A stretch of 64,000 nucleotides of DNA, from the NCBI RefSeq assembly GCF_012720115.1, contig NZ_VNWN01000008.1:1-64000 (forward strand). Direction: 5' to 3'. The position numbers and the translations under genes are program-made. Below are positions 1-64,000 of the stretch, one piece after another. Below the pieces are notes generated by a model. That model did no database searches, was not told the DNA's origin, and saw only the letters and a program-made list of their open reading frames with translations. This stretch comes from Sneathiella chinensis. GTDB lineage: Bacteria > Pseudomonadota > Alphaproteobacteria > Sneathiellales > Sneathiellaceae. Positions within the stretch are counted from its first letter, which is position 1. Each line of letters starts with the position of its first letter.

Positions 1-1262
1 ATCACCCAGTCCTGATTGCCCGTTCCGGTCAGGGTCCAGTTGGCAGTCCCATACTTCCAAAAAGTACCAAATCCGACATATTTCTTCGTTGGATCTGCCG
101 GATCCCCGATCAGGGAAACATCGAAGCTGTCATTCGTACCGCCGGACAGAAAGAACTTATCCGCATTGCTGTGAGCAACAACCCGCCCTGTGACACTTGC
201 TCCTCCGTACAACAAGAACTCATTAGTCCCACCGATAAACCGGACGGCATCGCCCAACGCGCCACCACCGGTATGATCCCCCCCTGAAATCGTCCCCATG
301 TTAATTATAGTAACATTATTTGCGATGATACCGGTCCCTCCCTGCGGAGAGGTAATCCTGCGGCTCACCCCACCGGTTATGGAACCGTAGTTCCATAGGG
401 TAGCATCCTCTATCTCAACTCCGGCCCCGCCAGAGCCACCTTCGCCCCCCAATATTGAACCATCGGTCCAATTAAGCAAGGATCCAGCCGACAGTACAAC
501 ACCTGTGCCCCCCCGGCCATCCCGGACCATGCCGCCCCCGACACCCCCATCGCCGCCACGCACAGTACCGTGGTTTTTCAACTCAGCCTCACTACCCTGC
601 ACAAAACCTGCACCGCCAGCGCCACCGCTGCCGTCATGTTCCGGCAGACCTTGCCCTGAAAGACCACCATCGCCACCGTTCCCGCCATAGACGTTCACAC
701 CGGTATTAATAGTCACAGTCCCGGCGTCCACCACATGAAACCCATCCCCGCCCGCGCCGCCACCACCGCCGCCGCCGTGGGCCTGCGGATGGAAAACGCT
801 TGAACCGTCTCCACCGTTACCGCCATGTCCGCCCTGCACGGATGCGGTAGCCGTGTAATCGAACCCAGGAGCAGAGAGAAACAAACCATAATACCCACCG
901 CCGCCGCCGCCGCCGCCGCCGCCGCTTTCGCCCAGACTTGAGTTGGCAAAAGAACCATCCCCTCCGTCCCCGCCATCACCACCGTTGCCGAGCGTTCCTG
1001 CCGCGCCGCCGGCACCGCCCGCAACGCCAAAACTACTCTGTTCACCACTCTCCCCGGCCTGAGCGATCGAACCGCCAGCGCCTCCGGCTCCCCCAGAACC
1101 GGCACTACCACCAACATTCTCGCCGGATCCCGCGGATCCCCCGCCCGCCAGAGCCTGCTCAGGGAGACACAAGCCCAGCAGGCTCACGGTTGCCATCAGG
1201 GCAAAAAAGTGTCTCGTTGCAACAGAGGAGCGGGATGAACAGTTCTCAGACAGAATTTTCAT
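1..1262 (-). CDS. glycine-rich surface or autotransporter-like protein, 5' part (runs off left edge)
   Basis: The frame is open from an ATG at the right end to the window edge, giving the first 420 residues; the stop lies outside. Residues 1 to about 41 look like an extended signal peptide, with a basic, Ser-rich start, a hydrophobic stretch rich in Leu and Ala, and a likely cut after ALA. From there to about residue 230 the chain is dominated by GGxGG repeats, including a run of ten glycines. After that it turns into strand-like units of the type WxYGSITGG and NNVTIINMGTISGG, then FWKYGTANWTLTG, which resemble beta-helical passengers of autotransporters. This suggests export to the cell surface, with a C-terminal barrel expected beyond the edge. 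The passenger resemblance is inference; a large non-autotransporter adhesin is also possible. Its own promoter region lies between it and the MarR gene. Confidence 0.72.
   Translation of the reverse strand, partial: MKILSENCSSRSSVATRHFFALMATVSLLGLCLPEQALAGGGSAGSGENVGGSAGSGGAGGAGGSIAQAGESGEQSSFGVAGGAGGAAGTLGNGGDGGDGGDGSFANSSLGESGGGGGGGGGGYYGLFLSAPGFDYTATASVQGGHGGNGGDGSSVFHPQAHGGGGGGGAGGDGFHVVDAGTVTINTGVNVYGGNGGDGGLSGQGLPEHDGSGGAGGAGFVQGSEAELKNHGTVRGGDGGVGGGMVRDGRGGTGVVLSAGSLLNWTDGSILGGEGGSGGAGVEIEDATLWNYGSITGGVSRRITSPQGGTGIIANNVTIINMGTISGGDHTGGGALGDAVRFIGGTNEFLLYGGASVTGRVVAHSNADKFFLSGGTNDSFDVSLIGDPADPTKKYVGFGTFWKYGTANWTLTGTGNQDWV
898..924 (+). repeat. CCG trinucleotide microsatellite, nine units
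   Basis: Nine perfect CCG units occur in tandem. Read on the minus strand they form GGC codons inside the glycine-rich protein and sit in a run of ten glycines. Unit gain or loss would keep the reading frame, so any variation would change linker length, not switch the gene off. Confidence 0.9.
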
Positions 1263-1341
1263 GGCAGCAGTCACATCGTCAAATAAGAGAAAAACTTATC
1301 AGACAATACCACTCACAAAGGCGTACAACCACCGGTATTTA

Positions 1342-1377
1342 TTATCATTTTCTGAAGAGTTATCATTTTCCGAAAAA
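1342..1377. repeat. 18-bp tandem duplication upstream of the glycine-rich surface gene
   Basis: Two adjacent 18-bp copies match at 15 of 18 positions and share the core TTATCATTTTC. On the minus strand this places GAAAATGATAA twice, 18 bp apart, about 80 to 115 bp before the start codon of the surface protein. The surrounding 165-bp gap is AT-rich and must hold that gene's promoter. The repeat may be a pair of regulator sites; no known consensus is claimed. Confidence 0.7.
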
Positions 1378-1427
1378 GGGCGGGAGGTCGCCACGCCGCC
1401 GACAGTTTATTTTTCCAAAGAGCACCC

Positions 1428-1922
1428 TCAGCGTTTTTCGGGCGTTCGGTCGAGAACAATATCCGTGGCGTTCTTCAAATCCTCGCCATTTTCAAGGGCA
1501 TGCAACAGGTTTTCCCGCACCTTCAGCAGGCTTCCCATCAAGCGCCGGGCTTCCTCGTCATCCAGACCGGCGCCGGCAATTTCATTCACCTGCTGACCGC
1601 ACGCAGCAAGGACCCGGCCAATGGGGCGCGCTGCCTCTTTCAGGGAGACCCGCTTGATACGCCGATCCACAGGATCCACCCGGCGCTCCACCAGTCCGCG
1701 GACTTCCAGCCGTTCAACCAGCCCCCCCACGGTGACGGTCCCCACATCCATCCGTCGTGCAATTTCCGATTGTGGCAGGCCATCCTCGATAAAAAGCTGG
1801 GCCAGCACCCACGCCTGAGAGGTGGTCAATCCATGAGGCTCCAGCAACCTGTCGAACAAGCGCGCCCGGAAACGGGCAATATCGCTGAAAACGAAACCGG
1901 CTCTGTGATCCTTGTAATCCAT
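1428..1922 (-). CDS. MarR-family transcriptional regulator
   Basis: The 164-residue product has the MarR winged-helix layout. An N-terminal dimer helix is followed by LTTSQAWVLAQLF, a recognition region with QSEIARRMDVGTVTVGGLVERLEVRGLVERR, and a wing DPVDRRIKRVSL, then C-terminal helices. The ATG was chosen over an upstream in-frame GTG/ATG extension because a purine-rich AAGGAAAG lies 8 bases before it and the family begins here. It is divergent from the thiolase gene pair, with about 320 bp between start codons, so it may control that pair. It could also act on the surface gene downstream. Ligand unknown; MarR proteins usually respond to phenolic or acyl-CoA compounds. Confidence 0.85.
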   Translation of the reverse strand: MDYKDHRAGFVFSDIARFRARLFDRLLEPHGLTTSQAWVLAQLFIEDGLPQSEIARRMDVGTVTVGGLVERLEVRGLVERRVDPVDRRIKRVSLKEAARPIGRVLAACGQQVNEIAGAGLDDEEARRLMGSLLKVRENLLHALENGEDLKNATDIVLDRTPEKR

Positions 1923-2006
1923 ACGTCTTGCTTTCCTTTTTCCGTCCGAGACGGTGATCGGACACCCCCACCCTGAACGGGCAACTGTATCCCGCACCAT
2001 TAGTAC

Positions 2007-2023
2007 GCTAGATAATAATTAGC
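2007..2023. promoter_or_regulatory. imperfect palindrome, candidate MarR operator
   Basis: A 17-bp imperfect inverted repeat begins GCTA and ends TAGC, with six of eight pairs matching about the centre. It lies in the AT-rich gap between the divergent MarR gene and the thiolase operon, where a MarR dimer would be expected to bind. Assignment is inference from position and symmetry. Confidence 0.35.
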
Positions 2024-2240
2024 TTGCTTATTAACATGGCTGGCATTAGATTTCCAAGGTATTTACCCGATTGCAGGCCCACCCGAAACAAGCAAAAAAA
2101 CAAGGGCGGACCTGACCACCGGGGAACGGGAGCAAGACGCGGCGACTGACACCCCTCACGTTACGCGACCTGAAACATACTTGACCAAATTTGACGAGAC
2201 GCATCCGTACAATCAAAAACAACTATTGAAGGAGGCAAGA

Positions 2241-3710
2241 GTGGAAGTTGGAATTTTGGCCTATGGTGGCTACATTCCGCAAAGCCGGTTACAGCGAAGC
2301 GAAATTTTCAAGACACATGCCTGGATCAACCCCGGCCTGAAGGGCCTCTCCAAGGGGGAACGCTCCATGGCCAACTGGGACGAGGACAGCGTGACCATGG
2401 CCGTCGAGGCGGCGCGGGACTGCCTTGCGGATCATGACCGAAACGATTTGTCCGGCCTGTATATGGCCTCGACAACCTTTCCGTTTCTCGATCGCCAGAA
2501 TGCCGGCATTGTGGCCGATGCCCTGAGCCTGAGCAGCGGCATCCAGACCCTTGACTTTGCCTCCTCCCAGCGGGCGGGCACATCCGGCCTGACGGTTGCC
2601 CTACAAATGTCAGGGAATGCGGGGAAACCGATCCTGTTCACCACTGCGGAAAAGCGCCATACAAAAGGCGCAAGCACCCTTGAGTTTACCACAGGGGATG
2701 GCGCCGCCGCCCTGATGGTCGGCTCTGGCGATGTTATTACCCGCTTTGTGGGCAGCCACACCGAAGCGGTCGATTTCGTCGATCACTACCGCGGTGAACA
2801 GGCGTCCTATGACTATCAGTGGGAAGAACGCTGGATCCGGGATGAGGGATATTTCAAGATCGTTCCCGCAGCCGTGACAGCCCTGCTGGAGAAAACCGGT
2901 GTTTCCGCAACGGACATCACCACTTTCTGCTTCCCGTCCGCAGCCCGCAACGTTGCCGCCAGCCTTGCCAAGAAGCTCGGCCTTCCGGAACAGTCCGTTG
3001 CCGACAACCTGCAGGCCAATTGCGGCGAAACAGGCACCGCCCATGCGGTTGTCATGCTGGTTCATGCCCTTGAAACCGCAAAGCCGGGCGACAAGATTCT
3101 GGTTGCCAGCTTTGGTCAGGGCTGCGATGCCCTGCTGTTCGAAGTGACCGACGCCATTTCAAAACTGGCCCCGCGTCAGGGGATCAGCGGCTCTCTCGCC
3201 CGTCGCCGGGCGGAAACCAACTACGCCAAGTTCCAGGCCTTCAACAAGCTGGTGACCCTTGATCTTGGCATCCGCGCCGAAGTGGACAAGAACACCGGCC
3301 TGACCACCTTGTACCGGAACCGGAAAATGGCGCAGGGCATGGTCGGCGGACAATGCTCCAAATGCGGCACGGCCCAGTTCCCGAAAAGCAATATCTGCGT
3401 GAACGAGAATTGCGGCGCCATTGACACGCAGGAGGATTATCCTTTTGCGGACCGCGTCGCGAAAATCAATTCCTTTACGGCTGACCGGTTGACCTTCTCG
3501 CCGAACCCGCCTGCCTACTACGGCATGGTTCAGTTCGAGGGCGGCGGACGCCTGATGGCTGATTTCACCGACATTGACCCGGAAGGGGAACTGGAAGTGG
3601 GCACGAACATGAAGATGATGTTCCGGGTCAAGGACTATGACGATAACCGGGGATTCCGGCGCTACTTCTGGAAAGCGACGCCTGTGAACCCGCAGAGCAA
3701 GGGAGAATAA
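2241..3710 (+). CDS. HMG-CoA synthase-like protein fused to a zinc-ribbon/OB-fold (DUF35) domain
   Basis: The product is 489 residues from a GTG start, chosen because a perfect AAGGAGG sits 5 bases upstream; an in-frame TTG 60 bases earlier has no such site. Residues 1 to about 320 have the HMG-CoA synthase/KAS III thiolase fold, and about 365 to 489 form a DUF35 module with four zinc-ligand cysteines (about 372, 375, 386, 391) followed by an OB-fold. In homologous archaeal systems the DUF35 protein joins a thiolase to HMG-CoA synthase and channels the acyl-CoA. Here the usual nucleophilic Cys position reads SSQRAGTSG, with Gln near 110, and the expected active-site His region reads FCFPSAARN. 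The domain may therefore be a non-catalytic partner of the thiolase encoded 3 bases downstream. The exact pathway is unknown. Confidence 0.8.
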   Translation: MEVGILAYGGYIPQSRLQRSEIFKTHAWINPGLKGLSKGERSMANWDEDSVTMAVEAARDCLADHDRNDLSGLYMASTTFPFLDRQNAGIVADALSLSSGIQTLDFASSQRAGTSGLTVALQMSGNAGKPILFTTAEKRHTKGASTLEFTTGDGAAALMVGSGDVITRFVGSHTEAVDFVDHYRGEQASYDYQWEERWIRDEGYFKIVPAAVTALLEKTGVSATDITTFCFPSAARNVAASLAKKLGLPEQSVADNLQANCGETGTAHAVVMLVHALETAKPGDKILVASFGQGCDALLFEVTDAISKLAPRQGISGSLARRRAETNYAKFQAFNKLVTLDLGIRAEVDKNTGLTTLYRNRKMAQGMVGGQCSKCGTAQFPKSNICVNENCGAIDTQEDYPFADRVAKINSFTADRLTFSPNPPAYYGMVQFEGGGRLMADFTDIDPEGELEVGTNMKMMFRVKDYDDNRGFRRYFWKATPVNPQSKGE

Positions 3711-3713
3711 CCG

Positions 3714-4919
3714 ATGGCATCGGGAATCAAGGATAAAGTTGCTATTTTGGGCATGGGTTGCTCCGCCTTCGGCGAACGCTGGAACGACAACGCGGAAGAC
3801 CTGATCGTCGAGGCCTTCATCGAGGCCATCGAGGATGCCGGCATCGACAAAAGCCAGATCAACGCCGCCTGGTTCAGCACCGGGATCGAGGAACAGCATG
3901 TGGGCAAGTCAGCGGTTCCGCTGTCCATGGCCCTCCGCCTTCCGAACATTCCGGTTACCCGGCTTGAAAACTATTGCGCCAGTGGCTCGGAAGCCTTCCG
4001 AGGCGCCACCTATGCCGTGGCCTCCGGGGCGTGTGACATCGCCCTTGCCGTGGGCGTCGAAAAACTGAAGGACACCGGCTATGGCGGTCTGCCGCAGCGG
4101 AACCGCGGGTCTGTCAACGACCTGTTCTGGGCCAACGCATCCGCCCCCGGCTCCTTTGCCCAACTTGCCACCGCCTACCGGGCGAAGCATGATGTCAGTG
4201 CCATGGACCTGAAACGGGCGATGGCGCATATCTCCGTGAAAAGCCATGACAACGGCGCCAAGAACCCAAAGGCCCATCTTCGCAACCGCATTGACGAAGA
4301 CAAGGTCATGAACGCCCCGATGATCGCAGAGCCCCTTGGGCTGTTCGATTGCTGCGGCGTGAGTGACGGGGCGGCCGTTGCCATTGTTACCACACCGGAA
4401 ATCGCCAAGGCCCTTGGCAAGAAGGATCTGGTGACAGTGAAGGCCATGCAGCTTTCCGCCTCAAACGGCCGTGAAGCGCAGCATAACTCCTGGGATGGCA
4501 GCCATTTTGTCACCACCCGGGCAGCGGCAAAGCGGGCCTACGAGGAAGCTGGCATTTCCAATCCGCGTGAACAGATCAGCCTGTTCGAGGTTCACGACTG
4601 CTTCTCCATCACCGAACTGGTCACCATGGAAGACCTGTTCATTTCCGGTGAAGGGCGGGCTGTCTTTGACATCATGGACGGTTTCTTTGACGCGGACGGC
4701 AAGGTCCCCTGCCAGATCGATGGCGGCCTGAAATGCTTTGGTCACCCCATCGGCGCCTCTGGCTTGCGGATGATCTATGAAATGTATCTGCAGATGCAGG
4801 GCCGCGCCGGTGAGCGCCAACGGAGTCAGGAGCCTATCTTCGGGATGACCCATAACCTTGGGGGCTTCCCGCATCAGAATATCTGCTCCATCACCATTGT
4901 CGGTAAGGAAGGCGCCTGA
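3714..4919 (+). CDS. thiolase-family protein (acetyl-CoA acetyltransferase, SCP-x-like)
   Basis: The 401-residue protein keeps the acyl-accepting Cys88 in ENYCASGSEA, an HDCF motif at 294-297 in place of the NEAF of biosynthetic thiolases, and Cys341 and His344 in CFGHPIGASG. The HDCF form is typical of SCP-x and steroid or branched-chain thiolases. It should cleave 3-ketoacyl-CoA with CoA, or run in reverse. It starts 3 bases after the HMG-CoA synthase-like/DUF35 gene, with its ribosome site (AAGGGAG) in the end of that gene, so the two are translated together and probably form a complex. Substrate cannot be read from the sequence; the acyl-CoA dehydrogenases 9 kb away are possible suppliers. 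Confidence 0.87.
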   Translation: MASGIKDKVAILGMGCSAFGERWNDNAEDLIVEAFIEAIEDAGIDKSQINAAWFSTGIEEQHVGKSAVPLSMALRLPNIPVTRLENYCASGSEAFRGATYAVASGACDIALAVGVEKLKDTGYGGLPQRNRGSVNDLFWANASAPGSFAQLATAYRAKHDVSAMDLKRAMAHISVKSHDNGAKNPKAHLRNRIDEDKVMNAPMIAEPLGLFDCCGVSDGAAVAIVTTPEIAKALGKKDLVTVKAMQLSASNGREAQHNSWDGSHFVTTRAAAKRAYEEAGISNPREQISLFEVHDCFSITELVTMEDLFISGEGRAVFDIMDGFFDADGKVPCQIDGGLKCFGHPIGASGLRMIYEMYLQMQGRAGERQRSQEPIFGMTHNLGGFPHQNICSITIVGKEGA

Positions 4920-4963
4920 CGCCTTTCCCCTGCGGGTGGGCCCAGGCTCACCCCTTCGGACAC

Positions 4964-4992
4964 AAAAAAAGGGCAAGCCGCGAGGCTTGCCC
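4964..4992 (-). terminator. rho-independent terminator, bidirectional
   Basis: A 9-bp GC-rich stem (GGGCAAGCC with GGCTTGCCC) and a GCGA loop are followed on the minus strand by a run of seven T. It ends the porin transcript and can also serve the convergent thiolase operon. Confidence 0.88.
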
Positions 4993-5017
4993 TTCGTTCT
5001 TTGGTCAACCGGTCCAA

Positions 5018-6064
5018 TTAGAAGGACAGAGCTGTACCTACGAAGAAGACAGTTGCATCTTCGCTACCGGAAGCGCCAACCAGAGCGTCTTCACCGTTAA
5101 AGAACTGTACACCACCGAATGCGGTGATTCCCGGGCCGAGGACGTAGTTACCACCGACGACAACAGCGTCGAGAGTTCCGTCTACAGCGTCGTCCAGTTC
5201 AACACGAGCGTACTGAACGCCAACCTGCCACGGACCCTGACCGTAGGTTACGCCAACGTTGTAGTCGTCGCGCTGACGGTCGTTGATGCCAGAATCGTTT
5301 TCAGTGCGCTTCCATGCACCACCAAATGTGAAGCCAGCAACACCGAACTGTGCACCGAGAGAGATTTCTTCGATGTCGTCAGCTGTGGAAGAAGTCAGGA
5401 TGTCGTAACCAGCAGATGCCTTAACGGAAACTTCGTTGAAGGTGTTCGTGTAGTTTACGGCGATGCTGTAAGCTTCGTCACGTGCGCCTTCGTTCAGGAT
5501 CGGGTCAGATGCATCAGCTGCACCACCGGTTTCCTTGTCGGAGTCCGGAGTGTAAGACGCACCGAACTGGAAGCCGGAGAAACGCGGTGTGAAGTAGGTG
5601 ATCTTGTCTGCGTCGCTCTGCTCGGTCGGAGCAGTTGACGGAGTTGTGAAGCCAGCAGCTTCAGCGTTCGGGTCGTTCAGGGACCATGCGATTACTGGAT
5701 CCGGAGACGCGTAGTGCATCAGGTATGCTGCGCTGTTTTCGGAACCGACGTTAACACGACCGAAAGAACCCTGTACGAACATGTAGGTTTCGTCGATCTG
5801 GTCGCCAGCAGTGTAAGCTTCGAGCTGGATGTTGACACCGAATTCCAGACCGTTGTCCAGAACAGTGCTACCAGTGAAGTGAACTTCGCCTTCGTGACGA
5901 ACGTCAGTCGGAAGCTGGTCGCCCTTGTCGTAGTCTGCCACTACGAAAGAGGACTGCAGGTAACCGCCGAGGTCCAGCTTGATCGCTTCAGCTGCGCTTG
6001 CAGAGCCAGCGGCGACTGCGGAAGCAGCTACGAGGGCAGTTGTGCCCAGGATAACTTTTTTCAT
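5018..6064 (-). CDS. outer-membrane porin (Gram-negative Porin_4 type)
   Basis: The 348-residue protein begins MKKVILGTT and has a clear signal peptide cut after SASA. The mature part starts with AIKLDLGGYLQSSF and continues as alternating strands and polar turns, ending in FFVGTALSF; a final Phe is the usual barrel-assembly signal. This is the pattern of 16-stranded trimeric general porins of alphaproteobacteria, which let small solutes cross the outer membrane. The internal ATG was chosen because GGAG lies 6 bases upstream and the signal peptide begins there. The gene stands alone, with its own strong terminator and a long 5' region, as expected of a highly expressed porin. Confidence 0.9.
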   Translation of the reverse strand: MKKVILGTTALVAASAVAAGSASAAEAIKLDLGGYLQSSFVVADYDKGDQLPTDVRHEGEVHFTGSTVLDNGLEFGVNIQLEAYTAGDQIDETYMFVQGSFGRVNVGSENSAAYLMHYASPDPVIAWSLNDPNAEAAGFTTPSTAPTEQSDADKITYFTPRFSGFQFGASYTPDSDKETGGAADASDPILNEGARDEAYSIAVNYTNTFNEVSVKASAGYDILTSSTADDIEEISLGAQFGVAGFTFGGAWKRTENDSGINDRQRDDYNVGVTYGQGPWQVGVQYARVELDDAVDGTLDAVVVGGNYVLGPGITAFGGVQFFNGEDALVGASGSEDATVFFVGTALSF

Positions 6065-6420
6065 GTCATTCTCCACCCCGCCTGTCGAAACAGAACAGGA
6101 CATTGATACTATTGAGGGAAGGTTTGTTTCCAAACCCGTGATCCCGAAAGTCGGGAACAGGAAACTTGTACTGACAAATCATGAATAAAAGAAAGTGACC
6201 GCCGTCACAGTCGTTTTCCGTCAAACAATTCGCCCCCAATTGTGTTATTTATGCAACGGCAGTTCCGAGGTCATTTTCCCGTCAGGAAAGGGGCAAAAAC
6301 GCACGCAATCCGGCACGGAAAGTCAACAAACCCAAGGGGACTGACAAAATACTTGGATTACAAAATCAAAAACGATAAAAGAAAGCGGAGGTGGACTAAG
6401 TCTTCAATACTGTCCGCTTT
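6065..6420. other. porin leader and promoter region without a gene
   Basis: No convincing gene is seen in these 356 bases. The stretch holds the 5' region of the porin, an inverted repeat described separately, and AT-rich sequence leading to the tRNA. I could not fix the porin -35/-10 boxes by eye. Confidence 0.6.
6195..6208. promoter_or_regulatory. inverted repeat upstream of the porin gene
   Basis: GTGAC and GTCAC arms are separated by four bases. The site lies about 130 bp before the porin start codon and could be an operator. No regulator is assigned. Confidence 0.35.
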
Positions 6421-6497
6421 GGCCCCGTAGCTCATCAGGATAGAGCACCAGATTCCTAATCTGGGGGTAGCAGGTTCGAGTCCTGCCGGGGTCACCA
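6421..6497 (+). tRNA. tRNA-Arg (anticodon CCT)
   Basis: The cloverleaf folds fully. The acceptor is GGCCCCG with CGGGGTC (one G-T pair), the D arm is GCTC/GAGC, the anticodon stem is CCAGA/TCTGG around TTCCTAA, and the T arm is GCAGG/CCTGC with TTCGAGT. CCA is encoded. Anticodon CCT reads AGG, a rare Arg codon in GC-rich bacteria. Confidence 0.96.
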
Positions 6498-6519
6498 TTC
6501 TTTTTCGGGAATGGTGACC
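6490..6519 (+). terminator. 11-bp inverted repeat joining the tRNA 3' end to downstream sequence
   Basis: The last bases of the tRNA and CCA (GGTCACCATTC) are repeated in inverse form 8 bases later. A hairpin would form in the precursor RNA. It may act as a weak terminator or processing signal; there is no T tract after it, though the loop itself starts with five T. Confidence 0.5.
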
Positions 6520-6564
6520 GCATTCGGGTTGGTCCCATCAGGACCCTTACAGCATACAGGGCCG

Positions 6565-6744
6565 TTACAGCACGCAATGCTTGGTGAAGTCGGTGAGTTC
6601 GTTCGGTGTCCAGTCACCTTTCGGCTTTTCCTTCATGTCCTCACACCATTCCTTACTGCCCACTTCCGGGGAACAGGCGGAAATCGTAAAAGCCATGACG
6701 ACAACGCCAGCGGTTCCTACCAGAGCCTTGATCACATTCTTCAT
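6565..6744 (-). CDS. small lipoprotein of the DUF3012 family
   Basis: The 59-residue product has a signal sequence with a lipobox (TISAC), so Cys would be lipidated. The mature part reads CSPEVGSKEWCEDMKEKP and then KGDWTPNEL, which is the signature I recall for DUF3012, and it ends with a second conserved Cys (KHCVL). The second of two in-frame ATGs was chosen because AAAGG then lies 9 bases upstream. It follows the OmpA-like lipoprotein on the same strand across a hairpin. Function is unknown; it should sit at the periplasmic face of a membrane. Confidence 0.8.
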   Translation of the reverse strand: MKNVIKALVGTAGVVVMAFTISACSPEVGSKEWCEDMKEKPKGDWTPNELTDFTKHCVL

Positions 6745-6765
6745 GTACATCTACCTTTCGTGAAA

Positions 6766-6787
6766 GGCAGGGCTCGAAAGCCCTGCC
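6766..6787 (-). terminator. intergenic hairpin between the OmpA-like and DUF3012 genes
   Basis: A 9-bp stem (GGCAGGGCT with AGCCCTGCC) around CGAA lies between the two genes on the minus strand and is followed by TTTCA. It may be a partial terminator or an mRNA-stabilising hairpin that lowers expression of the downstream lipoprotein. Confidence 0.6.
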
Positions 6788-6795
6788 CCGTCAGA

Positions 6796-7653
6796 TTACT
6801 TGCTTTCAACCGTAATGGTTGCACGGCGGTTCTTCTGCTCACGAACGTTGTCTTCTGTCGGAACGCTCAGCTTCTGTTCGCCGAAGCTGCGCATGATGAC
6901 ATTCTTCGGATCCATTCCCATGTCCATGGCGGAAATGGCGACGGCTTCCGCACGACGCTCGGACAGAGCCTGATTGTAGTCGCTCGGACCGGAGGTGTCG
7001 GTGTGACCGGCAATGGTGATACGCGGACGTTGGAAGTTGTTCACGTAGGCAACAGCGGCCTGCAGACGCTCGGAAGAGCCCGGCAGCATTTCGGTGCTGT
7101 CAAACTTGAAGAAGACTTCCCAGGTCTTGGCATCCATGACAGCCGGAGCCGGTTTCGGAGCCGGAGCGGCAACCATGGTTTTCTTCTCTACTGCGTCCAT
7201 GGCAGCAATGAAGGCATCGCGGCAAGCGGCGATATCGTCAGGCTGGAAGTTTTCTTCCTGTTCCTGAACCCAGCAGTCAAAGCTGGTCTGTGCGCGAGCA
7301 AGATCGGTCGTTGCCTTGTCCTTGGCAGTCCCCGCCAGAGCGGCAACCAGGCGCTGATGTGCGCCGTTCATGACAGCCTGACGGTCGGACGGGATCTGCC
7401 ATTTGGCCGGATCATACGGGGCCGGGGTTTCGCCAACCGCTGCCATGGCGGCCTTTTCGGCAAACCGGTCAGAATCGGTATAGTCGCCTTCACCATATTC
7501 TGATTTGGAAAGGCTGATATAGTCTGCGTACAGTGCCTTGTCGAAAGTGGAACCCGCAGCTTCCATCCGTTCTGCTTCACCCAGCTTGCCGCCACATGCA
7601 GCAAGGGTCAGGGAAGCGGCGCCCAGTACCGCGTAGGTCATAAAGTTGTTCAT
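6796..7653 (-). CDS. OmpA-family lipoprotein (peptidoglycan-binding)
   Basis: The 285-residue protein has a lipoprotein signal (LTLAAC). A helical, Asp/Glu-rich middle part is followed by an Ala-Pro-rich linker around residue 165 to 175, then a C-terminal OmpA domain with VFFKFDSTEML, TIAGHTDTSGPSDYNQALSERRA and NRRATITVESK. The domain binds meso-diaminopimelate peptidoglycan. Unlike Pal it carries an extra helical domain of about 130 residues before OmpA, so it is not a simple Pal. GAGGGGAC upstream of the first ATG supports the start. An AT-rich gap of nearly 300 bases upstream should hold its promoter. Probable role: linking outer membrane and cell wall. Confidence 0.87.
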   Translation of the reverse strand: MNNFMTYAVLGAASLTLAACGGKLGEAERMEAAGSTFDKALYADYISLSKSEYGEGDYTDSDRFAEKAAMAAVGETPAPYDPAKWQIPSDRQAVMNGAHQRLVAALAGTAKDKATTDLARAQTSFDCWVQEQEENFQPDDIAACRDAFIAAMDAVEKKTMVAAPAPKPAPAVMDAKTWEVFFKFDSTEMLPGSSERLQAAVAYVNNFQRPRITIAGHTDTSGPSDYNQALSERRAEAVAISAMDMGMDPKNVIMRSFGEQKLSVPTEDNVREQKNRRATITVESK

Positions 7654-7940
7654 ATTTGTCCCCTCAATCAGAAAGATCGTTGGCTTGTTTGGTTCGGATT
7701 AAACAGAAATTCTGTTGGCACCCGGTTACGTGATGAAAACGCGATACACAAATACCGCATTGCAATTGTAATCCAGTATTTAGACAAAATAATATGGATT
7801 AAAACATTAAAATCAACAATTAGTGACATAATTATGGCAGGGAATAAGGCTGTATTCGAATTCGGCAGGACTGTCGACATTCTTGCAACAAGGGCACCCA
7901 CATAACGCCAATTCCCGGTATGCGGGCTTTGGCGCGCCTT

Positions 7941-8348
7941 TTACTGGCGAAGGATGGGCCGGGCCGCAAAGGTGCCGCCAGCCGCCTTGCCCCATGGCCC
8001 GGAACTGGTGACCACAACCCACCGGAAGGGCGGCCTGCCAAGCTGGCTGATTTCTTCTTTTCCTGCCCGGCTCAGGGACACAATCACCTGATCCGCCGGA
8101 GAGATTTTTTCAATATTGCACCGTACGGACTGCGCCGGGAGCCAGATTTTAGTGGGAACGGTTCCGCGGATACGATGCCGCTTTTCCGGGCCGGACCGGG
8201 ACAGAAGGTAACAGTCCCCCGCAAACCGGCTGCCCGCATCGCCGCTGATCGCAAGCTCGATCATGTCCGGGGCGGCCATGGCCGAACCGCTGGCCCACGC
8301 ATTGCAGGCCAACAGAAACCATACCACCCTGAAAAAACCGCGAACCAT
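7941..8348 (-). CDS. hypothetical secreted protein
   Basis: I do not recognise a family. The 135-residue product has a clear signal peptide (MVRGFFRVVWFLLACNAWASGSAMA, cut near AMA-AP). The mature part is about 110 residues, with beta-strand-like segments and two cysteines (GDCYLL and VRCNIEK) that could form a disulfide in the periplasm. It stands apart from its neighbours, with AT-rich sequence on its 3' side and a terminator beyond its 5' side. Confidence 0.68.
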   Translation of the reverse strand: MVRGFFRVVWFLLACNAWASGSAMAAPDMIELAISGDAGSRFAGDCYLLSRSGPEKRHRIRGTVPTKIWLPAQSVRCNIEKISPADQVIVSLSRAGKEEISQLGRPPFRWVVVTSSGPWGKAAGGTFAARPILRQ

Positions 8349-8422
8349 TGCCGAAAACCCTTTTCCCTGAAATCTCTTCTGGCGGGAGCCTGAAAGGATA
8401 GCCTCCCCCCAAACGTAAAAAA

Positions 8423-8449
8423 ACCCGGTATCAGGAGACGATACCGGGT
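8423..8449 (-). terminator. rho-independent terminator of the DUF3126/cold-shock unit
   Basis: A perfect 10-bp stem (ACCCGGTATC with GATACCGGGT) and a 7-base loop are followed by six T on the minus strand. It closes the transcript of the DUF3126 gene. Confidence 0.92.
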
Positions 8450-8477
8450 CTTAAAAAATCGTTTCTTCCCCGAAGAA

Positions 8478-8696
8478 TCAGGATGTTTCGGGCAAGTCCA
8501 TCGCCAGAATACTCATATGGAAATCAAACGAAACCTCGCCTTCATCCTCATCCCGGAAGACAACGCCGATAAACTCATCCCCCAGCAACACTTCCGCTGA
8601 TCCGTCGGAAGGGCGGCGTTCCTGGACAATGAATTCCTCATTGCCAAACTTTTCTCGTAGATAGCGTTGAACCCGGAGGGTTTCAGAACGTGTCAT
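8478..8696 (-). CDS. DUF3126 family protein
   Basis: The 72-residue cytoplasmic protein matches the small alphaproteobacterial DUF3126 family by length and by AEVLLGDEFIGVVFRDEDEGEVSFDF and a C-terminal MAILxxDL-like end. It has no membrane segment or signal. It follows the cold-shock gene by 15 bases on the same strand, so the two are likely co-transcribed. The role is not known. Confidence 0.85.
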   Translation of the reverse strand: MTRSETLRVQRYLREKFGNEEFIVQERRPSDGSAEVLLGDEFIGVVFRDEDEGEVSFDFHMSILAMDLPETS

Positions 8697-8711
8697 AATG
8701 TCCCCGATTGA

Positions 8712-9200
8712 TTAAAGTACTTCAAGTTTGTCTGCGATCGGACCTTTCAGCCCCCGCCGGACAACACATTTCACCTTGGCGTCCACACCGAAGTTGTCCA
8801 TGTCAACTTCCGAACGCTCCAGCATGTTGGTGTGGAAGAAAATGTCGGCCCCGCCGTTCTCCGGGGTCACAAGGCCGTATCTGTGCTCGGGCACAAATCT
8901 GGTCACGATACCATCCACCTCGGTTTCATCCAGCGTCCCGGCATCCCCGGCAGCGCCGCCTTCCGGTTCATGAATTGCGGCAACCTGTGGGCCGCGATCC
9001 CCTTCGACCAGATCGACAACGATGCGCATTCCTTCGGTGAATTCAGTATAGGACGTATCCTGCACAACGGAGATATGCACGAAAGCATCCGGCGAACCGT
9101 CAGCAGGAGAAACGAAACCAAAACCCTTGGCTTCGTCAAAGAACTTTACTGTTGCAGCAATATTCTTGCGTACAGGCTTGGAAGACTTGCGATCATTCAT
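8712..9200 (-). CDS. cold-shock protein with two CSD domains
   Basis: The 162-residue protein carries two cold-shock domains. The first (about residues 12 to 76) has AATVKFFDEAKGFGFVSP and DAFVHIS, which are the RNP1 and RNP2 single-strand nucleic-acid motifs. The second (about 95 to 160) is more divergent, with VDGIVTRFVPEHRYGLVTP and DIFFHTNMLE. A low-complexity GGAAGDAG linker joins them. Double CSD proteins are common in alphaproteobacteria and act as RNA chaperones. The ATG was preferred to an upstream TTG because GAGG lies before it and the family starts here. The AT-rich 5' region of about 140 bases may be a temperature-sensitive leader. Confidence 0.92.
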   Translation of the reverse strand: MNDRKSSKPVRKNIAATVKFFDEAKGFGFVSPADGSPDAFVHISVVQDTSYTEFTEGMRIVVDLVEGDRGPQVAAIHEPEGGAAGDAGTLDETEVDGIVTRFVPEHRYGLVTPENGGADIFFHTNMLERSEVDMDNFGVDAKVKCVVRRGLKGPIADKLEVL

Positions 9201-9338
9201 CCGTAAGGGACCTCGTTGTAAAAACTCTCTCTGCAATACAAAAAATAAAAGGAAATCTCAAATGATTCCGACATTTTCCCGATATTCGGCCGGGAACTGT
9301 GGTCTGTTCGCACTGTTTCGCGGGTCGACCTACCTCAC

Positions 9339-10121
9339 TTATTTAGCGCCCCGGACCGGCGCCGCATAGCGACGGGTCACACTTTCCTGGATCAACCGCA
9401 CCACTTCCGGCCTGACACCCACAACCCCGGCATAGTGAACCTCTGCCAATGTGCTGTTGCCTGCGGCCTTCTCCATCTGTTCCCACGCCGTCAAGGCGGC
9501 TGGCACATCCACAGAAGCATGCGGCCCGGCCGCAGAAAACAGGCCAAGCACGATAACCGGTGCCTGATCCTCCTTGCGGCCCCTCATCAAATCCTCAAAT
9601 CCCGGTGCCTCTTCCAGAAAAAAGCTGGAAACGGCACGAAAGTCCCCGATTCTTTCAAGTTCCCCCTGCTGGAACAGGGCGGCTTCGCGCGATGCCCCCG
9701 ACGATTTCGAGCCATGAGCCGCCAGCACCACATGCGCCTGCCCTGTCGCGATCCCCAGCGTCCGGCAGGCCTCGCCCGCCATCTGCTTCAGGATTTCCGC
9801 AAGGAATGGATCAACCCCCAGCGCATCACACTGGTAAAGACTCCGCTCCGGCTCATGACGTTCCCCGCTCACAAGCCCGAACACCTCCGGGATTTTCCGC
9901 CGGGCGAAATACCCCTCGCTCATGAAGAAGGGAAGAATAAAGACCTCTCCGGCAGGCAAGTCCGGCACCGGACCGCCCCCGGTCAGGAAATGAACCAGAA
10001 CGCTGCCGTACCGATTGCTCTGACGCAGGGTTTCCGCATGCTCCCGCGCGGCCACCTCGGCAGCCTTGGAGGTGGAGGAGCCATGCCCCACAATAATCAA
10101 AGTTGGTCTGGTTGGTCGCAT
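9339..10121 (-). CDS. CbiX/SirB-like sirohydrochlorin chelatase family protein
   Basis: The 260-residue protein shows two related halves, each opening with a strand and a metal-binding His: LIIVGHGSS near the N-terminus and VVLAAHGSKSSGASR in the middle. This is the CbiX fold, in which a long form inserts Co or Fe into sirohydrochlorin. An in-frame upstream extension was rejected because GGAGAG precedes this ATG. No cobalamin or siroheme gene lies nearby, so the exact metal and substrate are not settled. The C-terminal half has VxGLFSAAGPHASVDVP, as in proteins of this group. Confidence 0.78.
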   Translation of the reverse strand: MRPTRPTLIIVGHGSSTSKAAEVAAREHAETLRQSNRYGSVLVHFLTGGGPVPDLPAGEVFILPFFMSEGYFARRKIPEVFGLVSGERHEPERSLYQCDALGVDPFLAEILKQMAGEACRTLGIATGQAHVVLAAHGSKSSGASREAALFQQGELERIGDFRAVSSFFLEEAPGFEDLMRGRKEDQAPVIVLGLFSAAGPHASVDVPAALTAWEQMEKAAGNSTLAEVHYAGVVGVRPEVVRLIQESVTRRYAAPVRGAK

Positions 10122-10381
10122 CGACCCACTCTCCGTCCTGAAATCCGAATACCGACCAAGCCCCGCATACTTCATGGAAGCAGGGCCCGTCTTGCCCCTT
10201 ATCTATTGCACTTTGCCGGTGGATGGCCACTCAAAAAGCCGTCAACGCCTGTCCCTTTGAGCGGGAAAAGCCCTCTGAATCCCTCTCCATGCGAACAGAA
10301 AGTTGAATTCAGCCGAAAACCATGCTTTATTTGACGAAAATCAATAAACAAAAACTTAGTAACTAGGGAGAAACTAATCCA

Positions 10382-11416
10382 ATGATCAAAAAGACAATCC
10401 TGTCTGTGGCAACCCTTGCCACTGCTGCCGGCCTTGCCTTCGGTGCCCATGCAGCAGAAATGGTCGACGGCCCCAAGGTAAAATGGAACATGTCCCTGTG
10501 GGGCAACCCGCGGGCGATTACCGCTGGTGCTGAACGGCTGTCCGAACTTGTCAAGGAACGGACTGGCGGAAAATTCCAGATCCAGCTGCACTATGGTGCC
10601 GCCCTTTCCAAGTCCCGTGAAAACCTCGACGGTATTGCCGTGGATGCTTTCGAAAGCGCCATGCTCTGCAACTTCTACTCTCCGCAGAAGAACCCGGCCC
10701 TGATGGCCCTGACCATGCCGTTCCTGCCCATGAGCAACTGGGAAGACAACCGCAAGATCCGTGATGCTGTCTATGCCCACCCGGCCGTCCAGAAGGAAAT
10801 GGCCCAGTGGAACGCCATGCTCTACACCTCTTCATACCTGCCGCAGTATGAAATCATGGGCCGCGGTGAGCCGCCGCTGAAGCTGGAAGACTGGAAGGGT
10901 AAAACCGTTCGTGCCGGTGGTGGTGTGGCGGATGCCATGACCATTCTGGGCGCAACCCCGACCACATCCACCGCGACAGAAGTTTACACTGGCGTACAGC
11001 AGGGCACCATGGACGCAGCGTCCTTCCCGTTCTCTTACGCCCACGTAGCCTACAAGCTGCCGGAAGTGACCGACTGGTTCACCACGAACCTGTCACCGGG
11101 AACCTCTGACTGTCCGGTTCTGTTCTCCATCAACGCCTACGAGTCTCTTCCAGACCAGTACAAGAAGCTTCTGGAAGACGTGAAGGAAGACGTTATCAAG
11201 CACCAGATTCAGGCATATATCGACATCGATGCCAAGAACCTGCCCATGCTGAGAAGCCAGATGACCGAAGTCATCTATTCCGAGGAAACTCTGGCAGAAT
11301 TCCGCCGTCTGGCCGGTAAGCCGGTTATCGAAAAATGGATCGAGGAAAACCAGAGCAAATTTGATGCTCGTGGCCTGATTGAAAGCATGTTCGCTGCGGT
11401 TGGCAAAACTTTCTAA
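10382..11416 (+). CDS. dctP: TRAP transporter solute-binding protein (DctP family)
   Basis: The 344-residue protein has a signal peptide cut after AHA and the DctP fold with motifs RLSELVKERTGGKFQIQLHYG near the start, LKLEDWKGKTVRAGG in the middle (the Arg normally pairs with the substrate carboxylate), and LLEDVKEDVIK. It binds an organic acid in the periplasm and hands it to the Q/M membrane subunits encoded next. It opens a run of same-strand genes that goes on to acyl-CoA dehydrogenases and an acyl-CoA ligase, so the ligand is probably a carboxylic acid later activated with CoA. The exact acid is unknown. Confidence 0.92.
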   Translation: MIKKTILSVATLATAAGLAFGAHAAEMVDGPKVKWNMSLWGNPRAITAGAERLSELVKERTGGKFQIQLHYGAALSKSRENLDGIAVDAFESAMLCNFYSPQKNPALMALTMPFLPMSNWEDNRKIRDAVYAHPAVQKEMAQWNAMLYTSSYLPQYEIMGRGEPPLKLEDWKGKTVRAGGGVADAMTILGATPTTSTATEVYTGVQQGTMDAASFPFSYAHVAYKLPEVTDWFTTNLSPGTSDCPVLFSINAYESLPDQYKKLLEDVKEDVIKHQIQAYIDIDAKNLPMLRSQMTEVIYSEETLAEFRRLAGKPVIEKWIEENQSKFDARGLIESMFAAVGKTF

Positions 11417-11447
11417 AGCCCAACCTTTTTCCCTCCTGACGATCAAT

Positions 11448-11474
11448 CCGGGGCAGAAGATTTTTCTGCCCCGG
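11448..11474 (+). terminator. intercistronic hairpin between dctP and dctQ
   Basis: An 11-bp stem (CCGGGGCAGAA with TTCTGCCCCGG) with a 5-base loop lies between the binding-protein gene and the membrane-subunit genes, without a following T tract. Such hairpins usually protect the upstream message, allowing more binding protein than permease to be made. Confidence 0.8.
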
Positions 11475-11499
11475 TAACCTTTCAAAATGGTGACTTCCC

Positions 11500-12138
11500 A
11501 TGACTGACAGTTCTGGACACTGGCTGGAACGCATCGACAGCCTCTGGTCGAAACTAGAAAACTCCCTCAATTTCCTTGCTGGCTTCCTCGTCTTTATCCT
11601 GATGTTTCTGGGGGTAATCCAGATCATCCTGCGGACCGTCTATCGCAACCCGATTTACGGGTATATTGATATTGTTGAAGTGGCCATGGTTGGCTTTGCC
11701 GTCCTGTCCATCTCCTACGTCCAGCGTGTTGGCGCCCATGTCCGCATGGAACTGCTGATCTCACGCATTTCCGGACGGGCCCACTGGATTGCCGAAGCCA
11801 TCAGCACGGCTCTCTCCATCTTTATCGTGGCTGTGCTTGTTCCCTACTCCTACAACCACTTCATGCGCGCCTTCAGCTTTGGCGACAGCACCATTGATAT
11901 TCAGCTCCCCACATGGCCAGCCAAGCTGATCATTCCGGTTGCCCTTGGCGTTCTTCTGGTTCGCCTGATCATCCAGATGATCGGATACCTGCGCCTTGTC
12001 AAAGACCCTGATGCCAAACCAATTGCGGTTCCCCTGATCAAGGATGCGGAAACGCAAGCGGAAGAGGAAATCATGCATGCCGAAGAAAGCCTTCGGGAAA
12101 ATCATGCCGACAATCAGTCTATCGGGGGTAAAAACTAA
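11500..12138 (+). CDS. dctQ: TRAP transporter small permease (DctQ family)
   Basis: The 212-residue protein has four membrane segments (about residues 23-43, 60-78, 98-116, 141-160), the usual number for DctQ, including the QRVGAHVRMELL loop. A charged C-terminal tail of about 45 residues rich in Glu is longer than common. It is the small subunit that supports DctM. Its stop codon shares one base with the ATG of the large subunit, so translation is coupled. Confidence 0.92.
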   Translation: MTDSSGHWLERIDSLWSKLENSLNFLAGFLVFILMFLGVIQIILRTVYRNPIYGYIDIVEVAMVGFAVLSISYVQRVGAHVRMELLISRISGRAHWIAEAISTALSIFIVAVLVPYSYNHFMRAFSFGDSTIDIQLPTWPAKLIIPVALGVLLVRLIIQMIGYLRLVKDPDAKPIAVPLIKDAETQAEEEIMHAEESLRENHADNQSIGGKN

Positions 12139-13496
12139 TGCCTGAACTTAGTAATTTCACAATCGGGCTGATGGGTGTCGGCCTGCTTATTGTTATGGTC
12201 CTTCTGGGTGTGCGCGTGTTTGTTGCCGCCTCGTTGACCGGCTTTCTCGGGCTTCTCGCCCTCAAGAACTGGGATGTGGCCGCGGCAATCGCCGGGACAA
12301 TCCCCCATTCCAAAACGGTAACCTATCCACTGTCAGTGTTGCCCCTGTTTATCCTGATCGGCTTCCTTGCCTTCTATGCAGGACTGACCACCAAACTGTT
12401 TGAAGCTGCCCGCCGCTGGCTGGGCTGGGTTCCGGGCGGTCTTGCCGTCGCAACCGTTTTTGCCACCGCCGGCTTTGCTGCCGTATCCGGTGCATCAACG
12501 GCCACCTCTGCGGTTTTCTCTCGCGTGGCCATTCCGGACATGCTGAAATCAGGCTATGACACGCGCCTGACCGCCGGTGTTATTGCCGCGGGTGGTACGC
12601 TCGCCTCGCTGATCCCGCCAAGTGCGATTCTGGTGATCTACGCCATTATCGTTGAGGAATCAGTTGGCGCCCTGCTGCTGGCCGGTTTCCTGCCGGGCCT
12701 CGTTTCCGCCCTGATCTATGCCGCGCTGATCATCATCATGTGCAAGATCAAGCCGGAACTGGGCCGATCCGTAACCGGTTTCACCTGGAAGGAACGTCTG
12801 GAAAGTATTCCGGGAACCCTGCCGATCTTTATCGTCATCGGGATTATCTTCGGGGCCCTCTATACAGGTGCTGCGACCCCGACCGAAGCCGGTGCTCTTG
12901 GCGCCATGGTGGTTTTTGGCATCTATATCTATCGTGCCTATCGGGAAAAAGCCCTCAACCAGATGAGTGGCCGTCTTCATGAGGCCCTGATCGAGACAGC
13001 CAAGCTGACCGTGATGATCTTCACCCTGATCTGGGGTGTGTTCCTGTTTGTCCGGTTCCTCGGCTTCGCCGGGCTGCCCACGGCCTTTGCCGACTGGGTT
13101 GTCACCCTCGACATGCCGCCGCTGCTGATCATGATCTGTATCCTGCTGGCCTACGCGGTTCTGGGGATGTTCATGGATGCGATCGGTATGCTGATCCTGA
13201 CGCTGCCTGTTGTCTATCCGGCCGTGATTGCCTTGGGATACGATCCGATCTGGTTCGGGATCATCGTTGTGAAGATGGCTGAAATCTGCCTGATCACACC
13301 GCCCATCGGTTTGAACTGTTTTGTCGTGGCCGGGGTCTCGCGAGACCTCAGGGACGAAAACGGCAAATCCCTTGCCATCCCGTTGCAGGATGTGTTCCGG
13401 GGGATCGGTCCGTTCTTCGTGGCAGACGTGATCACGGTGGCGGTACTGCTGGTGTTCCCGCAAATCGTTCTTTGGTTACCACAAACCATGGGGTAA
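12138..13496 (+). CDS. dctM: TRAP transporter large permease (DctM family)
   Basis: The 452-residue protein has about twelve hydrophobic segments and the TRAP-M signature regions GFAAVSGASTATSAVFSRVAIP and GGTLASLIPPS, plus TPPIGLNCFVVAGV near the C-terminus. It is the sodium-dependent transport channel. It overlaps the small subunit gene by one base, and a dehydrogenase gene follows after about 60 bases. Confidence 0.94.
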   Translation: MPELSNFTIGLMGVGLLIVMVLLGVRVFVAASLTGFLGLLALKNWDVAAAIAGTIPHSKTVTYPLSVLPLFILIGFLAFYAGLTTKLFEAARRWLGWVPGGLAVATVFATAGFAAVSGASTATSAVFSRVAIPDMLKSGYDTRLTAGVIAAGGTLASLIPPSAILVIYAIIVEESVGALLLAGFLPGLVSALIYAALIIIMCKIKPELGRSVTGFTWKERLESIPGTLPIFIVIGIIFGALYTGAATPTEAGALGAMVVFGIYIYRAYREKALNQMSGRLHEALIETAKLTVMIFTLIWGVFLFVRFLGFAGLPTAFADWVVTLDMPPLLIMICILLAYAVLGMFMDAIGMLILTLPVVYPAVIALGYDPIWFGIIVVKMAEICLITPPIGLNCFVVAGVSRDLRDENGKSLAIPLQDVFRGIGPFFVADVITVAVLLVFPQIVLWLPQTMG

Positions 13497-13555
13497 ACTG
13501 GTAACCGAAACACCCCTCCCTCTGCTCAAGAAAAAAAACAAAAGGAGCATCTAAA

Positions 13556-14716
13556 TTGGATTTCTCGTATACCAATGATCAATTGGAATTGCAGGAAACA
13601 GCCCGCAAGTTCGCTCAAAACGAACTTGCGGATCTTGCCAAGGAACTGGAAGAAAAAAACGAACCGGTTCCTCATGATTGGCTGAAACGGTATGGTGAAC
13701 TGGGCTTTCTCGGCATCAATATCTCCGAGGAATATGGCGGGCTCGGCCTTGGTAACATCGAGGCCCTGCTGGTCCTTGAGGAATTTGTCAAGGTCTCCGC
13801 CGCTGTCGCCTTCCCTGTCTTCGAAAGCTCTGTGGGTCCGGTTCGGGCTCTTGAGCATTTCGGCTCTGAGGCCGTGAAGAAAAGAATCATCCCGGCGGTC
13901 TGCCGCGGTGAGAAAATTGTCGCCGTCTGCATGTCCGAGCCCGAAGCCGGCTCCGCCCTGACAGACCTGACAACCAAGGCCGTCAAATCCGACAATGGCT
14001 ACACCATCAACGGCCAGAAACGCTGGTGCAGTGGCGGTGGTCATGCCGATGGGTATGTGGTTTACAGCCGCATGTCCGATGCCCCCGGTGCAAAGGGTAT
14101 TGGCGCCGTGTTTGTTGAAAAGGGCACCAAGGGCCTGACCTTCGGCGAACGCGAACAGCTGATGGGCTTCCGCGGCGTTCCCAGCGCCGATATCTTCTTC
14201 GATGATGTGGAAGTACCGCTGGAAAACGAAATCGTTCCGGCTGGCGGCTTTCCCAAATTGATGGAAGCCTTCGATCTGGAACGGTGCGGTAACGCCACCA
14301 TGTGCCTTGGCATCGCCCAGGCGGCCTTTGACCATGCCCTGGAATATTCCCAGGAACGCAAGCAGTTCGGCAAGCCCATCGTCGATTTCCAGGCGATCCA
14401 GATCAAGCTGGCGGAAATGGCCATGAAGCTGGAGGCGTCCCGCCTGCTGATTCACCGGGCCGCGCAGCAAGCCAATGACGGCCTGCCGTCGCTGAAAGAT
14501 TCCAGTCTGGCCAAGTGCTTTGCCAACGAAATCAGCCGCGATGTTTGCGGTGTCGCGCTTCAGGTTCTGGGGGCCTACGGGTATTCCAAGTCCTATGGCA
14601 TGGAACAGCGTCTCCGTGACAGCTGGGGTTGGGGTATCGCAGGCGGTACAATTGACATCCAGAAAGTCAATATCGCCTCTGCCCTGGTTGGGCGCCGGTT
14701 CAATCAGCGTGGTTAA
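13556..14716 (+). CDS. acyl-CoA dehydrogenase (isovaleryl-CoA dehydrogenase-like active site)
   Basis: The 386-residue flavoprotein starts at a TTG that has AAAGGAG 8 bases upstream. It shows ACAD landmarks: VCMSEPEAGSALTD near 124-137, NGQKRWCSG near 152-160, and ERKQFGKPIVDFQAIQIKLAEM near 267-288. The Glu of the usual YEGT motif is absent (IAGGTIDIQ at 361-369), while Glu242 in FDLER occupies the place of the catalytic base in isovaleryl- and long-chain acyl-CoA dehydrogenases. It should introduce the 2,3 double bond into a short branched or long acyl-CoA and pass electrons to ETF. It is followed by a second, different ACAD after 41 bases. Confidence 0.9.
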   Translation: MDFSYTNDQLELQETARKFAQNELADLAKELEEKNEPVPHDWLKRYGELGFLGINISEEYGGLGLGNIEALLVLEEFVKVSAAVAFPVFESSVGPVRALEHFGSEAVKKRIIPAVCRGEKIVAVCMSEPEAGSALTDLTTKAVKSDNGYTINGQKRWCSGGGHADGYVVYSRMSDAPGAKGIGAVFVEKGTKGLTFGEREQLMGFRGVPSADIFFDDVEVPLENEIVPAGGFPKLMEAFDLERCGNATMCLGIAQAAFDHALEYSQERKQFGKPIVDFQAIQIKLAEMAMKLEASRLLIHRAAQQANDGLPSLKDSSLAKCFANEISRDVCGVALQVLGAYGYSKSYGMEQRLRDSWGWGIAGGTIDIQKVNIASALVGRRFNQRG

Positions 14717-14757
14717 CCGCCCCATATAATAAGAACAAGAAGAAACAGGAGACCCTT

Positions 14758-15924
14758 ATGGACTTCACTTTTACCGAAGAGCAGGAAGCCATTCGCGAGA
14801 ATGTGGCTGCCCTCTGTGCAAAATTTGACGATGAATACTGGCGCGAGAAGGACCGGACCGGTGACTTCCCGCTCGACTTCCACAAGGCCATGGCCGATGC
14901 CGGCTGGCTTGGCATCACCATGCCGGAAGAATATGGCGGGGCTGGCCTTGGTGTGACCGAGGCGGCCATCATGATGCACGAGGTTGCCAAGTCCCCGGGC
15001 GGGATGTCTGCGGCCTCTGCCATTCATATCAACATCTTCGGCCCGCACCCGATTGTGGTCTTCGGCAATGACGAGCAGAAGGAACGCTGGCTGCCGGACC
15101 TGATCAACGGCCGGCTCAAGTCCTGCTTTGGCGTGACCGAGCCTAACGCCGGCCTGAACACCACCAGCATCCAGACACGCGCCGTCTGGGACGGTGAAAA
15201 ATACATCGCCAACGGCCAGAAAATGTGGACCACCACCGGTCAGGAAGCAGACAAGATCATGCTACTGGCCCGGACCACCCCGAAAGAACAGTGCAAGAAG
15301 GCCACTGAAGGCCTGTCCCTGTTCTATACGGATTTGGACCGCACCTATTGCGATGTCCGGGTCATCGAGAAAATGGGCCGGAAATCTGTCGATTCCAACG
15401 AAATCTTCATCAACGATCTGCCGATCCCGAAAGAGGATCTGATCGGTGAAGAAGGCAAAGGCTTCCAGTACCTGCTGCACAGCCTGAACCCGGAACGGGT
15501 TCTGGTGGGTGTTGAAGGCGTCGGCCTTGGCATCAATGCCCTGAAGCGGGCGGCCAAATATGCGGCGGAACGGGAAGTCTTCGGACGTCCGATCGGCAAG
15601 AACCAGGCGATCCAGCACCCGCTTGCGGAAAACTGGATGGAACTGGAAGCGGCGCTTCTGATGGCCATGAAAGCAGCCAGCCTCTACGACAACGGGCTGG
15701 AAGCCGGTACCTATGCCAACGCAGCCAAGTATCTGGGCGGCGAGGCTGGCTTCAAGGCCTGTACACAGGCCGTCATGACCCATGGCGGTGTCGGCTATGC
15801 CAAGGAATTCACGGTTGAGCGCCTGATGCGCGAGGTCATGATCTGCCGGATCGCTCCGGTCAGCCCTCAGTTGATCCTCTGCTATATCGCTGAAAAAGCT
15901 CTCGGCCTGCCGAAATCCTACTGA
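14758..15924 (+). CDS. acyl-CoA dehydrogenase, second copy
   Basis: The 388-residue ACAD differs clearly from its upstream neighbour. It keeps CFGVTEPNAGLNTTS, NGQKMWTTTG and REVFGRPIGKNQAIQHPLAENW. The C-terminal region reads RIAPVSPQLILCYIAEKALG, without the YEGT Glu; the Glu in SLNPERV can serve as base, as in isovaleryl-CoA dehydrogenase. AGGAG upstream supports the start. Pairs of unlike ACADs are known to form heterotetramers in steroid side-chain degradation, but both proteins here have a possible catalytic base, so they may act on different intermediates. Confidence 0.9.
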   Translation: MDFTFTEEQEAIRENVAALCAKFDDEYWREKDRTGDFPLDFHKAMADAGWLGITMPEEYGGAGLGVTEAAIMMHEVAKSPGGMSAASAIHINIFGPHPIVVFGNDEQKERWLPDLINGRLKSCFGVTEPNAGLNTTSIQTRAVWDGEKYIANGQKMWTTTGQEADKIMLLARTTPKEQCKKATEGLSLFYTDLDRTYCDVRVIEKMGRKSVDSNEIFINDLPIPKEDLIGEEGKGFQYLLHSLNPERVLVGVEGVGLGINALKRAAKYAAEREVFGRPIGKNQAIQHPLAENWMELEAALLMAMKAASLYDNGLEAGTYANAAKYLGGEAGFKACTQAVMTHGGVGYAKEFTVERLMREVMICRIAPVSPQLILCYIAEKALGLPKSY

Positions 15925-15937
15925 TAAGATCCTGATA

Positions 15938-15985
15938 CGGGAAACGCCTGAAAACAAAAAAGAAAAAGAAATCAGGCGTTTCCCG
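15938..15985 (+). terminator. long hairpin after the dehydrogenase genes
   Basis: A 14-bp perfect stem (CGGGAAACGCCTGA and its complement) encloses a 20-base A-rich loop. There is no following T tract, so it may be an mRNA-stabilising or partial terminator element between the dehydrogenases and the ligase gene. Confidence 0.7.
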
Positions 15986-16102
15986 CCTAAAAAGACAAGA
16001 AGGCAAGAATAAAGACGATGTTCAGTACAGAAGTACAAAGGCGCAAAAGCCGCCTGAAAAGAAAAAAGAGGTGCACCAGATTTCCAGATAAGGGGGGAAA
16101 AT

Positions 16103-17638
16103 ATGCACATAAGGGATATCGCCCGGGAGCATCCGGACAAGATTGCCATTCTCATGGCCAATACAGGCGAGACAACCACCTACCGGGACCTTGACCTGAG
16201 ATCAAATCAGGGGGCGCAACTGTTCCGCTCTCTTGGACTGCAAATCGGCGATCACATCGCCTTCCTTCTTGAAAATCATCCCCGTTTTTTTGAAATCTGC
16301 TGGGCCGCACAACGAGCAGGCCTCTATTACACAGCCATTTCATCCCGTCTTTCCCCGGAAGAAGCCGCCTATATCATCAACGACTGCGGCGCCCGACTGT
16401 TTCTCACCTCCAAGGCCAATGCCGACCTTGCCGCGGCCGTCGTCCCGGCAACGTCCCATGTTGAAACCCGCTTCATGCTGGACGACAGCACATCTGACTA
16501 TCGCTCGTTTGAAGAGGCGGTTCAGGATATGCCCACCGCTCCGCTCACCGATGAGTGCGAGGGGACGGACATGCTTTATTCATCCGGCACCACAGGCAAG
16601 CCGAAGGGGGTCAAACCGGCCGAAATCGGCAACCCCATCGGCACGGATGACAGCCTATATAACGTGCTTCGCATGCTCTATGGCTTCCGGGAGGGGCTGA
16701 CCTATCTGTCTCCGGCCCCGCTCTATCATGCGGCCCCGCTGCGCTATAACATGCGGGTTCACCGCTTTGGTGGCACCACCATCATCATGGACAAGTTCGA
16801 TCCTGAAAACTATCTGCGGCTGGTTCAGGAGCACCGGGTTACCCACACCCAGATGGTTCCCACCATGTTCATCCGCCTGCTCAAGCTGCCGGAAGAAACC
16901 CGCAAGCGATATGATATCAGCAGTCTGGAGTTCGCGATCCATGCCGCAGCCCCCTGCCCCGAGAAAGTCAAACGGCAGATGCTGGACTGGTGGGGGCCGA
17001 TCATCTTTGAATATTACGGCGGTACGGAAGGAAACGGATACTGCACCGTTACGCCGCAGGAATGGCTGGACCATCCGGGAACGGTCGGGCGCGCCGTGAT
17101 CGGCGTTCTGCATGTTGTCGGCGAGGATGGCGAGGAAGTCCCCACCGGGGAGACGGGCACGATCTATTTCTCTGACGGCAAGGATTTTTCCTACCACAAC
17201 GATCCGGACAAAACGCAGGAAAGCTACAACTCAAAAGGCTGGAGCACCCTTGGCGATGTGGGCCATGTGGATGAGGACGGTTTTCTGTACCTCACCGACA
17301 GAAAGGCCTACATGATTATCTCGGGCGGGGTGAATATCTACCCGCAGGAGATCGAGGATCACCTGATCACCCATCCAAAAGTCTTCGATGTGGCCGTATT
17401 CGGTATTCCCAACGAGGATTTCGGCGAGGAAGTGAAAGCGGTTGTTCAGCCCATGAATATGGACGATGCCGGGGAGGCGCTGGCCGAAGAACTGAGCCGG
17501 TTCTGCCGGGATCATATCAGCCATGTGAAATGCCCGCGCTCCATCGACTTCTCGCCCGAGTTACCCCGCCACCCGACCGGGAAACTGTATAAACGGCTTT
17601 TGCGCGACAAATACTGGGAAAAGGCGCCCGCCGGATAA
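16103..17638 (+). CDS. acyl-CoA synthetase (AMP-forming, ANL superfamily)
   Basis: The 511-residue protein has the AMP-binding P-loop LYSSGTTGKPKGV (about 158-170), an EYYGGTEG motif, and GGVNIYPQEIED with a C-terminal PTGKLYKR whose Lys (about 494) carries out adenylation. It activates a carboxylic acid with ATP and CoA. A strong ribosome site (AGGGGGG) precedes the ATG. Position after the TRAP transporter and ACADs suggests it activates the imported acid. Overall form resembles FadD13-like and bile or cyclic acid ligases; the chain type cannot be read from sequence alone. Confidence 0.9.
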   Translation: MHIRDIAREHPDKIAILMANTGETTTYRDLDLRSNQGAQLFRSLGLQIGDHIAFLLENHPRFFEICWAAQRAGLYYTAISSRLSPEEAAYIINDCGARLFLTSKANADLAAAVVPATSHVETRFMLDDSTSDYRSFEEAVQDMPTAPLTDECEGTDMLYSSGTTGKPKGVKPAEIGNPIGTDDSLYNVLRMLYGFREGLTYLSPAPLYHAAPLRYNMRVHRFGGTTIIMDKFDPENYLRLVQEHRVTHTQMVPTMFIRLLKLPEETRKRYDISSLEFAIHAAAPCPEKVKRQMLDWWGPIIFEYYGGTEGNGYCTVTPQEWLDHPGTVGRAVIGVLHVVGEDGEEVPTGETGTIYFSDGKDFSYHNDPDKTQESYNSKGWSTLGDVGHVDEDGFLYLTDRKAYMIISGGVNIYPQEIEDHLITHPKVFDVAVFGIPNEDFGEEVKAVVQPMNMDDAGEALAEELSRFCRDHISHVKCPRSIDFSPELPRHPTGKLYKRLLRDKYWEKAPAG

Positions 17639-17656
17639 AGGGAACCCTGAACGCAA

Positions 17657-17692
17657 AACGGGAAGCGGACCCCACGGACACCGCTTCCCGTT
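17657..17692 (+). terminator. rho-independent terminator of the ligase gene
   Basis: A 12-bp stem (AACGGGAAGCGG and complement) with a 12-base loop is followed by TTAATTTTT. It ends the ligase transcript just before the convergent ribH gene. Confidence 0.88.
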
Positions 17693-17713
17693 TTAATTTT
17701 TACGTTTTACGTT

Positions 17714-18229
17714 TTAGGACGCGAGGCGCTTTTCCTCAGAGAAAAGGGCCATATTGGACAGGGTCTGCAAACAGGCGTTTGCGGCCTCTTTCCCCTTCAG
17801 CACAAAATGCTCGCGGAAGAAATCCATATGGGCAGGGACTTCCTGGAAGTTATGCGGTGTCAGGACAACAGACAGGACCGGAACGCCCGTATCCAGTTGG
17901 ACCCGCATCATGGCATCCAGCACGGTACCGGCCACGAAGTCATGCCGATAGATACCGCCATCCACAATCAGGCCCGTGGCCATGATCAGGTCATAGCGAC
18001 CGGTCTCGGCCAGTTTCTGGGCCATCAGCGGAATTTCAAGACTGCCGGGCACGTCAAAAACCGAAATGGCGCGCCGGTTGATACCGGCAGCTTCCAGATC
18101 GTCTGTAAAACTGTTGGTGGCCTGCGACACAATATCAATGTGCCAGTTTGCCTGAATAACAGCGATTTCGGGATTTGAGCTTTTGACCGGAGACAGGGTT
18201 TCTTGTGAACCCGTTACATGATTTGTCAT
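17714..18229 (-). CDS. ribH: 6,7-dimethyl-8-ribityllumazine synthase, type II
   Basis: The 171-residue enzyme joins 3,4-dihydroxy-2-butanone 4-phosphate and a ribitylamino-uracil, the step before riboflavin synthase. Visible landmarks are the N-terminal ANWHIDIV strand, VFDVPGSLEIPLMAQKL, ATGLIVDGGIYRHDFVAGTVLDAMM and VLTPHNFQE. The order and HDFV in place of HFEY fit the decameric type II enzymes (RibH2 of Brucella and rhizobia), which are also known to be preceded by an FMN riboswitch, as here. No other rib gene is adjacent, so a main rib operon probably lies elsewhere. Confidence 0.92.
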   Translation of the reverse strand: MTNHVTGSQETLSPVKSSNPEIAVIQANWHIDIVSQATNSFTDDLEAAGINRRAISVFDVPGSLEIPLMAQKLAETGRYDLIMATGLIVDGGIYRHDFVAGTVLDAMMRVQLDTGVPVLSVVLTPHNFQEVPAHMDFFREHFVLKGKEAANACLQTLSNMALFSEEKRLAS

Positions 18230-18233
18230 TTTA

Positions 18234-18273
18234 TTTTGCCTCTGTTTAAGGTTATCAAAAACTCAAGGCAAAA
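18234..18273 (-). promoter_or_regulatory. ribH: hairpin covering the ribH ribosome-binding site
   Basis: Eight bases (TTTTGCCT in the RNA sense) can pair with AGGCAAAA, which includes part of the AGAGG ribosome site 9 bases before the ribH ATG. It lies just 3' of the FMN riboswitch and a CGCATG/CATGCG stem. It may be the expression platform that closes translation when FMN is bound. Confidence 0.55.
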
Positions 18274-18313
18274 CATCAAAGAAGACGCATGTCCCCATGC
18301 GGTTCTTTTTCAT

Positions 18314-18447
18314 GTTCTCTTCCATCCGGACTATGACCGTCGGCTTTGGAGTTTCACCAAATCTGCTGACCCCGCATGATGCGGGCGCTCGCGGGCTTGA
18401 ACATCTGTTCTTACCGCCGGTAGGGACTTTCACCCTGCCCTGAGAAC
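18314..18447 (-). ncRNA. FMN riboswitch (RFN element) of ribH
   Basis: Read on the minus strand, the conserved blocks appear in order: GGGTGAAAGTCCCTACCGGCGGT, then AGCCCGCGAGCGCCC, then GGTCAGCAGATTTGGTGAAA, and finally GCCGACGGTCATAGTCCGGATG with GAAGAGA. GTTCTC and GAGAAC close helix P1. These are the hallmarks of the RFN aptamer. It lies about 85 bases upstream of ribH and should reduce its expression when FMN is plentiful. Confidence 0.97.
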
Positions 18448-18530
18448 ATTCCATCCACCAAGGGATGCAACATTGGGAGTGATTTTTTCACAGCTTGACG
18501 CTGTTTTCAACAGGAACCTTTCAAAAGGGA

Positions 18531-18896
18531 TCAGGCAAGGGCTTTGCGAAGGTCGGCAAGGCTGATGGGCTTGGTATAGCTTTGCACCGAGACAAGGCCG
18601 CGGGCGCTGCCGATGGTCTTGGCAAAATCCACATAATGCGGATTATACCCGGTCACGACCATGATCCGCGCCGAACAACCGACTTCCGCCAGCCAGTTGA
18701 CAAGCTCAATCCCCTCGACACCCGGCATGACCATATCCAGAATGATCACGGTGGGGTCGAACCTCAGGAAAGATTCCTTGAAATCTTCCGCCTGGTCGGT
18801 GACCTCAACGACATATCCCATTCCCTCTGCGACCTGGCGTACAAAGTCCGCAAACATCTTCTCATCATCTATGATGAGGGCGCGCTTTTCACTCAT
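18531..18896 (-). CDS. single-domain response regulator (CheY-like receiver)
   Basis: The 121-residue protein is a lone receiver domain. It has the acidic pair Asp10-Asp11, the phosphorylated Asp54 in IILDMVMPG, Thr82 in VVTGYN and Lys109 in YTKPI, so it should be phosphorylated and act by protein contact. No kinase is next to it. It is divergent from a small unknown gene with 69 bp between their starts. It is not followed by chemotaxis genes, so a role in motility cannot be assumed. Confidence 0.9.
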   Translation of the reverse strand: MSEKRALIIDDEKMFADFVRQVAEGMGYVVEVTDQAEDFKESFLRFDPTVIILDMVMPGVEGIELVNWLAEVGCSARIMVVTGYNPHYVDFAKTIGSARGLVSVQSYTKPISLADLRKALA

Positions 18897-18965
18897 TGCC
18901 TAACACGTTCTCTTTACTTACTGTGTAACCTTACTGTACCCAATACCGCAGGAAAGGGAACTCAA

Positions 18966-19319
18966 TTGTTTGAAGAAGAGTTCACCATAATACTTAAACA
19001 AAGCATTAAATATAATCAACTTGAACGGTATTTTGCGGCAACGCAGGGAGAAGTTGAGAATGCGGCGACCCATTACGACCTGTATCCGGATATGGAACGG
19101 ATCATTGAAGACAGGGATTCGCCCGGTGGTATCAAGCTTTCCCATGCCCAAAGGCGCATGCTGATGGTTCTGGTCGCCCTTTGGGAAGGGGACGAGGCCG
19201 ACCGCGTCTTCGGGGAAGGTATTGGCAGCATTCCCACCATGATCCATGCCATGGATCGGCAAAACCGGGAATTGCTGGCCGACCTGATTCTGACCTATCC
19301 CGGTTGGGGCCGGATATAG
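18966..19319 (+). CDS. hypothetical protein, 117 residues, divergent from the receiver gene
   Basis: I do not recognise the family. The start is a TTG with GGAAAGG 8 bases upstream; the same frame stays open further up, but that part is antisense to the receiver gene and was left out. The product is soluble and mostly helical, with FEEEFTIILKQSIKYNQLERYFAATQG, a middle KLSHAQRRMLMVLVALWEG, and ends ILTYPGWGRI. Spacing and direction suggest a shared promoter region with the receiver protein, so it may be its partner or target. The gene is real by codon use and ribosome site; function is unknown. Confidence 0.62.
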   Translation: MFEEEFTIILKQSIKYNQLERYFAATQGEVENAATHYDLYPDMERIIEDRDSPGGIKLSHAQRRMLMVLVALWEGDEADRVFGEGIGSIPTMIHAMDRQNRELLADLILTYPGWGRI

Positions 19320-19415
19320 AATGCCGCCTGTCCCCCTGAACACTGGAACATCCCCCATGCCCCTGACCGGATTTACCCCTCGGCGTCCGGTCACCCCTTG
19401 GAAAGCTCTCCGAAA

Positions 19416-20750
19416 ATGATGGAATGGAACAAACTGCTGTCCACCAAACGATTTGGTCAGGACCAGAACGAACCGATCGAAGCCTCCCGCAGCCCCTTTC
19501 ACAAGGATCAGGACCGGATTGTCTTTTCCTCTGCCTTTCGGCGGCTTCAGGACAAGACGCAGGTCCATTCCCTTGCAGAAAGCGATTATGTTCGCACCCG
19601 CCTGACCCATTCCATGGAAGTGGCCTCCGTGGGCCGCTCGCTTGGGGCCAATGCGGGGCAGATTATCATTGACCGTCATCTTCGCGACAAGGGCTACAAC
19701 ACGGCAGAGTTTGGTCATATTGTCTCCGCCGCCTGTCTGGCCCATGACATCGGCAATCCCCCGTTTGGCCATTTCGGCGAGGATACCATCCGGCACTGGT
19801 TCAAGACGGTACCGCTGGCGCGGGGCGATCTTTCCCCGCTCAGCGCCGCCCAGAAAGAGGATTTTCTTCGCTTTGAAGGCAATGCCCAGGGGTTTCGGGT
19901 TCTGACCAAGCTGCAAAACTGGCGGAACCGGGGCGGCCTGCGCCTGACCTATGCCACCCTTGGCACCTTCATGAAATATCCCCGCACCTCCGATGTGCAG
20001 AAACCTCTTGAAGGGGATGCGGCCGGCAAGAAATTCGGCATCATGCAATCGGAGTTGAACCAGTTCCGCGAAGTGGCCCGCGAAATCGGCCTGATCCAGC
20101 GCGGCAAGGAAACCTATTGGTGCCGCCACCCCCTGACCTATCTGGTCGAGGCCGCCGACGATATCTGTTATTCGGTTGTCGATATCGAGGATGGCTTCAA
20201 GCTGGGGCGTCTTGAATTTGCGGAAACGGAATCGCTGATGCTGCGCATTCTGGGCCGGGCCCCGAAACGGTATTCCGAATTTACGGACAATTCCGAGAAA
20301 ATCTCGTACCTGCGGGCCAAATGTATCGGCCGCCTGATCGGCGAGGTTTCGGAAATCTTTGCGGACCATGAATCGGAAATTCTGGAAGGAACCTACAAGG
20401 GCGACCTGCTGAAGCATTCCAGCCATGCCGGCGTGTTTCAGGAAATCGAGCAGCTATGCCGCAACCAGATCTTCAACCACCGGGAACGGGTTCAGGCGGA
20501 ACTGCGCGGCACCGAGATTATCTCGACCATTCTGGATGCCCTGTTCACCGCCAATATGGAATGGGAGGAATTCCGCAACAACGGAACCAAACCGTCCCCC
20601 AAATCATCCGTGGTGATCAATCTTCTCAACGCCCGGTCGGAAACACAAAAGTCCCGATATGACTGGATTCTGGAGGTAACCGATTTTGTCTCCGGCATGA
20701 CGGATTCCTTCTCGGTCCGCCAGTTCAAGGACCTGAAAGGATTTATGTAG
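19416..20750 (+). CDS. dgt: deoxyguanosinetriphosphate triphosphohydrolase (dGTPase) family protein
   Basis: The 444-residue enzyme belongs to the HD-domain dNTP triphosphohydrolases, which cut dNTP to the nucleoside and tripolyphosphate. Metal-ligand motifs are visible: RTRLTHSMEVA, CLAHDIGNPPFGHFGE and the later ICYSVVDIEDG. The N-terminal FSSAFRRLQDKTQVHSL fits the family. The ATG was taken because GGAAAG lies 10 bases before it; an in-frame TTG exists just upstream. Length is above the roughly 380-400 residues of the usual alphaproteobacterial enzyme and closer to the long dGTPases, some of which act against phage. The usual argS neighbour is not here. Confidence 0.9.
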   Translation: MMEWNKLLSTKRFGQDQNEPIEASRSPFHKDQDRIVFSSAFRRLQDKTQVHSLAESDYVRTRLTHSMEVASVGRSLGANAGQIIIDRHLRDKGYNTAEFGHIVSAACLAHDIGNPPFGHFGEDTIRHWFKTVPLARGDLSPLSAAQKEDFLRFEGNAQGFRVLTKLQNWRNRGGLRLTYATLGTFMKYPRTSDVQKPLEGDAAGKKFGIMQSELNQFREVAREIGLIQRGKETYWCRHPLTYLVEAADDICYSVVDIEDGFKLGRLEFAETESLMLRILGRAPKRYSEFTDNSEKISYLRAKCIGRLIGEVSEIFADHESEILEGTYKGDLLKHSSHAGVFQEIEQLCRNQIFNHRERVQAELRGTEIISTILDALFTANMEWEEFRNNGTKPSPKSSVVINLLNARSETQKSRYDWILEVTDFVSGMTDSFSVRQFKDLKGFM

Positions 20751-20862
20751 GACCGGAAACGCCTACAATTGTCACTAAAAGCAATACTGATATTAAGTTT
20801 TTGTTATTTAGTTAAATGCTATCCTGAGGCTCAATTTTCACCAGAACCACAATCTCGGGCGT

Positions 20863-21984
20863 ATGGACCAGAGCCTTACAATGGATGTTTCAAGTCTGGA
20901 TGCGAATGACCGCATAGAGCGCGTTTTCAGGAACATGGCCACCAGTTCCCGGCTGCTCACGGCCCAGACTGTTGCCAATGACTACGCCTCCCCGTCCCTT
21001 GGCGGCGATGACTTGCGGCTGGCAGAACTGATCCTGAAATTCCTGATCAATGACGTGGAAGCCACCGTCCGGGCCACCATTGCACGCACCCTCAAGGATT
21101 TTGAGGGCCTGCCCCGTGACATCGCCCTGAAACTGGCCATGGATGTGGAGGAGGTGGCGACCCCCATTCTGGCTTTTTCCCCGGCCCTGACCGACCGGGA
21201 CCTGATGGATATTCTTGAAAGTGCCAGCGAGGCCAAACAACTGGCCGTAAGCGAGCGCAAGACCCTGCCCGAACCGGTGACCGATACATTGATCAGAAAG
21301 GGAACCGGCCGTGTTATCTGCCGGTGTCTGGAAAATCCCGGCGCCCGCATCAGTGACGCCGGATACCAGACCATTATCCTTGAATTCAGCACCGACCAGT
21401 CTGTTCACACGCTGTTGGTCCGGCGTCCTGACCTGTCCCGCGAAACGGTTGGCCGGCTCTGTAAAATCGTTTCGGCCAGCCTCAAGCAGGAGCTGTTGCA
21501 AAACGGTCTGGTGCCCGAGGAAATCGCCGAACAGATCACCGCCAATGCCCGCGAACAGGCTCTGGTCGGGCAAATCGCCCGCCGCATCAGCATCGTCGAG
21601 AAAAAACGTGCCGCCGTCCAGCTTGAGGCCGATGGCCGCCTGACAGCAACCCTCATGCTGCGCTCTCTCCTGTCCGGGGATTTCTCGTTCTTTGCCGCCG
21701 CCCTGTCCCAGTTTACCGGCTTTTCCATCAAGCGCGTCACCTCCCTCATCTCTTCGGACAGCTATGACGGTTTCAAGCGCCTGTATGAGCGCGCCCTTCT
21801 CCCACCCTACCTGTATCCGGCCTTCAAGACGACTTTACGCGAAACCCGGCGGTTGCAACGACTGAACCCCCGTGCGGACGGCGTGCGGGACCAGAACCGC
21901 CTGATCGACGAGATCGCCCTCATATACAACTATCCCAAGGGGCTCAGCATTGAAGAGTTGATGGAGAAACTCTTACCCCATTGA
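20863..21984 (+). CDS. DUF2336 domain-containing protein
   Basis: The 373-residue protein is all helical, with repeated short helices like HEAT repeats: RLAELILKFLINDVEATVRATIARTLKDF, ALKLAMDVEEVATPILAFSPALTDRDLMDIL, and later TATLMLRSLLSGDFSFFAAALSQFTG. This is the pattern of DUF2336, a family largely confined to alphaproteobacteria and of unknown function, often near signalling genes. No catalytic residues are obvious. An alternative ATG six codons later is possible, as no clear ribosome site is seen. It lies between a dGTPase and a LuxR-type regulator. Confidence 0.82.
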   Translation: MDQSLTMDVSSLDANDRIERVFRNMATSSRLLTAQTVANDYASPSLGGDDLRLAELILKFLINDVEATVRATIARTLKDFEGLPRDIALKLAMDVEEVATPILAFSPALTDRDLMDILESASEAKQLAVSERKTLPEPVTDTLIRKGTGRVICRCLENPGARISDAGYQTIILEFSTDQSVHTLLVRRPDLSRETVGRLCKIVSASLKQELLQNGLVPEEIAEQITANAREQALVGQIARRISIVEKKRAAVQLEADGRLTATLMLRSLLSGDFSFFAAALSQFTGFSIKRVTSLISSDSYDGFKRLYERALLPPYLYPAFKTTLRETRRLQRLNPRADGVRDQNRLIDEIALIYNYPKGLSIEELMEKLLPH

Positions 21985-22150
21985 CCTTTAACACCTTTTC
22001 GAATTCTCGGAACAATAGCTTTACGATAATTGCAGGCCTGTTTTTCTTCTATACAACGAGCAGTCATACCGCTAACGTCCGCCGGATTGCAGGCAGGGAG
22101 CTTGCTTCTTGATGGCTTTTTTACAGGTAAATTCCGGGGATACGTACTAG

Positions 22151-22774
22151 ATGCACGTCATTGTCGCCGACAAGCATGACTTGTTTCGGCAGAGCCTGAT
22201 TTTGGTTGTCAGGGAAACCTGTTCCCCTCCTTTACGCATCACGGAAACGGATCGACTGGATGAAATCCCAAGAATAATGAGCACCCACCCGGCGGACCTT
22301 GTCATTGCCGGCACCAACCTTTCCGATGAGGCGGACTGCGCGCCCCTGATCTCCCTCGATACACGGTTCCCGGACACGCCGTTCCTTGTCGTTCTGGAAA
22401 CCCCTGATCCTGTTGCGACCAGCACCCTGCAAAATTCCGATATCCGGGGCATTATCGGCAAGACCTCACCCAAGGGGGCCTATTGCTCGGTGGTTGAAAC
22501 CCTGCTTCTTGGCGGACGGCCGGATAAAACGGACTGGTGGGCCCGATCGCCTGTCAGTTCCATGATACAGGACTCCATTGCAACCCTTCTGACCCGGCGT
22601 CAGAGTGAGGTTCTGACATTGATCGCCGAAGGAAAAAGCAATCGGGAAATCGCGGATATCCTGTCTCTTTCAGAAGGAACCGTGAAAGTCCATATCACCG
22701 CCATTTTCAGAATTCTCAATGTGAAAAACCGAACCCAGGCCATGCTGATGGCGCAGGGCACTGCCAATCTGTGA
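22151..22774 (+). CDS. LuxR/NarL-type regulator with a degenerate receiver domain
   Basis: The 207-residue protein has an N-terminal receiver-like fold (1 to about 120) and a C-terminal GerE/LuxR helix-turn-helix (about 140 to 200) with LTRRQSEVLTLIAEGKSNREIADILSLSEGTVKVHI. In the receiver, the acidic pocket is weakened (VIVADKHDLF) and the phosphorylated Asp is replaced by Gly54 in DLVIAGTNLS, although GIIGKTS keeps the Lys. It is therefore unlikely to be switched by phosphorylation. It may respond to protein contact or be constitutively active. It follows the DUF2336 gene by about 165 bp on the same strand. Confidence 0.88.
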   Translation: MHVIVADKHDLFRQSLILVVRETCSPPLRITETDRLDEIPRIMSTHPADLVIAGTNLSDEADCAPLISLDTRFPDTPFLVVLETPDPVATSTLQNSDIRGIIGKTSPKGAYCSVVETLLLGGRPDKTDWWARSPVSSMIQDSIATLLTRRQSEVLTLIAEGKSNREIADILSLSEGTVKVHITAIFRILNVKNRTQAMLMAQGTANL

Positions 22775-22860
22775 AAGCGGTCGCCGCAACCAACCGGCAG
22801 TAGACAAATACAAACAGGACCGTCAATATCAATCCGGCGCTCTTCAGTCGGATACAAACA

Positions 22861-23463
22861 ATGACAATCAAAATTGACTATTATGTAAGCCTGTTCTCTC
22901 CCTGGACATTTCTTGGACATCAGCGCATCAGCGACCTTGCCCAAAAATACCACGCGGACCTCAATATCATTCCGGTGAACTTCTCGAAGGTTTTCAGTGA
23001 AACCGGCGGCCTGCCCCTGCCCAAAAGGCACCCGGTGCGTCAGGCATACCGGATGCAGGAATTGATCCGCTGGACCAGGGAACTGGGCTGCGACATGAAT
23101 CTGGAGCCGAAACACTTTCCCGTTGACCAGACAACAGCGGTCCTGATGGTCATTGCCGCCAAGGAACAAGGTCTGGACGCGGTCAAGCTGGCCGGTGCCT
23201 TTATGGCGGGCGTCTGGATGGATGAGATGAACCTCGCCGATGCAGACGACTGCGTCGCCATTGCCAACCGGGCCGGCATGGACGGCGCCGACCTTCTCAG
23301 CAAAAGCAGCAACCCCGATTATATGGAACAATATCTCACCAACGAGAAGAAAGCCGTGGCAGAAGGCGTGTTCGGCGCCCCAAGCTATGTGATCAACGGC
23401 GAAATCTTCTGGGGTCAGGACAGGCTGTTCTTTGTCGAGAAAAAATTGAAAGCGGAGGCGTAA
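22861..23463 (+). CDS. 2-hydroxychromene-2-carboxylate isomerase family protein (DsbA-like)
   Basis: The 200-residue thioredoxin-fold protein resembles the kappa-class GST-like isomerases of naphthalene degradation. It has IDYYVSLFSPWTFLG at the N-terminus, where Ser replaces the CxxC of DsbA, a helical insert, and the cis-Pro loop GVFGAPSYVINGEIFWGQDRL. The family uses glutathione for isomerisation or conjugation. One base separates its stop from an esterase gene, so the two form an operon. The real substrate is unknown, as no aromatic pathway is adjacent. Confidence 0.88.
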   Translation: MTIKIDYYVSLFSPWTFLGHQRISDLAQKYHADLNIIPVNFSKVFSETGGLPLPKRHPVRQAYRMQELIRWTRELGCDMNLEPKHFPVDQTTAVLMVIAAKEQGLDAVKLAGAFMAGVWMDEMNLADADDCVAIANRAGMDGADLLSKSSNPDYMEQYLTNEKKAVAEGVFGAPSYVINGEIFWGQDRLFFVEKKLKAEA

Positions 23464-23464
23464 A

Positions 23465-24406
23465 ATGGCACTGGATCCCCAGGCCCAATGGGTTCTCGAC
23501 AAGGCCGAAGAAGCAGGACTTCCCAAGTTGGAAGATTTGAGCGCCGAGGACGCAAAAGCCGCCTATGAAGTGCGGGCGAAAACCCTCGCTTTGAAAAATG
23601 TTTCTATCGCCGGGTCCCTCGACCTTGAAATTCCGGGGCGGGACGGCAGCATTCCGGTACGGATCTATCAACCGATTACCCATCCGGAAGGGCTGCCGGT
23701 CCTGATTTATTATCACGGCGGCGGCTGGGTCATTGGAAGCCCGGACAGCCACGACGCCCTGTGCCGACAGATCAGTAACCTTGGGAAGATGATCGTTGTA
23801 TCCGTCGATTATCGCATGGGGCCGGCTCACAAATTCCCGGCGGCCGTTCATGATGCCATCGACGCCTTCGACTGGACCCTTGGCAACATTGCCGGGTATG
23901 GCGGCGACCCAGACCGTGTTGCCGTTGGCGGCGACAGCGCCGGCGGGAACCTGAGTGCGGTTGTTGCCTTGACCAAGGCACAGGAAGAAGGCCCTGCCCC
24001 CCTGTTTCAATGGCTGATCTATCCGGCGACCAACATGATTATGGACACCCCGTCTCATCAGGACTTCAACGAAGGGTATTTCCTGACGGGCGATTTGATG
24101 AACTGGTTCCAGAACCATTATCTCGGCCAGCCATCAGACCGGGAAGACTGGCGGGCTTCGCCCTTGCTCGCGCCGTCGCTTGAAGGCGTTGCCCCGGCCC
24201 TGATCCAGACCGCCGGCTTCGACCCCCTTCGCGATGAAGGGGCGGCCTATGCCAGCCGTCTGAAAGACGCCGGCATCGCGGTTCATTACACCGATTATGA
24301 AGGCATGATTCACGGCTTTATCAATCTTGGCGGTGTGGTTGATGCGGCCCACACGGCGATCGACGAGGGGATTGCCGCCCTGAACCGCGTCTTCAACCCT
24401 TCCTGA
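23465..24406 (+). CDS. alpha/beta hydrolase, hormone-sensitive-lipase family esterase
   Basis: The 313-residue cytoplasmic enzyme has the HSL oxyanion motif YHGGGWVIGS, the nucleophile Ser in GGDSAGGNLSAV, an acid in GFDPLRDEG and a His in GMIHGFINLGG. It should hydrolyse short acyl or aryl esters. It begins one base after the isomerase gene, with GGAGG in the end of that gene as ribosome site. Confidence 0.92.
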   Translation: MALDPQAQWVLDKAEEAGLPKLEDLSAEDAKAAYEVRAKTLALKNVSIAGSLDLEIPGRDGSIPVRIYQPITHPEGLPVLIYYHGGGWVIGSPDSHDALCRQISNLGKMIVVSVDYRMGPAHKFPAAVHDAIDAFDWTLGNIAGYGGDPDRVAVGGDSAGGNLSAVVALTKAQEEGPAPLFQWLIYPATNMIMDTPSHQDFNEGYFLTGDLMNWFQNHYLGQPSDREDWRASPLLAPSLEGVAPALIQTAGFDPLRDEGAAYASRLKDAGIAVHYTDYEGMIHGFINLGGVVDAAHTAIDEGIAALNRVFNPS

Positions 24407-24412
24407 CAAGAA

Positions 24413-24438
24413 AAAGGGCCCTTGCAAAAGGGCCCTTT
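24413..24438. terminator. bidirectional rho-independent terminator
   Basis: A 10-bp stem (AAAGGGCCCT with AGGGCCCTTT) with a 6-base loop lies between the convergent esterase and cytochrome b561 genes. A-rich and T-rich ends flank it on both sides. Confidence 0.85.
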
Positions 24439-24443
24439 CCTCT

Positions 24444-25001
24444 TCAGACGATATCCGATGGCTCCGGCGATCTTTTACGCCCGTTCAGCATGGCTCTGGC
24501 AAGGTTTTCGCCATGTCGCAGGCTGGCAAAAACAACCCCGCCCACATGCAGCGCCACCAGAAGAAGGATGGTGTTGGCCAGCCCTTCATGCAGGTCCTCC
24601 ACCCACTCGATCCCCCAGAAGGCATCGGTTGTGGTCATCCACCCTGTCAGGGCGGTACCGGACAGGGTCAGGATCAAGGCAATGATCATCCATCCCCCCA
24701 TCGGGTTATGGCCGATATACCGCTTCTCGCGGCCTTGCAGGGTTTCCGTCGCATAGGCCCGAAGTTCCCGATAGGGGCGGACAAACTGCATGAACCGGGC
24801 ATATCGCGACCCTGCCACGCCCCAGATCACACGGGCGGCCAACAGGGCGGCAATGAAATATCCGGTCCATTCATGAACCCGTTCCAGTTCATCCCCGGTT
24901 AGCCAGGCAAGCGCAACCCCCGCCACCAGACTCCAGTGGAACACCCGAACAAACGGGTCCCAGACCTTGACCGTCGGCTCCGTTGCTTCCGTTGGTTCCA
25001 T
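24444..25001 (-). CDS. cytochrome b561 family membrane protein
   Basis: The 185-residue protein has four membrane segments and heme-ligand histidines in RVFHWSLVAG, ERVHEWTGY and DLHEGLANTILLLVALHVGGV, as in di-heme b-type cytochromes of the b561/Ni,Fe-hydrogenase cytochrome b group. It moves electrons between quinol and a periplasmic partner. The ATG with GAGG upstream starts 4 bases after the stop of the PepSY gene, so the pair is one operon. The PepSY protein may be its partner. The operon is divergent from a two-component system that probably controls it. Confidence 0.9.
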   Translation of the reverse strand: MEPTEATEPTVKVWDPFVRVFHWSLVAGVALAWLTGDELERVHEWTGYFIAALLAARVIWGVAGSRYARFMQFVRPYRELRAYATETLQGREKRYIGHNPMGGWMIIALILTLSGTALTGWMTTTDAFWGIEWVEDLHEGLANTILLLVALHVGGVVFASLRHGENLARAMLNGRKRSPEPSDIV

Positions 25002-25005
25002 CGGC

Positions 25006-25284
25006 CTAGTCCTCAACCTTCATTTTCACCATATCGAAGGTCTTCGGATTGAAATAGACCTCAACCCGGCGCCCCTTCTCGTCAATGGCATAGGCTTCAT
25101 AGCAGCCGTCATCGGTCTTGATCCGCTTGACGGTCCAGCCGTCCTTTTCCAGCTTCTGCTGCAAGGCTTCACGAGGTTGCCACTCTGACAGCGGAACCGA
25201 ACATTTGTCATCACTGGCATAGGCCGTGGACATCCCTGAAACACCGCAGGCGACAAGGGTAACAAGCAGGACTTTTTTCATCAT
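25006..25284 (-). CDS. secreted PepSY-domain protein
   Basis: The 92-residue product begins MMKKVLLVTLVACG and has a signal peptide cut near AYA-S. The mature 70 or so residues form one PepSY domain (PREALQQKLEKDGWTVKRIKTDDGCYEAYAIDEKG, then VEVYFNPKTFDMV), with two Cys that could form a disulfide. Either of two adjacent ATGs can be used; AAGGA lies 5 or 8 bases before them. Small PepSY proteins occur with cytochrome b561 and OmpR-type two-component systems, as here. A longer upstream frame was rejected because it would run through the promoter region. Confidence 0.88.
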   Translation of the reverse strand: MMKKVLLVTLVACGVSGMSTAYASDDKCSVPLSEWQPREALQQKLEKDGWTVKRIKTDDGCYEAYAIDEKGRRVEVYFNPKTFDMVKMKVED

Positions 25285-25330
25285 AGGGTTCCTTTTATGG
25301 ATCAACATCTGAAGCCAATATGGAAAACGA

Positions 25331-25349
25331 ACCTGACGGGGACCTGAAG
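25331..25349 (-). promoter_or_regulatory. tandem operator facing the PepSY-cytochrome b561 operon
   Basis: On the minus strand this reads CTTCAGGTcccCGTCAGGT, two 8-bp direct repeats with an 11-bp period, which is the spacing bound by dimers of OmpR/PmrA-type regulators. It lies about 45 bp before the PepSY start codon. The same unit recurs in opposite orientation nearby. Confidence 0.72.
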
Positions 25350-25367
25350 ATGGCAAAAATTCATTTG

Positions 25368-25386
25368 CGTCAGGTTGACGTCAGGT
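25368..25386 (+). promoter_or_regulatory. tandem operator facing the two-component system genes
   Basis: CGTCAGGTtgaCGTCAGGT is a perfect direct repeat with an 11-bp period, about 55 bp before the response-regulator start codon. It matches the unit upstream of the PepSY gene, so the regulator probably controls both transcripts and itself. Confidence 0.75.
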
Positions 25387-25441
25387 GCCACTAGTAAGAC
25401 CTCAGTCTGAAAACACTGACACTGAAACCGGAAGACGACAG

Positions 25442-26101
25442 ATGCGCATCCTTCTGATTGAAGACGACAAGACGCTTGGCAATGCGGTCTACGCCCATAT
25501 GGCGGAAGACGGACATGCCGTCGATTGGGCTCCCACCCTGACAGAGGCCTACGACAATCTTGGCGGCGCGGATTATGATCTTGTTTTGCTGGACCTGATG
25601 CTGCCCGACGGGAAAGGTCTCGATCTGTTGCGGGGCCTGCGCACGGAAGGCAAGACCACCCCCGTCATCATCCTGACAGCACGCGACCAGATAACAGACC
25701 GCATCGACGGCCTGAATACCGGGGCCGATGACTATCTGGTCAAACCCTTCGACCTGTCGGAATTGACCGCCCGCATCGCCGCCGTGTCACGCCGATATGG
25801 TGGCAATCCCAACCCTGTGATCCGGTTGGGCGACGTTGCCATTGATCTTGGCCTGCGCTCGGCCGAGCGGGAGGGGGAGCCGATCCACCTGACCGCCAAG
25901 GAATGGATTGTCCTTGAGGCCCTTCTTCAGCGCCGGGGGATGATCCTCTCCAAACCAAAACTTGAGGAACGGTTATACAATTTCGATGCGGATTTCGACA
26001 GCAACACGGTGGAAGTCCATATCAGTCGCCTGCGCAAGAAACTCGGCCATGCGACCATCACGACCGTTCGCGGTCTCGGCTACAGGATTGACCCCTCATG
26101 A
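25442..26101 (+). CDS. OmpR/PmrA-family response regulator
   Basis: The 219-residue protein has a receiver domain with Asp8-Asp9, phosphorylated Asp51 (LLDLMLPDG) and the Lys of DDYLVKPF, then a winged-helix output domain (about 125-219) with LTAKEWIVLEALLQRRGMILSKPKLEERLYNFDADFDSNTVEVHISRLRKKLG. This resembles the QseB/PmrA group. The ATG starting MRILLIEDD was preferred over an upstream extension. It overlaps the kinase gene by 4 bases (ATGA). Confidence 0.93.
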   Translation: MRILLIEDDKTLGNAVYAHMAEDGHAVDWAPTLTEAYDNLGGADYDLVLLDLMLPDGKGLDLLRGLRTEGKTTPVIILTARDQITDRIDGLNTGADDYLVKPFDLSELTARIAAVSRRYGGNPNPVIRLGDVAIDLGLRSAEREGEPIHLTAKEWIVLEALLQRRGMILSKPKLEERLYNFDADFDSNTVEVHISRLRKKLGHATITTVRGLGYRIDPS

Positions 26102-27429
26102 CGTCCCGCCCCAGTTTGCAAAACCGCCTTGCCATTGGCATCTCCATCGGGGTTACCTTCCTGTGGCTGGCGGCGCTCGCCGCTTCTGCGCTTGTTGTCC
26201 GGCATGAACTGGATGAAGCCTTTGACAGCGCCCTGCAGGAAACAGCCCAGCGCATTCTGCCACTGGCTGTTACCGACATCATCCGGCAGGACAGAACCGC
26301 GCCCTTCCGAACCGTCGAAGCCCTTGACCGGCATGAAGAATTTTTGACCTATCTGGTACGGGACCGGTCCGGCACATTGTTGATCCAGTCCCATGATGCA
26401 AACCCGGATATCTTCCCGGCCCGACCCGCGACCGGCTTTCGCAACACGAAAACCCACCGTATTTACGGTGAAAGCGCGGTTAGCGGGACCCTGTTTCTGG
26501 AAATCGCGGAACCGCTCGCCCACCGCAAGGAAGCCACCTTCGAAGCCATCATGGCCATGCTTCTGCCCCTGTTTGCCTTTGTCCCGGCCACCCTTCTTGC
26601 CGTGATCTGGTTCGTTCGGCGCACCCTGAAACCGGTTGTCCGCTTCCGCGAGGAAATAGAACGCCGAAACAGCGCAGACCTGTCACCGGTCCAAGGCACC
26701 GGTTTGCCGCGAGAAATTGCCCCCTTGGCCGATGCGGTCAATATCCTGATGGAACGGTTGCGTTTCTCGCTGGAGGCAGAAAGAAATTTCACCGCCAACA
26801 GCGCCCACGAACTTCGCACCCCCGTGGCCGCCGCGCTGGCCCAGACCCAGCGGCTGATGGCCGAAACCCGCGATGCCGACATTCTGGCGCGGGCGCAGCA
26901 AATTGAGGGGGCCCTGAAAGGGCTTTCCCGACTGGCAGAAAAGCTGCTGCAACTGGCCAAGGCAGAAGGGGGCGGCGTTCTTGCCGAAACACCAACGGAC
27001 CTGATGGCGATCCTGCCCCATGTGACCGAGGATTATAGTCGCGTTTCCGGAACGGACAGGATCAGACTTGAAAATCCGGCTAATCTGCCGCTGATCTCGC
27101 GGCTTGATCCCGATGCGTTTGGTATCCTGATCCGCAATCTGGTTGAAAATGCCCTGAAACATGGCGCCGCTGACACACCGGTGATCCTCAGGATCACCCC
27201 GGAACAGGACATACGGATCATCAACGGCGGACCGGCCGTTGATCCGGACACCCTCACCACCCTTAAAAGACGGTTTGCAAGAGGGGCGGCCCGATCCGAC
27301 GGCTTCGGTATCGGGCTTGCCATTGCCGATACAATAGCAAGGCGAGCGGGCGGTCGCCTGAAAATACACTCGCCTGCGACAGGACAAGAAGGCGGCTTCG
27401 AGGTTGTTTTGACCCTGCCGCCGCCATAA
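26098..27429 (+). CDS. sensor histidine kinase (QseC/PmrB-like)
   Basis: The 443-residue membrane kinase has a first membrane segment at about 12-34, a periplasmic sensor domain of about 115 residues, a second segment at about 152-172, then a HAMP-like linker. His237 in NSAHELRTPVAAALAQTQ is the phosphorylated residue. The ATP-binding part has NLVENALKHG and GFGIGLAIADTIARRAGG. It should phosphorylate the regulator encoded just upstream. Its signal is unknown; related systems sense cations, antimicrobial peptides or redox state. Confidence 0.92.
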   Translation: MTSRPSLQNRLAIGISIGVTFLWLAALAASALVVRHELDEAFDSALQETAQRILPLAVTDIIRQDRTAPFRTVEALDRHEEFLTYLVRDRSGTLLIQSHDANPDIFPARPATGFRNTKTHRIYGESAVSGTLFLEIAEPLAHRKEATFEAIMAMLLPLFAFVPATLLAVIWFVRRTLKPVVRFREEIERRNSADLSPVQGTGLPREIAPLADAVNILMERLRFSLEAERNFTANSAHELRTPVAAALAQTQRLMAETRDADILARAQQIEGALKGLSRLAEKLLQLAKAEGGGVLAETPTDLMAILPHVTEDYSRVSGTDRIRLENPANLPLISRLDPDAFGILIRNLVENALKHGAADTPVILRITPEQDIRIINGGPAVDPDTLTTLKRRFARGAARSDGFGIGLAIADTIARRAGGRLKIHSPATGQEGGFEVVLTLPPP

Positions 27430-27432
27430 CAA

Positions 27433-27458
27433 AAAAGGGGGCCAAAAAGCCCCCTTTT
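27433..27458. terminator. bidirectional rho-independent terminator
   Basis: A 10-bp stem (AAAAGGGGGC with GCCCCCTTTT) lies between the convergent kinase and iron-binding protein genes and has A or T runs on both sides. Confidence 0.9.
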
Positions 27459-27476
27459 CCTGTTTATCCGAACAGC

Positions 27477-28499
27477 TTAGCGCCAGCCAACCCGGTCAAA
27501 AACCTTAACGGCCTCTGCCTGCTGATCGGCAACCTTGTCCAGACCAATGGCATCTGCCTTAAAGTCACCCCAACTGGAAACGGTCTTGTCCAGCTTGACC
27601 CCGGCCTTGACTGGATATTCATAGTTGGAAGAGGCATAGAATTCCTGTGCCTTGGTATCAGACAGGAACTCGATCAGCTTGACCGCCTCGTCCTTGTTCT
27701 TGGCGGCCTTGGTAACCGCCGCGCCGGAAATATTCACATGGGCACCGCGATCGTTCTGATTTGGCCAGAACAGGGCGACTTTCTGAACCGCATCCAGTTG
27801 CGCCTCATCGGTGGAATTCTGCATCACCCCGTAATAATAGGTATTCCCGATGGCAACATCACATTCGCCGGCGGCGGCTGCCTTGATCTGGTCCCGGTCA
27901 CCACCTTGCGGCTTGCGGGCCAGATTTTCACGGATCCCCTCTGCCCATTTTTCCGCAGCTTCAACGCCGCTATGTGCAATGATGGAGGCCAGCAGGGACT
28001 GGTTGTAGACGTTGCTGGAGGAACGAACACAAAGGCGGCCCTTCCATTTCGCCTCGGCCAGATCTTCATAAGTGGACAGGTCCGTCGCAGACACCCGGTC
28101 CTTGGCATAGAAAATGACCCGGCTCCGCACGGTCAGGCCATACCAGAACCCTTCCGGGTCGCGGTACTGGGACGGAATATTCTGCGCCAGCACATCGGAG
28201 GTAACCGGTTGCAGGACCCCGGCGGTCTTGTGCGCCATCAACCGGCTGATATCAGCGGTCAGAATGGCATCGGCCTTGCTGTTCATCCCCTCGGACTTGA
28301 GCCTTTCCAGCATTCCTTTCTTGGCGAACACAACATTCACCTTGATCCCGGTTTCCTTTTCGAAATCATCGAGAATGGGACGAATCAGCTTTTCCTGACG
28401 GTAGGAATACAAATTGACTTCTTTGGCATAGGCGGCCGCGGAGGCGGTCATGCCGCTGATTGCTGCGGCGGCGGCCAGGGCGAGGGCTGAAAGGCGCAT
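27477..28499 (-). CDS. ferric-iron ABC transporter substrate-binding protein (FbpA/IdiA-like)
   Basis: The 340-residue periplasmic protein has a signal peptide cut after AYA and the FbpA fold, with EVNLYSYRQEKLIRPILDDFEKETGIKVN at the N-terminus and the Tyr cluster GNTYYYGVM that binds ferric iron. It should bind Fe(III) for an ABC importer. No permease or ATPase gene lies beside it, so it is an orphan binding protein in this window. A Fur-like palindrome sits in its AT-rich upstream region. Confidence 0.92.
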   Translation of the reverse strand: MRLSALALAAAAAISGMTASAAAYAKEVNLYSYRQEKLIRPILDDFEKETGIKVNVVFAKKGMLERLKSEGMNSKADAILTADISRLMAHKTAGVLQPVTSDVLAQNIPSQYRDPEGFWYGLTVRSRVIFYAKDRVSATDLSTYEDLAEAKWKGRLCVRSSSNVYNQSLLASIIAHSGVEAAEKWAEGIRENLARKPQGGDRDQIKAAAAGECDVAIGNTYYYGVMQNSTDEAQLDAVQKVALFWPNQNDRGAHVNISGAAVTKAAKNKDEAVKLIEFLSDTKAQEFYASSNYEYPVKAGVKLDKTVSSWGDFKADAIGLDKVADQQAEAVKVFDRVGWR

Positions 28500-28515
28500 T
28501 AAAGTTCCTCAAATA

Positions 28516-28538
28516 CTATTAAGAATGATTATTAATAG
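28516..28538. promoter_or_regulatory. Fur-like palindrome upstream of the iron-binding protein gene
   Basis: CTATTAA and TTAATAG arms flank nine bases (GAATGATTA) in an AT-rich region 17 to 39 bp before the start codon. Symmetry, composition and target gene fit an iron-responsive operator (Fur or Irr). A second region with similar bases (TTATGATAGTCGTTC) lies about 40 bp further upstream. Confidence 0.6.
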
Positions 28539-28644
28539 CCGAATTTTTATCACGCCAAAACCCTATTGGCAACTCATTATGATAGTCGTTCGCAAATTAA
28601 TAGTTCGAAAAGTAGCTATTCGAAACCGGTTTTGGCAAAAAGAA

Positions 28645-28663
28645 AGGGCGGATAAACCGCCCT
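28645..28663 (-). terminator. terminator of the alanine dehydrogenase operon
   Basis: A 7-bp stem (AGGGCGG with CCGCCCT) with a 5-base loop is followed on the minus strand by TTCTTTTT. Confidence 0.78.
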
Positions 28664-28685
28664 GTCCTGCTCATCTGTTTCCGGG

Positions 28686-29804
28686 TCACCCGCGGATCAC
28701 CTCGGCTGCCGGGGTATAGGGCAGCTTCAGGTCATCGGCGACGGCCTTGTTGGTGACCCGTCCCGTATAAATATTCAACCCTTCCAGAAGATACGGGTCC
28801 TCCGCCAGCGCCGCCCGGTATCCCTTGTTGGCCAGCGCCATGGTAAAGGGCATGGTTGCGTTGTTCAGCGCAAAGGTCGATGTCCGGGCCACCGCGCCCG
28901 GCATGTTCGCCACGCAGTAATGCACCACGCCATCCACCACATAGGTCGGCTCGCGGTGGGTTGTGGGCCGGGATGTTTCAAAACATCCGCCCTGATCAAT
29001 GGCCACATCCACGACAACGGCCCCATCCTTCATCTTGGCAAGGTCACTACGCTTGACCAGCTTGGGCGCCATGGCCCCCGGAATCAGCACCGCACCGATC
29101 ACCAGATCCGCCTTCGAGATATACTCTTCCACGGTTTCATCATTGGAATAGATGGTTTTCAGGTGCGGCCCATACAGGGCATCCAATTCCGCCAGTCGCG
29201 TCTGGGACTTGTCCAGAACCGTGACATTGGCGCCCAGCCCCATTGCCATTCTGGCCGCGTTGACCCCAACGACCCCGCCGCCAAGGACAACCACCTCGGC
29301 CGCCGGAACGCCCGGCACACCACCAAGAAGCACACCGGCACCGCCCTGCCGCAATTCAAGACAGTGAGCACCGGCCTGAACGGACATCCTGCCGGCCACC
29401 TCACTCATCGGGGCCAACAACGGCAACCCACCCCGCGGGCTGGTCACCGTTTCATAGGCAATCCCCACACAGCCCGATGCCAACAGGGCCTGTGTCAGGT
29501 CAGGGTCCGGTGCAAGATGCAGATAGGCAAACAGGACCTGTCCCTCACGCAGCAGTTCGCATTCATGAGGCTGTGGTTCCTTTACTTTTACAATCATCTC
29601 GGCAGAGGCGTAGATTTCCTCTGCCGTATCAATGATTTTTGCGCCAGCCTGACGGTAATCCTCGTCGGACAAACCGATCCGAATGCCCCCGTCTTTTTCA
29701 ACAAGGACCTCATGACCGTTCCCCACCGCCTCACGAACAGCCGCAGGGGTCATTCCAATTCTGGATTCCAGTGTTTTTATTTCTGCTGGCACACCTATCA
29801 ACAT
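28686..29804 (-). CDS. ald: alanine dehydrogenase
   Basis: The 372-residue length and MLIGVPAEIKTLESRIGMTPAAV start are typical of Ald. It has the pyruvate-site region KVKEPQPHECELLREGQVLFAYLHLAPD, and a Rossmann motif VLGGGVVGVNAARMAMGLGANVTVLD. It converts alanine and NAD to pyruvate, ammonium and NADH. AGGAG lies 8 bases before the chosen ATG. It follows an omega-amino acid:pyruvate aminotransferase by 25 bases, so it can regenerate pyruvate for that enzyme. Confidence 0.95.
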   Translation of the reverse strand: MLIGVPAEIKTLESRIGMTPAAVREAVGNGHEVLVEKDGGIRIGLSDEDYRQAGAKIIDTAEEIYASAEMIVKVKEPQPHECELLREGQVLFAYLHLAPDPDLTQALLASGCVGIAYETVTSPRGGLPLLAPMSEVAGRMSVQAGAHCLELRQGGAGVLLGGVPGVPAAEVVVLGGGVVGVNAARMAMGLGANVTVLDKSQTRLAELDALYGPHLKTIYSNDETVEEYISKADLVIGAVLIPGAMAPKLVKRSDLAKMKDGAVVVDVAIDQGGCFETSRPTTHREPTYVVDGVVHYCVANMPGAVARTSTFALNNATMPFTMALANKGYRAALAEDPYLLEGLNIYTGRVTNKAVADDLKLPYTPAAEVIRG

Positions 29805-29829
29805 GCAGTCGTCTCCTGTTTGCCTAAAT

Positions 29830-31158
29830 TCATGCAATCTCCCCCAATACCGTGCGGATGGTATCAAAAATCTGGTCGATATGCTCTTTTTCGATGATCA
29901 GCGGCGGTGACAGGGCAATGATATCGCCCGTGGTCCGGATCAGGACGCCCTTCTCGTAGCATTTGAGGAAGGCCTCGAACGCCCGGGCGGTCGGCTTGCC
30001 GGGGATCGGCTCCAGTTCGATGGCACCAATCAGCCCCAGGTTCCGAAGATCAATCACATGCGGCGCCCCTTTCAGGGAGTGAACCGCATCTTCCCAGTAT
30101 CCGGCCAGATCATTGGCCCGCTCGAACAGTCCTTCTTCCTTGTAGACGTCCAGGGTTGCCAGACCGGCGGCCGCCGCGACCGGATGTCCGGAATAGGTAT
30201 AACCGTGGAACAGCTCGATCATGTTTTCCGGGCCGTTCATGAAGGTATCGTAGATTTCCTTGGAGCAGATCACACCGCCCATGGGGATGGTGCCGCTGGT
30301 CAGGCCCTTTGCCATCGTGATCATATCCGGCTTGACGCCGAAATATTCCGTGGCGAAAGACGCGCCAAGGCGACCAAAACCGGTGATCACCTCATCAAAG
30401 ATCAACAGGATGCCATGCTTGTCGCAAATATCCCGAAGCCGCTGCAGATATCCCTTTGGCGGCAGGATCACGCCGGTTGACCCGGCCACCGGCTCCACGA
30501 TCACCGCGGCAATGGTGGACGCATCATGCAGGGTGACAATCCGCTCCAGTTCATCGGCAAGGTCGCCGCCATGTTCCGGGATACCCCGTGAAAACGCATT
30601 CTTTTCCGGCAGGTGGGTGTGCGGCATATGGTCAACGCCGGTCAGCAGGGTGCCAAAGGTCTTGCGGTTGGCAACAATGCCGCCGACGGAAATGCCGCCA
30701 AACCCGACGCCGTGATAGCCCCGCTCCCGACCGATCAGGCGGGTCCGGGTTCCATCCCCCTTGGCGCGGTGATAGGCCAGCGCGATTTTCAGCGCCGTAT
30801 CCACGGACTCGGAGCCGGAGTTGGTGAAGAACACATGATCCAGCCCGTTGGGCAACATGGCCGAAATCCGGGCCGCCAGTTCAAAGACTTTCGGGTGCCC
30901 CATCTGGAAGGCTGGCGCGTAATCCATTTCCGCGATCTGTTCGCTGACCGCCTTGACGATCCGGTCCGGGCTATGCCCCGCATTGACGCACCACAGTCCG
31001 GCCGTGCCGTCCAGCACCTTGCCGCCCTCGGCATTGGTATAGTGCATCCCCTTGGCGCTCACCAGCATGCGCGGGTTCGCCTTGAATTGCCTGTTGGCCG
31101 TAAATGGCATCCAGAAGGCGTCAAGATTGTTGGACGCTGTCCCTGATGTATTGGTCAT
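29830..31158 (-). CDS. omega-amino acid:pyruvate aminotransferase (class III)
   Basis: The 442-residue PLP enzyme resembles beta-alanine:pyruvate transaminase throughout: FWMPFTANRQFKANPRML, GLWCVNAGH, FTNSGSESVDTALK, RGYHGVGFGG, LLIFDEVITGFGRLG and the Schiff-base Lys in MITMAKGLTSG. It moves an amino group from beta-alanine or another terminal amine to pyruvate, giving alanine, which the downstream alanine dehydrogenase recycles. The gene is divergent from an XRE-cupin regulator likely to control it. Taurine or putrescine derivatives are also possible donors. Confidence 0.93.
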   Translation of the reverse strand: MTNTSGTASNNLDAFWMPFTANRQFKANPRMLVSAKGMHYTNAEGGKVLDGTAGLWCVNAGHSPDRIVKAVSEQIAEMDYAPAFQMGHPKVFELAARISAMLPNGLDHVFFTNSGSESVDTALKIALAYHRAKGDGTRTRLIGRERGYHGVGFGGISVGGIVANRKTFGTLLTGVDHMPHTHLPEKNAFSRGIPEHGGDLADELERIVTLHDASTIAAVIVEPVAGSTGVILPPKGYLQRLRDICDKHGILLIFDEVITGFGRLGASFATEYFGVKPDMITMAKGLTSGTIPMGGVICSKEIYDTFMNGPENMIELFHGYTYSGHPVAAAAGLATLDVYKEEGLFERANDLAGYWEDAVHSLKGAPHVIDLRNLGLIGAIELEPIPGKPTARAFEAFLKCYEKGVLIRTTGDIIALSPPLIIEKEHIDQIFDTIRTVLGEIA

Positions 31159-31226
31159 TTCACTTCTCCCGGTTGGTTGTTGGCTGGAACGGTATCAAGG
31201 CCATTAAAATACACAAGCAAAAAAAC

Positions 31227-31238
31227 ATTCCTTGGAAT
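31227..31238. promoter_or_regulatory. short palindrome in the aminotransferase/XRE-cupin gap
   Basis: ATTCC and GGAAT are separated by two bases in the divergent promoter region. It is a candidate operator for the XRE-cupin protein. Confidence 0.4.
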
Positions 31239-31272
31239 CCCGCCATTTATCACTTTCCTGTCCGGTTTTCCT

Positions 31273-31288
31273 GTTTAAAATAATAAAC
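31273..31288. promoter_or_regulatory. AT-rich inverted repeat before the XRE-cupin gene
   Basis: GTTTA and TAAAC arms are separated by six bases and lie about 30 bp before the regulator's start. It may overlap its promoter and serve autoregulation. Confidence 0.35.
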
Positions 31289-31315
31289 ACTTTTTTCGAA
31301 TCATGGGAGCGTGTA

Positions 31316-31864
31316 ATGGACTTTGACCTGGGAGCCCGACTTCGATCCTTGCGAGAACAGCATGGCCTGTCACAACGGGAACTGGCCAAACGGGCCGGAG
31401 TGACCAACGGCACCATCTCGGCCATTGAACAAAACCGGACCAGCCCGGCGGTCGGATCCCTGAAAAAAGTACTCGACGGTTTCCCCATAGCCCTGTCGGA
31501 ATTCTTTGCAAATGACTTTTCCTCCCACCGGAAAATTTTCTTTCAGGCCAGTGAACTGACCCCCATCACCGAAGGCAATATCGAATACAAACAGATCGGG
31601 CGCGACCTGACCGGCAAGGCCCTGCAGGTTTTGCATGAACATTACGCCCCCGGTGCGGATACGGGGCGCACCCTTCTCTCCCATCAGGGGGAGGAAGCGG
31701 GCGTTGTGGTCAAGGGCCGGTTGGAGGTCACCGTCGGAAGCGAGAGAAAAATTCTGAAAGCCGGTGACGCCTTCTATTTTGAAAGCCACCGGCCCCATCG
31801 CTTCCGCTGTGTTGGCGAGGAAGATGCCATCGTCATTTCCGCCTGCACGCCCCCCAGTTTTTAA
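31316..31864 (+). CDS. XRE-family regulator with cupin domain (PuuR-like)
   Basis: The 182-residue protein joins an N-terminal helix-turn-helix (about 5-60, LRSLREQHGLSQRELAKRAGVTNGTISAIEQNRTSPAVGSLKKVLDGFPI) to a C-terminal cupin barrel (about 100-180, with GRTLLSHQGEEAGVVVKGRLEVTVG and GDAFYFESHRPHRF). Proteins of this design repress amine catabolism genes and bind the amine or an intermediate in the cupin. GGGAG lies before the ATG. It is divergent from the aminotransferase-ald operon, its likely target. Confidence 0.92.
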   Translation: MDFDLGARLRSLREQHGLSQRELAKRAGVTNGTISAIEQNRTSPAVGSLKKVLDGFPIALSEFFANDFSSHRKIFFQASELTPITEGNIEYKQIGRDLTGKALQVLHEHYAPGADTGRTLLSHQGEEAGVVVKGRLEVTVGSERKILKAGDAFYFESHRPHRFRCVGEEDAIVISACTPPSF

Positions 31865-31882
31865 GAATAGGGGATCAGGCCT

Positions 31883-32941
31883 TTAAAGGGGGTTTCCAGC
31901 GCCGACCGCGTCAGCCACAGAGGCATGGCCGTCCCGCACCAGAAGCGCATCAAGACCTTCCGCAATTTTACGGGCAAGATACGGCCCTTCATACACCATC
32001 GCGGAATAGAACTGGATCAGGGATGCCCCGGCCCGGATCCGGTTATAGGCATCCTCGGCGCTTTGGATGCCCCCGACACCCACCAGCGGGATCTTCCCGC
32101 CAGTGATCCGGTACATATCCGACAGCAATCCCAGCGCCAAAGGCTTCAGCGGTGCACCGCTCAACCCACCCATTTCCTGCCGGTAAGGGCTTTTCAGAGT
32201 TTCCGGCCGGGTGATGGTGGTATTGCTGATAATCAGGCCGTCCAGCTTCATGTCCAGCGCCACGGCGCCGATATCCGCCTTGTCCTCTTCGGTCAGGTCG
32301 GGGGCGATTTTCAGCAGCAACGGAATGGATCGGCTGCCCGCATCCGGCAGGCTGGACCGGGCTTCCATCATGCGGCCCAACAGGTCTTCCAGTTCCCCAC
32401 GCCCCTGCAAGGCCCGCAAGCCGGGTGTGTTGGGCGACGAGATATTGATGGTGACGTAATCGGACAGGGGGGCAAGGCGCTTCAGGCCCGCGACATAGTC
32501 CCCGATCCGGTCTTCGCTGTCCTTGTTGGCCCCAAGGTTGGCACCGACAATACCGGTCCCCTTGCGGCGCTTGAAGTTGGCTTCCGCCGCGTCCAGCCCG
32601 CGATTGTTGAACCCGAGGCGATTGATCACCGCCCGATCTTCTTTCAGGCGGAAAATACGGGGCTTCGGATTGCCGGCCTGCGGCTTGGGTGTCACGCTGC
32701 CTGCCTCAACAAAGCCAAAGCCCAGCCCGGCAAGCGGGTCCAGAACATCCCCGTTCTTGTCATATCCGGCGGACAGGCCAACCGGGTTTGGGAAGGTCAG
32801 GCCGAAAACCGTGGTCGCCAACCGGTCACTGGTCACCGGGCCCACGGACGGGACAAGGCCGCTTTTCAACGCCGTCAGCGAAAGATTATGCGCCCGCTCG
32901 GCATCAAGGGTGAACAGCAGGGGAGAGAGGATTTTATACAT
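31883..32941 (-). CDS. pyrD: dihydroorotate dehydrogenase (quinone), class 2
   Basis: The 352-residue flavoprotein oxidises dihydroorotate to orotate at the inner membrane and reduces quinone. The N-terminal MYKILSPLLFTLDAERAHNLS is the class 2 membrane-association helix. Further landmarks are FPNPVGLSAGYDKNG, INRLGFNNRG, NISSPNTPGLRALQGR with the catalytic Ser, and LVGVGGIQSAEDAYNRIRAGASLIQ. AAGGA lies 9 bases before this ATG; an ATG three codons earlier overlaps the stop of the upstream DUF952 gene but has no spacing for that ribosome site. Confidence 0.95.
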   Translation of the reverse strand: MYKILSPLLFTLDAERAHNLSLTALKSGLVPSVGPVTSDRLATTVFGLTFPNPVGLSAGYDKNGDVLDPLAGLGFGFVEAGSVTPKPQAGNPKPRIFRLKEDRAVINRLGFNNRGLDAAEANFKRRKGTGIVGANLGANKDSEDRIGDYVAGLKRLAPLSDYVTINISSPNTPGLRALQGRGELEDLLGRMMEARSSLPDAGSRSIPLLLKIAPDLTEEDKADIGAVALDMKLDGLIISNTTITRPETLKSPYRQEMGGLSGAPLKPLALGLLSDMYRITGGKIPLVGVGGIQSAEDAYNRIRAGASLIQFYSAMVYEGPYLARKIAEGLDALLVRDGHASVADAVGAGNPL

Positions 32942-32946
32942 GGATG

Positions 32947-33294
32947 TCATTCCTTGATCCCGGCCGGGAAAATATGCAAACCATCGGGGCCAAGGGGCAG
33001 CGGCTCTTCGCGCAGGACCAGCGCAGGGTCCAGAAGACCATAAAGATGCGGAAACAGAATGCCGCCCCGTGCCGGTTCCCATTTCAGGGCATCCCCCAAG
33101 GCATCAGAATCAACCGTCAGCAAAATCAGGTTTTCCTGACCGGCCCGATGTTTTGCCGCGCTGCCAACAACGGTCTCGCCGGTGGAAAAGTGAATAAAAC
33201 CGTCCGCCTTGTCATTGGCCGTACCGGCGTAAAAGCCCGCATGCCGGGCCGCGGCCCAGTCTTCCTTGTCTGCCATATGATAGATAAAGGTCAT
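32947..33294 (-). CDS. DUF952 family protein
   Basis: The 115-residue protein matches DUF952 by IYHMADKEDWAAARHAGFY, DGFIHFSTGETV and FPHLYGLLDPALVLREEPLP. The fold is related to ADP-ribosyltransferase-like RNA 2'-phosphotransferases by literature, but the function is not known. It lies directly upstream of pyrD (5 bases to the pyrD start), an arrangement also seen in other alphaproteobacteria. Confidence 0.9.
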   Translation of the reverse strand: MTFIYHMADKEDWAAARHAGFYAGTANDKADGFIHFSTGETVVGSAAKHRAGQENLILLTVDSDALGDALKWEPARGGILFPHLYGLLDPALVLREEPLPLGPDGLHIFPAGIKE

Positions 33295-33470
33295 TCTCTC
33301 CCCCGCAAAAGCCAGAAACTGGCCCGGAACTTATCCAAATCGCCCGGCTTTGAACAGATCAAAAGCACGGACCGGGAAAGCCGGGTTCACTTGCCTTGCA
33401 CTCCTTCCATAATATCTGATAAATGGAAAGCTGGTTACTTTCACTATCACAATTAAGGAATTTGCTCGGA

Positions 33471-34316
33471 ATGGCTGGTGTTTACTTTTACGACGGCAAA
33501 TGGTCAGACGAGAGCCCCCGGGTTATCGGCCCTGCCGATCACGCGTTTTGGATGTCCTCTACTGTCTTTGATGGCGCCCGCTCCTTTCAGGGCATGACCC
33601 CGGATCTGGACCTGCATTGCGACCGGTTGGGACGCTCCGCGCTGGCCCTCGGGATGAAGCCCACCCTTGAGACCGGTGAAATCATCGAACTTTGCAAGAC
33701 AGCCGTCAAAAAGCTGCCAAAAGAATCCGAGCTGTATATCCGCCCCATGTATTTTGCCCGCGGCGGCTTTATCGACCCGGACCCGGACAGTGCCGAATTC
33801 ATTCTGGCGGTCTATGACAGCCCCATGCCGGATGCAGGCGGTTTTTCCGCCCACTTCTCGCCGCTGCGCCGCCCGGCCAGAAACATGGCCCCGACAGACG
33901 CCAAGGCGTCCTGCCTGTATCCCAATTCCGGCCGCGCCATTGCCATTGCCCGCGATCTGGGTTTTGACAATGCCATCATGATGGATGCCAACAACAATGT
34001 GGCGGAATTTGCCACCTCCAACATCTGGACGGTTCGGGACGGCGTTGCCTTCACACCCGCACCCAACGGTTGCTTCCTTGCCGGCATCACCCGCCGCCGG
34101 GTCATTGAGCTTTGCAAGGACGCCGGGATCGAGGTTTCCGAAACCTATATGTCCCGCGACGATATCATGCAGGCTGACGAAGTCTTCAACAGCGGCAACT
34201 ATGGCAAGGTCATGCCTGTCACCCGCATCGAGGACAAGGAATTCCAGCCGGGCCCGGTCGCCAAGAAACTGCGCGACATGTATATGGAATTTTCCAAGGC
34301 CAGCCAGATTTTCTGA
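33471..34316 (+). CDS. branched-chain amino acid aminotransferase-like (class IV)
   Basis: The 281-residue PLP enzyme has an N-terminal VYFYDGKW...VFDGARSF region, the Schiff-base Lys in TDAKASCLYPNS, and cofactor motifs NNVAEFATSNIWTVRDGV and FLAGITRRRVIELCKDAGIEV. It transfers amino groups to branched-chain keto acids or, less likely, makes D-amino acids or aminodeoxychorismate products. It stands alone, with its own terminator. AAGGA lies about 11 bases before the ATG used here; an earlier in-frame ATG has no ribosome site. Confidence 0.88.
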   Translation: MAGVYFYDGKWSDESPRVIGPADHAFWMSSTVFDGARSFQGMTPDLDLHCDRLGRSALALGMKPTLETGEIIELCKTAVKKLPKESELYIRPMYFARGGFIDPDPDSAEFILAVYDSPMPDAGGFSAHFSPLRRPARNMAPTDAKASCLYPNSGRAIAIARDLGFDNAIMMDANNNVAEFATSNIWTVRDGVAFTPAPNGCFLAGITRRRVIELCKDAGIEVSETYMSRDDIMQADEVFNSGNYGKVMPVTRIEDKEFQPGPVAKKLRDMYMEFSKASQIF

Positions 34317-34330
34317 TCCTTGCCGGACAC

Positions 34331-34366
34331 AAAAAAAGCCGCCTCCTCCGGGACGCGGCTTTTTTT
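34331..34366. terminator. bidirectional rho-independent terminator
   Basis: A 12-bp stem (AAAAAAAGCCGC with GCGGCTTTTTTT) lies between the convergent aminotransferase and lysyl-tRNA synthetase genes. Confidence 0.93.
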
Positions 34367-34384
34367 ATGGATAAACGCTGGTGG

Positions 34385-35980
34385 TTAGTCCTGATTGGCG
34401 CCCAGATCCTCGCCCGCCAGAACCCGTTCGATCAGGGCAATGGTTTCCGGCACCCCGTAAAGGGAGATAAAGGACCCCATGCGCGGCCCCTGTGATTGAC
34501 CCAGCAGGGTTTCATAGAGCGCCTTGAACCAGTCCCGCAGGTTTTCAAATTCATGATCCTTGCCGACCTGGAAAACGATATTCTGGATATCGCCGGCCTC
34601 AACGCCGGGTTCCAGTTCCCGCAGCATGTCCACCAATTGCTTCAGAGCTGCCGTTTCCTGCTCGTCCGGCAGACGGTATTTCTTGGCCGGTGCGACAAAG
34701 TCACGGTAATAGGCAATGGCATATCCCACCAGATTGTTCAGGACCGGATTGCTTTCCGGTGTGGCCCCGTCCGCATAGCGGGTGATGAAGCCCCAAAGAA
34801 CGGAGGCCTCATGGGCATTGACCACGGCCGCAAGGTTCAGCAGCATACCAAAGGAAATCGGCACGGTCTCGGTCGGCGGATTACCATTATGGATATGCCA
34901 GACCGGGTTGCCATATTGCTGTTTTGCATCCTGCTCGGCGTATTTCTCGACAAAGGTGAAATATTCGTCCACGGCCTTCGGGATCACGTCGAAATGCAGC
35001 CGTTTTGCCTTCTTCGGGTTCTGGTACATATACAGCGCCAGACTCTCCGGTGAGGCATAGGTCAGCCATTCCTCGATGGTGATACCATTGCCCTTGGACT
35101 TGGAGATTTTCTTGCCTTCCTGATCCAGGAACAGTTCATAGTTGAACCCTTCCGGCGGGCGTTTCCCAAGGATGCGGACAATCTTGCTGGACAGGGTCAC
35201 ACTGTCGATCAGGTCCTTGCCAGCCATTTCATAATCAACTTCCAGCGCATGCCAGCGCATGGCCCAGTCCACTTTCCATTGCAGTTTGCAATGACCGCCG
35301 GTGACCGGAACCGTTACCCGCTCGCCGGTTTCCGGATCATCATAGGAAACGGTTGCCGCGTCCAGATCGCGCTCGACAATGGGAACCTGCAGAACCTTGC
35401 CTGTCCGCGGACAGACCGGCAGGAACGGTGAATATGTGGCGCGCCGTTCCGGGCCGAGGGTCGGCAGAATGACGTTGATGACCTCGTCATATTTTTCAAG
35501 AACCAGCTTCAGGGTCTCGTCAAACTCGCCGGATTTATAGCATTCGGTTGAGGAGCGGAATTCGTAATCGAACCCGAACTGGTCCAGAAACGCTATCAGG
35601 CGGGCGTTGTTATGCTCACCGAAACTGTTATGGGTGCCAAACGGGTCGGGCACCTGTGTCAGCGGCTTTTCCAGATTGGCGGCCAGCAGTTCCCGGTTCG
35701 GGACATTGTCCGGAACCTTGCGCAGGCCATCCATATCGTCAGAAAAGGCGATCAGGCGTGTGGGAATATCAGACAGGATGGAAAAGGCATGCCGAACCCA
35801 TGACGTACGGGCAACCTCGCCGAACGTGCCAAGATGGGGCAAGCCGGAAGGACCGTACCCGGTTTCGAACAGGACATACCCTTTTTCGGGGGCTTCTTTC
35901 GCATAGCGGTCCACAAGCTTTTTCGCCTCGGCAAATGCCCAGGAGTTACTCGACAGTGCGATTTCAGCGTCCGTTGCCAT
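34385..35980 (-). CDS. lysK: lysyl-tRNA synthetase, class I
   Basis: The 531-residue enzyme charges tRNA-Lys. It is the class I form, used by archaea and most alphaproteobacteria, with a HIGH-like [17 protein letters not shown] and the KMSKS variant [15 protein letters not shown] lies 9 bases before the ATG. The earlier in-frame ATG is in the gap before the divergent helicase gene and was not used. No second lysyl-tRNA synthetase is seen here. Confidence 0.95.
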
Positions 35981-36068
35981 TAATTTACTCTCCAATATTT
36001 GTGGTCGGCGGAATTTAGGCGTACAAAGTGATTGCGTCAACGATACGGGATCATTTTAGCCAGCAGTC

Positions 36069-38864
36069 ATGTCAGTTTCCGACCAAGAACAGAAAATTCC
36101 TGAAAATGGTGGTGAAATCCGGCTTCCGGATGTGCCCGTTCTGGTCACTTCCGGGGACAAATCCATCTGGCTGACCGCCGACGGGGAGATCGCGGAAGAA
36201 TCGCTTGCGGAAACCCAGCGCAAGGCCTCCGATGCCAGCCCGTTGCTGGTCCACCGGCTGGCCACCGCACGGCGTCTGGATCTGGCGCCCTTCACCGCCT
36301 TTGACATTCTGGAACTGTTCGCCTTCACCTTTCCGGCGCGCCAGTGCCTGCCCACCCCCCGCGGCATCGCCCGGGCGCTTGATCTGCCCGTCTCGGACGA
36401 TCTGGAGGAACAGGCCCTGTCCCTGTTCAGCGCCGTCAACCTGATGCTGGAACATCTGACCAAGTTGCGCGGCAAGGACCGGGCAACCGCCGCCGAGATT
36501 GCCATGACCATGGGACGGGCCGGATGGAACTGGGGCCCATCGGTACTGGCGGCCCTTGGGATGCCATCTGAAACCACACCCCTTGGCGGTCTGGACATTT
36601 GGAAAAAGCTGGAAGAATGGCCTGACTTTGCCCCTGACCCGCCGCCCGATGACGAACCGGTCAGTGAGAACGAGGCGCGGGAGCGGCTAAAGGAACTGCT
36701 GCATGAGCAGGCGGAAACCCGCCCCCAGCAGGCTGAATTCAGTGCCGCCGCATCGGGTGCCTTCATCCCCCGCGATCAGGAAGGGGCACCCAACATCGTT
36801 CTGGCCGAGGCCGGAACCGGCACGGGCAAGACACTCGGATATATCGCCCCGGCCAGCCTGTGGGCGGAAAAGAACGGTGCCGCCGTCTGGATTTCCACCT
36901 ATACCAAGAACCTGCAGCGCCAGATCGATGACGAGTTGGACAAGCTCTACCCGGACAAGGGGCAGAAAAATGTCCGCGCCGTTGTCCGCAAGGGGCGCGA
37001 GAATTATCTCTGCCTTCTCAATTACGAGGAAGCCCTGCAGGGCGGTGTTGCCCGCGCCGGGGAACAGATCATTCTCGGCATTGTTGCCCGCTGGATCCTT
37101 GCCACCCGCGATGGGGACATGGGCGGCGATTTCCCCAACTGGCTGATGGAACTGATCGGGGCCGGCCGGATCATGCGCTTCGCCGACCGACGCGGTGAAT
37201 GTATCTATTCCGCCTGCCCCCATTACCGGAAATGCTTTATCGAGCGGTCCACCCGCAAGGCCCGGAAGGCGGATATCGTCATTGCCAACCACGCCCTTGT
37301 GATGATCAACGCCGCCACCCGCCCCGATGATCCGCACCTGCCCAAACGCTATGTGTTTGACGAGGCCCACCATCTTTTCGACGCTGCGGACAGCGCCTTT
37401 TCCGCCCATCTGACCGGGCAGGAAGGCAGCGAACTTCGCCGCTGGATTTCCGGCAGCGACACCGCCCGCAAAGGCCGCATGCGAGGGCTGGAAAAGCGTA
37501 TTTCCGATATCCTTGGCGAGGATGAGGAAGGCCATGACGCCCTGCAACAGGCCATTCAGGCCTCGCGCCGCCTGCCCCATGAAGGCTGGCTGTCCCGTCT
37601 TGGCGACGGAACCCCCAACGGACCAATGGAGGATTTCCTCCTGCATGTGCGCTCTCAGGTCATGGCGCGTTCCGGTCAACCGGACAGCCCCTACACCATC
37701 GAATGCGGGGCGACCGAATTCGTTCCCGGTCTGGACGAGGCCGCGCATGGGCTGGAAAATGCCCTTGGGGACCTGTCCAAACCCCTGACCACCGTGTCAA
37801 AATCCCTTCTGAACCGACTGGATGAAGAGGCCGACGAATTGGACACGGCCACCCGTTTCAGGATCGAGGCTGCCGTTCAGGGGCTGGCCCGCCGCGTCAA
37901 CACCATGATCAATCCGTGGCAATCCATGCTGAAACACCTGAACGAGCCAACGCCCGAAAACTTTGTCGACTGGTTCGCCATTGACCGAACCGGGGGGCGG
38001 GATATGGACCTTGGATATTATCGAAGCTGGATTGACCCCACCATCCCGTTTGCGGAAACCCTTCTCAAGCAATCCCACGGCGCCGTCATCACCTCCGCCA
38101 CCCTGAAAGACAATACGGGCGAGGAAGACGATGATGGCTGGCAATCGGCGGATTTCAGGACCGGGACAAGCCATCTGGTCCTGCCGCCGCGCCGCACCCA
38201 TCTGGCATCCCCGTTCAATTTCAAGGACCGCACACGGGTGATTGTCGTTACCGATGTCCGCCGCGACCACATGCGGGACGTGGCCAGCGCCTATCGGGAA
38301 CTGTTTCTGGCCGCTGGCGGCGGGGGGCTGGGGCTGTTCACCGCAATCTGGCGGCTTCGGGCAGTGCATGAGGCAATCCGCACCCCGCTTGCCAATGCGG
38401 GCATTGAACTGTTCGCCCAGCATCAGGATGCCCTCGACACCTCCACCCTTGTTGATATCTTCCGCGAGGAGGAAAGCTCTGTCCTGCTGGGGACCGATGC
38501 GGTGCGGGATGGCGTTGATGTACCGGGTCGGTCCTTACGCCTGATCGTGTTCGATCGTGTTCCCTGGCCGCGCCCTGATATCAAGCATAAAGCCCGCAAG
38601 AAAGCCTTTGGCGGCAGCCGCTATGATGATCGTCTGACCCGCCTGAAACTGAAGCAGGCCTATGGGCGCCTGCTGCGGCGGGAAACGGATTATGGGGTCT
38701 TTGTCATGCTGGACAGCATGATGCCCACCCGCCTGACCAATGCGTTTCCGCCGGATGTGGAAGTGTTGCGCCTTGGTCTGAAGGACGCCATTGCCCTGAC
38801 CCGGAATTTCATTGCGGAAAAAGAAAATGAAAGTCGGAAAAATAAGGTGGATATGACGCTGTGA
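36069..38864 (+). CDS. DinG/XPD-like ATP-dependent DNA helicase
   Basis: The 931-residue superfamily 2 helicase has a Walker A motif AEAGTGTGKTLGYIAPA, a DEAH box (YVFDEAHHLFD), and between them four Cys (ECIYSACPHYRKC with a further upstream LCLLN Cys) as in the iron-sulfur cluster domain of DinG and XPD. Motifs at the C-terminus include GTDAVRDGVDVPG and KLKQAYGRLLRRETDYG. The first 200 residues are an alphaproteobacterial extension of unknown role. It should unwind DNA or R-loops from 5' to 3' during repair. Start site has no strong ribosome signal; a hairpin follows the stop. Confidence 0.92.
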   Translation: MSVSDQEQKIPENGGEIRLPDVPVLVTSGDKSIWLTADGEIAEESLAETQRKASDASPLLVHRLATARRLDLAPFTAFDILELFAFTFPARQCLPTPRGIARALDLPVSDDLEEQALSLFSAVNLMLEHLTKLRGKDRATAAEIAMTMGRAGWNWGPSVLAALGMPSETTPLGGLDIWKKLEEWPDFAPDPPPDDEPVSENEARERLKELLHEQAETRPQQAEFSAAASGAFIPRDQEGAPNIVLAEAGTGTGKTLGYIAPASLWAEKNGAAVWISTYTKNLQRQIDDELDKLYPDKGQKNVRAVVRKGRENYLCLLNYEEALQGGVARAGEQIILGIVARWILATRDGDMGGDFPNWLMELIGAGRIMRFADRRGECIYSACPHYRKCFIERSTRKARKADIVIANHALVMINAATRPDDPHLPKRYVFDEAHHLFDAADSAFSAHLTGQEGSELRRWISGSDTARKGRMRGLEKRISDILGEDEEGHDALQQAIQASRRLPHEGWLSRLGDGTPNGPMEDFLLHVRSQVMARSGQPDSPYTIECGATEFVPGLDEAAHGLENALGDLSKPLTTVSKSLLNRLDEEADELDTATRFRIEAAVQGLARRVNTMINPWQSMLKHLNEPTPENFVDWFAIDRTGGRDMDLGYYRSWIDPTIPFAETLLKQSHGAVITSATLKDNTGEEDDDGWQSADFRTGTSHLVLPPRRTHLASPFNFKDRTRVIVVTDVRRDHMRDVASAYRELFLAAGGGGLGLFTAIWRLRAVHEAIRTPLANAGIELFAQHQDALDTSTLVDIFREEESSVLLGTDAVRDGVDVPGRSLRLIVFDRVPWPRPDIKHKARKKAFGGSRYDDRLTRLKLKQAYGRLLRRETDYGVFVMLDSMMPTRLTNAFPPDVEVLRLGLKDAIALTRNFIAEKENESRKNKVDMTL

Positions 38865-38907
38865 AGTTCTTATCTTGAGAACTCACATATAAAAGGGAGT
38901 TTATGCA

Positions 38908-39312
38908 ATGTCACTCAGTCTTCACACCGCCCTGATCTCGACGATGGTTCTCGTCTCGGCGGCGGATGGCGATATGACAGACCGGGAATTCAACATGATC
39001 GGTAAAATCATCGGCACCCTGCCCGTTTTTGAAAATTACGACGAAGATCATCTGGTCGGCGACACCCGCTCCATTGTCGACATGGTCCATAACGAGGATC
39101 TGGAAGTCTTCATTCGCAAGATCAAGGCTGTTTTGCCCAAAAAGCTGCACGATCTGGCCTATGCTCTGGCCTGTGATGTGGCGGTCTGTGACCAACAACT
39201 CAGTCAGGAAGAATTGCGCCTTCTGGAGATAATCCGTCACGAACTTGATATCGACCGGTTGAACGCTGCCGCCATCGAACGGGGTACCGCCGTACGCTTC
39301 GTCCGCTTGTAA
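38908..39312 (+). CDS. TerB-like (tellurite resistance) domain protein
   Basis: The 134-residue helical protein has the TerB pattern, with an acidic metal-site loop VSAADGDMTDREFNMIGKII and a second SQEELRLLEIIRHEL. Single TerB proteins are common in alphaproteobacteria and are not linked by themselves to tellurite; they may bind metal near the membrane. It follows the helicase gene by 43 bases, with AAGGGAG as ribosome site. Confidence 0.85.
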   Translation: MSLSLHTALISTMVLVSAADGDMTDREFNMIGKIIGTLPVFENYDEDHLVGDTRSIVDMVHNEDLEVFIRKIKAVLPKKLHDLAYALACDVAVCDQQLSQEELRLLEIIRHELDIDRLNAAAIERGTAVRFVRL

Positions 39313-39403
39313 CGGGCACCCTCCTTCAACTATCAGTTTGCCAACCGCCCCCTTTGATAATATTATTCTTATAAAATGAATAGTGAATACATCGGGGGAA
39401 GGT

Positions 39404-39925
39404 ATGGGCTTACTGAAAGGCATGGCCGTCGGATTTGTCGGTGTTGGACCCACTGGCACACCAATGGCCCGGAATATTCTGTCCGCAGGGGCATCGACAT
39501 TTATCTACAGTCGGACGCCCTCCATTCGCTATGAACTGGCTCGCAGCGGCTTTCACCTGTGCCAGTCTCCCGCCGAGATTGCAGAGAAAACGGCCGGTGG
39601 GACCATCCTGATTTTGGCAGGCGGGTCCGATGCTCCCTCCCTGATCGCAGAGGGGGAGGACAACCTGCTGGATGTCCTTCATCCGGATACACTGGTTGTG
39701 GATTTGCGGACGGGCGCGCAAACGCAGGCCGAAAGCTATACCCTGCGGGCCGATGAAAAAGGGGCCCACTGGCTGACCGCAGAGCTGGTCAGGACGAAAT
39801 CCGCCCCGGATACGGTTCAGGAAATCCGGGTTCATGGCCCCTTGGCCATTTTCAAGCGCGCCCTGCCGGTGCTTAACTGTCTCAGTGACACTGTCCGCCA
39901 TCTGGAAGGGGCCGAAAACAGCTAG
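39404..39925 (+). CDS. truncated 6-phosphogluconate/3-hydroxyisobutyrate dehydrogenase-like NAD-binding protein
   Basis: The 173-residue product contains only the N-terminal Rossmann domain of the beta-hydroxyacid dehydrogenase family (VGFVGVGPTGTPMARNILSAG, then YSRTPS). The C-terminal all-helical domain and the catalytic Lys motif are missing, and the family is normally about 290 residues. There is no continuation after the stop. The middle motif DxxxxG of the family appears only as DLRTGAQTQAE. It may bind a dinucleotide without being a full enzyme, or be a decaying gene. The start is uncertain: an upstream GTG and a downstream ATG also exist. Confidence 0.62.
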   Translation: MGLLKGMAVGFVGVGPTGTPMARNILSAGASTFIYSRTPSIRYELARSGFHLCQSPAEIAEKTAGGTILILAGGSDAPSLIAEGEDNLLDVLHPDTLVVDLRTGAQTQAESYTLRADEKGAHWLTAELVRTKSAPDTVQEIRVHGPLAIFKRALPVLNCLSDTVRHLEGAENS

Positions 39926-39971
39926 GCCCCCGCCGTCCCACTAACACTCCATCACGAGACAAGGGACCGGC

Positions 39972-40589
39972 TCAGCCAAGGGAGCGAACAAACGCGCTCA
40001 CTCTTGCGACACCGTCCTGCCAGTTCTGCTCTTCGGTTCTGCCGGACGCCTTGCGGGGCTTGAAGCTGTGATCCCCATCGGGAAGCCATGACATCTGTAT
40101 GGCAGATGACAGGGAATAGCCCTCAACCGCTGTCCGGTTGCCCATGCTGTCCCGCTCCCCCTGTACAATCAGGGTCGGCGTTTTCAGAATTTCCAGATGC
40201 TCCGTCCGGGGCTTGTCCGCCTTTCCCGGTGCATAGAACGGATAGCCAAGACAGACAAGCCCGCCCACCGACATCTCATCGGCGATCAGGGACGCCATGC
40301 GCCCGCCCATGGATTTTCCGCCGATCACCAGATCACTGGCTGGCCCAACGGCCTCAATCACTTCACGCCAGCGGTCCAGCAGTTTCGGTTGCCGGTCCGG
40401 CGGGCGCTTGCTGCCCTCCTGCCGCCGGAGTTCCATATAGGGAAACTCGAACCGGATCACATGGTGCCCGGCGGCGGCAAGATTTTCCGCAAAATAGTCC
40501 ATGAACGGGCTGTCCATGGGGGCACCCGCGCCATGCGCCAGCACAATGCGATATCCATCCTGACCGGAACCATTTTCAAGATACGTCAT
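39972..40589 (-). CDS. alpha/beta hydrolase (KANL3/Tex30 family)
   Basis: The 205-residue protein has the small-hydrolase pattern of the Tex30 family: YRIVLAHGAGAPMDSPFMDYFAENLAAAGH, FPYMELRR, and the nucleophile Ser in IGGKSMGGRMASLIADE. LIVQGERDSMGN supplies the acid and GDHSFKPRK the His. Substrate is unknown. Confidence 0.9.
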   Translation of the reverse strand: MTYLENGSGQDGYRIVLAHGAGAPMDSPFMDYFAENLAAAGHHVIRFEFPYMELRRQEGSKRPPDRQPKLLDRWREVIEAVGPASDLVIGGKSMGGRMASLIADEMSVGGLVCLGYPFYAPGKADKPRTEHLEILKTPTLIVQGERDSMGNRTAVEGYSLSSAIQMSWLPDGDHSFKPRKASGRTEEQNWQDGVARVSAFVRSLG

Positions 40590-40659
40590 CGGGTTAAGGG
40601 CCTTCTGTCAAAAAAGTGAATATGGAACAGGAAGGCAGACTGTATAATAGGGTTCGGGC

Positions 40660-41493
40660 GTGAGTAAACATGGTGGCTTCAAAATGTCGGATTTCCTGCT
40701 GGAACACGAACCTTCTGTGCGCATGGGCTTTTTCTTTGGCTCCCTTGTGCTGTTTGGCATGTGGGAAACCCTGCGCCCCACCCGGACCCCGACGGTCCCC
40801 CGGCTTTGGCACTGGCTCAACAATCTGGGGCTGACGGTGTTTAACTCCTTCCTGCTGCGCTTCACCTTTCCGGTTCTGGCCGCCGGATTTGCCGCCATCA
40901 CCACAACCAACGGCTGGGGCCTTCTGAACTGGCTGGACCTGCCGCTTGTTCCCGCCACCCTGATTGCCATCGTGGTTCTGGATCTGGTGGTGTATGGACA
41001 ACATGTGCTGTTTCATGCGGTGCCCCTGTTCTGGCGCCTGCACAAGGTTCACCATGCGGATGTGGATTATGATGTTACCACTGGTGCCCGCTTTCATCCG
41101 GTCGAGATCATGCTGTCCATGGGGATCAAGCTGGGGGTGATCCTTGTTCTGGGGCCCCCGGTCGTGGCGGTCATCCTGTTCGAGATTATTCTCAGTTCCA
41201 TGGCCATGTTCAACCATGCCAATGCCAGCCTGCCAACGGGCCTCGACCGCGTTCTCCGGCTGTTTGTGGTCACCCCGGACATGCACCGGGTGCACCACTC
41301 GATCAACCGCCGCGAACATAACGCCAATTTCGGGTTCAATATTTCCCTGTGGGACCGGCTTTTCGGCACCTACAAGGCGGCCCCGGATGCGGGACAGACG
41401 GGGATGACCATCGGCCTCACCGATTATCAGGACAACCGCCGGCAAAGCCTGCTGTGGATGATCCTGCTGCCGTTCCGGTCCGAAAAGGGATAG
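40660..41493 (+). CDS. sterol desaturase/fatty acid hydroxylase family membrane protein
   Basis: The 277-residue protein has about five membrane segments and the histidine clusters of the di-iron hydroxylase superfamily: YGQHVLFH, LHKVHHADV, FNHAN and DMHRVHHSINRREHNANFG. It should use two iron atoms and oxygen to hydroxylate or desaturate a lipid. Bacterial relatives act on ornithine lipids, hopanoids or carotenoids. A GTG or an ATG 24 bases later may be the start; AGGG lies 7 bases before the GTG. It has no partner gene nearby. Confidence 0.88.
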   Translation: MSKHGGFKMSDFLLEHEPSVRMGFFFGSLVLFGMWETLRPTRTPTVPRLWHWLNNLGLTVFNSFLLRFTFPVLAAGFAAITTTNGWGLLNWLDLPLVPATLIAIVVLDLVVYGQHVLFHAVPLFWRLHKVHHADVDYDVTTGARFHPVEIMLSMGIKLGVILVLGPPVVAVILFEIILSSMAMFNHANASLPTGLDRVLRLFVVTPDMHRVHHSINRREHNANFGFNISLWDRLFGTYKAAPDAGQTGMTIGLTDYQDNRRQSLLWMILLPFRSEKG

Positions 41494-41505
41494 CCCCGCC
41501 GTCGA

Positions 41506-42501
41506 TCAGAGAAGATCATCCTCTGTCACGTTGAAGGCCTCATAGCGTCGCCACAGGGTGTGGAACTGCCCAAGATTGGTATCAATGTCCTCGCCGGCAT
41601 CGACGATTTCGCGAGCAATCACGTTCAGCACATCAACCAGCAGTTCCGCCCGCACCTGCCGCCCCAGCCGGGCCAGCATGTTCAGGCTTTCCTTGACGTC
41701 GTTCACATGCCCCAGAATGTCCTGCATCTCGGCCAGCAGGCGGTACCCGACAGCAATTCTCTCAGACTCGAACAACGACCAGAAAAACCGCAGGTGATAG
41801 CGGCAACGCTTCACATATTTGCGCACCTGATGCAGCTCCTCGGTGGAGAGTTCCATAATGTCCTCCCCCATATTGAGGAGTTCCGCCTTGCCATCCTCAA
41901 TCACCTGAAGGGCAAAGGGGACAATGGGCTGATCCAACTGCCGCGTGGCCGTTTTCCCAAGTTTCTTTTTCCAGTTCTTGTCGGACCACGCATCGAACTC
42001 TTTCAGCAGGGCCGAGAACCGCCCCCCGGACAAGTCCCGGCGAATAAGGTCATATTCCTCCTGCCGCATGGCCTCACCGTGAAGCCGAAGTTCCTGATAG
42101 GCGGCCTCATATGCCGGCACCGGGCATTTTTCCTTCAGGATATCGGTCAAAAAGACATCCATATCCCGCGCCTCTCCCAGAATGCTTCCGAAATACCGGA
42201 ATTCCCGATCAAACTTCTTGCGCACCTCGGGATGGATGATGGAGCGGAACACCCGCATGGCCACCCGCAGCCGCCTGAGCCCGATGCGGATTTGCATCAA
42301 GGCCGCAGCGTCGCTTGTTTTCAGGAACAGGTCGAAATTGGCGCGCAGATGTTTCTGGGATTCCGTGAAAATGGTTCTGGCGACAGCCTCCACATCCTGT
42401 TCGGACGTCACCACCAATCGGGCAAGTTGCACGGAATTATCAGGGTTAAAAACCAATTCGGGAGCCTTGTCTGGCAGTTTGGACCGGATCCCCGGCAGCA
42501 T
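41506..42501 (-). CDS. CHAD domain protein (polyphosphate-binding)
   Basis: The 331-residue helical protein has the CHAD layout, with HLRANFDLFLKTSDAAALMQIRIGLRRLRVAMRVFRSII as the first basic helix pair and later KYVKRCRYHLRFFWSLF. Rows of Arg and Lys bind polyphosphate granules. Most relatives carry an N-terminal CYTH triphosphatase domain; here it is missing and replaced by a short tail. The gene is divergent from a MaoC-type hydratase gene with about 75 bp between starts. Confidence 0.9.
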   Translation of the reverse strand: MLPGIRSKLPDKAPELVFNPDNSVQLARLVVTSEQDVEAVARTIFTESQKHLRANFDLFLKTSDAAALMQIRIGLRRLRVAMRVFRSIIHPEVRKKFDREFRYFGSILGEARDMDVFLTDILKEKCPVPAYEAAYQELRLHGEAMRQEEYDLIRRDLSGGRFSALLKEFDAWSDKNWKKKLGKTATRQLDQPIVPFALQVIEDGKAELLNMGEDIMELSTEELHQVRKYVKRCRYHLRFFWSLFESERIAVGYRLLAEMQDILGHVNDVKESLNMLARLGRQVRAELLVDVLNVIAREIVDAGEDIDTNLGQFHTLWRRYEAFNVTEDDLL

Positions 42502-42576
42502 CACCGCCTAATCTTGTTTACGCTTAATAACTGTTACCGTATCCTGCTATTCCCAATAAAAAAAGCAAACGATAAA

Positions 42577-43416
42577 ATGACAGACAATCGAAAACCACTC
42601 GAAAACTGGATCGGCAAAAGCGAAAGCCGCGAAGAAATCATCCATCAACAGGCTCTGGATGGTTTTGCGGCCCTCATGGATCAGGAAGGGCCTGCCCCGG
42701 CAAGTGTTCCCCCCGGCGGCCACTGGTTCTATTTCCTGCCGACAACCCGGCAATCCAACCTTGCCGAGGACGGTCACAGCTACAAGGGCGGGTTCCTGCC
42801 GCCCGTCTCCCTGCCCCGCCGCATGTGGGCGGGAGGCAGGCTCCGCTTTGATACGCCCCTGACGGTTGGGGATTGCGTCACAAAGACATCAACGATCAAG
42901 TCCGTGGCGGAAAAACAGGGCCGCACCGGAAAACTGGTCTTTGTCACCGTGGAACATGCCCTGACCAGTTCTGCCGGTCAGCATATCACCGAAGAACATG
43001 ACATCGTCTATCGGGACGCCGCCCAGCCAGACGCACCGCAGAAGGCCCCGGAACAGGCCCCGACAGACGAACACTGGTCGGAAACCATCACCCCGGACCC
43101 GGTCATGCTGTTTCGCTATTCCGCGCTGACCTATAATGGGCATCGCATTCACTATGACCTGAAATATGTCACCGAGGTAGAGGGATATCCCGGCCTGATC
43201 GTGCATGGCCCGCTGATCGGCACACTGCTGATGAAACTGGCAACCGAACGGATGGGTGGCCGCCCGCTCAAGACCTTCGCGTTTCGGAACGTCAACCCGA
43301 TCTATGATACGGGTCCGTTCATGCTCTGCGGAAAGCAGATCGATGACAATACGGCGGAAATCTGGGCGCGGGGTCCGGCAGGGGAACTGGCCGTCAAGGC
43401 GACCGCCACGTTCTGA
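42577..43416 (+). CDS. MaoC/FAS1-type dehydratase (mesaconyl-C4-CoA or 3-methylfumaryl-CoA hydratase-like)
   Basis: The 279-residue protein has two hot-dog folds. The N-terminal half has GGHWFYFLPTTRQSNLAEDGHSYKGGFLPPVSLPRRMWAGG and the C-terminal half YSALTYNGHRIHYDLKY and VHGPLIGTLLM, with the Asp/His-type hydratase residues (N-x-x-R-I-H). This is the pattern of HTD2-like and mesaconyl-C4-CoA hydratases of 3-hydroxypropionate and itaconate metabolism. It may also complement the acyl-CoA degradation genes elsewhere in the window. No ribosome site is obvious. Confidence 0.82.
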   Translation: MTDNRKPLENWIGKSESREEIIHQQALDGFAALMDQEGPAPASVPPGGHWFYFLPTTRQSNLAEDGHSYKGGFLPPVSLPRRMWAGGRLRFDTPLTVGDCVTKTSTIKSVAEKQGRTGKLVFVTVEHALTSSAGQHITEEHDIVYRDAAQPDAPQKAPEQAPTDEHWSETITPDPVMLFRYSALTYNGHRIHYDLKYVTEVEGYPGLIVHGPLIGTLLMKLATERMGGRPLKTFAFRNVNPIYDTGPFMLCGKQIDDNTAEIWARGPAGELAVKATATF

Positions 43417-43463
43417 TCCTCTGCAGCAAGGTAATCTGCCGAAAGTAGGACAGCAGAAAAGAA

Positions 43464-43485
43464 GGAGAGGCGCAACCGCCTCTCC
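43464..43485 (-). terminator. rho-independent terminator of the copper operon
   Basis: A 9-bp stem (GGAGAGGCG with CGCCTCTCC) around CAAC is followed on the minus strand by TTCTTTTC. It ends the PCuAC gene and also faces the hydratase gene. Confidence 0.82.
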
Positions 43486-43495
43486 CCGTCAGGCA

Positions 43496-44119
43496 TCAGT
43501 TGGAATGCTGCTTCTGCATCTCGCCCTGCCCCATATGTCCCTTATCGGTTCCCATATGCGGCATTGTGCCCCCACCCATGGTACCGTCTTGATTCAACGA
43601 GCCGCCATGGTTCATGGAGCCACCCTGATTCATTGAGCCATGGGGCATGTTTTTCATGGCCCCGGCAGCACGAACCTGTACGGTCACTTGCTTGTCGCCG
43701 GCATGTTCGAAGGTCAGAGTCAGGGGAAATGTCTTGCCTTCCTCCATCGTCTCTTTCAGCCCCATGAACATGACATGCAGTCCGCCCGGCCTCAGGGCGA
43801 CTGTCTGCCCTGCCGGAACCGGGATGCCGTCCTTGACCTCCATCATCTTCATCATGCCGTCTTGCATTTCCACGGTATGAAGTTCGGTTCTGTCCGCAAC
43901 GGGAGACTGCGCCCCGATCAGGCGATCATCCGTCTTGCCGTTGTTAATCAGGGTCACATAAGCCCCGCCAACCTTTGCAGAAGCCGGTCGGGAACGGGCC
44001 CACGCATCCTCTGCTGTCAGTTGGGACGTTTCCCCGGCGGCAAAGGCAGGGGTGTGAAGGCTGGACATCATGGCGACGCCAGCCAGTGCCGATACGGCAA
44101 TCATCTTGACGAAATTCAT
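43496..44119 (-). CDS. PCu(A)C copper chaperone with a His/Met-rich tail
   Basis: The 207-residue periplasmic protein has a signal peptide (to about AFA) and the PCuAC cupredoxin-like domain. Copper ligands are His81, Met92 or Met93, His115 and Met117. After residue 157 comes an added tail of about 50 residues with repeats of GSMNQG, GSMNHG, GSLNQD, then MPHMG and GHMGQ, giving about eight Met and six His. The tail can bind further copper and is not part of the basic domain. It follows a SCO gene by 17 bases. Role: delivery of copper to the Cu-A site of cytochrome oxidase. Confidence 0.93.
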   Translation of the reverse strand: MNFVKMIAVSALAGVAMMSSLHTPAFAAGETSQLTAEDAWARSRPASAKVGGAYVTLINNGKTDDRLIGAQSPVADRTELHTVEMQDGMMKMMEVKDGIPVPAGQTVALRPGGLHVMFMGLKETMEEGKTFPLTLTFEHAGDKQVTVQVRAAGAMKNMPHGSMNQGGSMNHGGSLNQDGTMGGGTMPHMGTDKGHMGQGEMQKQHSN

Positions 44120-44136
44120 CGTTTTCACTTTCTGTT

Positions 44137-44745
44137 TCAAAGTTGTTCTCGAATGACTTTCGCCATTTCCTCGGCGGTGGTGCCATAGGAGAAAACAGTG
44201 GACAGCGAACCATCCCTACCCATCAGGTAGGTAAAGGATGTGTGATCGACCAGATAATATTCCTTGTCTTCGCTGTTTGCTTTCTGACCATAGGCACGAT
44301 ACTGCTTTTTCACCTGTGTGATCTGCTCGGGGGTTCCGGTCAGACCGACAATGGCAGGGTGAAAGGCAGCCACAAATTCACGCACCACATCCACGCTGTC
44401 CCGCTCCGGGTCCACCGTGATAAAGACAGGCGTTACCTGATCCGCGTCCTCTCCCAGAAGGTCCAGGGTCTGGACAAAGGTCTGCATTTCAGTGGGGCAG
44501 ACATCCGGACAGAAGGTATACCCGAAAAAGACCAGCATCATCTTGCCCTGAAAGTCCTTGTCGGTGACAGTTTCACCCTTGTGGTTCACCAGCTCGAACG
44601 GGCCACCGATCTGCGGTGCCCCGGCGATAATACCGGAGCGGGACTTCTGACCCGGCCCCGAAAGAACGCCGGTAAAGACCAACGCGGCGATTGTCAGCCC
44701 GACAATAACAAGCAGGGCAACGGCATATGCAAAAACCTTATTCAT
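44137..44745 (-). CDS. SCO1/SenC family copper-dependent thiol protein
   Basis: The 202-residue membrane-anchored protein has one N-terminal membrane segment and a periplasmic thioredoxin fold with Cys79 and Cys83 (FCPDVCP) and His168 (VDHTSF), the copper ligands of SCO. It assists assembly of the Cu-A centre of cytochrome c oxidase together with PCuAC. It lies between a DUF2946 gene and the PCuAC gene on the same strand. Confidence 0.95.
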   Translation of the reverse strand: MNKVFAYAVALLVIVGLTIAALVFTGVLSGPGQKSRSGIIAGAPQIGGPFELVNHKGETVTDKDFQGKMMLVFFGYTFCPDVCPTEMQTFVQTLDLLGEDADQVTPVFITVDPERDSVDVVREFVAAFHPAIVGLTGTPEQITQVKKQYRAYGQKANSEDKEYYLVDHTSFTYLMGRDGSLSTVFSYGTTAEEMAKVIREQL

Positions 44746-44842
44746 GGTTTCACCTGTTTAAAATTTCCGGCCAGACCGGAAATGGATATGGAAATGACGA
44801 AAGACCGCCTGCGGACAGGCGGGTAATGGGATAGGCAGTCTG

Positions 44843-45304
44843 TCAGAGAACCGGAGGAGCCCGTGTTTCAGGCCAGAACCGGGGCGGCCCTTCCCGCAGG
44901 GAAGGCGGGGAATATGGCCCCTGCAGGGGGCCGCTTGCCACCTCAAAGGGAACCGTTTCTGCAACCCGGGACAGCGCCGCAACCTGAACGGCGCCAAACT
45001 GGCAAACCGGACAATCCGGGCAGGCATCGCACAGCATCCCGGCGCCGGTCTCCGCCGCCGCGTCAGCGTCAGGGGTGACAACCGGCACCTCCATGCGCAC
45101 CACCTTGATACCGCCGCCCGTACAAACCTCAACCAACGCACTGCCGGTATCGGCCATGGCCAGCGAACTATGGGTAACGGGAACCAGAAAATTGAGGAAA
45201 ACGGCAATCAGGGCAAAAAACAGGCGGATCGGCCCGATACGGTTTCCCGTCAACCCGGATCGCGTGTGTCCCTTGTGGAACAGTATTGATCTGATGCCGC
45301 TCAT
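44843..45304 (-). CDS. DUF2946 family membrane-anchored protein
   Basis: The 153-residue protein has one N-terminal hydrophobic helix (LFFALIAVFLNFLVPV) and a periplasmic domain with LVEVCTGGGIKVVRM and CDACPDCPVCQFG, whose Cys group could bind copper. This is the DUF2946 pattern, found next to copper uptake genes. It opens a copper operon with SCO and PCuAC. The start is uncertain, as no ribosome site precedes the ATG used. Confidence 0.75.
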   Translation of the reverse strand: MSGIRSILFHKGHTRSGLTGNRIGPIRLFFALIAVFLNFLVPVTHSSLAMADTGSALVEVCTGGGIKVVRMEVPVVTPDADAAAETGAGMLCDACPDCPVCQFGAVQVAALSRVAETVPFEVASGPLQGPYSPPSLREGPPRFWPETRAPPVL

Positions 45305-45537
45305 GATGGAAAAATAGGCCACTCGCCGGGGCTTCACAAGGCATTTTGCGGCAAAACACCACCTCTGGTCGTTTTCACCTGAATTGCCCTGAAAAATAGG
45401 ATACACTGATAGATCATTCAATTCATATTGCCATGTACGAGAATGATTGACTACAAACAATATGCTGGATAGTGTGTGATCATAATTTAATAAGAAACTG
45501 GCCTTTGGCCTAATATAATTACCAGTCTGACAGATTT

Positions 45538-46488
45538 ATGAGTGTTTTTTTTGCAAAACGGTTCCTGACACTGCTGGCAACCCTTGTGGGTGCGTCAGTG
45601 GTCATCTTTACCGTCATGGAAATCCTGCCGGGCGATCCGGCGCTGGTCATTCTTGGCGTCGATGCGTCCGAGGATGCCATTCAGGCCCTGACAAAAGAGC
45701 TGGGCCTCGACAAATCGGCGGTTGAACGCTATTTCGGCTGGATCTTCGGCCTCCTGCAAGGAGAGCTGGGCAACAGCTATGCCTATAAGGTTCCGGTCTG
45801 GGAACTGGTTGAAGGTGCCCTGAAGATCACCGTCCCGCTGGCGATCATGTCCATGATTCTGAGCGTGACCCTGGCCCTTGTCATCGGATTGTACGCTGCG
45901 GCCAATCACAACAAGACCAGCGACATCACCCTGATGGGGTTCAGCCAGCTTGGGATTTCCGTCCCGAACTTCTGGCTTGCCGTCCTGCTGATCATTTTCT
46001 TTGCGGTCAATTTGCGCTGGCTGCCACCGGGCGGTTTCCCCGGATGGGAAGCCGGTTTCTGGGCCTGCTTCAAGGCGCTTTTGCTGCCGGCCATTGCCCT
46101 TGCAACCGTTCAGGGCGCCATCCTTGCCCGGATCACGCGCTCCTCTGTTCTGGAAGTGTATCGTGAGGATTATGTCAGGACAGCCCGCGCCAAGGGCCTC
46201 AGCCGCCGGGCAACCCTGTGGCTGCATGTTCTTCGGAACGCCATGATCCCGGTTCTGACCGTCATGGGATTGCAATTTGCAAACCTGCTGGCCGGAACCG
46301 TTGTCATCGAGAATGTTTTCCATCTGCCCGGCCTTGGCTCCACGGTCCTGAAAGCCATCAACAACCGCGATACCATCGTAGTGGAAAATGTGGTTCTGAT
46401 GCTGGCAGGTATGGTCGTGGTGACAAACTTTGTCGTTGACCTTCTCTATGCTGTTATCGACCCGCGCCTGAAGGCCCATGATCTATGA
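45538..46488 (+). CDS. dipeptide/oligopeptide-type ABC transporter permease (DppB family)
   Basis: The 316-residue protein has six membrane segments. It begins RFLTLLATLVGASVVIFTVMEILPGDPAL, as in DppB/OppB, and carries the EAA loop DYVRTARAKGLSRRATLWLHVLRNAMIPVL that meets the ATPase. It overlaps the second permease gene by 4 bases. No solute-binding protein gene is found in the window near it. Confidence 0.93.
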   Translation: MSVFFAKRFLTLLATLVGASVVIFTVMEILPGDPALVILGVDASEDAIQALTKELGLDKSAVERYFGWIFGLLQGELGNSYAYKVPVWELVEGALKITVPLAIMSMILSVTLALVIGLYAAANHNKTSDITLMGFSQLGISVPNFWLAVLLIIFFAVNLRWLPPGGFPGWEAGFWACFKALLLPAIALATVQGAILARITRSSVLEVYREDYVRTARAKGLSRRATLWLHVLRNAMIPVLTVMGLQFANLLAGTVVIENVFHLPGLGSTVLKAINNRDTIVVENVVLMLAGMVVVTNFVVDLLYAVIDPRLKAHDL

Positions 46489-47336
46489 GTAATACTGCGT
46501 CGAATTCCTTTATTTCCCGCTGTGCCAAAAGCCGGAGCTTTGTCATTGGCGGAACCATCACCGGGTTTTTGCTGGTCTGTGCCATTGTGTCCCTGTTCTG
46601 GACGCCGGGTACGGTCTATGACATCGTCATCAAGGACCGGTTCCTGACCCCGTCCGCAGATCACCTGCTGGGCACCGACCAGTTCGGCCGGGATGTCCTG
46701 TCCATGCTGATGACCGGCACCCAGAATTCCATCACGGTCGGGATTGTTGCCGTGTCCATCGGTCTGTTTGCCGGCGTTGGCCTTGGCCTTCTTGCCGCTG
46801 CCCGCAAGGGCTGGACCGAAGAATTGATCATGCGGCTCAGCGACTTTTCCTTCGCCTTTCCGGCGATCCTGTCCGCCATCATGATCACGGCCATTCTGGG
46901 GCCGGGGGGCGTGAACTCGATCATTGCCATTGGCATCTATAACATCCCGGTCTTCGCCCGGTTGACACGGGGCTCCGCCAATGCGATCTGGGCCCGTGAA
47001 TATGTCATGGCCGCCCGGGCCTCCGGAAAGAACAAGCTCAGCATCACCCTTGAACATGTGCTTCCGAACATCCTCTCGATCATTATCGTGCAGGCGACCA
47101 TCCAATTCGCCCTCGCCATTCTGGCAGAGGCTGCCCTGTCCTATCTTGGACTGGGAACCCAGCCGCCGCACCCATCCTGGGGCCGCATGCTGAACGAAGC
47201 CCAGACACTTATGTTCCTTCACCCGATGCAGGCTGTCTATCCCGGTGCCGCCATTGCCCTTGCGGTCTTCGGATTGAACCTTCTGGGGGATGGACTGCGG
47301 GATATTCTTGATCCGCGCCTGAGCAGGAAGCGCTAG
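46485..47336 (+). CDS. dipeptide/oligopeptide-type ABC transporter permease (DppC family)
   Basis: The 283-residue protein has six membrane segments, the DppC landmarks LLGTDQFGRDVLSMLMTGTQNS near the N-terminus, and the EAA loop REYVMAARASGKNKLSITLEHVLPN. It forms the second half of the channel. Confidence 0.93.
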   Translation: MSNTASNSFISRCAKSRSFVIGGTITGFLLVCAIVSLFWTPGTVYDIVIKDRFLTPSADHLLGTDQFGRDVLSMLMTGTQNSITVGIVAVSIGLFAGVGLGLLAAARKGWTEELIMRLSDFSFAFPAILSAIMITAILGPGGVNSIIAIGIYNIPVFARLTRGSANAIWAREYVMAARASGKNKLSITLEHVLPNILSIIIVQATIQFALAILAEAALSYLGLGTQPPHPSWGRMLNEAQTLMFLHPMQAVYPGAAIALAVFGLNLLGDGLRDILDPRLSRKR

Positions 47337-47337
47337 A

Positions 47338-48333
47338 ATGACTTTGCTTACCGTAAACAACCTGAACGTAAATCTTCAGACAGCTTCCGGCCCTGCGCGT
47401 GCGGTCCGGGACCTGAACCTGACGCTGGAAAAGGGCCAGACCCTTGGTATCGTCGGGGAAAGCGGCTGCGGCAAATCCATGACGGCACTGGCCCTGATGG
47501 GGCTGCTGCCGGAGAATGCCACAACAGAGGGCAGTATCCTCCTGAACGGGGAAAACCTGCTGGAAAAATCCGAGCGGGAGCTTTGCACCATTCGCGGCAA
47601 CCGCATGGCCATGATCTTTCAGGAACCCATGACGTCCCTGAACCCGGTTCATACGGTGGGCCGTCAGGTTATGGAACCGCTGCGTCTTCATAAACGGCTG
47701 TCAAAGGCCGAGGCTTTCGAGCAGGCCATTCGCCTGCTGGACCGGGTCGGCATTCCCAACCCGGAAGAGCGGATTTACAACTATCCCCACCAGCTTTCCG
47801 GCGGCCAGCGCCAACGGGTGATGATCGCCCTTGCCCTGTCCTGTTCACCGGACATCCTGATCGCGGACGAGCCAACCACTGCGCTTGACGTGACAATCCA
47901 GGATCAGATTCTGGAATTGATCCAGACACTGGTGGCCGAAGAAGGCATGTCGCTGGTTCTCATTTCCCACGACCTTGGCGTCATTGCCGAAAATACGGAA
48001 AAGGTTGTGGTCATGTATGGCGGAACCGTGGTGGAAAGCGGCTCGACCGAGCAGATCTTCTCACAATTGACCCACCCTTATACCCAAGGGTTGTTCGCGG
48101 CCATGCCCAAACTGGGTCTGGGGCGAAAGGGTCGCCTGACGACAATTCCGGGCACTGTTCCCGATCTGGTCAATCTGCCAAAGGGCTGTACCTTCACAGA
48201 CCGGTGCCCGCTGGCCACCGACATCTGCCGGAATACCCCGCCCCCCCGATCAGAGCTTGGCCCCCATCATCAGGTCCTCTGTCATCATCTTGAGCAGGCC
48301 ATCGAGGCACGCTCGCGGGAGCTTTATACATGA
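47338..48333 (+). CDS. dipeptide/oligopeptide-type ABC transporter ATPase (DppD family)
   Basis: The 331-residue ATPase has Walker [17 protein letters not shown], the Q-loop [12 protein letters not shown], signature [15 protein letters not shown] and Walker [12 protein letters not shown], followed by a C-terminal oligopeptide-transporter domain with [12 protein letters not shown] cysteines (often an iron-sulfur site in this group). It starts 2 bases after the permease gene and overlaps the next ATPase gene. Confidence 0.94.
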
Positions 48334-49325
48334 CCAAGACAGTTCTCGAAGTCACCGATCTGGTTCGCCATTATCCGCTGCCGAAAGAAAGCCTGACGGC
48401 ACCGCCGCGCTATGTCTATGCTCTGAACGGGGTCAGCTTCTCCATTGAAGAGGGTAAAAGTTTCGGCATCGTCGGGGAAAGCGGCTGCGGAAAATCCACC
48501 CTGGCCCGCAATGTCATGGCGCTTGAATCAACAGATTCCGGTTCCGTGAAAATCATGGGCAAAGAGGTTGTCGGTCTGTCCTTCAACGAATTACGGCCGC
48601 ACCGTCAGCATTTCCAGATGGTGTTTCAGGACCCTTACGGCTCGCTTGACCCGCACCACACCGTTGGCCGCATCGTCGCCGAACCACTGGCTGCCCTCGG
48701 GCGCCTGTCCCGTCAGGAAAAAGACGAACGGGTGGCCGAGGTTCTGACCTCGGTCGGCTTGAAGGCAACGGATGTCAGCAAGTATCCCCACGAATTTTCC
48801 GGCGGACAGCGGCAGCGTATCGCCATTGCCCGCGCCCTGATCACCCGTCCGTCCCTGATTGTCGCCGATGAACCGGTGTCCGCCCTTGACGTGTCGGTTC
48901 AGGCGCAGGTTCTCAACCTGCTGCGGGACCTGCAGGATGACTTTGGCGTCACCTATATGTTCATCAGTCACGATCTGGCGGTTGTGGAATATCTCTGTGA
49001 CGAGGTTGCCGTGATGTATCTCGGCTCCATCGTGGAAAAGGGCAAGACCGAGGACCTGTTTGCACGGCCGGCGCATCCCTATACCCGCATTCTGCTGGAC
49101 GCGGTTCCGCAGCCGGCGGCGGGCAAGAAACGGGATCGCATCCGCCTCAGCGGCTCCGTCACCGGTCAGACGGAACGAAGGGTCGGGTGCGCCTTCCGCG
49201 ATCGCTGCCCCATGGCAACGGACAAATGTGCCGAAGAAACCCCCGCCCTCCGGCAGGTGGAAGACGGCGGCCATTTTGCCGCCTGTCACTATTCCGAGGA
49301 AATGATCCAGCGCGCCACGGCCTAG
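48330..49325 (+). CDS. dipeptide/oligopeptide-type ABC transporter ATPase (DppF family)
   Basis: The 331-residue protein has Walker [15 protein letters not shown]-loop [12 protein letters not shown], signature [15 protein letters not shown], Walker [13 protein letters not shown], and a C-terminal oligopeptide domain with [12 protein letters not shown]. It pairs with the DppD-like protein. The four genes form a closed operon of permease, permease, ATPase and ATPase, with 4-base overlaps or minimal gaps. Confidence 0.94.
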
Positions 49326-49378
49326 AAACCGAAAGCGCGTGACGACAAGGGGCCGCCGCCCCGATGGCAAGGGCGGCC

Positions 49379-49780
49379 CTAGTCTTCCTGTTTCCTGAAA
49401 TCGAGCGCCGCCGAATTCAGGCAGTATCTCAAGCCCGTCGGTTGCGGGCCATCCGGGAAAACATGCCCAAGATGCGCATCACAGGCATTACAGATCACCT
49501 CTGTCCGTTTCATGAACAGGCTTCGATCCTCGACCTCGCCGACCTTTTCAGGGGCAAGGGGCTGCCAGAAACTGGGCCAGCCTGTCCCGGAATCATACTT
49601 GGTCTCGGACGAGAATAACGGCTCCCCGCAACAGATACAGGCATAGACACCCGCTTCCTTGTTGTCATGATAGACTCCGGTAAAAGCCCGCTCGGTCCCT
49701 TTCTTCCGCGTCACCTTGAATTGTTCCGGCGTCAGTTGCGCCTTCCATTCCGCGTCACTCTTGTTCACTTTTTCCGCCAT
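49379..49780 (-). CDS. msrB: peptide-methionine (R)-S-oxide reductase MsrB
   Basis: The 133-residue enzyme reduces the R form of methionine sulfoxide. The zinc-binding CICCGEPL and [12 protein letters not shown] pairs and the catalytic Cys in [11 protein letters not shown] are present, as is the [12 protein letters not shown] loop. The ATG with AAGGGAC upstream was chosen; an earlier ATG is six codons upstream. It is convergent with the ABC transporter operon and stands alone. Confidence 0.95.
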
Positions 49781-49908
49781 TTCAGTCCCTTTCCGCATTC
49801 TTTTTGTCCATAGGGATCATATATAGAATAGTAGTGCGATTGCCATGTCACAATACTTGACCTTGGACGCCAGATAGGAAACACTTATTCCAAAAGGCGG
49901 GAGTTTGA

Positions 49909-50283
49909 ATGAGCGAGGTAGTCAGTTTCGACGAACACGTGTCCGCCCGGTCGGTGCAGAAAGCCAGACCGGGACAAACGCCCCTCCCTGTTTTCTTCGA
50001 CAGAATTGAACTCAGCCAGATTCTTCAGGTCTACGGCCAGATGGTTGCCAAGGCAGAATGGCGTGATTATGCCATTGGGCATGACCGGCATTCCTGTGTC
50101 TTTGCCATCTATCACCGCACCACGGAAAAGCCTGTCTACCGTATTGCGAAAGAGCCGAAACTCGCCAACCGTCAGGGGGCCTTTTCAGTTCTCAGCCAAA
50201 ACGGGCGCATCCTGAAACGGGGGAAAACCCTGTCTCAGGTGCTGAAAGTCTTCGATAAAAAACGGCTTCAATCGATCGACTGA
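49909..50283 (+). CDS. DUF2794 domain-containing protein
   Basis: The 124-residue protein shows the alphaproteobacterial DUF2794 pattern: FFDRIELSQILQVYGQMVAKAEWRDYAIGH, VFAIYHRTTEKPVYRIAKEPKLANRQGAFSVLSQNGRILKRG. It is soluble and has no signal. The role is unknown. GGGAG lies just before the ATG. Confidence 0.9.
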   Translation: MSEVVSFDEHVSARSVQKARPGQTPLPVFFDRIELSQILQVYGQMVAKAEWRDYAIGHDRHSCVFAIYHRTTEKPVYRIAKEPKLANRQGAFSVLSQNGRILKRGKTLSQVLKVFDKKRLQSID

Positions 50284-50294
50284 CGCCCTCGCCC

Positions 50295-51614
50295 TCAGGA
50301 AAGTGCCGCCTGCGTTTGCGCATTCCGCAGCAACGACTGGTCCAGCTTCACCGGTGCCCGGAAGGCCACACGCTGCTCCAACAGCGGCAGCACTTCATCA
50401 AAATGCTTCTTTTTGATCAGGCTGTGGATCCAGACCTGTTCAAACAGGTCCCGCTGGGCGTGACTGCCGCCGATCTTCTGCATTTGGGCACGGGCCGATC
50501 CCAACGCGGACAGGGTGCCGCCATAATCACCCCGCGCATAGGCCACAAAGGCCTCGGTTGCCGGCAGGGCCACTTCCTGCCACGCGATACGGATCAGGGC
50601 GGGTGCCCCTTCCGCCCGGCGCTTCATGCCCTCCATCAGGGTTGCCAGCGCCTCCATCTTGCCGCCTCGCGCCAAGGCGAAGGCATATTGCATATCCAGA
50701 AAAGGCTGGTCATTGACGAAGGTGCGAGCGGCCACATGATCGGCCACATCGGCCCATCGGTCCCCCACATCCACACCGGCCAGTTCCAACCGCCACAGCA
50801 GCGAAATGGCGTTGATCTGGTCCTGACTGAATGTTTTGTCCCGGCCCCACACATGTTTGTCATACAGGGACAGGGCGGCACTGAAATCCTCGCTTTCAAG
50901 ATGGAAAAGCGCAAGATGCCACCAGTTATGGGTATACATGAAGGAATTGCAGTCTTCCCATTCGCCGCTTAAGGCTTCCATCCAGCGAATACCGTCGTCC
51001 AGCCGCCCTTGCGTGATCATCACATGGGCCACCGCATGATGCGCCCAAGGCTCCCGGCGCTGCATGTCCGTCGCCCGGCGCGCCTCTTCCTCGGCTTCGG
51101 AAAGGCGGCTCATCTGCTCAAGGCCGAACGCCCTCATGCCGTGGGCATAGGCCGTATCGCGATGGGCATCCATCACCTGATCGGCCAGCCACAACATGCC
51201 GTCATCATCGCCAAGATTGAAGTAATGGGTCTGGCCGATCTTGGCCGACAGCAGGTCTTGCGGATATTGTTCCGCCAGGGTCCGGTGCAGTTTCAGGGCC
51301 TTTGCAATATCCCCGTCCTGCATGGCCAAAAGGGCACCGACCAGAAGCTGTTCCCGCTCTGTCCCCTGACCGGCGGCGTCCCGCGCCCGTGCAAAATACC
51401 GGCCAGCGATATCCAGCCGGTCCGGTGTTTCGATAAACAGGCCCAGCAACCCGGCCAGCGCCGCCACAACGGCGCAGTCCGGATCATTGTCCGATGCAGG
51501 AAATACAGCCCCAAAGTCCGTTCCATATCCGATCAGGCTTTCTGTAAATCGATCAATGGCATCGATTGTTTCTGCGGATGTGGTTGTTACCCTGTTGCCG
51601 TATAAATCCTGCAT
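50295..51614 (-). CDS. TTC38-like tetratricopeptide repeat protein
   Basis: The 439-residue protein begins DLYGNRVTTTSAETIDAIDRFTESLIGYG, the entry motif of TTC38-like proteins, and continues as pairs of helices with TPR-like repeats (for example AAVIGLxxxxTPDRLDIAGRYFARARD, EPWAHHAVAHVMITQGRLDDGIRWMEAL, CNSFMYTHNWWHLALFHLESEDFSAALSLYDKHV). It has no signal peptide or membrane segment. It should be a protein-contact scaffold. It lies 8 bases after the M81 peptidase gene, so the two are co-translated; the function of the pair is unknown. The second ATG was used because GAGGAC precedes it. Confidence 0.85.
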   Translation of the reverse strand: MQDLYGNRVTTTSAETIDAIDRFTESLIGYGTDFGAVFPASDNDPDCAVVAALAGLLGLFIETPDRLDIAGRYFARARDAAGQGTEREQLLVGALLAMQDGDIAKALKLHRTLAEQYPQDLLSAKIGQTHYFNLGDDDGMLWLADQVMDAHRDTAYAHGMRAFGLEQMSRLSEAEEEARRATDMQRREPWAHHAVAHVMITQGRLDDGIRWMEALSGEWEDCNSFMYTHNWWHLALFHLESEDFSAALSLYDKHVWGRDKTFSQDQINAISLLWRLELAGVDVGDRWADVADHVAARTFVNDQPFLDMQYAFALARGGKMEALATLMEGMKRRAEGAPALIRIAWQEVALPATEAFVAYARGDYGGTLSALGSARAQMQKIGGSHAQRDLFEQVWIHSLIKKKHFDEVLPLLEQRVAFRAPVKLDQSLLRNAQTQAALS

Positions 51615-51622
51615 TCCCGTCC

Positions 51623-53101
51623 TCACGCCTCGTTGATCAGATCCAGCGGATAGATTGGACGACGAACATTCTTGTAGTCCAGCAAATTATTGTCGGAGGT
51701 GGTAACCCCCTTGCCGTCCAGTGTCAGGGTCGCCTTGCCAATCGGGGCAAATCCGGCCCGGTAATGGATCCGGCTTTTCAGGACCAGATAGCGCTTGTGC
51801 TGGGGCTGGATCCCGACAGAGGTAAACACACCAATGTCCCATGGCTCGTGATGGTTGGACACGATCACGATTTCCATATTGCCCGTATCCAGAACCGCAG
51901 TCGGGCCCATAAAGACGTTGACGCCCGTATACATGGGGCCATGTACTGTCCATTCCCCGTTGGTCAGAACCTTGACCGTCCCGGTGACCTCAAGCGGCTC
52001 CCCGACCTCGCCAATTGACGGCATGTCGGATTTTCCGCCCAGCTTCAGGGTGATCTTGCTGCCGATGCCGGCCTTCTGCATTTCCTGAACGGCTGCCGGG
52101 TCCCATACGGCGGCCACGGCCACATCCTCAAGGTCCTGACGCAGGATTTCCGCAATAACGGTCATCACATCCTGCGTTGCACCGGACCCACAGTTGTCCG
52201 CATGATCCAGCAGAATGACCGGACCATCGGTCATGGTTTTTGCTTCGGCAACCCGCTCTTCCAGCGGAGAGTGTTTATAGATGAAATCCTCGCGAAGTTC
52301 CCACGCCTTGGCAAGAATGCGGTCGCGGATACGATCCGCCTGTGCGCGGTCGCCGTCTGTCACGATAATCACGGAGTTGCCGGAATCTTTCATATCCGCA
52401 AGGGCAAAGCCGCCAAACGCGGTCGCGGCAAGCACGCCGGGTTCCTGTTCGGCTTCACGGCAAAGGCGGATCAGGGTGGCCATCGGCTCATCATCCGTTC
52501 CCTGACACAGGGTCTGGCTGAGAAGCGGGACATTGCCCCATGACATGACCGGATCAACCTTGCCTTCCATGCTGTCGAGCAGGGCCCGGCCGATCTGCAT
52601 CCCCACCTCGTACATATCCACATGGGGGTATGTCTTGTAGCCGATCAGGGTGGTGCAGTTGCTGACCATCTTGTCTGTCAGGTTACAGTGCAGATCAAGG
52701 GTCACGGCAATCGGCAGGTCCGGGTCGATCTCGCGAATACGCTCCAGCAATGTGCCTTCCCCGTCCGGCGTGACCTCGGACACCATGGCCCCGTGCAAAT
52801 CCAGCATGGCGCAATCCACGCCTTCGCGCACCGCGTCCAGAATGGGGTTCACCAGATTGTTATAGGCTTCCGTGGTGACCATGCCGGCGGGCATGGCCTC
52901 GGCGGCGACCGGGGTCACAATTTCCGCGCCCCGTTCCCGCGCCAGATCGATATAGGCGCCCATGGGCATGGCAGTCCCTTCATAGGCCTTTAATGCATCT
53001 TCCCCAAGATGGGCCCCCCAATCCTGAAACCGCTTCCAATCTGCCACCACCGGAGAAAAAGTGTTGGTTTCATGTTTCATCATTGCAATGAGAATCCGCA
53101 T
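51623..53101 (-). CDS. M81 family metallopeptidase (MlrC-like)
   Basis: The 492-residue protein has the MlrC pattern, with the N-terminal MRILIAMMKHETNTFSPVVADWKRF, zinc ligands in MLDLHGAMVSE, VTLDLHCNLTDKM and KTYPHVDMYEVG, and DHADNCGSGATQDV. MlrC of microcystin degraders cleaves linear peptide products, but most family members act on unknown small peptides or amides. The genes for a peptide-type ABC transporter without binding protein lie 3 kb away and may be related. A TPR gene follows directly. Confidence 0.93.
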   Translation of the reverse strand: MRILIAMMKHETNTFSPVVADWKRFQDWGAHLGEDALKAYEGTAMPMGAYIDLARERGAEIVTPVAAEAMPAGMVTTEAYNNLVNPILDAVREGVDCAMLDLHGAMVSEVTPDGEGTLLERIREIDPDLPIAVTLDLHCNLTDKMVSNCTTLIGYKTYPHVDMYEVGMQIGRALLDSMEGKVDPVMSWGNVPLLSQTLCQGTDDEPMATLIRLCREAEQEPGVLAATAFGGFALADMKDSGNSVIIVTDGDRAQADRIRDRILAKAWELREDFIYKHSPLEERVAEAKTMTDGPVILLDHADNCGSGATQDVMTVIAEILRQDLEDVAVAAVWDPAAVQEMQKAGIGSKITLKLGGKSDMPSIGEVGEPLEVTGTVKVLTNGEWTVHGPMYTGVNVFMGPTAVLDTGNMEIVIVSNHHEPWDIGVFTSVGIQPQHKRYLVLKSRIHYRAGFAPIGKATLTLDGKGVTTSDNNLLDYKNVRRPIYPLDLINEA

Positions 53102-53201
53102 TACCCGTGTCTTTCTTCTTTTTAAAAGTAGTTTGTTTTCAAACTATCTTATCATTCCCGAATGCAATGTGAACCCATATTCGATATTGCGGCAAACAAC
53201 A

Positions 53202-53233
53202 AAAAAAGCCCGGCGCGACGGCCGGGCTTTTTT
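53202..53233 (-). terminator. rho-independent terminator of the Bax inhibitor-1 gene
   Basis: A 13-bp stem (AAAAAAGCCCGGC and complement) around six bases is followed on the minus strand by T residues. It may also stop readthrough in the other direction. Confidence 0.92.
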
Positions 53234-53251
53234 CTGGAAATTTTGTCTTTC

Positions 53252-53959
53252 CTATTCGCGGTTGCCAAGCAGGCTCAGCAGCATCATGAACAGGTTGAGG
53301 AAGTTGAGGTACAGGGAAACCGCACCGAAGATGGCGCCGCGTTCCAGAACTTCCTGATCGTGACCGTGGTAATATTCAGACTTGATCCGCTGGGTATCAA
53401 ACGCGGTCAGGCCTGTGAAGATCAGCACACCCAGAACAGACACAACGAAGTGCATCATTTCGGACTGCATGAAAATATTTACCACAGAGGCGATGATAAT
53501 GCCGAACAGGCCCATCATCAGGAAAGATCCCATGCCGGTCAGGTCACGCTTGGTGGTGTAGCCGAACAGGCTCATGGTTCCAAAGGTGGCCGCCGTGATG
53601 AAGAACACCCGGACAATGCTTTCGGATGTATAGACCTGGAAAATCCAGGAAATGGAAACACCAAAGGTGGCGACCATGACCCAGTACAGGACTTTCAGCG
53701 TGGAATTGCTTGCCCGGCTCATGGCGAACAGCAGGCCAAGCGGTGCCAGCATGACAACCCAGTGCAGGGGTGTTCCGAAAACAAGGTTAAAGAACGCCGG
53801 AGAGCTTGCAGTGAACGCAGCAACAGCCCCGCTCAATGCCAGACCGGATGCCATGTAGTTGTAAACTTTCAGCATATGGGCGCGAAGGCCCTCATCCAGA
53901 ACGGCCTGATCAACAGTACCTGCTCTGGCGGTATTCAATCTCGAGAAATCGGTTGCCAT
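53252..53959 (-). CDS. Bax inhibitor-1/YccA family membrane protein
   Basis: The 235-residue protein has seven hydrophobic segments from about residue 30 on and ends with DTQRIKSEYYHGHDQEVLERGAIFGAVSLYLNFLNLFMMLLSLLG, the family C-terminal signature including the Asp pair region of the pH-sensitive channel. Members leak calcium or regulate FtsH-type quality control. It has its own terminator and is not in an operon. Confidence 0.95.
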   Translation of the reverse strand: MATDFSRLNTARAGTVDQAVLDEGLRAHMLKVYNYMASGLALSGAVAAFTASSPAFFNLVFGTPLHWVVMLAPLGLLFAMSRASNSTLKVLYWVMVATFGVSISWIFQVYTSESIVRVFFITAATFGTMSLFGYTTKRDLTGMGSFLMMGLFGIIIASVVNIFMQSEMMHFVVSVLGVLIFTGLTAFDTQRIKSEYYHGHDQEVLERGAIFGAVSLYLNFLNLFMMLLSLLGNRE

Positions 53960-54035
53960 TATTCCTACCCTAAAGGTTCTATATTTGAACTACATATTGG
54001 AGAAAAAGAGTTAAATTTCAAGGGAAATCGGTGAA

Positions 54036-56603
54036 TTAGTCCGATCGGAGTACCGGGGCCGTCTTTTCCCCCAAGGCCCGCCATGATCCATACATCCCGA
54101 AAAGAAGCGTCACCGTCACGCTGACAAGAATTGTCCCGGCCACTGTCCCCGGCAAATGGGTCCATTTGGCATCCAGGATTTCCGTGATCACCACCCATGC
54201 CGCGACCCACCCGGCCGCCACCGCAATCAGGGACGTCACCAACCCGATCAGGGCATATTCGATCAGGAAGGTCTTGAAGATATCCCGCCGTGTGGCCCCC
54301 AGAACTTTCAGGATCACCGCATCATAGACCCGCTTCCTGTGGCCTGCGGCAAAGGCCCCGGCCAGCACGAAAACACCCGCCACCAGCGTGATGGACGCTG
54401 TTGCTGTCACGGCTGACGACAGTTGCTCCAGAATGCGGGAGACGGTTTGCAAGGCCTCCTTCATGCGGACCACCGAGATATTGGAAAACTGCCCGGTGAT
54501 GGTCCTGAACAGCTCTGCTTCTGATTCCCCGTCCGCCTTGGCCGTAGCCAGATGGCTGTGCGGGGCCGCTGTCAGGGTTCCCGCATCGAAGACGATCACG
54601 AAATTGATGGCCAGCGTTGACCAGTCGATTTCCCGCAGGTTGGCGATTTCACCGGTAATCTCGCGGCCCATCACATTAACCGTCAGGGTATCGCCGATAT
54701 CCAGCCCCATGCCACGGGCCGCATCCTGATCCAGACTGATCAGTGGCTTGCCCTGATAATCCTCCGGCCACCATTCCCCCTTTACCACAATGGCATTGAC
54801 CGGCTTGGTCCGGGAATAGGTCAGGCCCCGGTCCCCGCGCAGCACCCATTTCACATCGGATGCCACCGCGACCTCTGCCGCCGGGACGCCATTGACCCGG
54901 ACAATCCGGCCCCGCAGGTTCGGCACATGATTAATGTCACTGATCCCCTTCAGGCTGCTGGCGGTTTCAACGAAACTGTCCAACTGGTCATTCTGGATAT
55001 CGATAAAGAAAAAGGCCGGTGCATTTTCAGGAAGCTGGTCCTGCACCTGTGCCCGCAGGTTGCCCTCGATCAGGGCCACCGTGACAAACAGCGTCAGCCC
55101 GAGGCCCAGTGACAGAACCACACTGGCCGTCGCCGCGCCCGGCCGGTGCAAGTTGGCAATGGCCAGCCGCAAATAGGGAATGCGGGAGCGCGGCACCTGA
55201 CGCGCCACGAACTGAACCAGATACCCAACCCCGAATAACAGGGCAAAAATCCCGAGCGCCGCCGCCACGAACCCGATGGCAAAGATTTTTTCTTCAGCGG
55301 TTACAATGGCCAGTCCGATCAGAAAGGCCAAGGCCAGCCCCATCATCACCAGATAGGCAGGGCGCGGCCAGCGATGGCGGGAAAACGCATCCCGGAACAG
55401 GGAGGCTGCCGGTGTTTCCCGCGCCCGGGCCAACGGCCAGATCGCAAACAGGCTAGCCGTCAGTAATCCATAGGTCATGGCCAGCGCCAACGGCTGCCAT
55501 TGCAGGGTCACCACCGCCGGGACGGGCAAGGCCTGCGCCAGAAATTTCGAGGCTACAAACGCCCCGCCAAGGCCAAGCAGAACCCCGATCAGGGAGCCCA
55601 TGAAGGCGAGCATCAATACCTGCAGGAAATGCATCCTGAAAATGAAACGGCTGCTGGCCCCAAGACATTTCAACGTAGCGATGGAGGGGATCTTGCCATC
55701 CAGATAGGCGCGGATCGCATTGCCCACACCAACACCGCCCACAATCAGCGCGGTCAAACCGACCAGCGTCAGGAACAACGCCACCCGGTCCACGAACCGC
55801 TTGATGCCCGGCGCACCGTTGGACGAATCCGTAATCCGCCACCCTGCATCCGGCAGGGCGGTCATCACCTGCCCGCGAAAGTCAGCGATGGATGTTCCCT
55901 CGTTCAGGTCAAGGCGGTAGTGAAAGCGGATCAGGCTGCCCGGCTGGATCAGTCCCGTCTGTTTCAGGGCTTCGGTCGAGATAATGACCCGAGGCCCCAG
56001 CGCCATGCCCTGACTGGCCTTGTCCGGTTCAGACTGGATGATACCGCGCACGGTCACTTCCAACCCGCCAATACGCAGCTTGTCGCCCACCGCCAGTTTC
56101 AATCGGTCCAGAAGCGTGCCTTCAACCAGCGCCCCGAACGGTCCGCCTTCCGGCCCCAGCACCCCCTGAAGCATCTTGCCGTCCACCGTCTGTCCGTCCA
56201 CATTCAAGCTGCCAAACAGGGGATAAACACCGTCAACCGCCTTCAGTTCCGTCAGGACCCTTGAGGGGTTATCAACCGCATGGGCCATGGCCCGCAGCAT
56301 CTGCATGTCACTGACGGTTCCCTGCCGGGTGATCCAATCATATTCTTCCGGGCTTGCCGGGCGGGAGGTCAGGCGCAAATCCACATCACCGCCCAGAATG
56401 ACCCGCCCGTTGGCCTGCAATCCGGCATTGATGGAGCTGGACAGGGTCCCGACCCCGGCAATGGCCGCCACCCCCAGAATGAGGCAGGCGATAAAGATGC
56501 GGAACCCTTTCAAACCGCCGCGCAAATCCCGGAGGGCATATTTCAGGGCCAGCGACAAGGGCTCTCCGGTCGGGCCGACACTGTCAACATTCCGGGCGAT
56601 CAT
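54036..56603 (-). CDS. YbbP-like ABC transporter permease (FtsX family)
   Basis: The 855-residue protein has the YbbP design: an N-terminal membrane segment (IFIACLILGVAAIAGVGT), a large periplasmic domain, a central block of membrane segments (about residues 265-500) and a second MacB-type periplasmic domain before a final three-segment FtsX core. With the ATPase encoded just upstream (ATGA overlap) it would drive extraction or release of hydrophobic molecules at the periplasmic face. The arrangement with a divergent tesA-like gene matches E. coli tesA-ybbA-ybbP. Confidence 0.92.
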   Translation of the reverse strand: MIARNVDSVGPTGEPLSLALKYALRDLRGGLKGFRIFIACLILGVAAIAGVGTLSSSINAGLQANGRVILGGDVDLRLTSRPASPEEYDWITRQGTVSDMQMLRAMAHAVDNPSRVLTELKAVDGVYPLFGSLNVDGQTVDGKMLQGVLGPEGGPFGALVEGTLLDRLKLAVGDKLRIGGLEVTVRGIIQSEPDKASQGMALGPRVIISTEALKQTGLIQPGSLIRFHYRLDLNEGTSIADFRGQVMTALPDAGWRITDSSNGAPGIKRFVDRVALFLTLVGLTALIVGGVGVGNAIRAYLDGKIPSIATLKCLGASSRFIFRMHFLQVLMLAFMGSLIGVLLGLGGAFVASKFLAQALPVPAVVTLQWQPLALAMTYGLLTASLFAIWPLARARETPAASLFRDAFSRHRWPRPAYLVMMGLALAFLIGLAIVTAEEKIFAIGFVAAALGIFALLFGVGYLVQFVARQVPRSRIPYLRLAIANLHRPGAATASVVLSLGLGLTLFVTVALIEGNLRAQVQDQLPENAPAFFFIDIQNDQLDSFVETASSLKGISDINHVPNLRGRIVRVNGVPAAEVAVASDVKWVLRGDRGLTYSRTKPVNAIVVKGEWWPEDYQGKPLISLDQDAARGMGLDIGDTLTVNVMGREITGEIANLREIDWSTLAINFVIVFDAGTLTAAPHSHLATAKADGESEAELFRTITGQFSNISVVRMKEALQTVSRILEQLSSAVTATASITLVAGVFVLAGAFAAGHRKRVYDAVILKVLGATRRDIFKTFLIEYALIGLVTSLIAVAAGWVAAWVVITEILDAKWTHLPGTVAGTILVSVTVTLLFGMYGSWRALGEKTAPVLRSD

Positions 56604-57295
56604 TCTGCATCCGCCATGGCTGTATCGAACACCCGGCCATCCTCGACCCGGACCACCCGGTCGCAGCGGGCAGCCAGTTGTTCGTCATGTGTAATCAACA
56701 GCATGGTAGTGTTGCTGGCGTCATGCTGTGCAAATAACAGATCCACAATCAAGTCACCGGTTGCCCCGTCCAGATTCCCGGTTGGCTCGTCCGCCAACAG
56801 GATTTTCGGCTGTGTACACATGGCCCGTGCCAACGCGACCCGTTGCTGTTCGCCGCCGGAAAGTTGCGATGGATAATGGGTGGCCCGGCCTTCCAGACCG
56901 ACTTCCCGCAATTTTTCCCCGGCCCGGTCGAACGCGTTGGGAACCCCGGACAATTCCAGCGGAATGGCCACATTCTCAAGCGCTGTCATGGTTGGCACCA
57001 GATGAAAGGATTGGAAAACAATACCCACATTGTCCCGCCGAAAGCGGGCCAGATCATCCTCGCTCATGCTGTCCAGCCGCTGTCCGGCAACCGTTACCGA
57101 CCCCTTTGTCGGTTTTTCAAGCCCGGCCAGAACGGACATCATGGTGGACTTTCCGGACCCGGACGGGCCGACAATTCCGACAGCCTCGCCCTCCTGAACC
57201 GTCAAATCAATTCCGCGAAGGATATTGACAGGCCCGGCTTCAGACTTAAGTGTGAGAAAGATATTTTCCAGTTGAACGATCGGCGAATGAGGCAC
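56600..57295 (-). CDS. YbbA-like ABC transporter ATPase
   Basis: The 231-residue protein is a MacB/LolD-type ATPase with Walker A GPSGSGKSTMMSVLAG, Q-loop IVFQSFHLVPTMTALEN, signature LSGGEQQRVALARAM, Walker B LLADEPTGNLD and a final LITHDEQLAARCDR. A GTG with GGGA upstream was chosen as start, since longer versions would overlap the divergent tesA-like gene and the family is about 228 residues. It overlaps the permease gene by 4 bases. Confidence 0.88.
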   Translation of the reverse strand: MPHSPIVQLENIFLTLKSEAGPVNILRGIDLTVQEGEAVGIVGPSGSGKSTMMSVLAGLEKPTKGSVTVAGQRLDSMSEDDLARFRRDNVGIVFQSFHLVPTMTALENVAIPLELSGVPNAFDRAGEKLREVGLEGRATHYPSQLSGGEQQRVALARAMCTQPKILLADEPTGNLDGATGDLIVDLLFAQHDASNTTMLLITHDEQLAARCDRVVRVEDGRVFDTAMADAE

Positions 57296-57305
57296 GGTTA
57301 TCCCA

Positions 57306-57995
57306 ATGTCTAGATTTGTGAATGATTCTTTCGCATATGGCAAATTTGCCGTGTTTTTCAATGCCATGATTGTGGCACTGGCCCTTTTTGTTACCACATC
57401 TACGGCCAAAGGTCAGGACAGTATCCGGATTGTTGCCATTGGTGACAGCCTGACCGCCGGATATGGCCTGCCCCCGGGAGAGGCCTTTCCCGTTCAACTT
57501 CAGGAGGCACTGCGGCAGAAGAGCCTGAACGTGACGGTAGAGAATGCCGGCGTTTCCGGGGACACCAGCACCGGCGGCCTGCAACGTCTGGATTGGGCGC
57601 TGGCGGGCGGGGCCGATTTTGTCATTCTGGAACTGGGGGCGAATGATGCACTTCGCGGGATCGAACCGGAAGTCACCCGGCAGAATCTCAGCGCCATCAT
57701 TGAAAAACTGCAGGCGCGGAACCTGCCGGTTCTGTTGACCGGCATGAAGGCGCCGCCCAACATGGGGCCTGAATACGGGGCCGAATTTGACAGCCTGTTT
57801 CCCGCCCTCGCCGACAAATATGACATTCCCCTTTACCCCTTCTTTCTGGACGGGGTAGCGGCGGACCTCTCGCTCAATCAGGAAGACGGCATTCACCCCA
57901 ACCGCGAAGGGGTGAGCATCATCGTTGAAAAAATACTGCCATTCGTTGTGTCTTTCCTTCAGAATGAACGCAACACGCAACTCTCCAAACAGTAA
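57306..57995 (+). CDS. tesA: TesA-like SGNH hydrolase (arylesterase/lysophospholipase)
   Basis: The 229-residue secreted enzyme has a signal peptide (hydrophobic MIVALALFVTTSTA, cut near AKG-Q), the GDSL block IVAIGDSLTAGYGLPPGE, block II Gly in AGVSGDTSTGG, GANDALRG for the Asn, and DGIHPNREG for the catalytic Asp and His. It hydrolyses acyl esters or thioesters in the periplasm. It is divergent from ybbA with about 10 bp between starts, so promoters overlap. Confidence 0.92.
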   Translation: MSRFVNDSFAYGKFAVFFNAMIVALALFVTTSTAKGQDSIRIVAIGDSLTAGYGLPPGEAFPVQLQEALRQKSLNVTVENAGVSGDTSTGGLQRLDWALAGGADFVILELGANDALRGIEPEVTRQNLSAIIEKLQARNLPVLLTGMKAPPNMGPEYGAEFDSLFPALADKYDIPLYPFFLDGVAADLSLNQEDGIHPNREGVSIIVEKILPFVVSFLQNERNTQLSKQ

Positions 57996-58014
57996 TCAGA
58001 TTACAGGAAGAAAA

Positions 58015-59058
58015 ATGGAATACAGGAAACTGGGCCGGACCGGTCTGGATGTGAGTGTCATTTGTCTTGGCACCATGACGTGGGGCGAACAGAACACGGA
58101 AAGCGAAGCCCACGAACAGCTTGATTTCGCCTTGGACAAGGGCGTGAACTTCATTGATACAGCCGAACTGTACCCTGTCCCGCCCAAGGCGGAAACACAG
58201 GGCCGCACGGAACAGTATATCGGCACATGGCTGAAAGCCCGCGGACGCCGCGACGACGTGATCCTTGCCACCAAGGCCGTTGGCCCTTCTGATGCCACCT
58301 ATTTCCGCGCCAGCGGCGAAACACCGCGCCTCAATGCCAAGCAGCTTAAAATCGCGGTGGATACCAGCCTGCAACGCCTGCAAACAGACTATATCGACCT
58401 CTACCAGTTGCACTGGCCGGAACGCAGCACCAACTTCTTCGGCAAGCTCGGCTACACCCATGCCGAGGAGGAGGACACAACCGATCTTCTGGAAACCCTG
58501 CAGGCGCTAGGCGACATTGTGAAGTCGGGCAAGGTACGCCATGTGGGCCTGTCCAACGAAACCGCGTGGGGCACCATGCGCTATCTGCAACTGGCGGAAC
58601 AACACGGCCTGCCGCGGATGGTGTCCGTGCAGAACCCCTACAGCCTGCTGAACCGATCCTATGAAGTGGGTCTGGCAGAGGTTTCCATTCGCGAGGATTG
58701 CGGCCTGCTGGCCTACTCACCGCTGGCCATGGGCATGCTGAGCGGGAAATACCTGAACGGCCAGATGCCGGAAGGCTCGCGCTTTTCCCTGTTCACCCGC
58801 TTCCAGCGCTATACCTCGCAAACGGCGCATGACATCACGGCGCAATATGTGGCGCTGGCCCGCGAGGCTGGCCTTGACCCGGCCCAGATGGCACTGGCCT
58901 ATGTGAATTCCCGGCGCTTTGTCACCGCGAATATCATCGGTGCAACAAATCTGACCCAATTGGAAGCCAATATCGGCAGTATTGACATTGAGCTTTCAGA
59001 GGACATTCTCAACAAGATGGAAGAAATCCACAACCAGCATCCCTACCCCTGCCCCTGA
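58015..59058 (+). CDS. NADP(H)-dependent aldo-keto reductase (Tas-like)
   Basis: The 347-residue protein has MEYRKLGRTGLDVSVICLGTMTWGEQNTESEAHEQLDFALDKGVNFIDTAELYPVPPKAETQGRTEQYIGTW near the N-terminus, which matches Tas of E. coli, and the catalytic Asp, Tyr, Lys and His positions (DTAELYP, ATKAVG, YQLHWP). AGGAAG lies before the ATG, so a longer upstream frame was rejected. It follows the tesA-like gene by 19 bases. Confidence 0.94.
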   Translation: MEYRKLGRTGLDVSVICLGTMTWGEQNTESEAHEQLDFALDKGVNFIDTAELYPVPPKAETQGRTEQYIGTWLKARGRRDDVILATKAVGPSDATYFRASGETPRLNAKQLKIAVDTSLQRLQTDYIDLYQLHWPERSTNFFGKLGYTHAEEEDTTDLLETLQALGDIVKSGKVRHVGLSNETAWGTMRYLQLAEQHGLPRMVSVQNPYSLLNRSYEVGLAEVSIREDCGLLAYSPLAMGMLSGKYLNGQMPEGSRFSLFTRFQRYTSQTAHDITAQYVALAREAGLDPAQMALAYVNSRRFVTANIIGATNLTQLEANIGSIDIELSEDILNKMEEIHNQHPYPCP

Positions 59059-59073
59059 GGACAGGAGACAGAC

Positions 59074-59634
59074 ATGCGCCTTTTCGTTGCCTTGGGACTA
59101 TCCGACACCGTCAAGCAACAGGTGGCCGCCCTGAAACGGGGGGTCCCCGAGGCGCGCTGGATTCCGGAAGACAACGATCATGTCACCCTCGCCTTCATTG
59201 GCGAGGTGGACAGCCCCCGCATGATGGATATCGGATTGGCTCTCGGCCGGATACACCATCCGGCCTTTGAGCTTTCCATTGAAGGGGTCGGGGTCTTTGG
59301 CAGCACCCGCCATCCCCGCGTTCTTTGGGCGGGCGTGAAAAAGAACGACAGCCTGTCCCGGCTCAACCGGAAAATCATCAAGGCCGTTGAAGAAGCGGGC
59401 ATCAAGCTGGAAGAGCGCAGCTATCGCCCGCATATCACACTGGCCCGCGTCCACAATTCCCCGTACGAGCGGGTCCGGCGGTTCCTGACCGATCAGGCCC
59501 TGTTCAGGATACCACCCTTTCAGGTGGACCATTTCTCGCTTTACTCAAGCCATCTGGCCCATACGGGGGCCATCTATCACGAGGAAATGACCTTCGACCT
59601 GGCCCCCGACCCTGCGGCGGACGATACGCCCTAG
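59074..59634 (+). CDS. thpR: RNA 2',3'-cyclic phosphodiesterase ThpR
   Basis: The 186-residue enzyme has the 2H phosphoesterase motifs HVTLAFIGE and YRPHITLARV. Members open 2',3'-cyclic phosphates on RNA ends. AGGAG lies before the ATG. It follows the aldo-keto reductase by 15 bases, and its end overlaps the convergent speE gene by 4 bases. Confidence 0.95.
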   Translation: MRLFVALGLSDTVKQQVAALKRGVPEARWIPEDNDHVTLAFIGEVDSPRMMDIGLALGRIHHPAFELSIEGVGVFGSTRHPRVLWAGVKKNDSLSRLNRKIIKAVEEAGIKLEERSYRPHITLARVHNSPYERVRRFLTDQALFRIPPFQVDHFSLYSSHLAHTGAIYHEEMTFDLAPDPAADDTP

Positions 59635-60518
59635 AAACCCAGGTTGGTTTTCCACCATGTAGGCAGGGCAAAGGACCCTGTATGCAGGGCCGGGTTATAG
59701 TGACGGCCCACATGTTCCTTCACCGGGCGGGAATAGTCATGCCCGTCCTTGCTGTACAGGAAGAAGCCGAACTCGGCGGCCGGGTAAAGCTGAACGATGG
59801 ACCGGTAGCCCGATACATGCGGCAGCAGTTTCCGGTTCTGCATGATGGAGACCAGGTTCTGGTCCTTGTCACCGCACAGTTCCTGCAGGAAATAGGCCCG
59901 GTCCTTGCCGACAAAGATGCTGTCGCTGTCCAGCACCACCCCGTCATCCGTGATACAGGCCGAGAAATTCTCGCAGAATTCTTCTGTAAAAACGGTTGAG
60001 GACGGCCCGACTGGCTCACTCAGGTCCAGCACGATCAGGTCGAATTTGTCGCCGGCGGCACGGGCCTTCCGCATGTAATCGGCGGCGTCCCCGATCACCA
60101 GTTCCGCCCGCGGATCATCATAATCCCCGTTGATGCCCAGATACTGTTTTGACAGTTCAACAACCCGCTCGTCGATCTCGACCATCACAACACGGGTCAC
60201 GAAATCATGTTTCAGGACCTCGCGCAGGATACCGCCGTCGCCGCCGCCCACAATCAGGACACTGGCCTCGCGCCGCTCCCGACCCAGCAGCGGAACGTGA
60301 ACCGCCATTTCGTGATACATGAACTCATCCGCCTCGGAAGCCTGCACCAGCCCGTCAAGGGTCAGGACACGGCCAAAGGTTTCATGCTCGAATATCTCGA
60401 TTTTCTGGAACGGGCTTTGCTCTTCATGCAGCTTTTTCATATCCAGCGCATGGGTAAAGGCAACGCCCTCGGTTTCTTCATGCCACCAGTTACGGCTGAC
60501 TTCGCTGATTTTTGTCAT
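59631..60518 (-). CDS. speE: spermidine synthase family protein
   Basis: The 295-residue protein has an N-terminal beta region (WWHEETEGVAFTHALDMKKLHEEQSPFQKIEIFEHETFGRVLTLDGLVQASEADEFMYHEMAVHVPLLG) and the Rossmann motif VLIVGGGDGGILREVLKH, with VVMVEIDERVVELSKQYL for adenosyl binding. The typical DSTDP reads VLDLSEPVGPSS, with Asp kept. It moves an aminopropyl group to putrescine to give spermidine. It is convergent with thpR (4-base overlap). Confidence 0.92.
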   Translation of the reverse strand: MTKISEVSRNWWHEETEGVAFTHALDMKKLHEEQSPFQKIEIFEHETFGRVLTLDGLVQASEADEFMYHEMAVHVPLLGRERREASVLIVGGGDGGILREVLKHDFVTRVVMVEIDERVVELSKQYLGINGDYDDPRAELVIGDAADYMRKARAAGDKFDLIVLDLSEPVGPSSTVFTEEFCENFSACITDDGVVLDSDSIFVGKDRAYFLQELCGDKDQNLVSIMQNRKLLPHVSGYRSIVQLYPAAEFGFFLYSKDGHDYSRPVKEHVGRHYNPALHTGSFALPTWWKTNLGF

Positions 60519-60533
60519 GTTTTGAAAATATCA

Positions 60534-61007
60534 CTAAAGGTTGTGGGTTGATCGAATATGGTCAAGCAATCCCCGTGCGGCCGGCAGCAACAGCTCGAAC
60601 ACCGCCTCGTAATCGGACAGGTCCCCGTAATAGGGGTCCGGGATTTCACCATCCGCCGCGTCACTGAAATCCAGCATCAGCGAGACATGCCCCGCGTGGC
60701 TTTCGGGACGCAGGCGATGCAGGTTGGCAAGATTGCTGTTATCCATGCCAAGGATATAGTCGAAATCCGCGAAATCGCGCGTGGTTACCTGACGGGCCCG
60801 AAGATCCGCCATGGCGATCCCATACCGGCCCGCAACCTGCTGGGCGCGGGGATCGGGCGGATTGCCGATATGCCATGCACCGGTCCCCGCAGAATCGGTC
60901 CCGATCTGACCCTCAAGGCCTTCGCGGGCGACAAGATCCCGAAACACCGCCTCCGCCGAGGGGGAGCGGCATATATTTCCAAGACAGACAAAAAGAACGC
61001 GAACCAT
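60534..61007 (-). CDS. low-molecular-weight protein tyrosine phosphatase
   Basis: The 157-residue enzyme has the P-loop with Cys8 and Arg14 in [13 protein letters not shown], and the general-acid Asp in IPDPYYGD. The ATG at MVRVLF was preferred to an upstream GTG because the family begins there; both have weak ribosome sites. Its role may be to remove phosphate from tyrosine in proteins or act in envelope polysaccharide control. Confidence 0.94.
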
Positions 61008-61102
61008 GGCATTTTCCGACACGGGGTTTTCCTATGGCAACATATACCCCTATATTCACCGGGCGCGAAGCAGAAATCAGGCAGGAAAAGGGATCGGGAC
61101 CC

Positions 61103-61396
61103 ATGAGCGGAAAATTGACGGATCAGGAGATGGCGGAAAAACTGGCGACCCTGACAGGCTGGACACCGGTAGAGGGACGCAGCGCCATTCACAGGACCTT
61201 TACCTTCAAGACCTTCAATCAGGCCTTTGGCTTTATGACCCGGGTTGCCCTGAAGGCCGAGGCCATGAACCATCACCCTGAATGGTTCAACGTCTATAAC
61301 CGGGTTGAGGTCACCCTCAGCACCCATGATGCGGGCGGGGTCACGGACAAGGACATCACCCTCGCCGCCTTCATGGACAAGGCAGGCGGCGCCTGA
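61103..61396 (+). CDS. phhB: 4a-hydroxytetrahydrobiopterin dehydratase (pterin carbinolamine dehydratase)
   Basis: The 97-residue enzyme has the active-site row [22 protein letters not shown]. It dehydrates the 4a-hydroxy pterin made by phenylalanine hydroxylase. The second ATG was used since GGGA precedes it and length matches the family; an ATG 69 bases upstream lacks a ribosome site. No phenylalanine hydroxylase gene is nearby. Confidence 0.93.
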
Positions 61397-61423
61397 CCGG
61401 CACCGCCCCCGTTTGAAGCAGGC

Positions 61424-62185
61424 TTATTTCGGCGCCATGCGAATGGCACCATCAAGACGGATCACTTCCCCGTTCAGCATCTGGTTCTCGACAATATGAC
61501 AGGCCAGCGCCGCATATTCGGACGGATCGCCAAGACGGCTCGGGAACGGAACGCTGGCGCCCAGTGAATCCTGTACTTCCTGCGGCAGACCCAGCAGAAG
61601 CGGCGTCTTGAACAGGCCCGGTGCAATGGTCATGACCCGCACACCGACGCTGGACAGGTCACGGGCAATCGGCAGAGTCATGCCGACGATACCGCCCTTG
61701 GACGCCGCATAGGCGGCCTGACCGATCTGCCCGTCATAGGCCGCAACAGAAGCCGTATTGATGCAAACGCCGCGCTCGCCGCTTTCCATGGGGTCCATTT
61801 TCGACATGTCATCCGCCGCCCGGCGAATGCAGTTGAAGGTGCCGATCAGGTTGACGTTGATCACCTGCTGAAACTTGTCGAGCGGGTGCATTCCCTTGCT
61901 GGAGACCGTTTTCGCCGCCGGACCAATGCCGGCGCAGTTGACCAGAATACGGGCCGGGCCGTGGGCCGCACGGGCCGCTTCAAACGCCGCCTCGACGGAC
62001 GCATCATCGGCCACGTTGACCGGAACCGCAACACCGCCGATTTCACTGGCAACGGCCTTGGCGGCTTCCTCGTTCATATCAAAGATGGCAACCTTTGCCC
62101 CGGCTGCCGCCAGTTTGCGAGCTGTCGCCTGACCCAGACCGGAAGCACCGCCCGTTACGATGGCAGCTTTTGACGCGATATCCAT
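61424..62185 (-). CDS. SDR family 3-hydroxyacyl-CoA dehydrogenase (HSD17B10-like)
   Basis: The 253-residue NAD-dependent dehydrogenase has the cofactor motif [15 protein letters not shown], a NCAGIGPA loop, the catalytic Ser of [11 protein letters not shown] and YAASKGG. It closely matches type 2 3-hydroxyacyl-CoA dehydrogenases that oxidise short branched 3-hydroxyacyl-CoA and steroids. GGAGAG lies before the ATG. It could work with the acyl-CoA dehydrogenases and thiolase of this window, though the genes are far apart. Confidence 0.92.
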
Positions 62186-62242
62186 TTCTCTCTCCAACGC
62201 ATGTTATTCTTTATTAACCGATGCTTCTGAATACACGCTGCG

Positions 62243-62686
62243 ATGAAAAAAGAAAAGGCAGGGATATTGCAATCCTTCCGGATCGGGGACATATACAGGA
62301 GCATGCAACAGGATGATGAAAAAATGGCGGCGTTTGACGCGGAAAAGATGCAGCAGGACAAGAAACTTGTCATGCGGGATTTCGCGCAGAAACTGCGGGG
62401 CAATCTGGGCAAGATCCCCTTCGCCGAGGATGTGACCGCCAGCTTCTATTGCGCCATGGATTCGAAAAGCCCAGCCTTTGTGAAAGCGGTTCTTTTCGGC
62501 GCACTGGCCTATTTCATCCTGCCGACCGATGTCATCCCCGACTTTATCGCCGGTCTTGGCTTTACCGATGATGCCAGCGTCCTTGCCGCCGCCATGGCAA
62601 CCGTTCAGAAAAACATTCGTGATGAGCACCGGGACAAGGCGCGCAGCTTCCTGAACAAGGAAAAGGAAACCGCCGGGGCGGATTGA
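62243..62686 (+). CDS. YkvA family protein (DUF1232)
   Basis: The 147-residue protein has a helical N-terminal part with charged residues and the DUF1232 membrane segment KAVLFGALAYFILPTDVIPDFIAGLGFTDDASVLAAAM. The IPD motif in the membrane part is the family signature. Function is unknown; it sits in the inner membrane. Confidence 0.92.
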   Translation: MKKEKAGILQSFRIGDIYRSMQQDDEKMAAFDAEKMQQDKKLVMRDFAQKLRGNLGKIPFAEDVTASFYCAMDSKSPAFVKAVLFGALAYFILPTDVIPDFIAGLGFTDDASVLAAAMATVQKNIRDEHRDKARSFLNKEKETAGAD

Positions 62687-62690
62687 TCCG

Positions 62691-63626
62691 TCAGCTATCC
62701 AGCGGTGTTGAATCCCCTGTCGGCTTTTTCCGAAGAGCGGCCTCTCGCTGCATGATATACAGGCTGGAACTGATGATGATCCCCGCCCCGACAATCATCC
62801 ACGGGCCCGGAACCTCGCTAAAAATCACAAAACCGAGGATGCCTGAGAAAATCAGCCGGATATAGTCGAACGGGGCGACAACCGTTGCTTCCCCCGCGGC
62901 AAAAGCCCGGATCATGCAAAAATTCCCGCAGGAGCCCACCGCCGCCGTTACCAGCAGGATCAGCAACTGTTCCGTTGTCGGGGGCACCCAGACATACAGG
63001 GCCGGGACAAGCGCGATGAGGGAACTGATCACCCCGAAATAGAACATCATGGTGGTCGGCGCCTCGGTCCGGCTCAGCTTTTTCAGGAATACAGAAACCA
63101 GCGCCACCATCATTGCACCGAACAGGGCCACCCCGGACGCCAGCCCCATTTCCAGATTGGCCTGCACCATGACCATGACACCGCAGAACCCCACCGCCGT
63201 CGCCAGCCAGCGCCGCCAGCGAACCTTTTCGCCCAGAAACAGAACGGCCAGCAGGATCAGGAACAGCGGTTTTGTAAAATTCAGGGCCACCGCATCCGCC
63301 AGCGGCAGTTGGGTGATGGCGTAGAAACTGCACAGCATGGCCGTCACCCCGACAAGGGAGCGGGCAAGATGCAACTTGAAAACCCGTGTTTTCAGGGGCC
63401 GGATGCCGCCCCGCAAGGCAAAAGGCAAGACCACGATCAGCCCGATAAAGGCCCTCAGGAAACCGATCTGGAAACTGTCCAGTTCCTGCCCCAGATGCTT
63501 GATCCCCACACTCATGAAGGAGAACAGCAGCGCCCCCAGCAACATCCATAACGCACCCTTCCCATTGTCCGGTATCTGTTCCCAATAGGACAACCATGAA
63601 TGACGAAGGGTACGGATGGCGATCAC
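62691..63626 (-). CDS. EamA/DMT family transporter
   Basis: The 311-residue protein has ten membrane segments in two EamA halves (KGALWMLLGALLFSFMSVGIKH, then GVALFGAMMVALVSVFLKK). Members export amino acids or small metabolites. It starts at a GTG that overlaps the stop of a second EamA gene by 4 bases (GTGA), so the two are translated together. A charged tail of about 20 residues ends it. Confidence 0.9.
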   Translation of the reverse strand: MIAIRTLRHSWLSYWEQIPDNGKGALWMLLGALLFSFMSVGIKHLGQELDSFQIGFLRAFIGLIVVLPFALRGGIRPLKTRVFKLHLARSLVGVTAMLCSFYAITQLPLADAVALNFTKPLFLILLAVLFLGEKVRWRRWLATAVGFCGVMVMVQANLEMGLASGVALFGAMMVALVSVFLKKLSRTEAPTTMMFYFGVISSLIALVPALYVWVPPTTEQLLILLVTAAVGSCGNFCMIRAFAAGEATVVAPFDYIRLIFSGILGFVIFSEVPGPWMIVGAGIIISSSLYIMQREAALRKKPTGDSTPLDS

Positions 63627-64000
63627 GACTGGGGGCCTGCCTTTGCCTGAGCCTTGATGGTACCTTCCAGATCCGCCCGGCGGCGTTCCGATGCCGTTCG
63701 GGCCTCCCGATAGGCGATATAGACTGCCGAGACGAAAATCACCGCCGCCCCGATCCAGACGAACATGTCCGGCTGCTGCGAGAAGAACATGAAACCGATC
63801 ACCGCGGCAAAAACCAGACGGAAGAAATCAAACGGCATCACATAGGTCGCATCCGCAAGGGAGAACGCCCGTGTGAACATCAGATGCCCAAGCGTGGCAC
63901 AAACACCCATGCCGACCACATAATACATCTGTTCCAAGGTTGGAGTTTGCCACACGAACAGGGCGGGCACCAGCGACATGGGGATGATCAGGATCTGGGT
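63623..64000 (-). CDS. EamA/DMT family transporter, C-terminal part (runs off right edge)
   Basis: The last 125 residues of a second EamA protein are seen; the start is beyond the window. It includes the motif YYVVGMGVCATLGHLMFTRAFSLADATYVMPFDFFRLVFAAVIGFMFF, which aligns with FCMIRAFAAGEATVVAPFDYIRLIFSGILGFVIF of its partner, and ends with a charged Arg/Lys-rich tail. The two genes are paralogues in tandem and overlap, suggesting a paired or two-component exporter. Confidence 0.9.
   Translation of the reverse strand, partial: TQILIIPMSLVPALFVWQTPTLEQMYYVVGMGVCATLGHLMFTRAFSLADATYVMPFDFFRLVFAAVIGFMFFSQQPDMFVWIGAAVIFVSAVYIAYREARTASERRRADLEGTIKAQAKAGPQS

Follow-up and report, generated by a model that had tools for sequence, protein, structure and literature searches.

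Do the outward-facing tandem repeats that lie between a two-component system and a PepSY/cytochrome b561 gene pair place both under a single response regulator? The initial annotation of the window, by which we mean the whole 64,000-nucleotide stretch of Sneathiella chinensis DNA analysed here, claimed that they do, and the gene neighbourhood that it described is borne out. On the plus strand lie genes for a PmrA/QseB-like response regulator (positions 25,442 to 26,101; identified by Pfam, NCBIfam and a PDB sequence search) and a QseC-like sensor histidine kinase (26,098 to 27,429; Pfam and NCBIfam), whose 2CSK_N, HisKA and HATPase_c domains are recognized while its HAMP domain scores below cut-off. 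Divergent from these, on the minus strand, are a gene for a small PepSY_2 protein (25,006 to 25,284), whose N terminus carries a hydrophobic leader and which has two conserved cysteines, and, overlapping this gene, one for a prokaryotic cytochrome b561 (Ni_hydr_CYTB; 24,444 to 25,016). The response regulator belongs to the OmpR/PhoB family, with matches to Response_reg (PF00072, E 4e-26) and Trans_reg_C (PF00486, E 2e-21).

Two tandem pairs occupy the region between the divergent genes. The left pair, CTTCAGGTcccCGTCAGGT (25,331 to 25,349, minus strand), is composed of CTTCAGGT-ccc-CGTCAGGT and faces the PepSY/cytochrome b561 genes, its last base lying 46 bp from the PepSY ATG; the right pair, CGTCAGGTtgaCGTCAGGT (25,368 to 25,386, plus strand), is composed of CGTCAGGT-tga-CGTCAGGT and faces the regulator and kinase genes, its last base lying 55 bp from the regulator ATG. 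An 18-bp spacer (25,350 to 25,367) separates them, giving a distance of 19 between their 5' ends. Both pairs are found with zero mismatches where the initial annotation had placed them, with an 11-bp period and pointing away from each other. Within the window, CKTCAGGTN3CKTCAGGT is matched without mismatch twice; allowing up to two mismatches, 100 dinucleotide-preserving shuffles gave a mean of 0.06 matches per shuffle, and in none of them (0/100) were two reached. Of the 72 CKTCAGS units on both strands of the window, only these form 11-bp-spaced pairs.

Conservation was assessed in the 200 bp upstream of 22 response regulator orthologues, of which L009-L013 come from the same family and L038-L054 from named genomes. 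Absence of the repeats from orthologous promoters would have spoken against an operator; instead, minus- and plus-facing tandem pairs with an 11-bp period lie in the corresponding position in 17 of the 22, a count of loci that share ancestry, are only partly independent and include the near-identical L009 and L011. At each of these 17 loci the joint pair score was reached in 0-2 of 300 shuffles, and their titles span Rhodobacteraceae, Rhizobiales and Reyranella, among others. Two further orthologues (L043, L049) keep the left pair alone, and three (L050, L052, L054) have neither pair; in all three the divergent PepSY gene is likewise missing. The half-sites are the most conserved columns of the alignment, and they share the unit C(G/T)TCAG(G/C), that is, CKTCAGS; the recognition unit CKTCAGGT, initially proposed as exact, is thus too narrow, position 7 being G or C and the T at position 8 not fixed. 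Within the genus, an orthologue of the regulator is present in only five of 25 genomes (G000, G002, G003, G014 and G020, among G000-G024), so the system is patchy, through gain or loss.

Individual loci depart from this pattern in several ways. In one same-genus genome (L194:4150-4230, the upstream region of L010) the operator now forms an extended perfect inverted repeat, cttaccttgcggaatgctgaagc ... gcttcagcattccgcaaggtaag, whose outer half-sites are symmetrically altered to CGCAAGG. On a contig titled as a Burkholderiales MAG (L041), a regulator 65% identical to that of the window is accompanied by a weaker operator, by transfer or mis-binning. In a Yoonia MAG (L039) the PepSY-cytochrome b561 genes lie about 2.3 kb from the regulator, which retains its own operator, and the site upstream of PepSY has the inverted layout with a 16-bp gap and a weaker match (L039:1651-1760 and L039:3906-3956). 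In Bradyrhizobium and Sphingomonas (L083, L085, L088), the genes for PepSY and cytochrome b561 run in the same direction as those for a less closely related regulator and kinase, in an apparent operon; the association of these four genes therefore recurs in a different arrangement.

The position of the pairs relative to candidate promoters was examined in the 17 loci aligned on the operator. On both strands, the mean match to TATAAT is highest exactly at offset 9 past the end of the pair, a peak equalled by shuffled flanks, with all 30 offsets considered, in no more than 1 of 2000 trials (P<=0.0005), also when the window was excluded. In the window this places predicted -10 hexamers at 25,317 to 25,322 on the minus strand (CATATT, PepSY/cytochrome b561 promoter) and at 25,395 to 25,400 on the plus strand (TAAGAC, regulator/kinase promoter); the latter is weak taken alone, matching at 3/6 positions, and a sigma-70 consensus promoter scan of positions 25,200 to 25,500 gave no match. 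The second base of the -10 hexamer is usually a conserved A, and an A is found there in 11/11 aligned loci on the left and 9/11 on the right. With its end 9 bp upstream of the -10 hexamer, each tandem pair stands in for a -35 element, which would be the position expected of an activator contacting RNA polymerase. Since such a hexamer lies beyond each pair, both the regulator-kinase and the PepSY-cytochrome b561 promoters look directly activated.

We then asked how specific these sites are. CTTCAGGTcccCGTCAGGT and CGTCAGGTtgaCGTCAGGT are the sole zero-mismatch matches to the pattern in the 3.55 Mb genome, and the five further matches at one or two mismatches are at control level (7 forward plus reverse versus 4 for a reversed-pattern control). 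The words CTTCAG and CGTCAG occur often in the genome, and a looser unit pair gives 36 matches at up to one mismatch; of the 30 of these examined for a second target, all outside the locus lie wholly or partly in open reading frames, one of them spanning the stop codon of an apparent lpxB. A sequence model (R1), built on 12 orthologous operators with the window excluded and giving rough E-values, ranks the operator first in its own genome in both orientations (E 2.2e-7 and 1.1e-5), and the next matches (E 0.085 and 0.43) fall inside long open frames. The genome scan for which the repeat had been recommended thus yielded no further target, and since no other examined match is wholly non-coding, this locus alone appears to make up the regulon defined by the motif. 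Across 385 class genomes, which are partly related and not independent, 12 have an R1 match at E<=1e-4, each with a related regulator gene at the operator; 11 of the 12 fall among the 19 genomes with a regulator match below E 1e-65, and in the twelfth (G234) the regulator at the operator is less closely related. That the repeats are chance or low-complexity sequence, or a DNA-structure element with no regulatory role, would fit the frequency of the CKTCAG-type words just noted, but the shuffles, the fixed position of the -10 hexamer and the specificity of the model all speak against chance. Conservation in orthologues rules out the chance-repeat reading, and we consider this whole class of explanation barely credible.

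Whether the opposite orientation of the two pairs is itself evidence for dual control, as the initial annotation held, can be judged from related loci, in many of which a second composite operator lies inside the neighbouring gene block. Nine of these (L039, L040, L042, L044, L046, L048, L051, L185 and L186) have a 5'-end gap of 16 bp, in a search that allowed gaps of 10-30; 16 is also the value of most divergent operators. These second operators are one-way, judging from a gene order predicted by open reading frames and homology, and a -10-like hexamer at offset 9 whose second base (-11) is A follows the gene-facing pair in 9/9 cases and the away-facing pair in 0/9; mean -10 scores are 2.56 and 0.56, respectively (Mann-Whitney P 1e-4). 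The away-facing pair is often closer to CKTCAGS than the gene-facing one. Because the same inverted quadruple occurs at one-way promoters, opposite orientation by itself is no proof of dual control, and the discriminating evidence at the window locus is the -10 hexamer on each side. The claim that the regulator controls both operons accordingly stands on other grounds than orientation: conservation of the repeats, their tracking with the regulator gene and the fixed 9-bp distance to the -10 hexamer on both sides make regulation of both the regulator-kinase and the PepSY-cytochrome b561 operons through this operator well supported at the sequence level.

The nine one-way cases also bear on the sign of regulation. 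As the away-facing pair is kept there without a -10 hexamer, the presence of a pair does not by itself imply activation, and repression or a roadblock would be compatible with the sequence; the site might then be mainly a repressor site or a mixed one, at which one pair activates while the other represses or merely aids binding. At divergent loci, however, the -10 hexamer stands at an activation-type distance of 9 bp on both sides, a spacing for which a repressor has no need, and we judge repression or mixed action unlikely. The identical layout at the one-way promoters argues that what is conserved as the operator is the whole set of four half-sites. A gap of 16 places the centres of the inner half-sites 22 bp apart (2 x 11); the gaps in the window (19) and in L044 (34), L047 (27), L053 (25) and L197 (13) deviate from this value, so the 22-bp register is preferred and not absolute, and a rigid register fails in the window. 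We give about even chances to an arrangement in which two regulator dimers bind head-to-tail on outward 11-bp repeats, with inner centres 22 bp apart and all four half-sites on one face of the DNA. Such an operator would work as one unit at one-way promoters too, its away-facing pair there perhaps anchoring the weaker promoter pair strongly from upstream, and would switch divergent promoters together.

Which regulator binds is suggested by the relatives of the adjacent one. By sequence, its best structural relatives in the PDB are PmrA/BasR (8JO2, 4S04/4S05), and in the NCBIfam ranking the PmrA model comes first and QseB second for the regulator, while QseC comes first for the kinase. The regulator scores 221.9 bits against the PmrA equivalog NF007928 (cut-off 330) and 206.2 bits against the QseB equivalog NF007663 (cut-off 345); being under the equivalog cut-offs, regulator and kinase are PmrA/QseB-like and not members of these groups. 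In Salmonella and Klebsiella, PmrA recognizes hexamers (for example CTTAAG and CCTAAG) separated by 5 bp, binds them head-to-tail and contacts DNA through Lys153, Thr187, Asn188, His193 and His195 (PMC3973317). The layout here is alike, an OmpR/PhoB-family regulator having two hexamer direct repeats 5 bp apart with an 11-bp period near its own promoter and a predicted head-to-tail arrangement. The PmrA-type half-site CTTAAG/xTTAAT is not present in the window or its orthologues, which have CKTCAGS; CTTAAG and CTTCAG differ by one base. A further difference is that two outward-facing pairs here make one conserved operator. The best reading of the feature, on these comparisons, is a variant of the PmrA box.

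Among regulators that have the operator, 19/20 have Ser at residue 195 and 20/20 have Arg at residue 196 (PmrA numbering), versus His195 and Asn196 in PmrA; His195 is found in 31/66 of the other regulators compared. The changes at 195 and 196 may be linked to the base change in the half-site. The residue at 195 also tells against binding by a different OmpR/PhoB-family regulator such as PhoB, with the adjoining regulator a bystander. The PhoB box is likewise a direct repeat with an 11-bp period, and candidates are plentiful, since 26 matches above threshold to the regulator query in this genome point to many paralogues; yet every strong class-wide model match adjoins this regulator clade or a relative, and the site is single in the genome, unlike a PhoB regulon. 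We therefore hold another regulator to be very improbable. The adjacent PmrA/QseB-like regulator is, to judge from the sequences compared, very probably the protein that acts here, through a composite operator bound by one dimer per pair, with activation of both divergent promoters and a local regulon.

The proposed sequence of events is as follows. The kinase would phosphorylate the regulator, a dimer of which would occupy each tandem pair in head-to-tail orientation, with each CKTCAGS, at the 11-bp period, taken by one monomer, as PmrA structures suggest. Bound in the place of a -35 element, the dimer on the right would recruit RNA polymerase to the regulator-kinase promoter, amounting to positive autoregulation, and the same recruitment on the other side would serve the PepSY-cytochrome b561 promoter; on both sides geometry and conservation are observed, and activation is the presumed outcome. 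The two outward pairs would be one conserved composite operator, which in related bacteria also serves other promoters next to the regulator; being single in this genome, it would define a local regulon. The PepSY protein might also feed back on the kinase, and PepSY-type proteins reportedly serve as auxiliary regulators of a Caulobacter two-component system.

The targets hint at function. In enterobacteria, EptA is a PmrA target. The window's own genome, searched for the lipid A phosphoethanolamine transferase EptA/PmrC expected of a PmrA regulon, has no EptA_B_N match, and the target block in the window consists of cytochrome b561 and the small PepSY_2 protein alone. In related loci EptA does lie beside the system, with PAP2 in L187, similarly in L189 and with diacylglycerol kinase in L193; in one genus, tandem CKTCAGS-type pairs lie directly upstream of EptA phosphoethanolamine transferase genes, which are followed by PAP2 (L187:5386-5403, L189:4243-4260). 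Elsewhere the neighbouring block encodes DUF2271, a PepSY_TM-flavodoxin-NAD reductase and ApbE (L184), or the reductase and ApbE (L185). Clusters of this flavinylation type (PepSY-like/DUF2271/ApbE) have been proposed to reduce extracytosolic iron and are tied to Fur and iron (PMC8238504, eLife 2021; PMC12004947, with Caulobacter CCNA_03155-03159); CKTCAGS-type operators adjoin the same components in the related loci, whereas the window has just PepSY_2 and cytochrome b561. The papers searched describe no tie of this two-component system to these clusters, and give no matching report of such a system with PepSY plus cytochrome b561 or of an inverted double-tandem OmpR-family operator. The nearest parallel is Salmonella PreAB: in the part of that study considered here, the targets of PreA activation include its own operon and genes flanking it, and the cytochrome b561 gene STM1253 is PreA/QseB-activated (PMC2653508). 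The present proteins differ in scoring far under the equivalog cut-offs, and a PepSY_2 neighbour is not described in that part of the study. Taken with STM1253, the DUF2271/PepSY/ApbE and EptA neighbours suggest, by analogy, a likely role in envelope, metal or redox stress.

For divergent regions generally, these results supply a rule: opposite-facing operators are insufficient to establish dual control, and the -10 hexamer on either side should be checked. For the uncharacterised PmrA/QseB-like clade to which this regulator belongs, they provide a comparative, predicted binding-site model, and they tie the clade to PepSY, cytochrome b561, flavinylated ferric-reductase-type modules and EptA in different bacteria.
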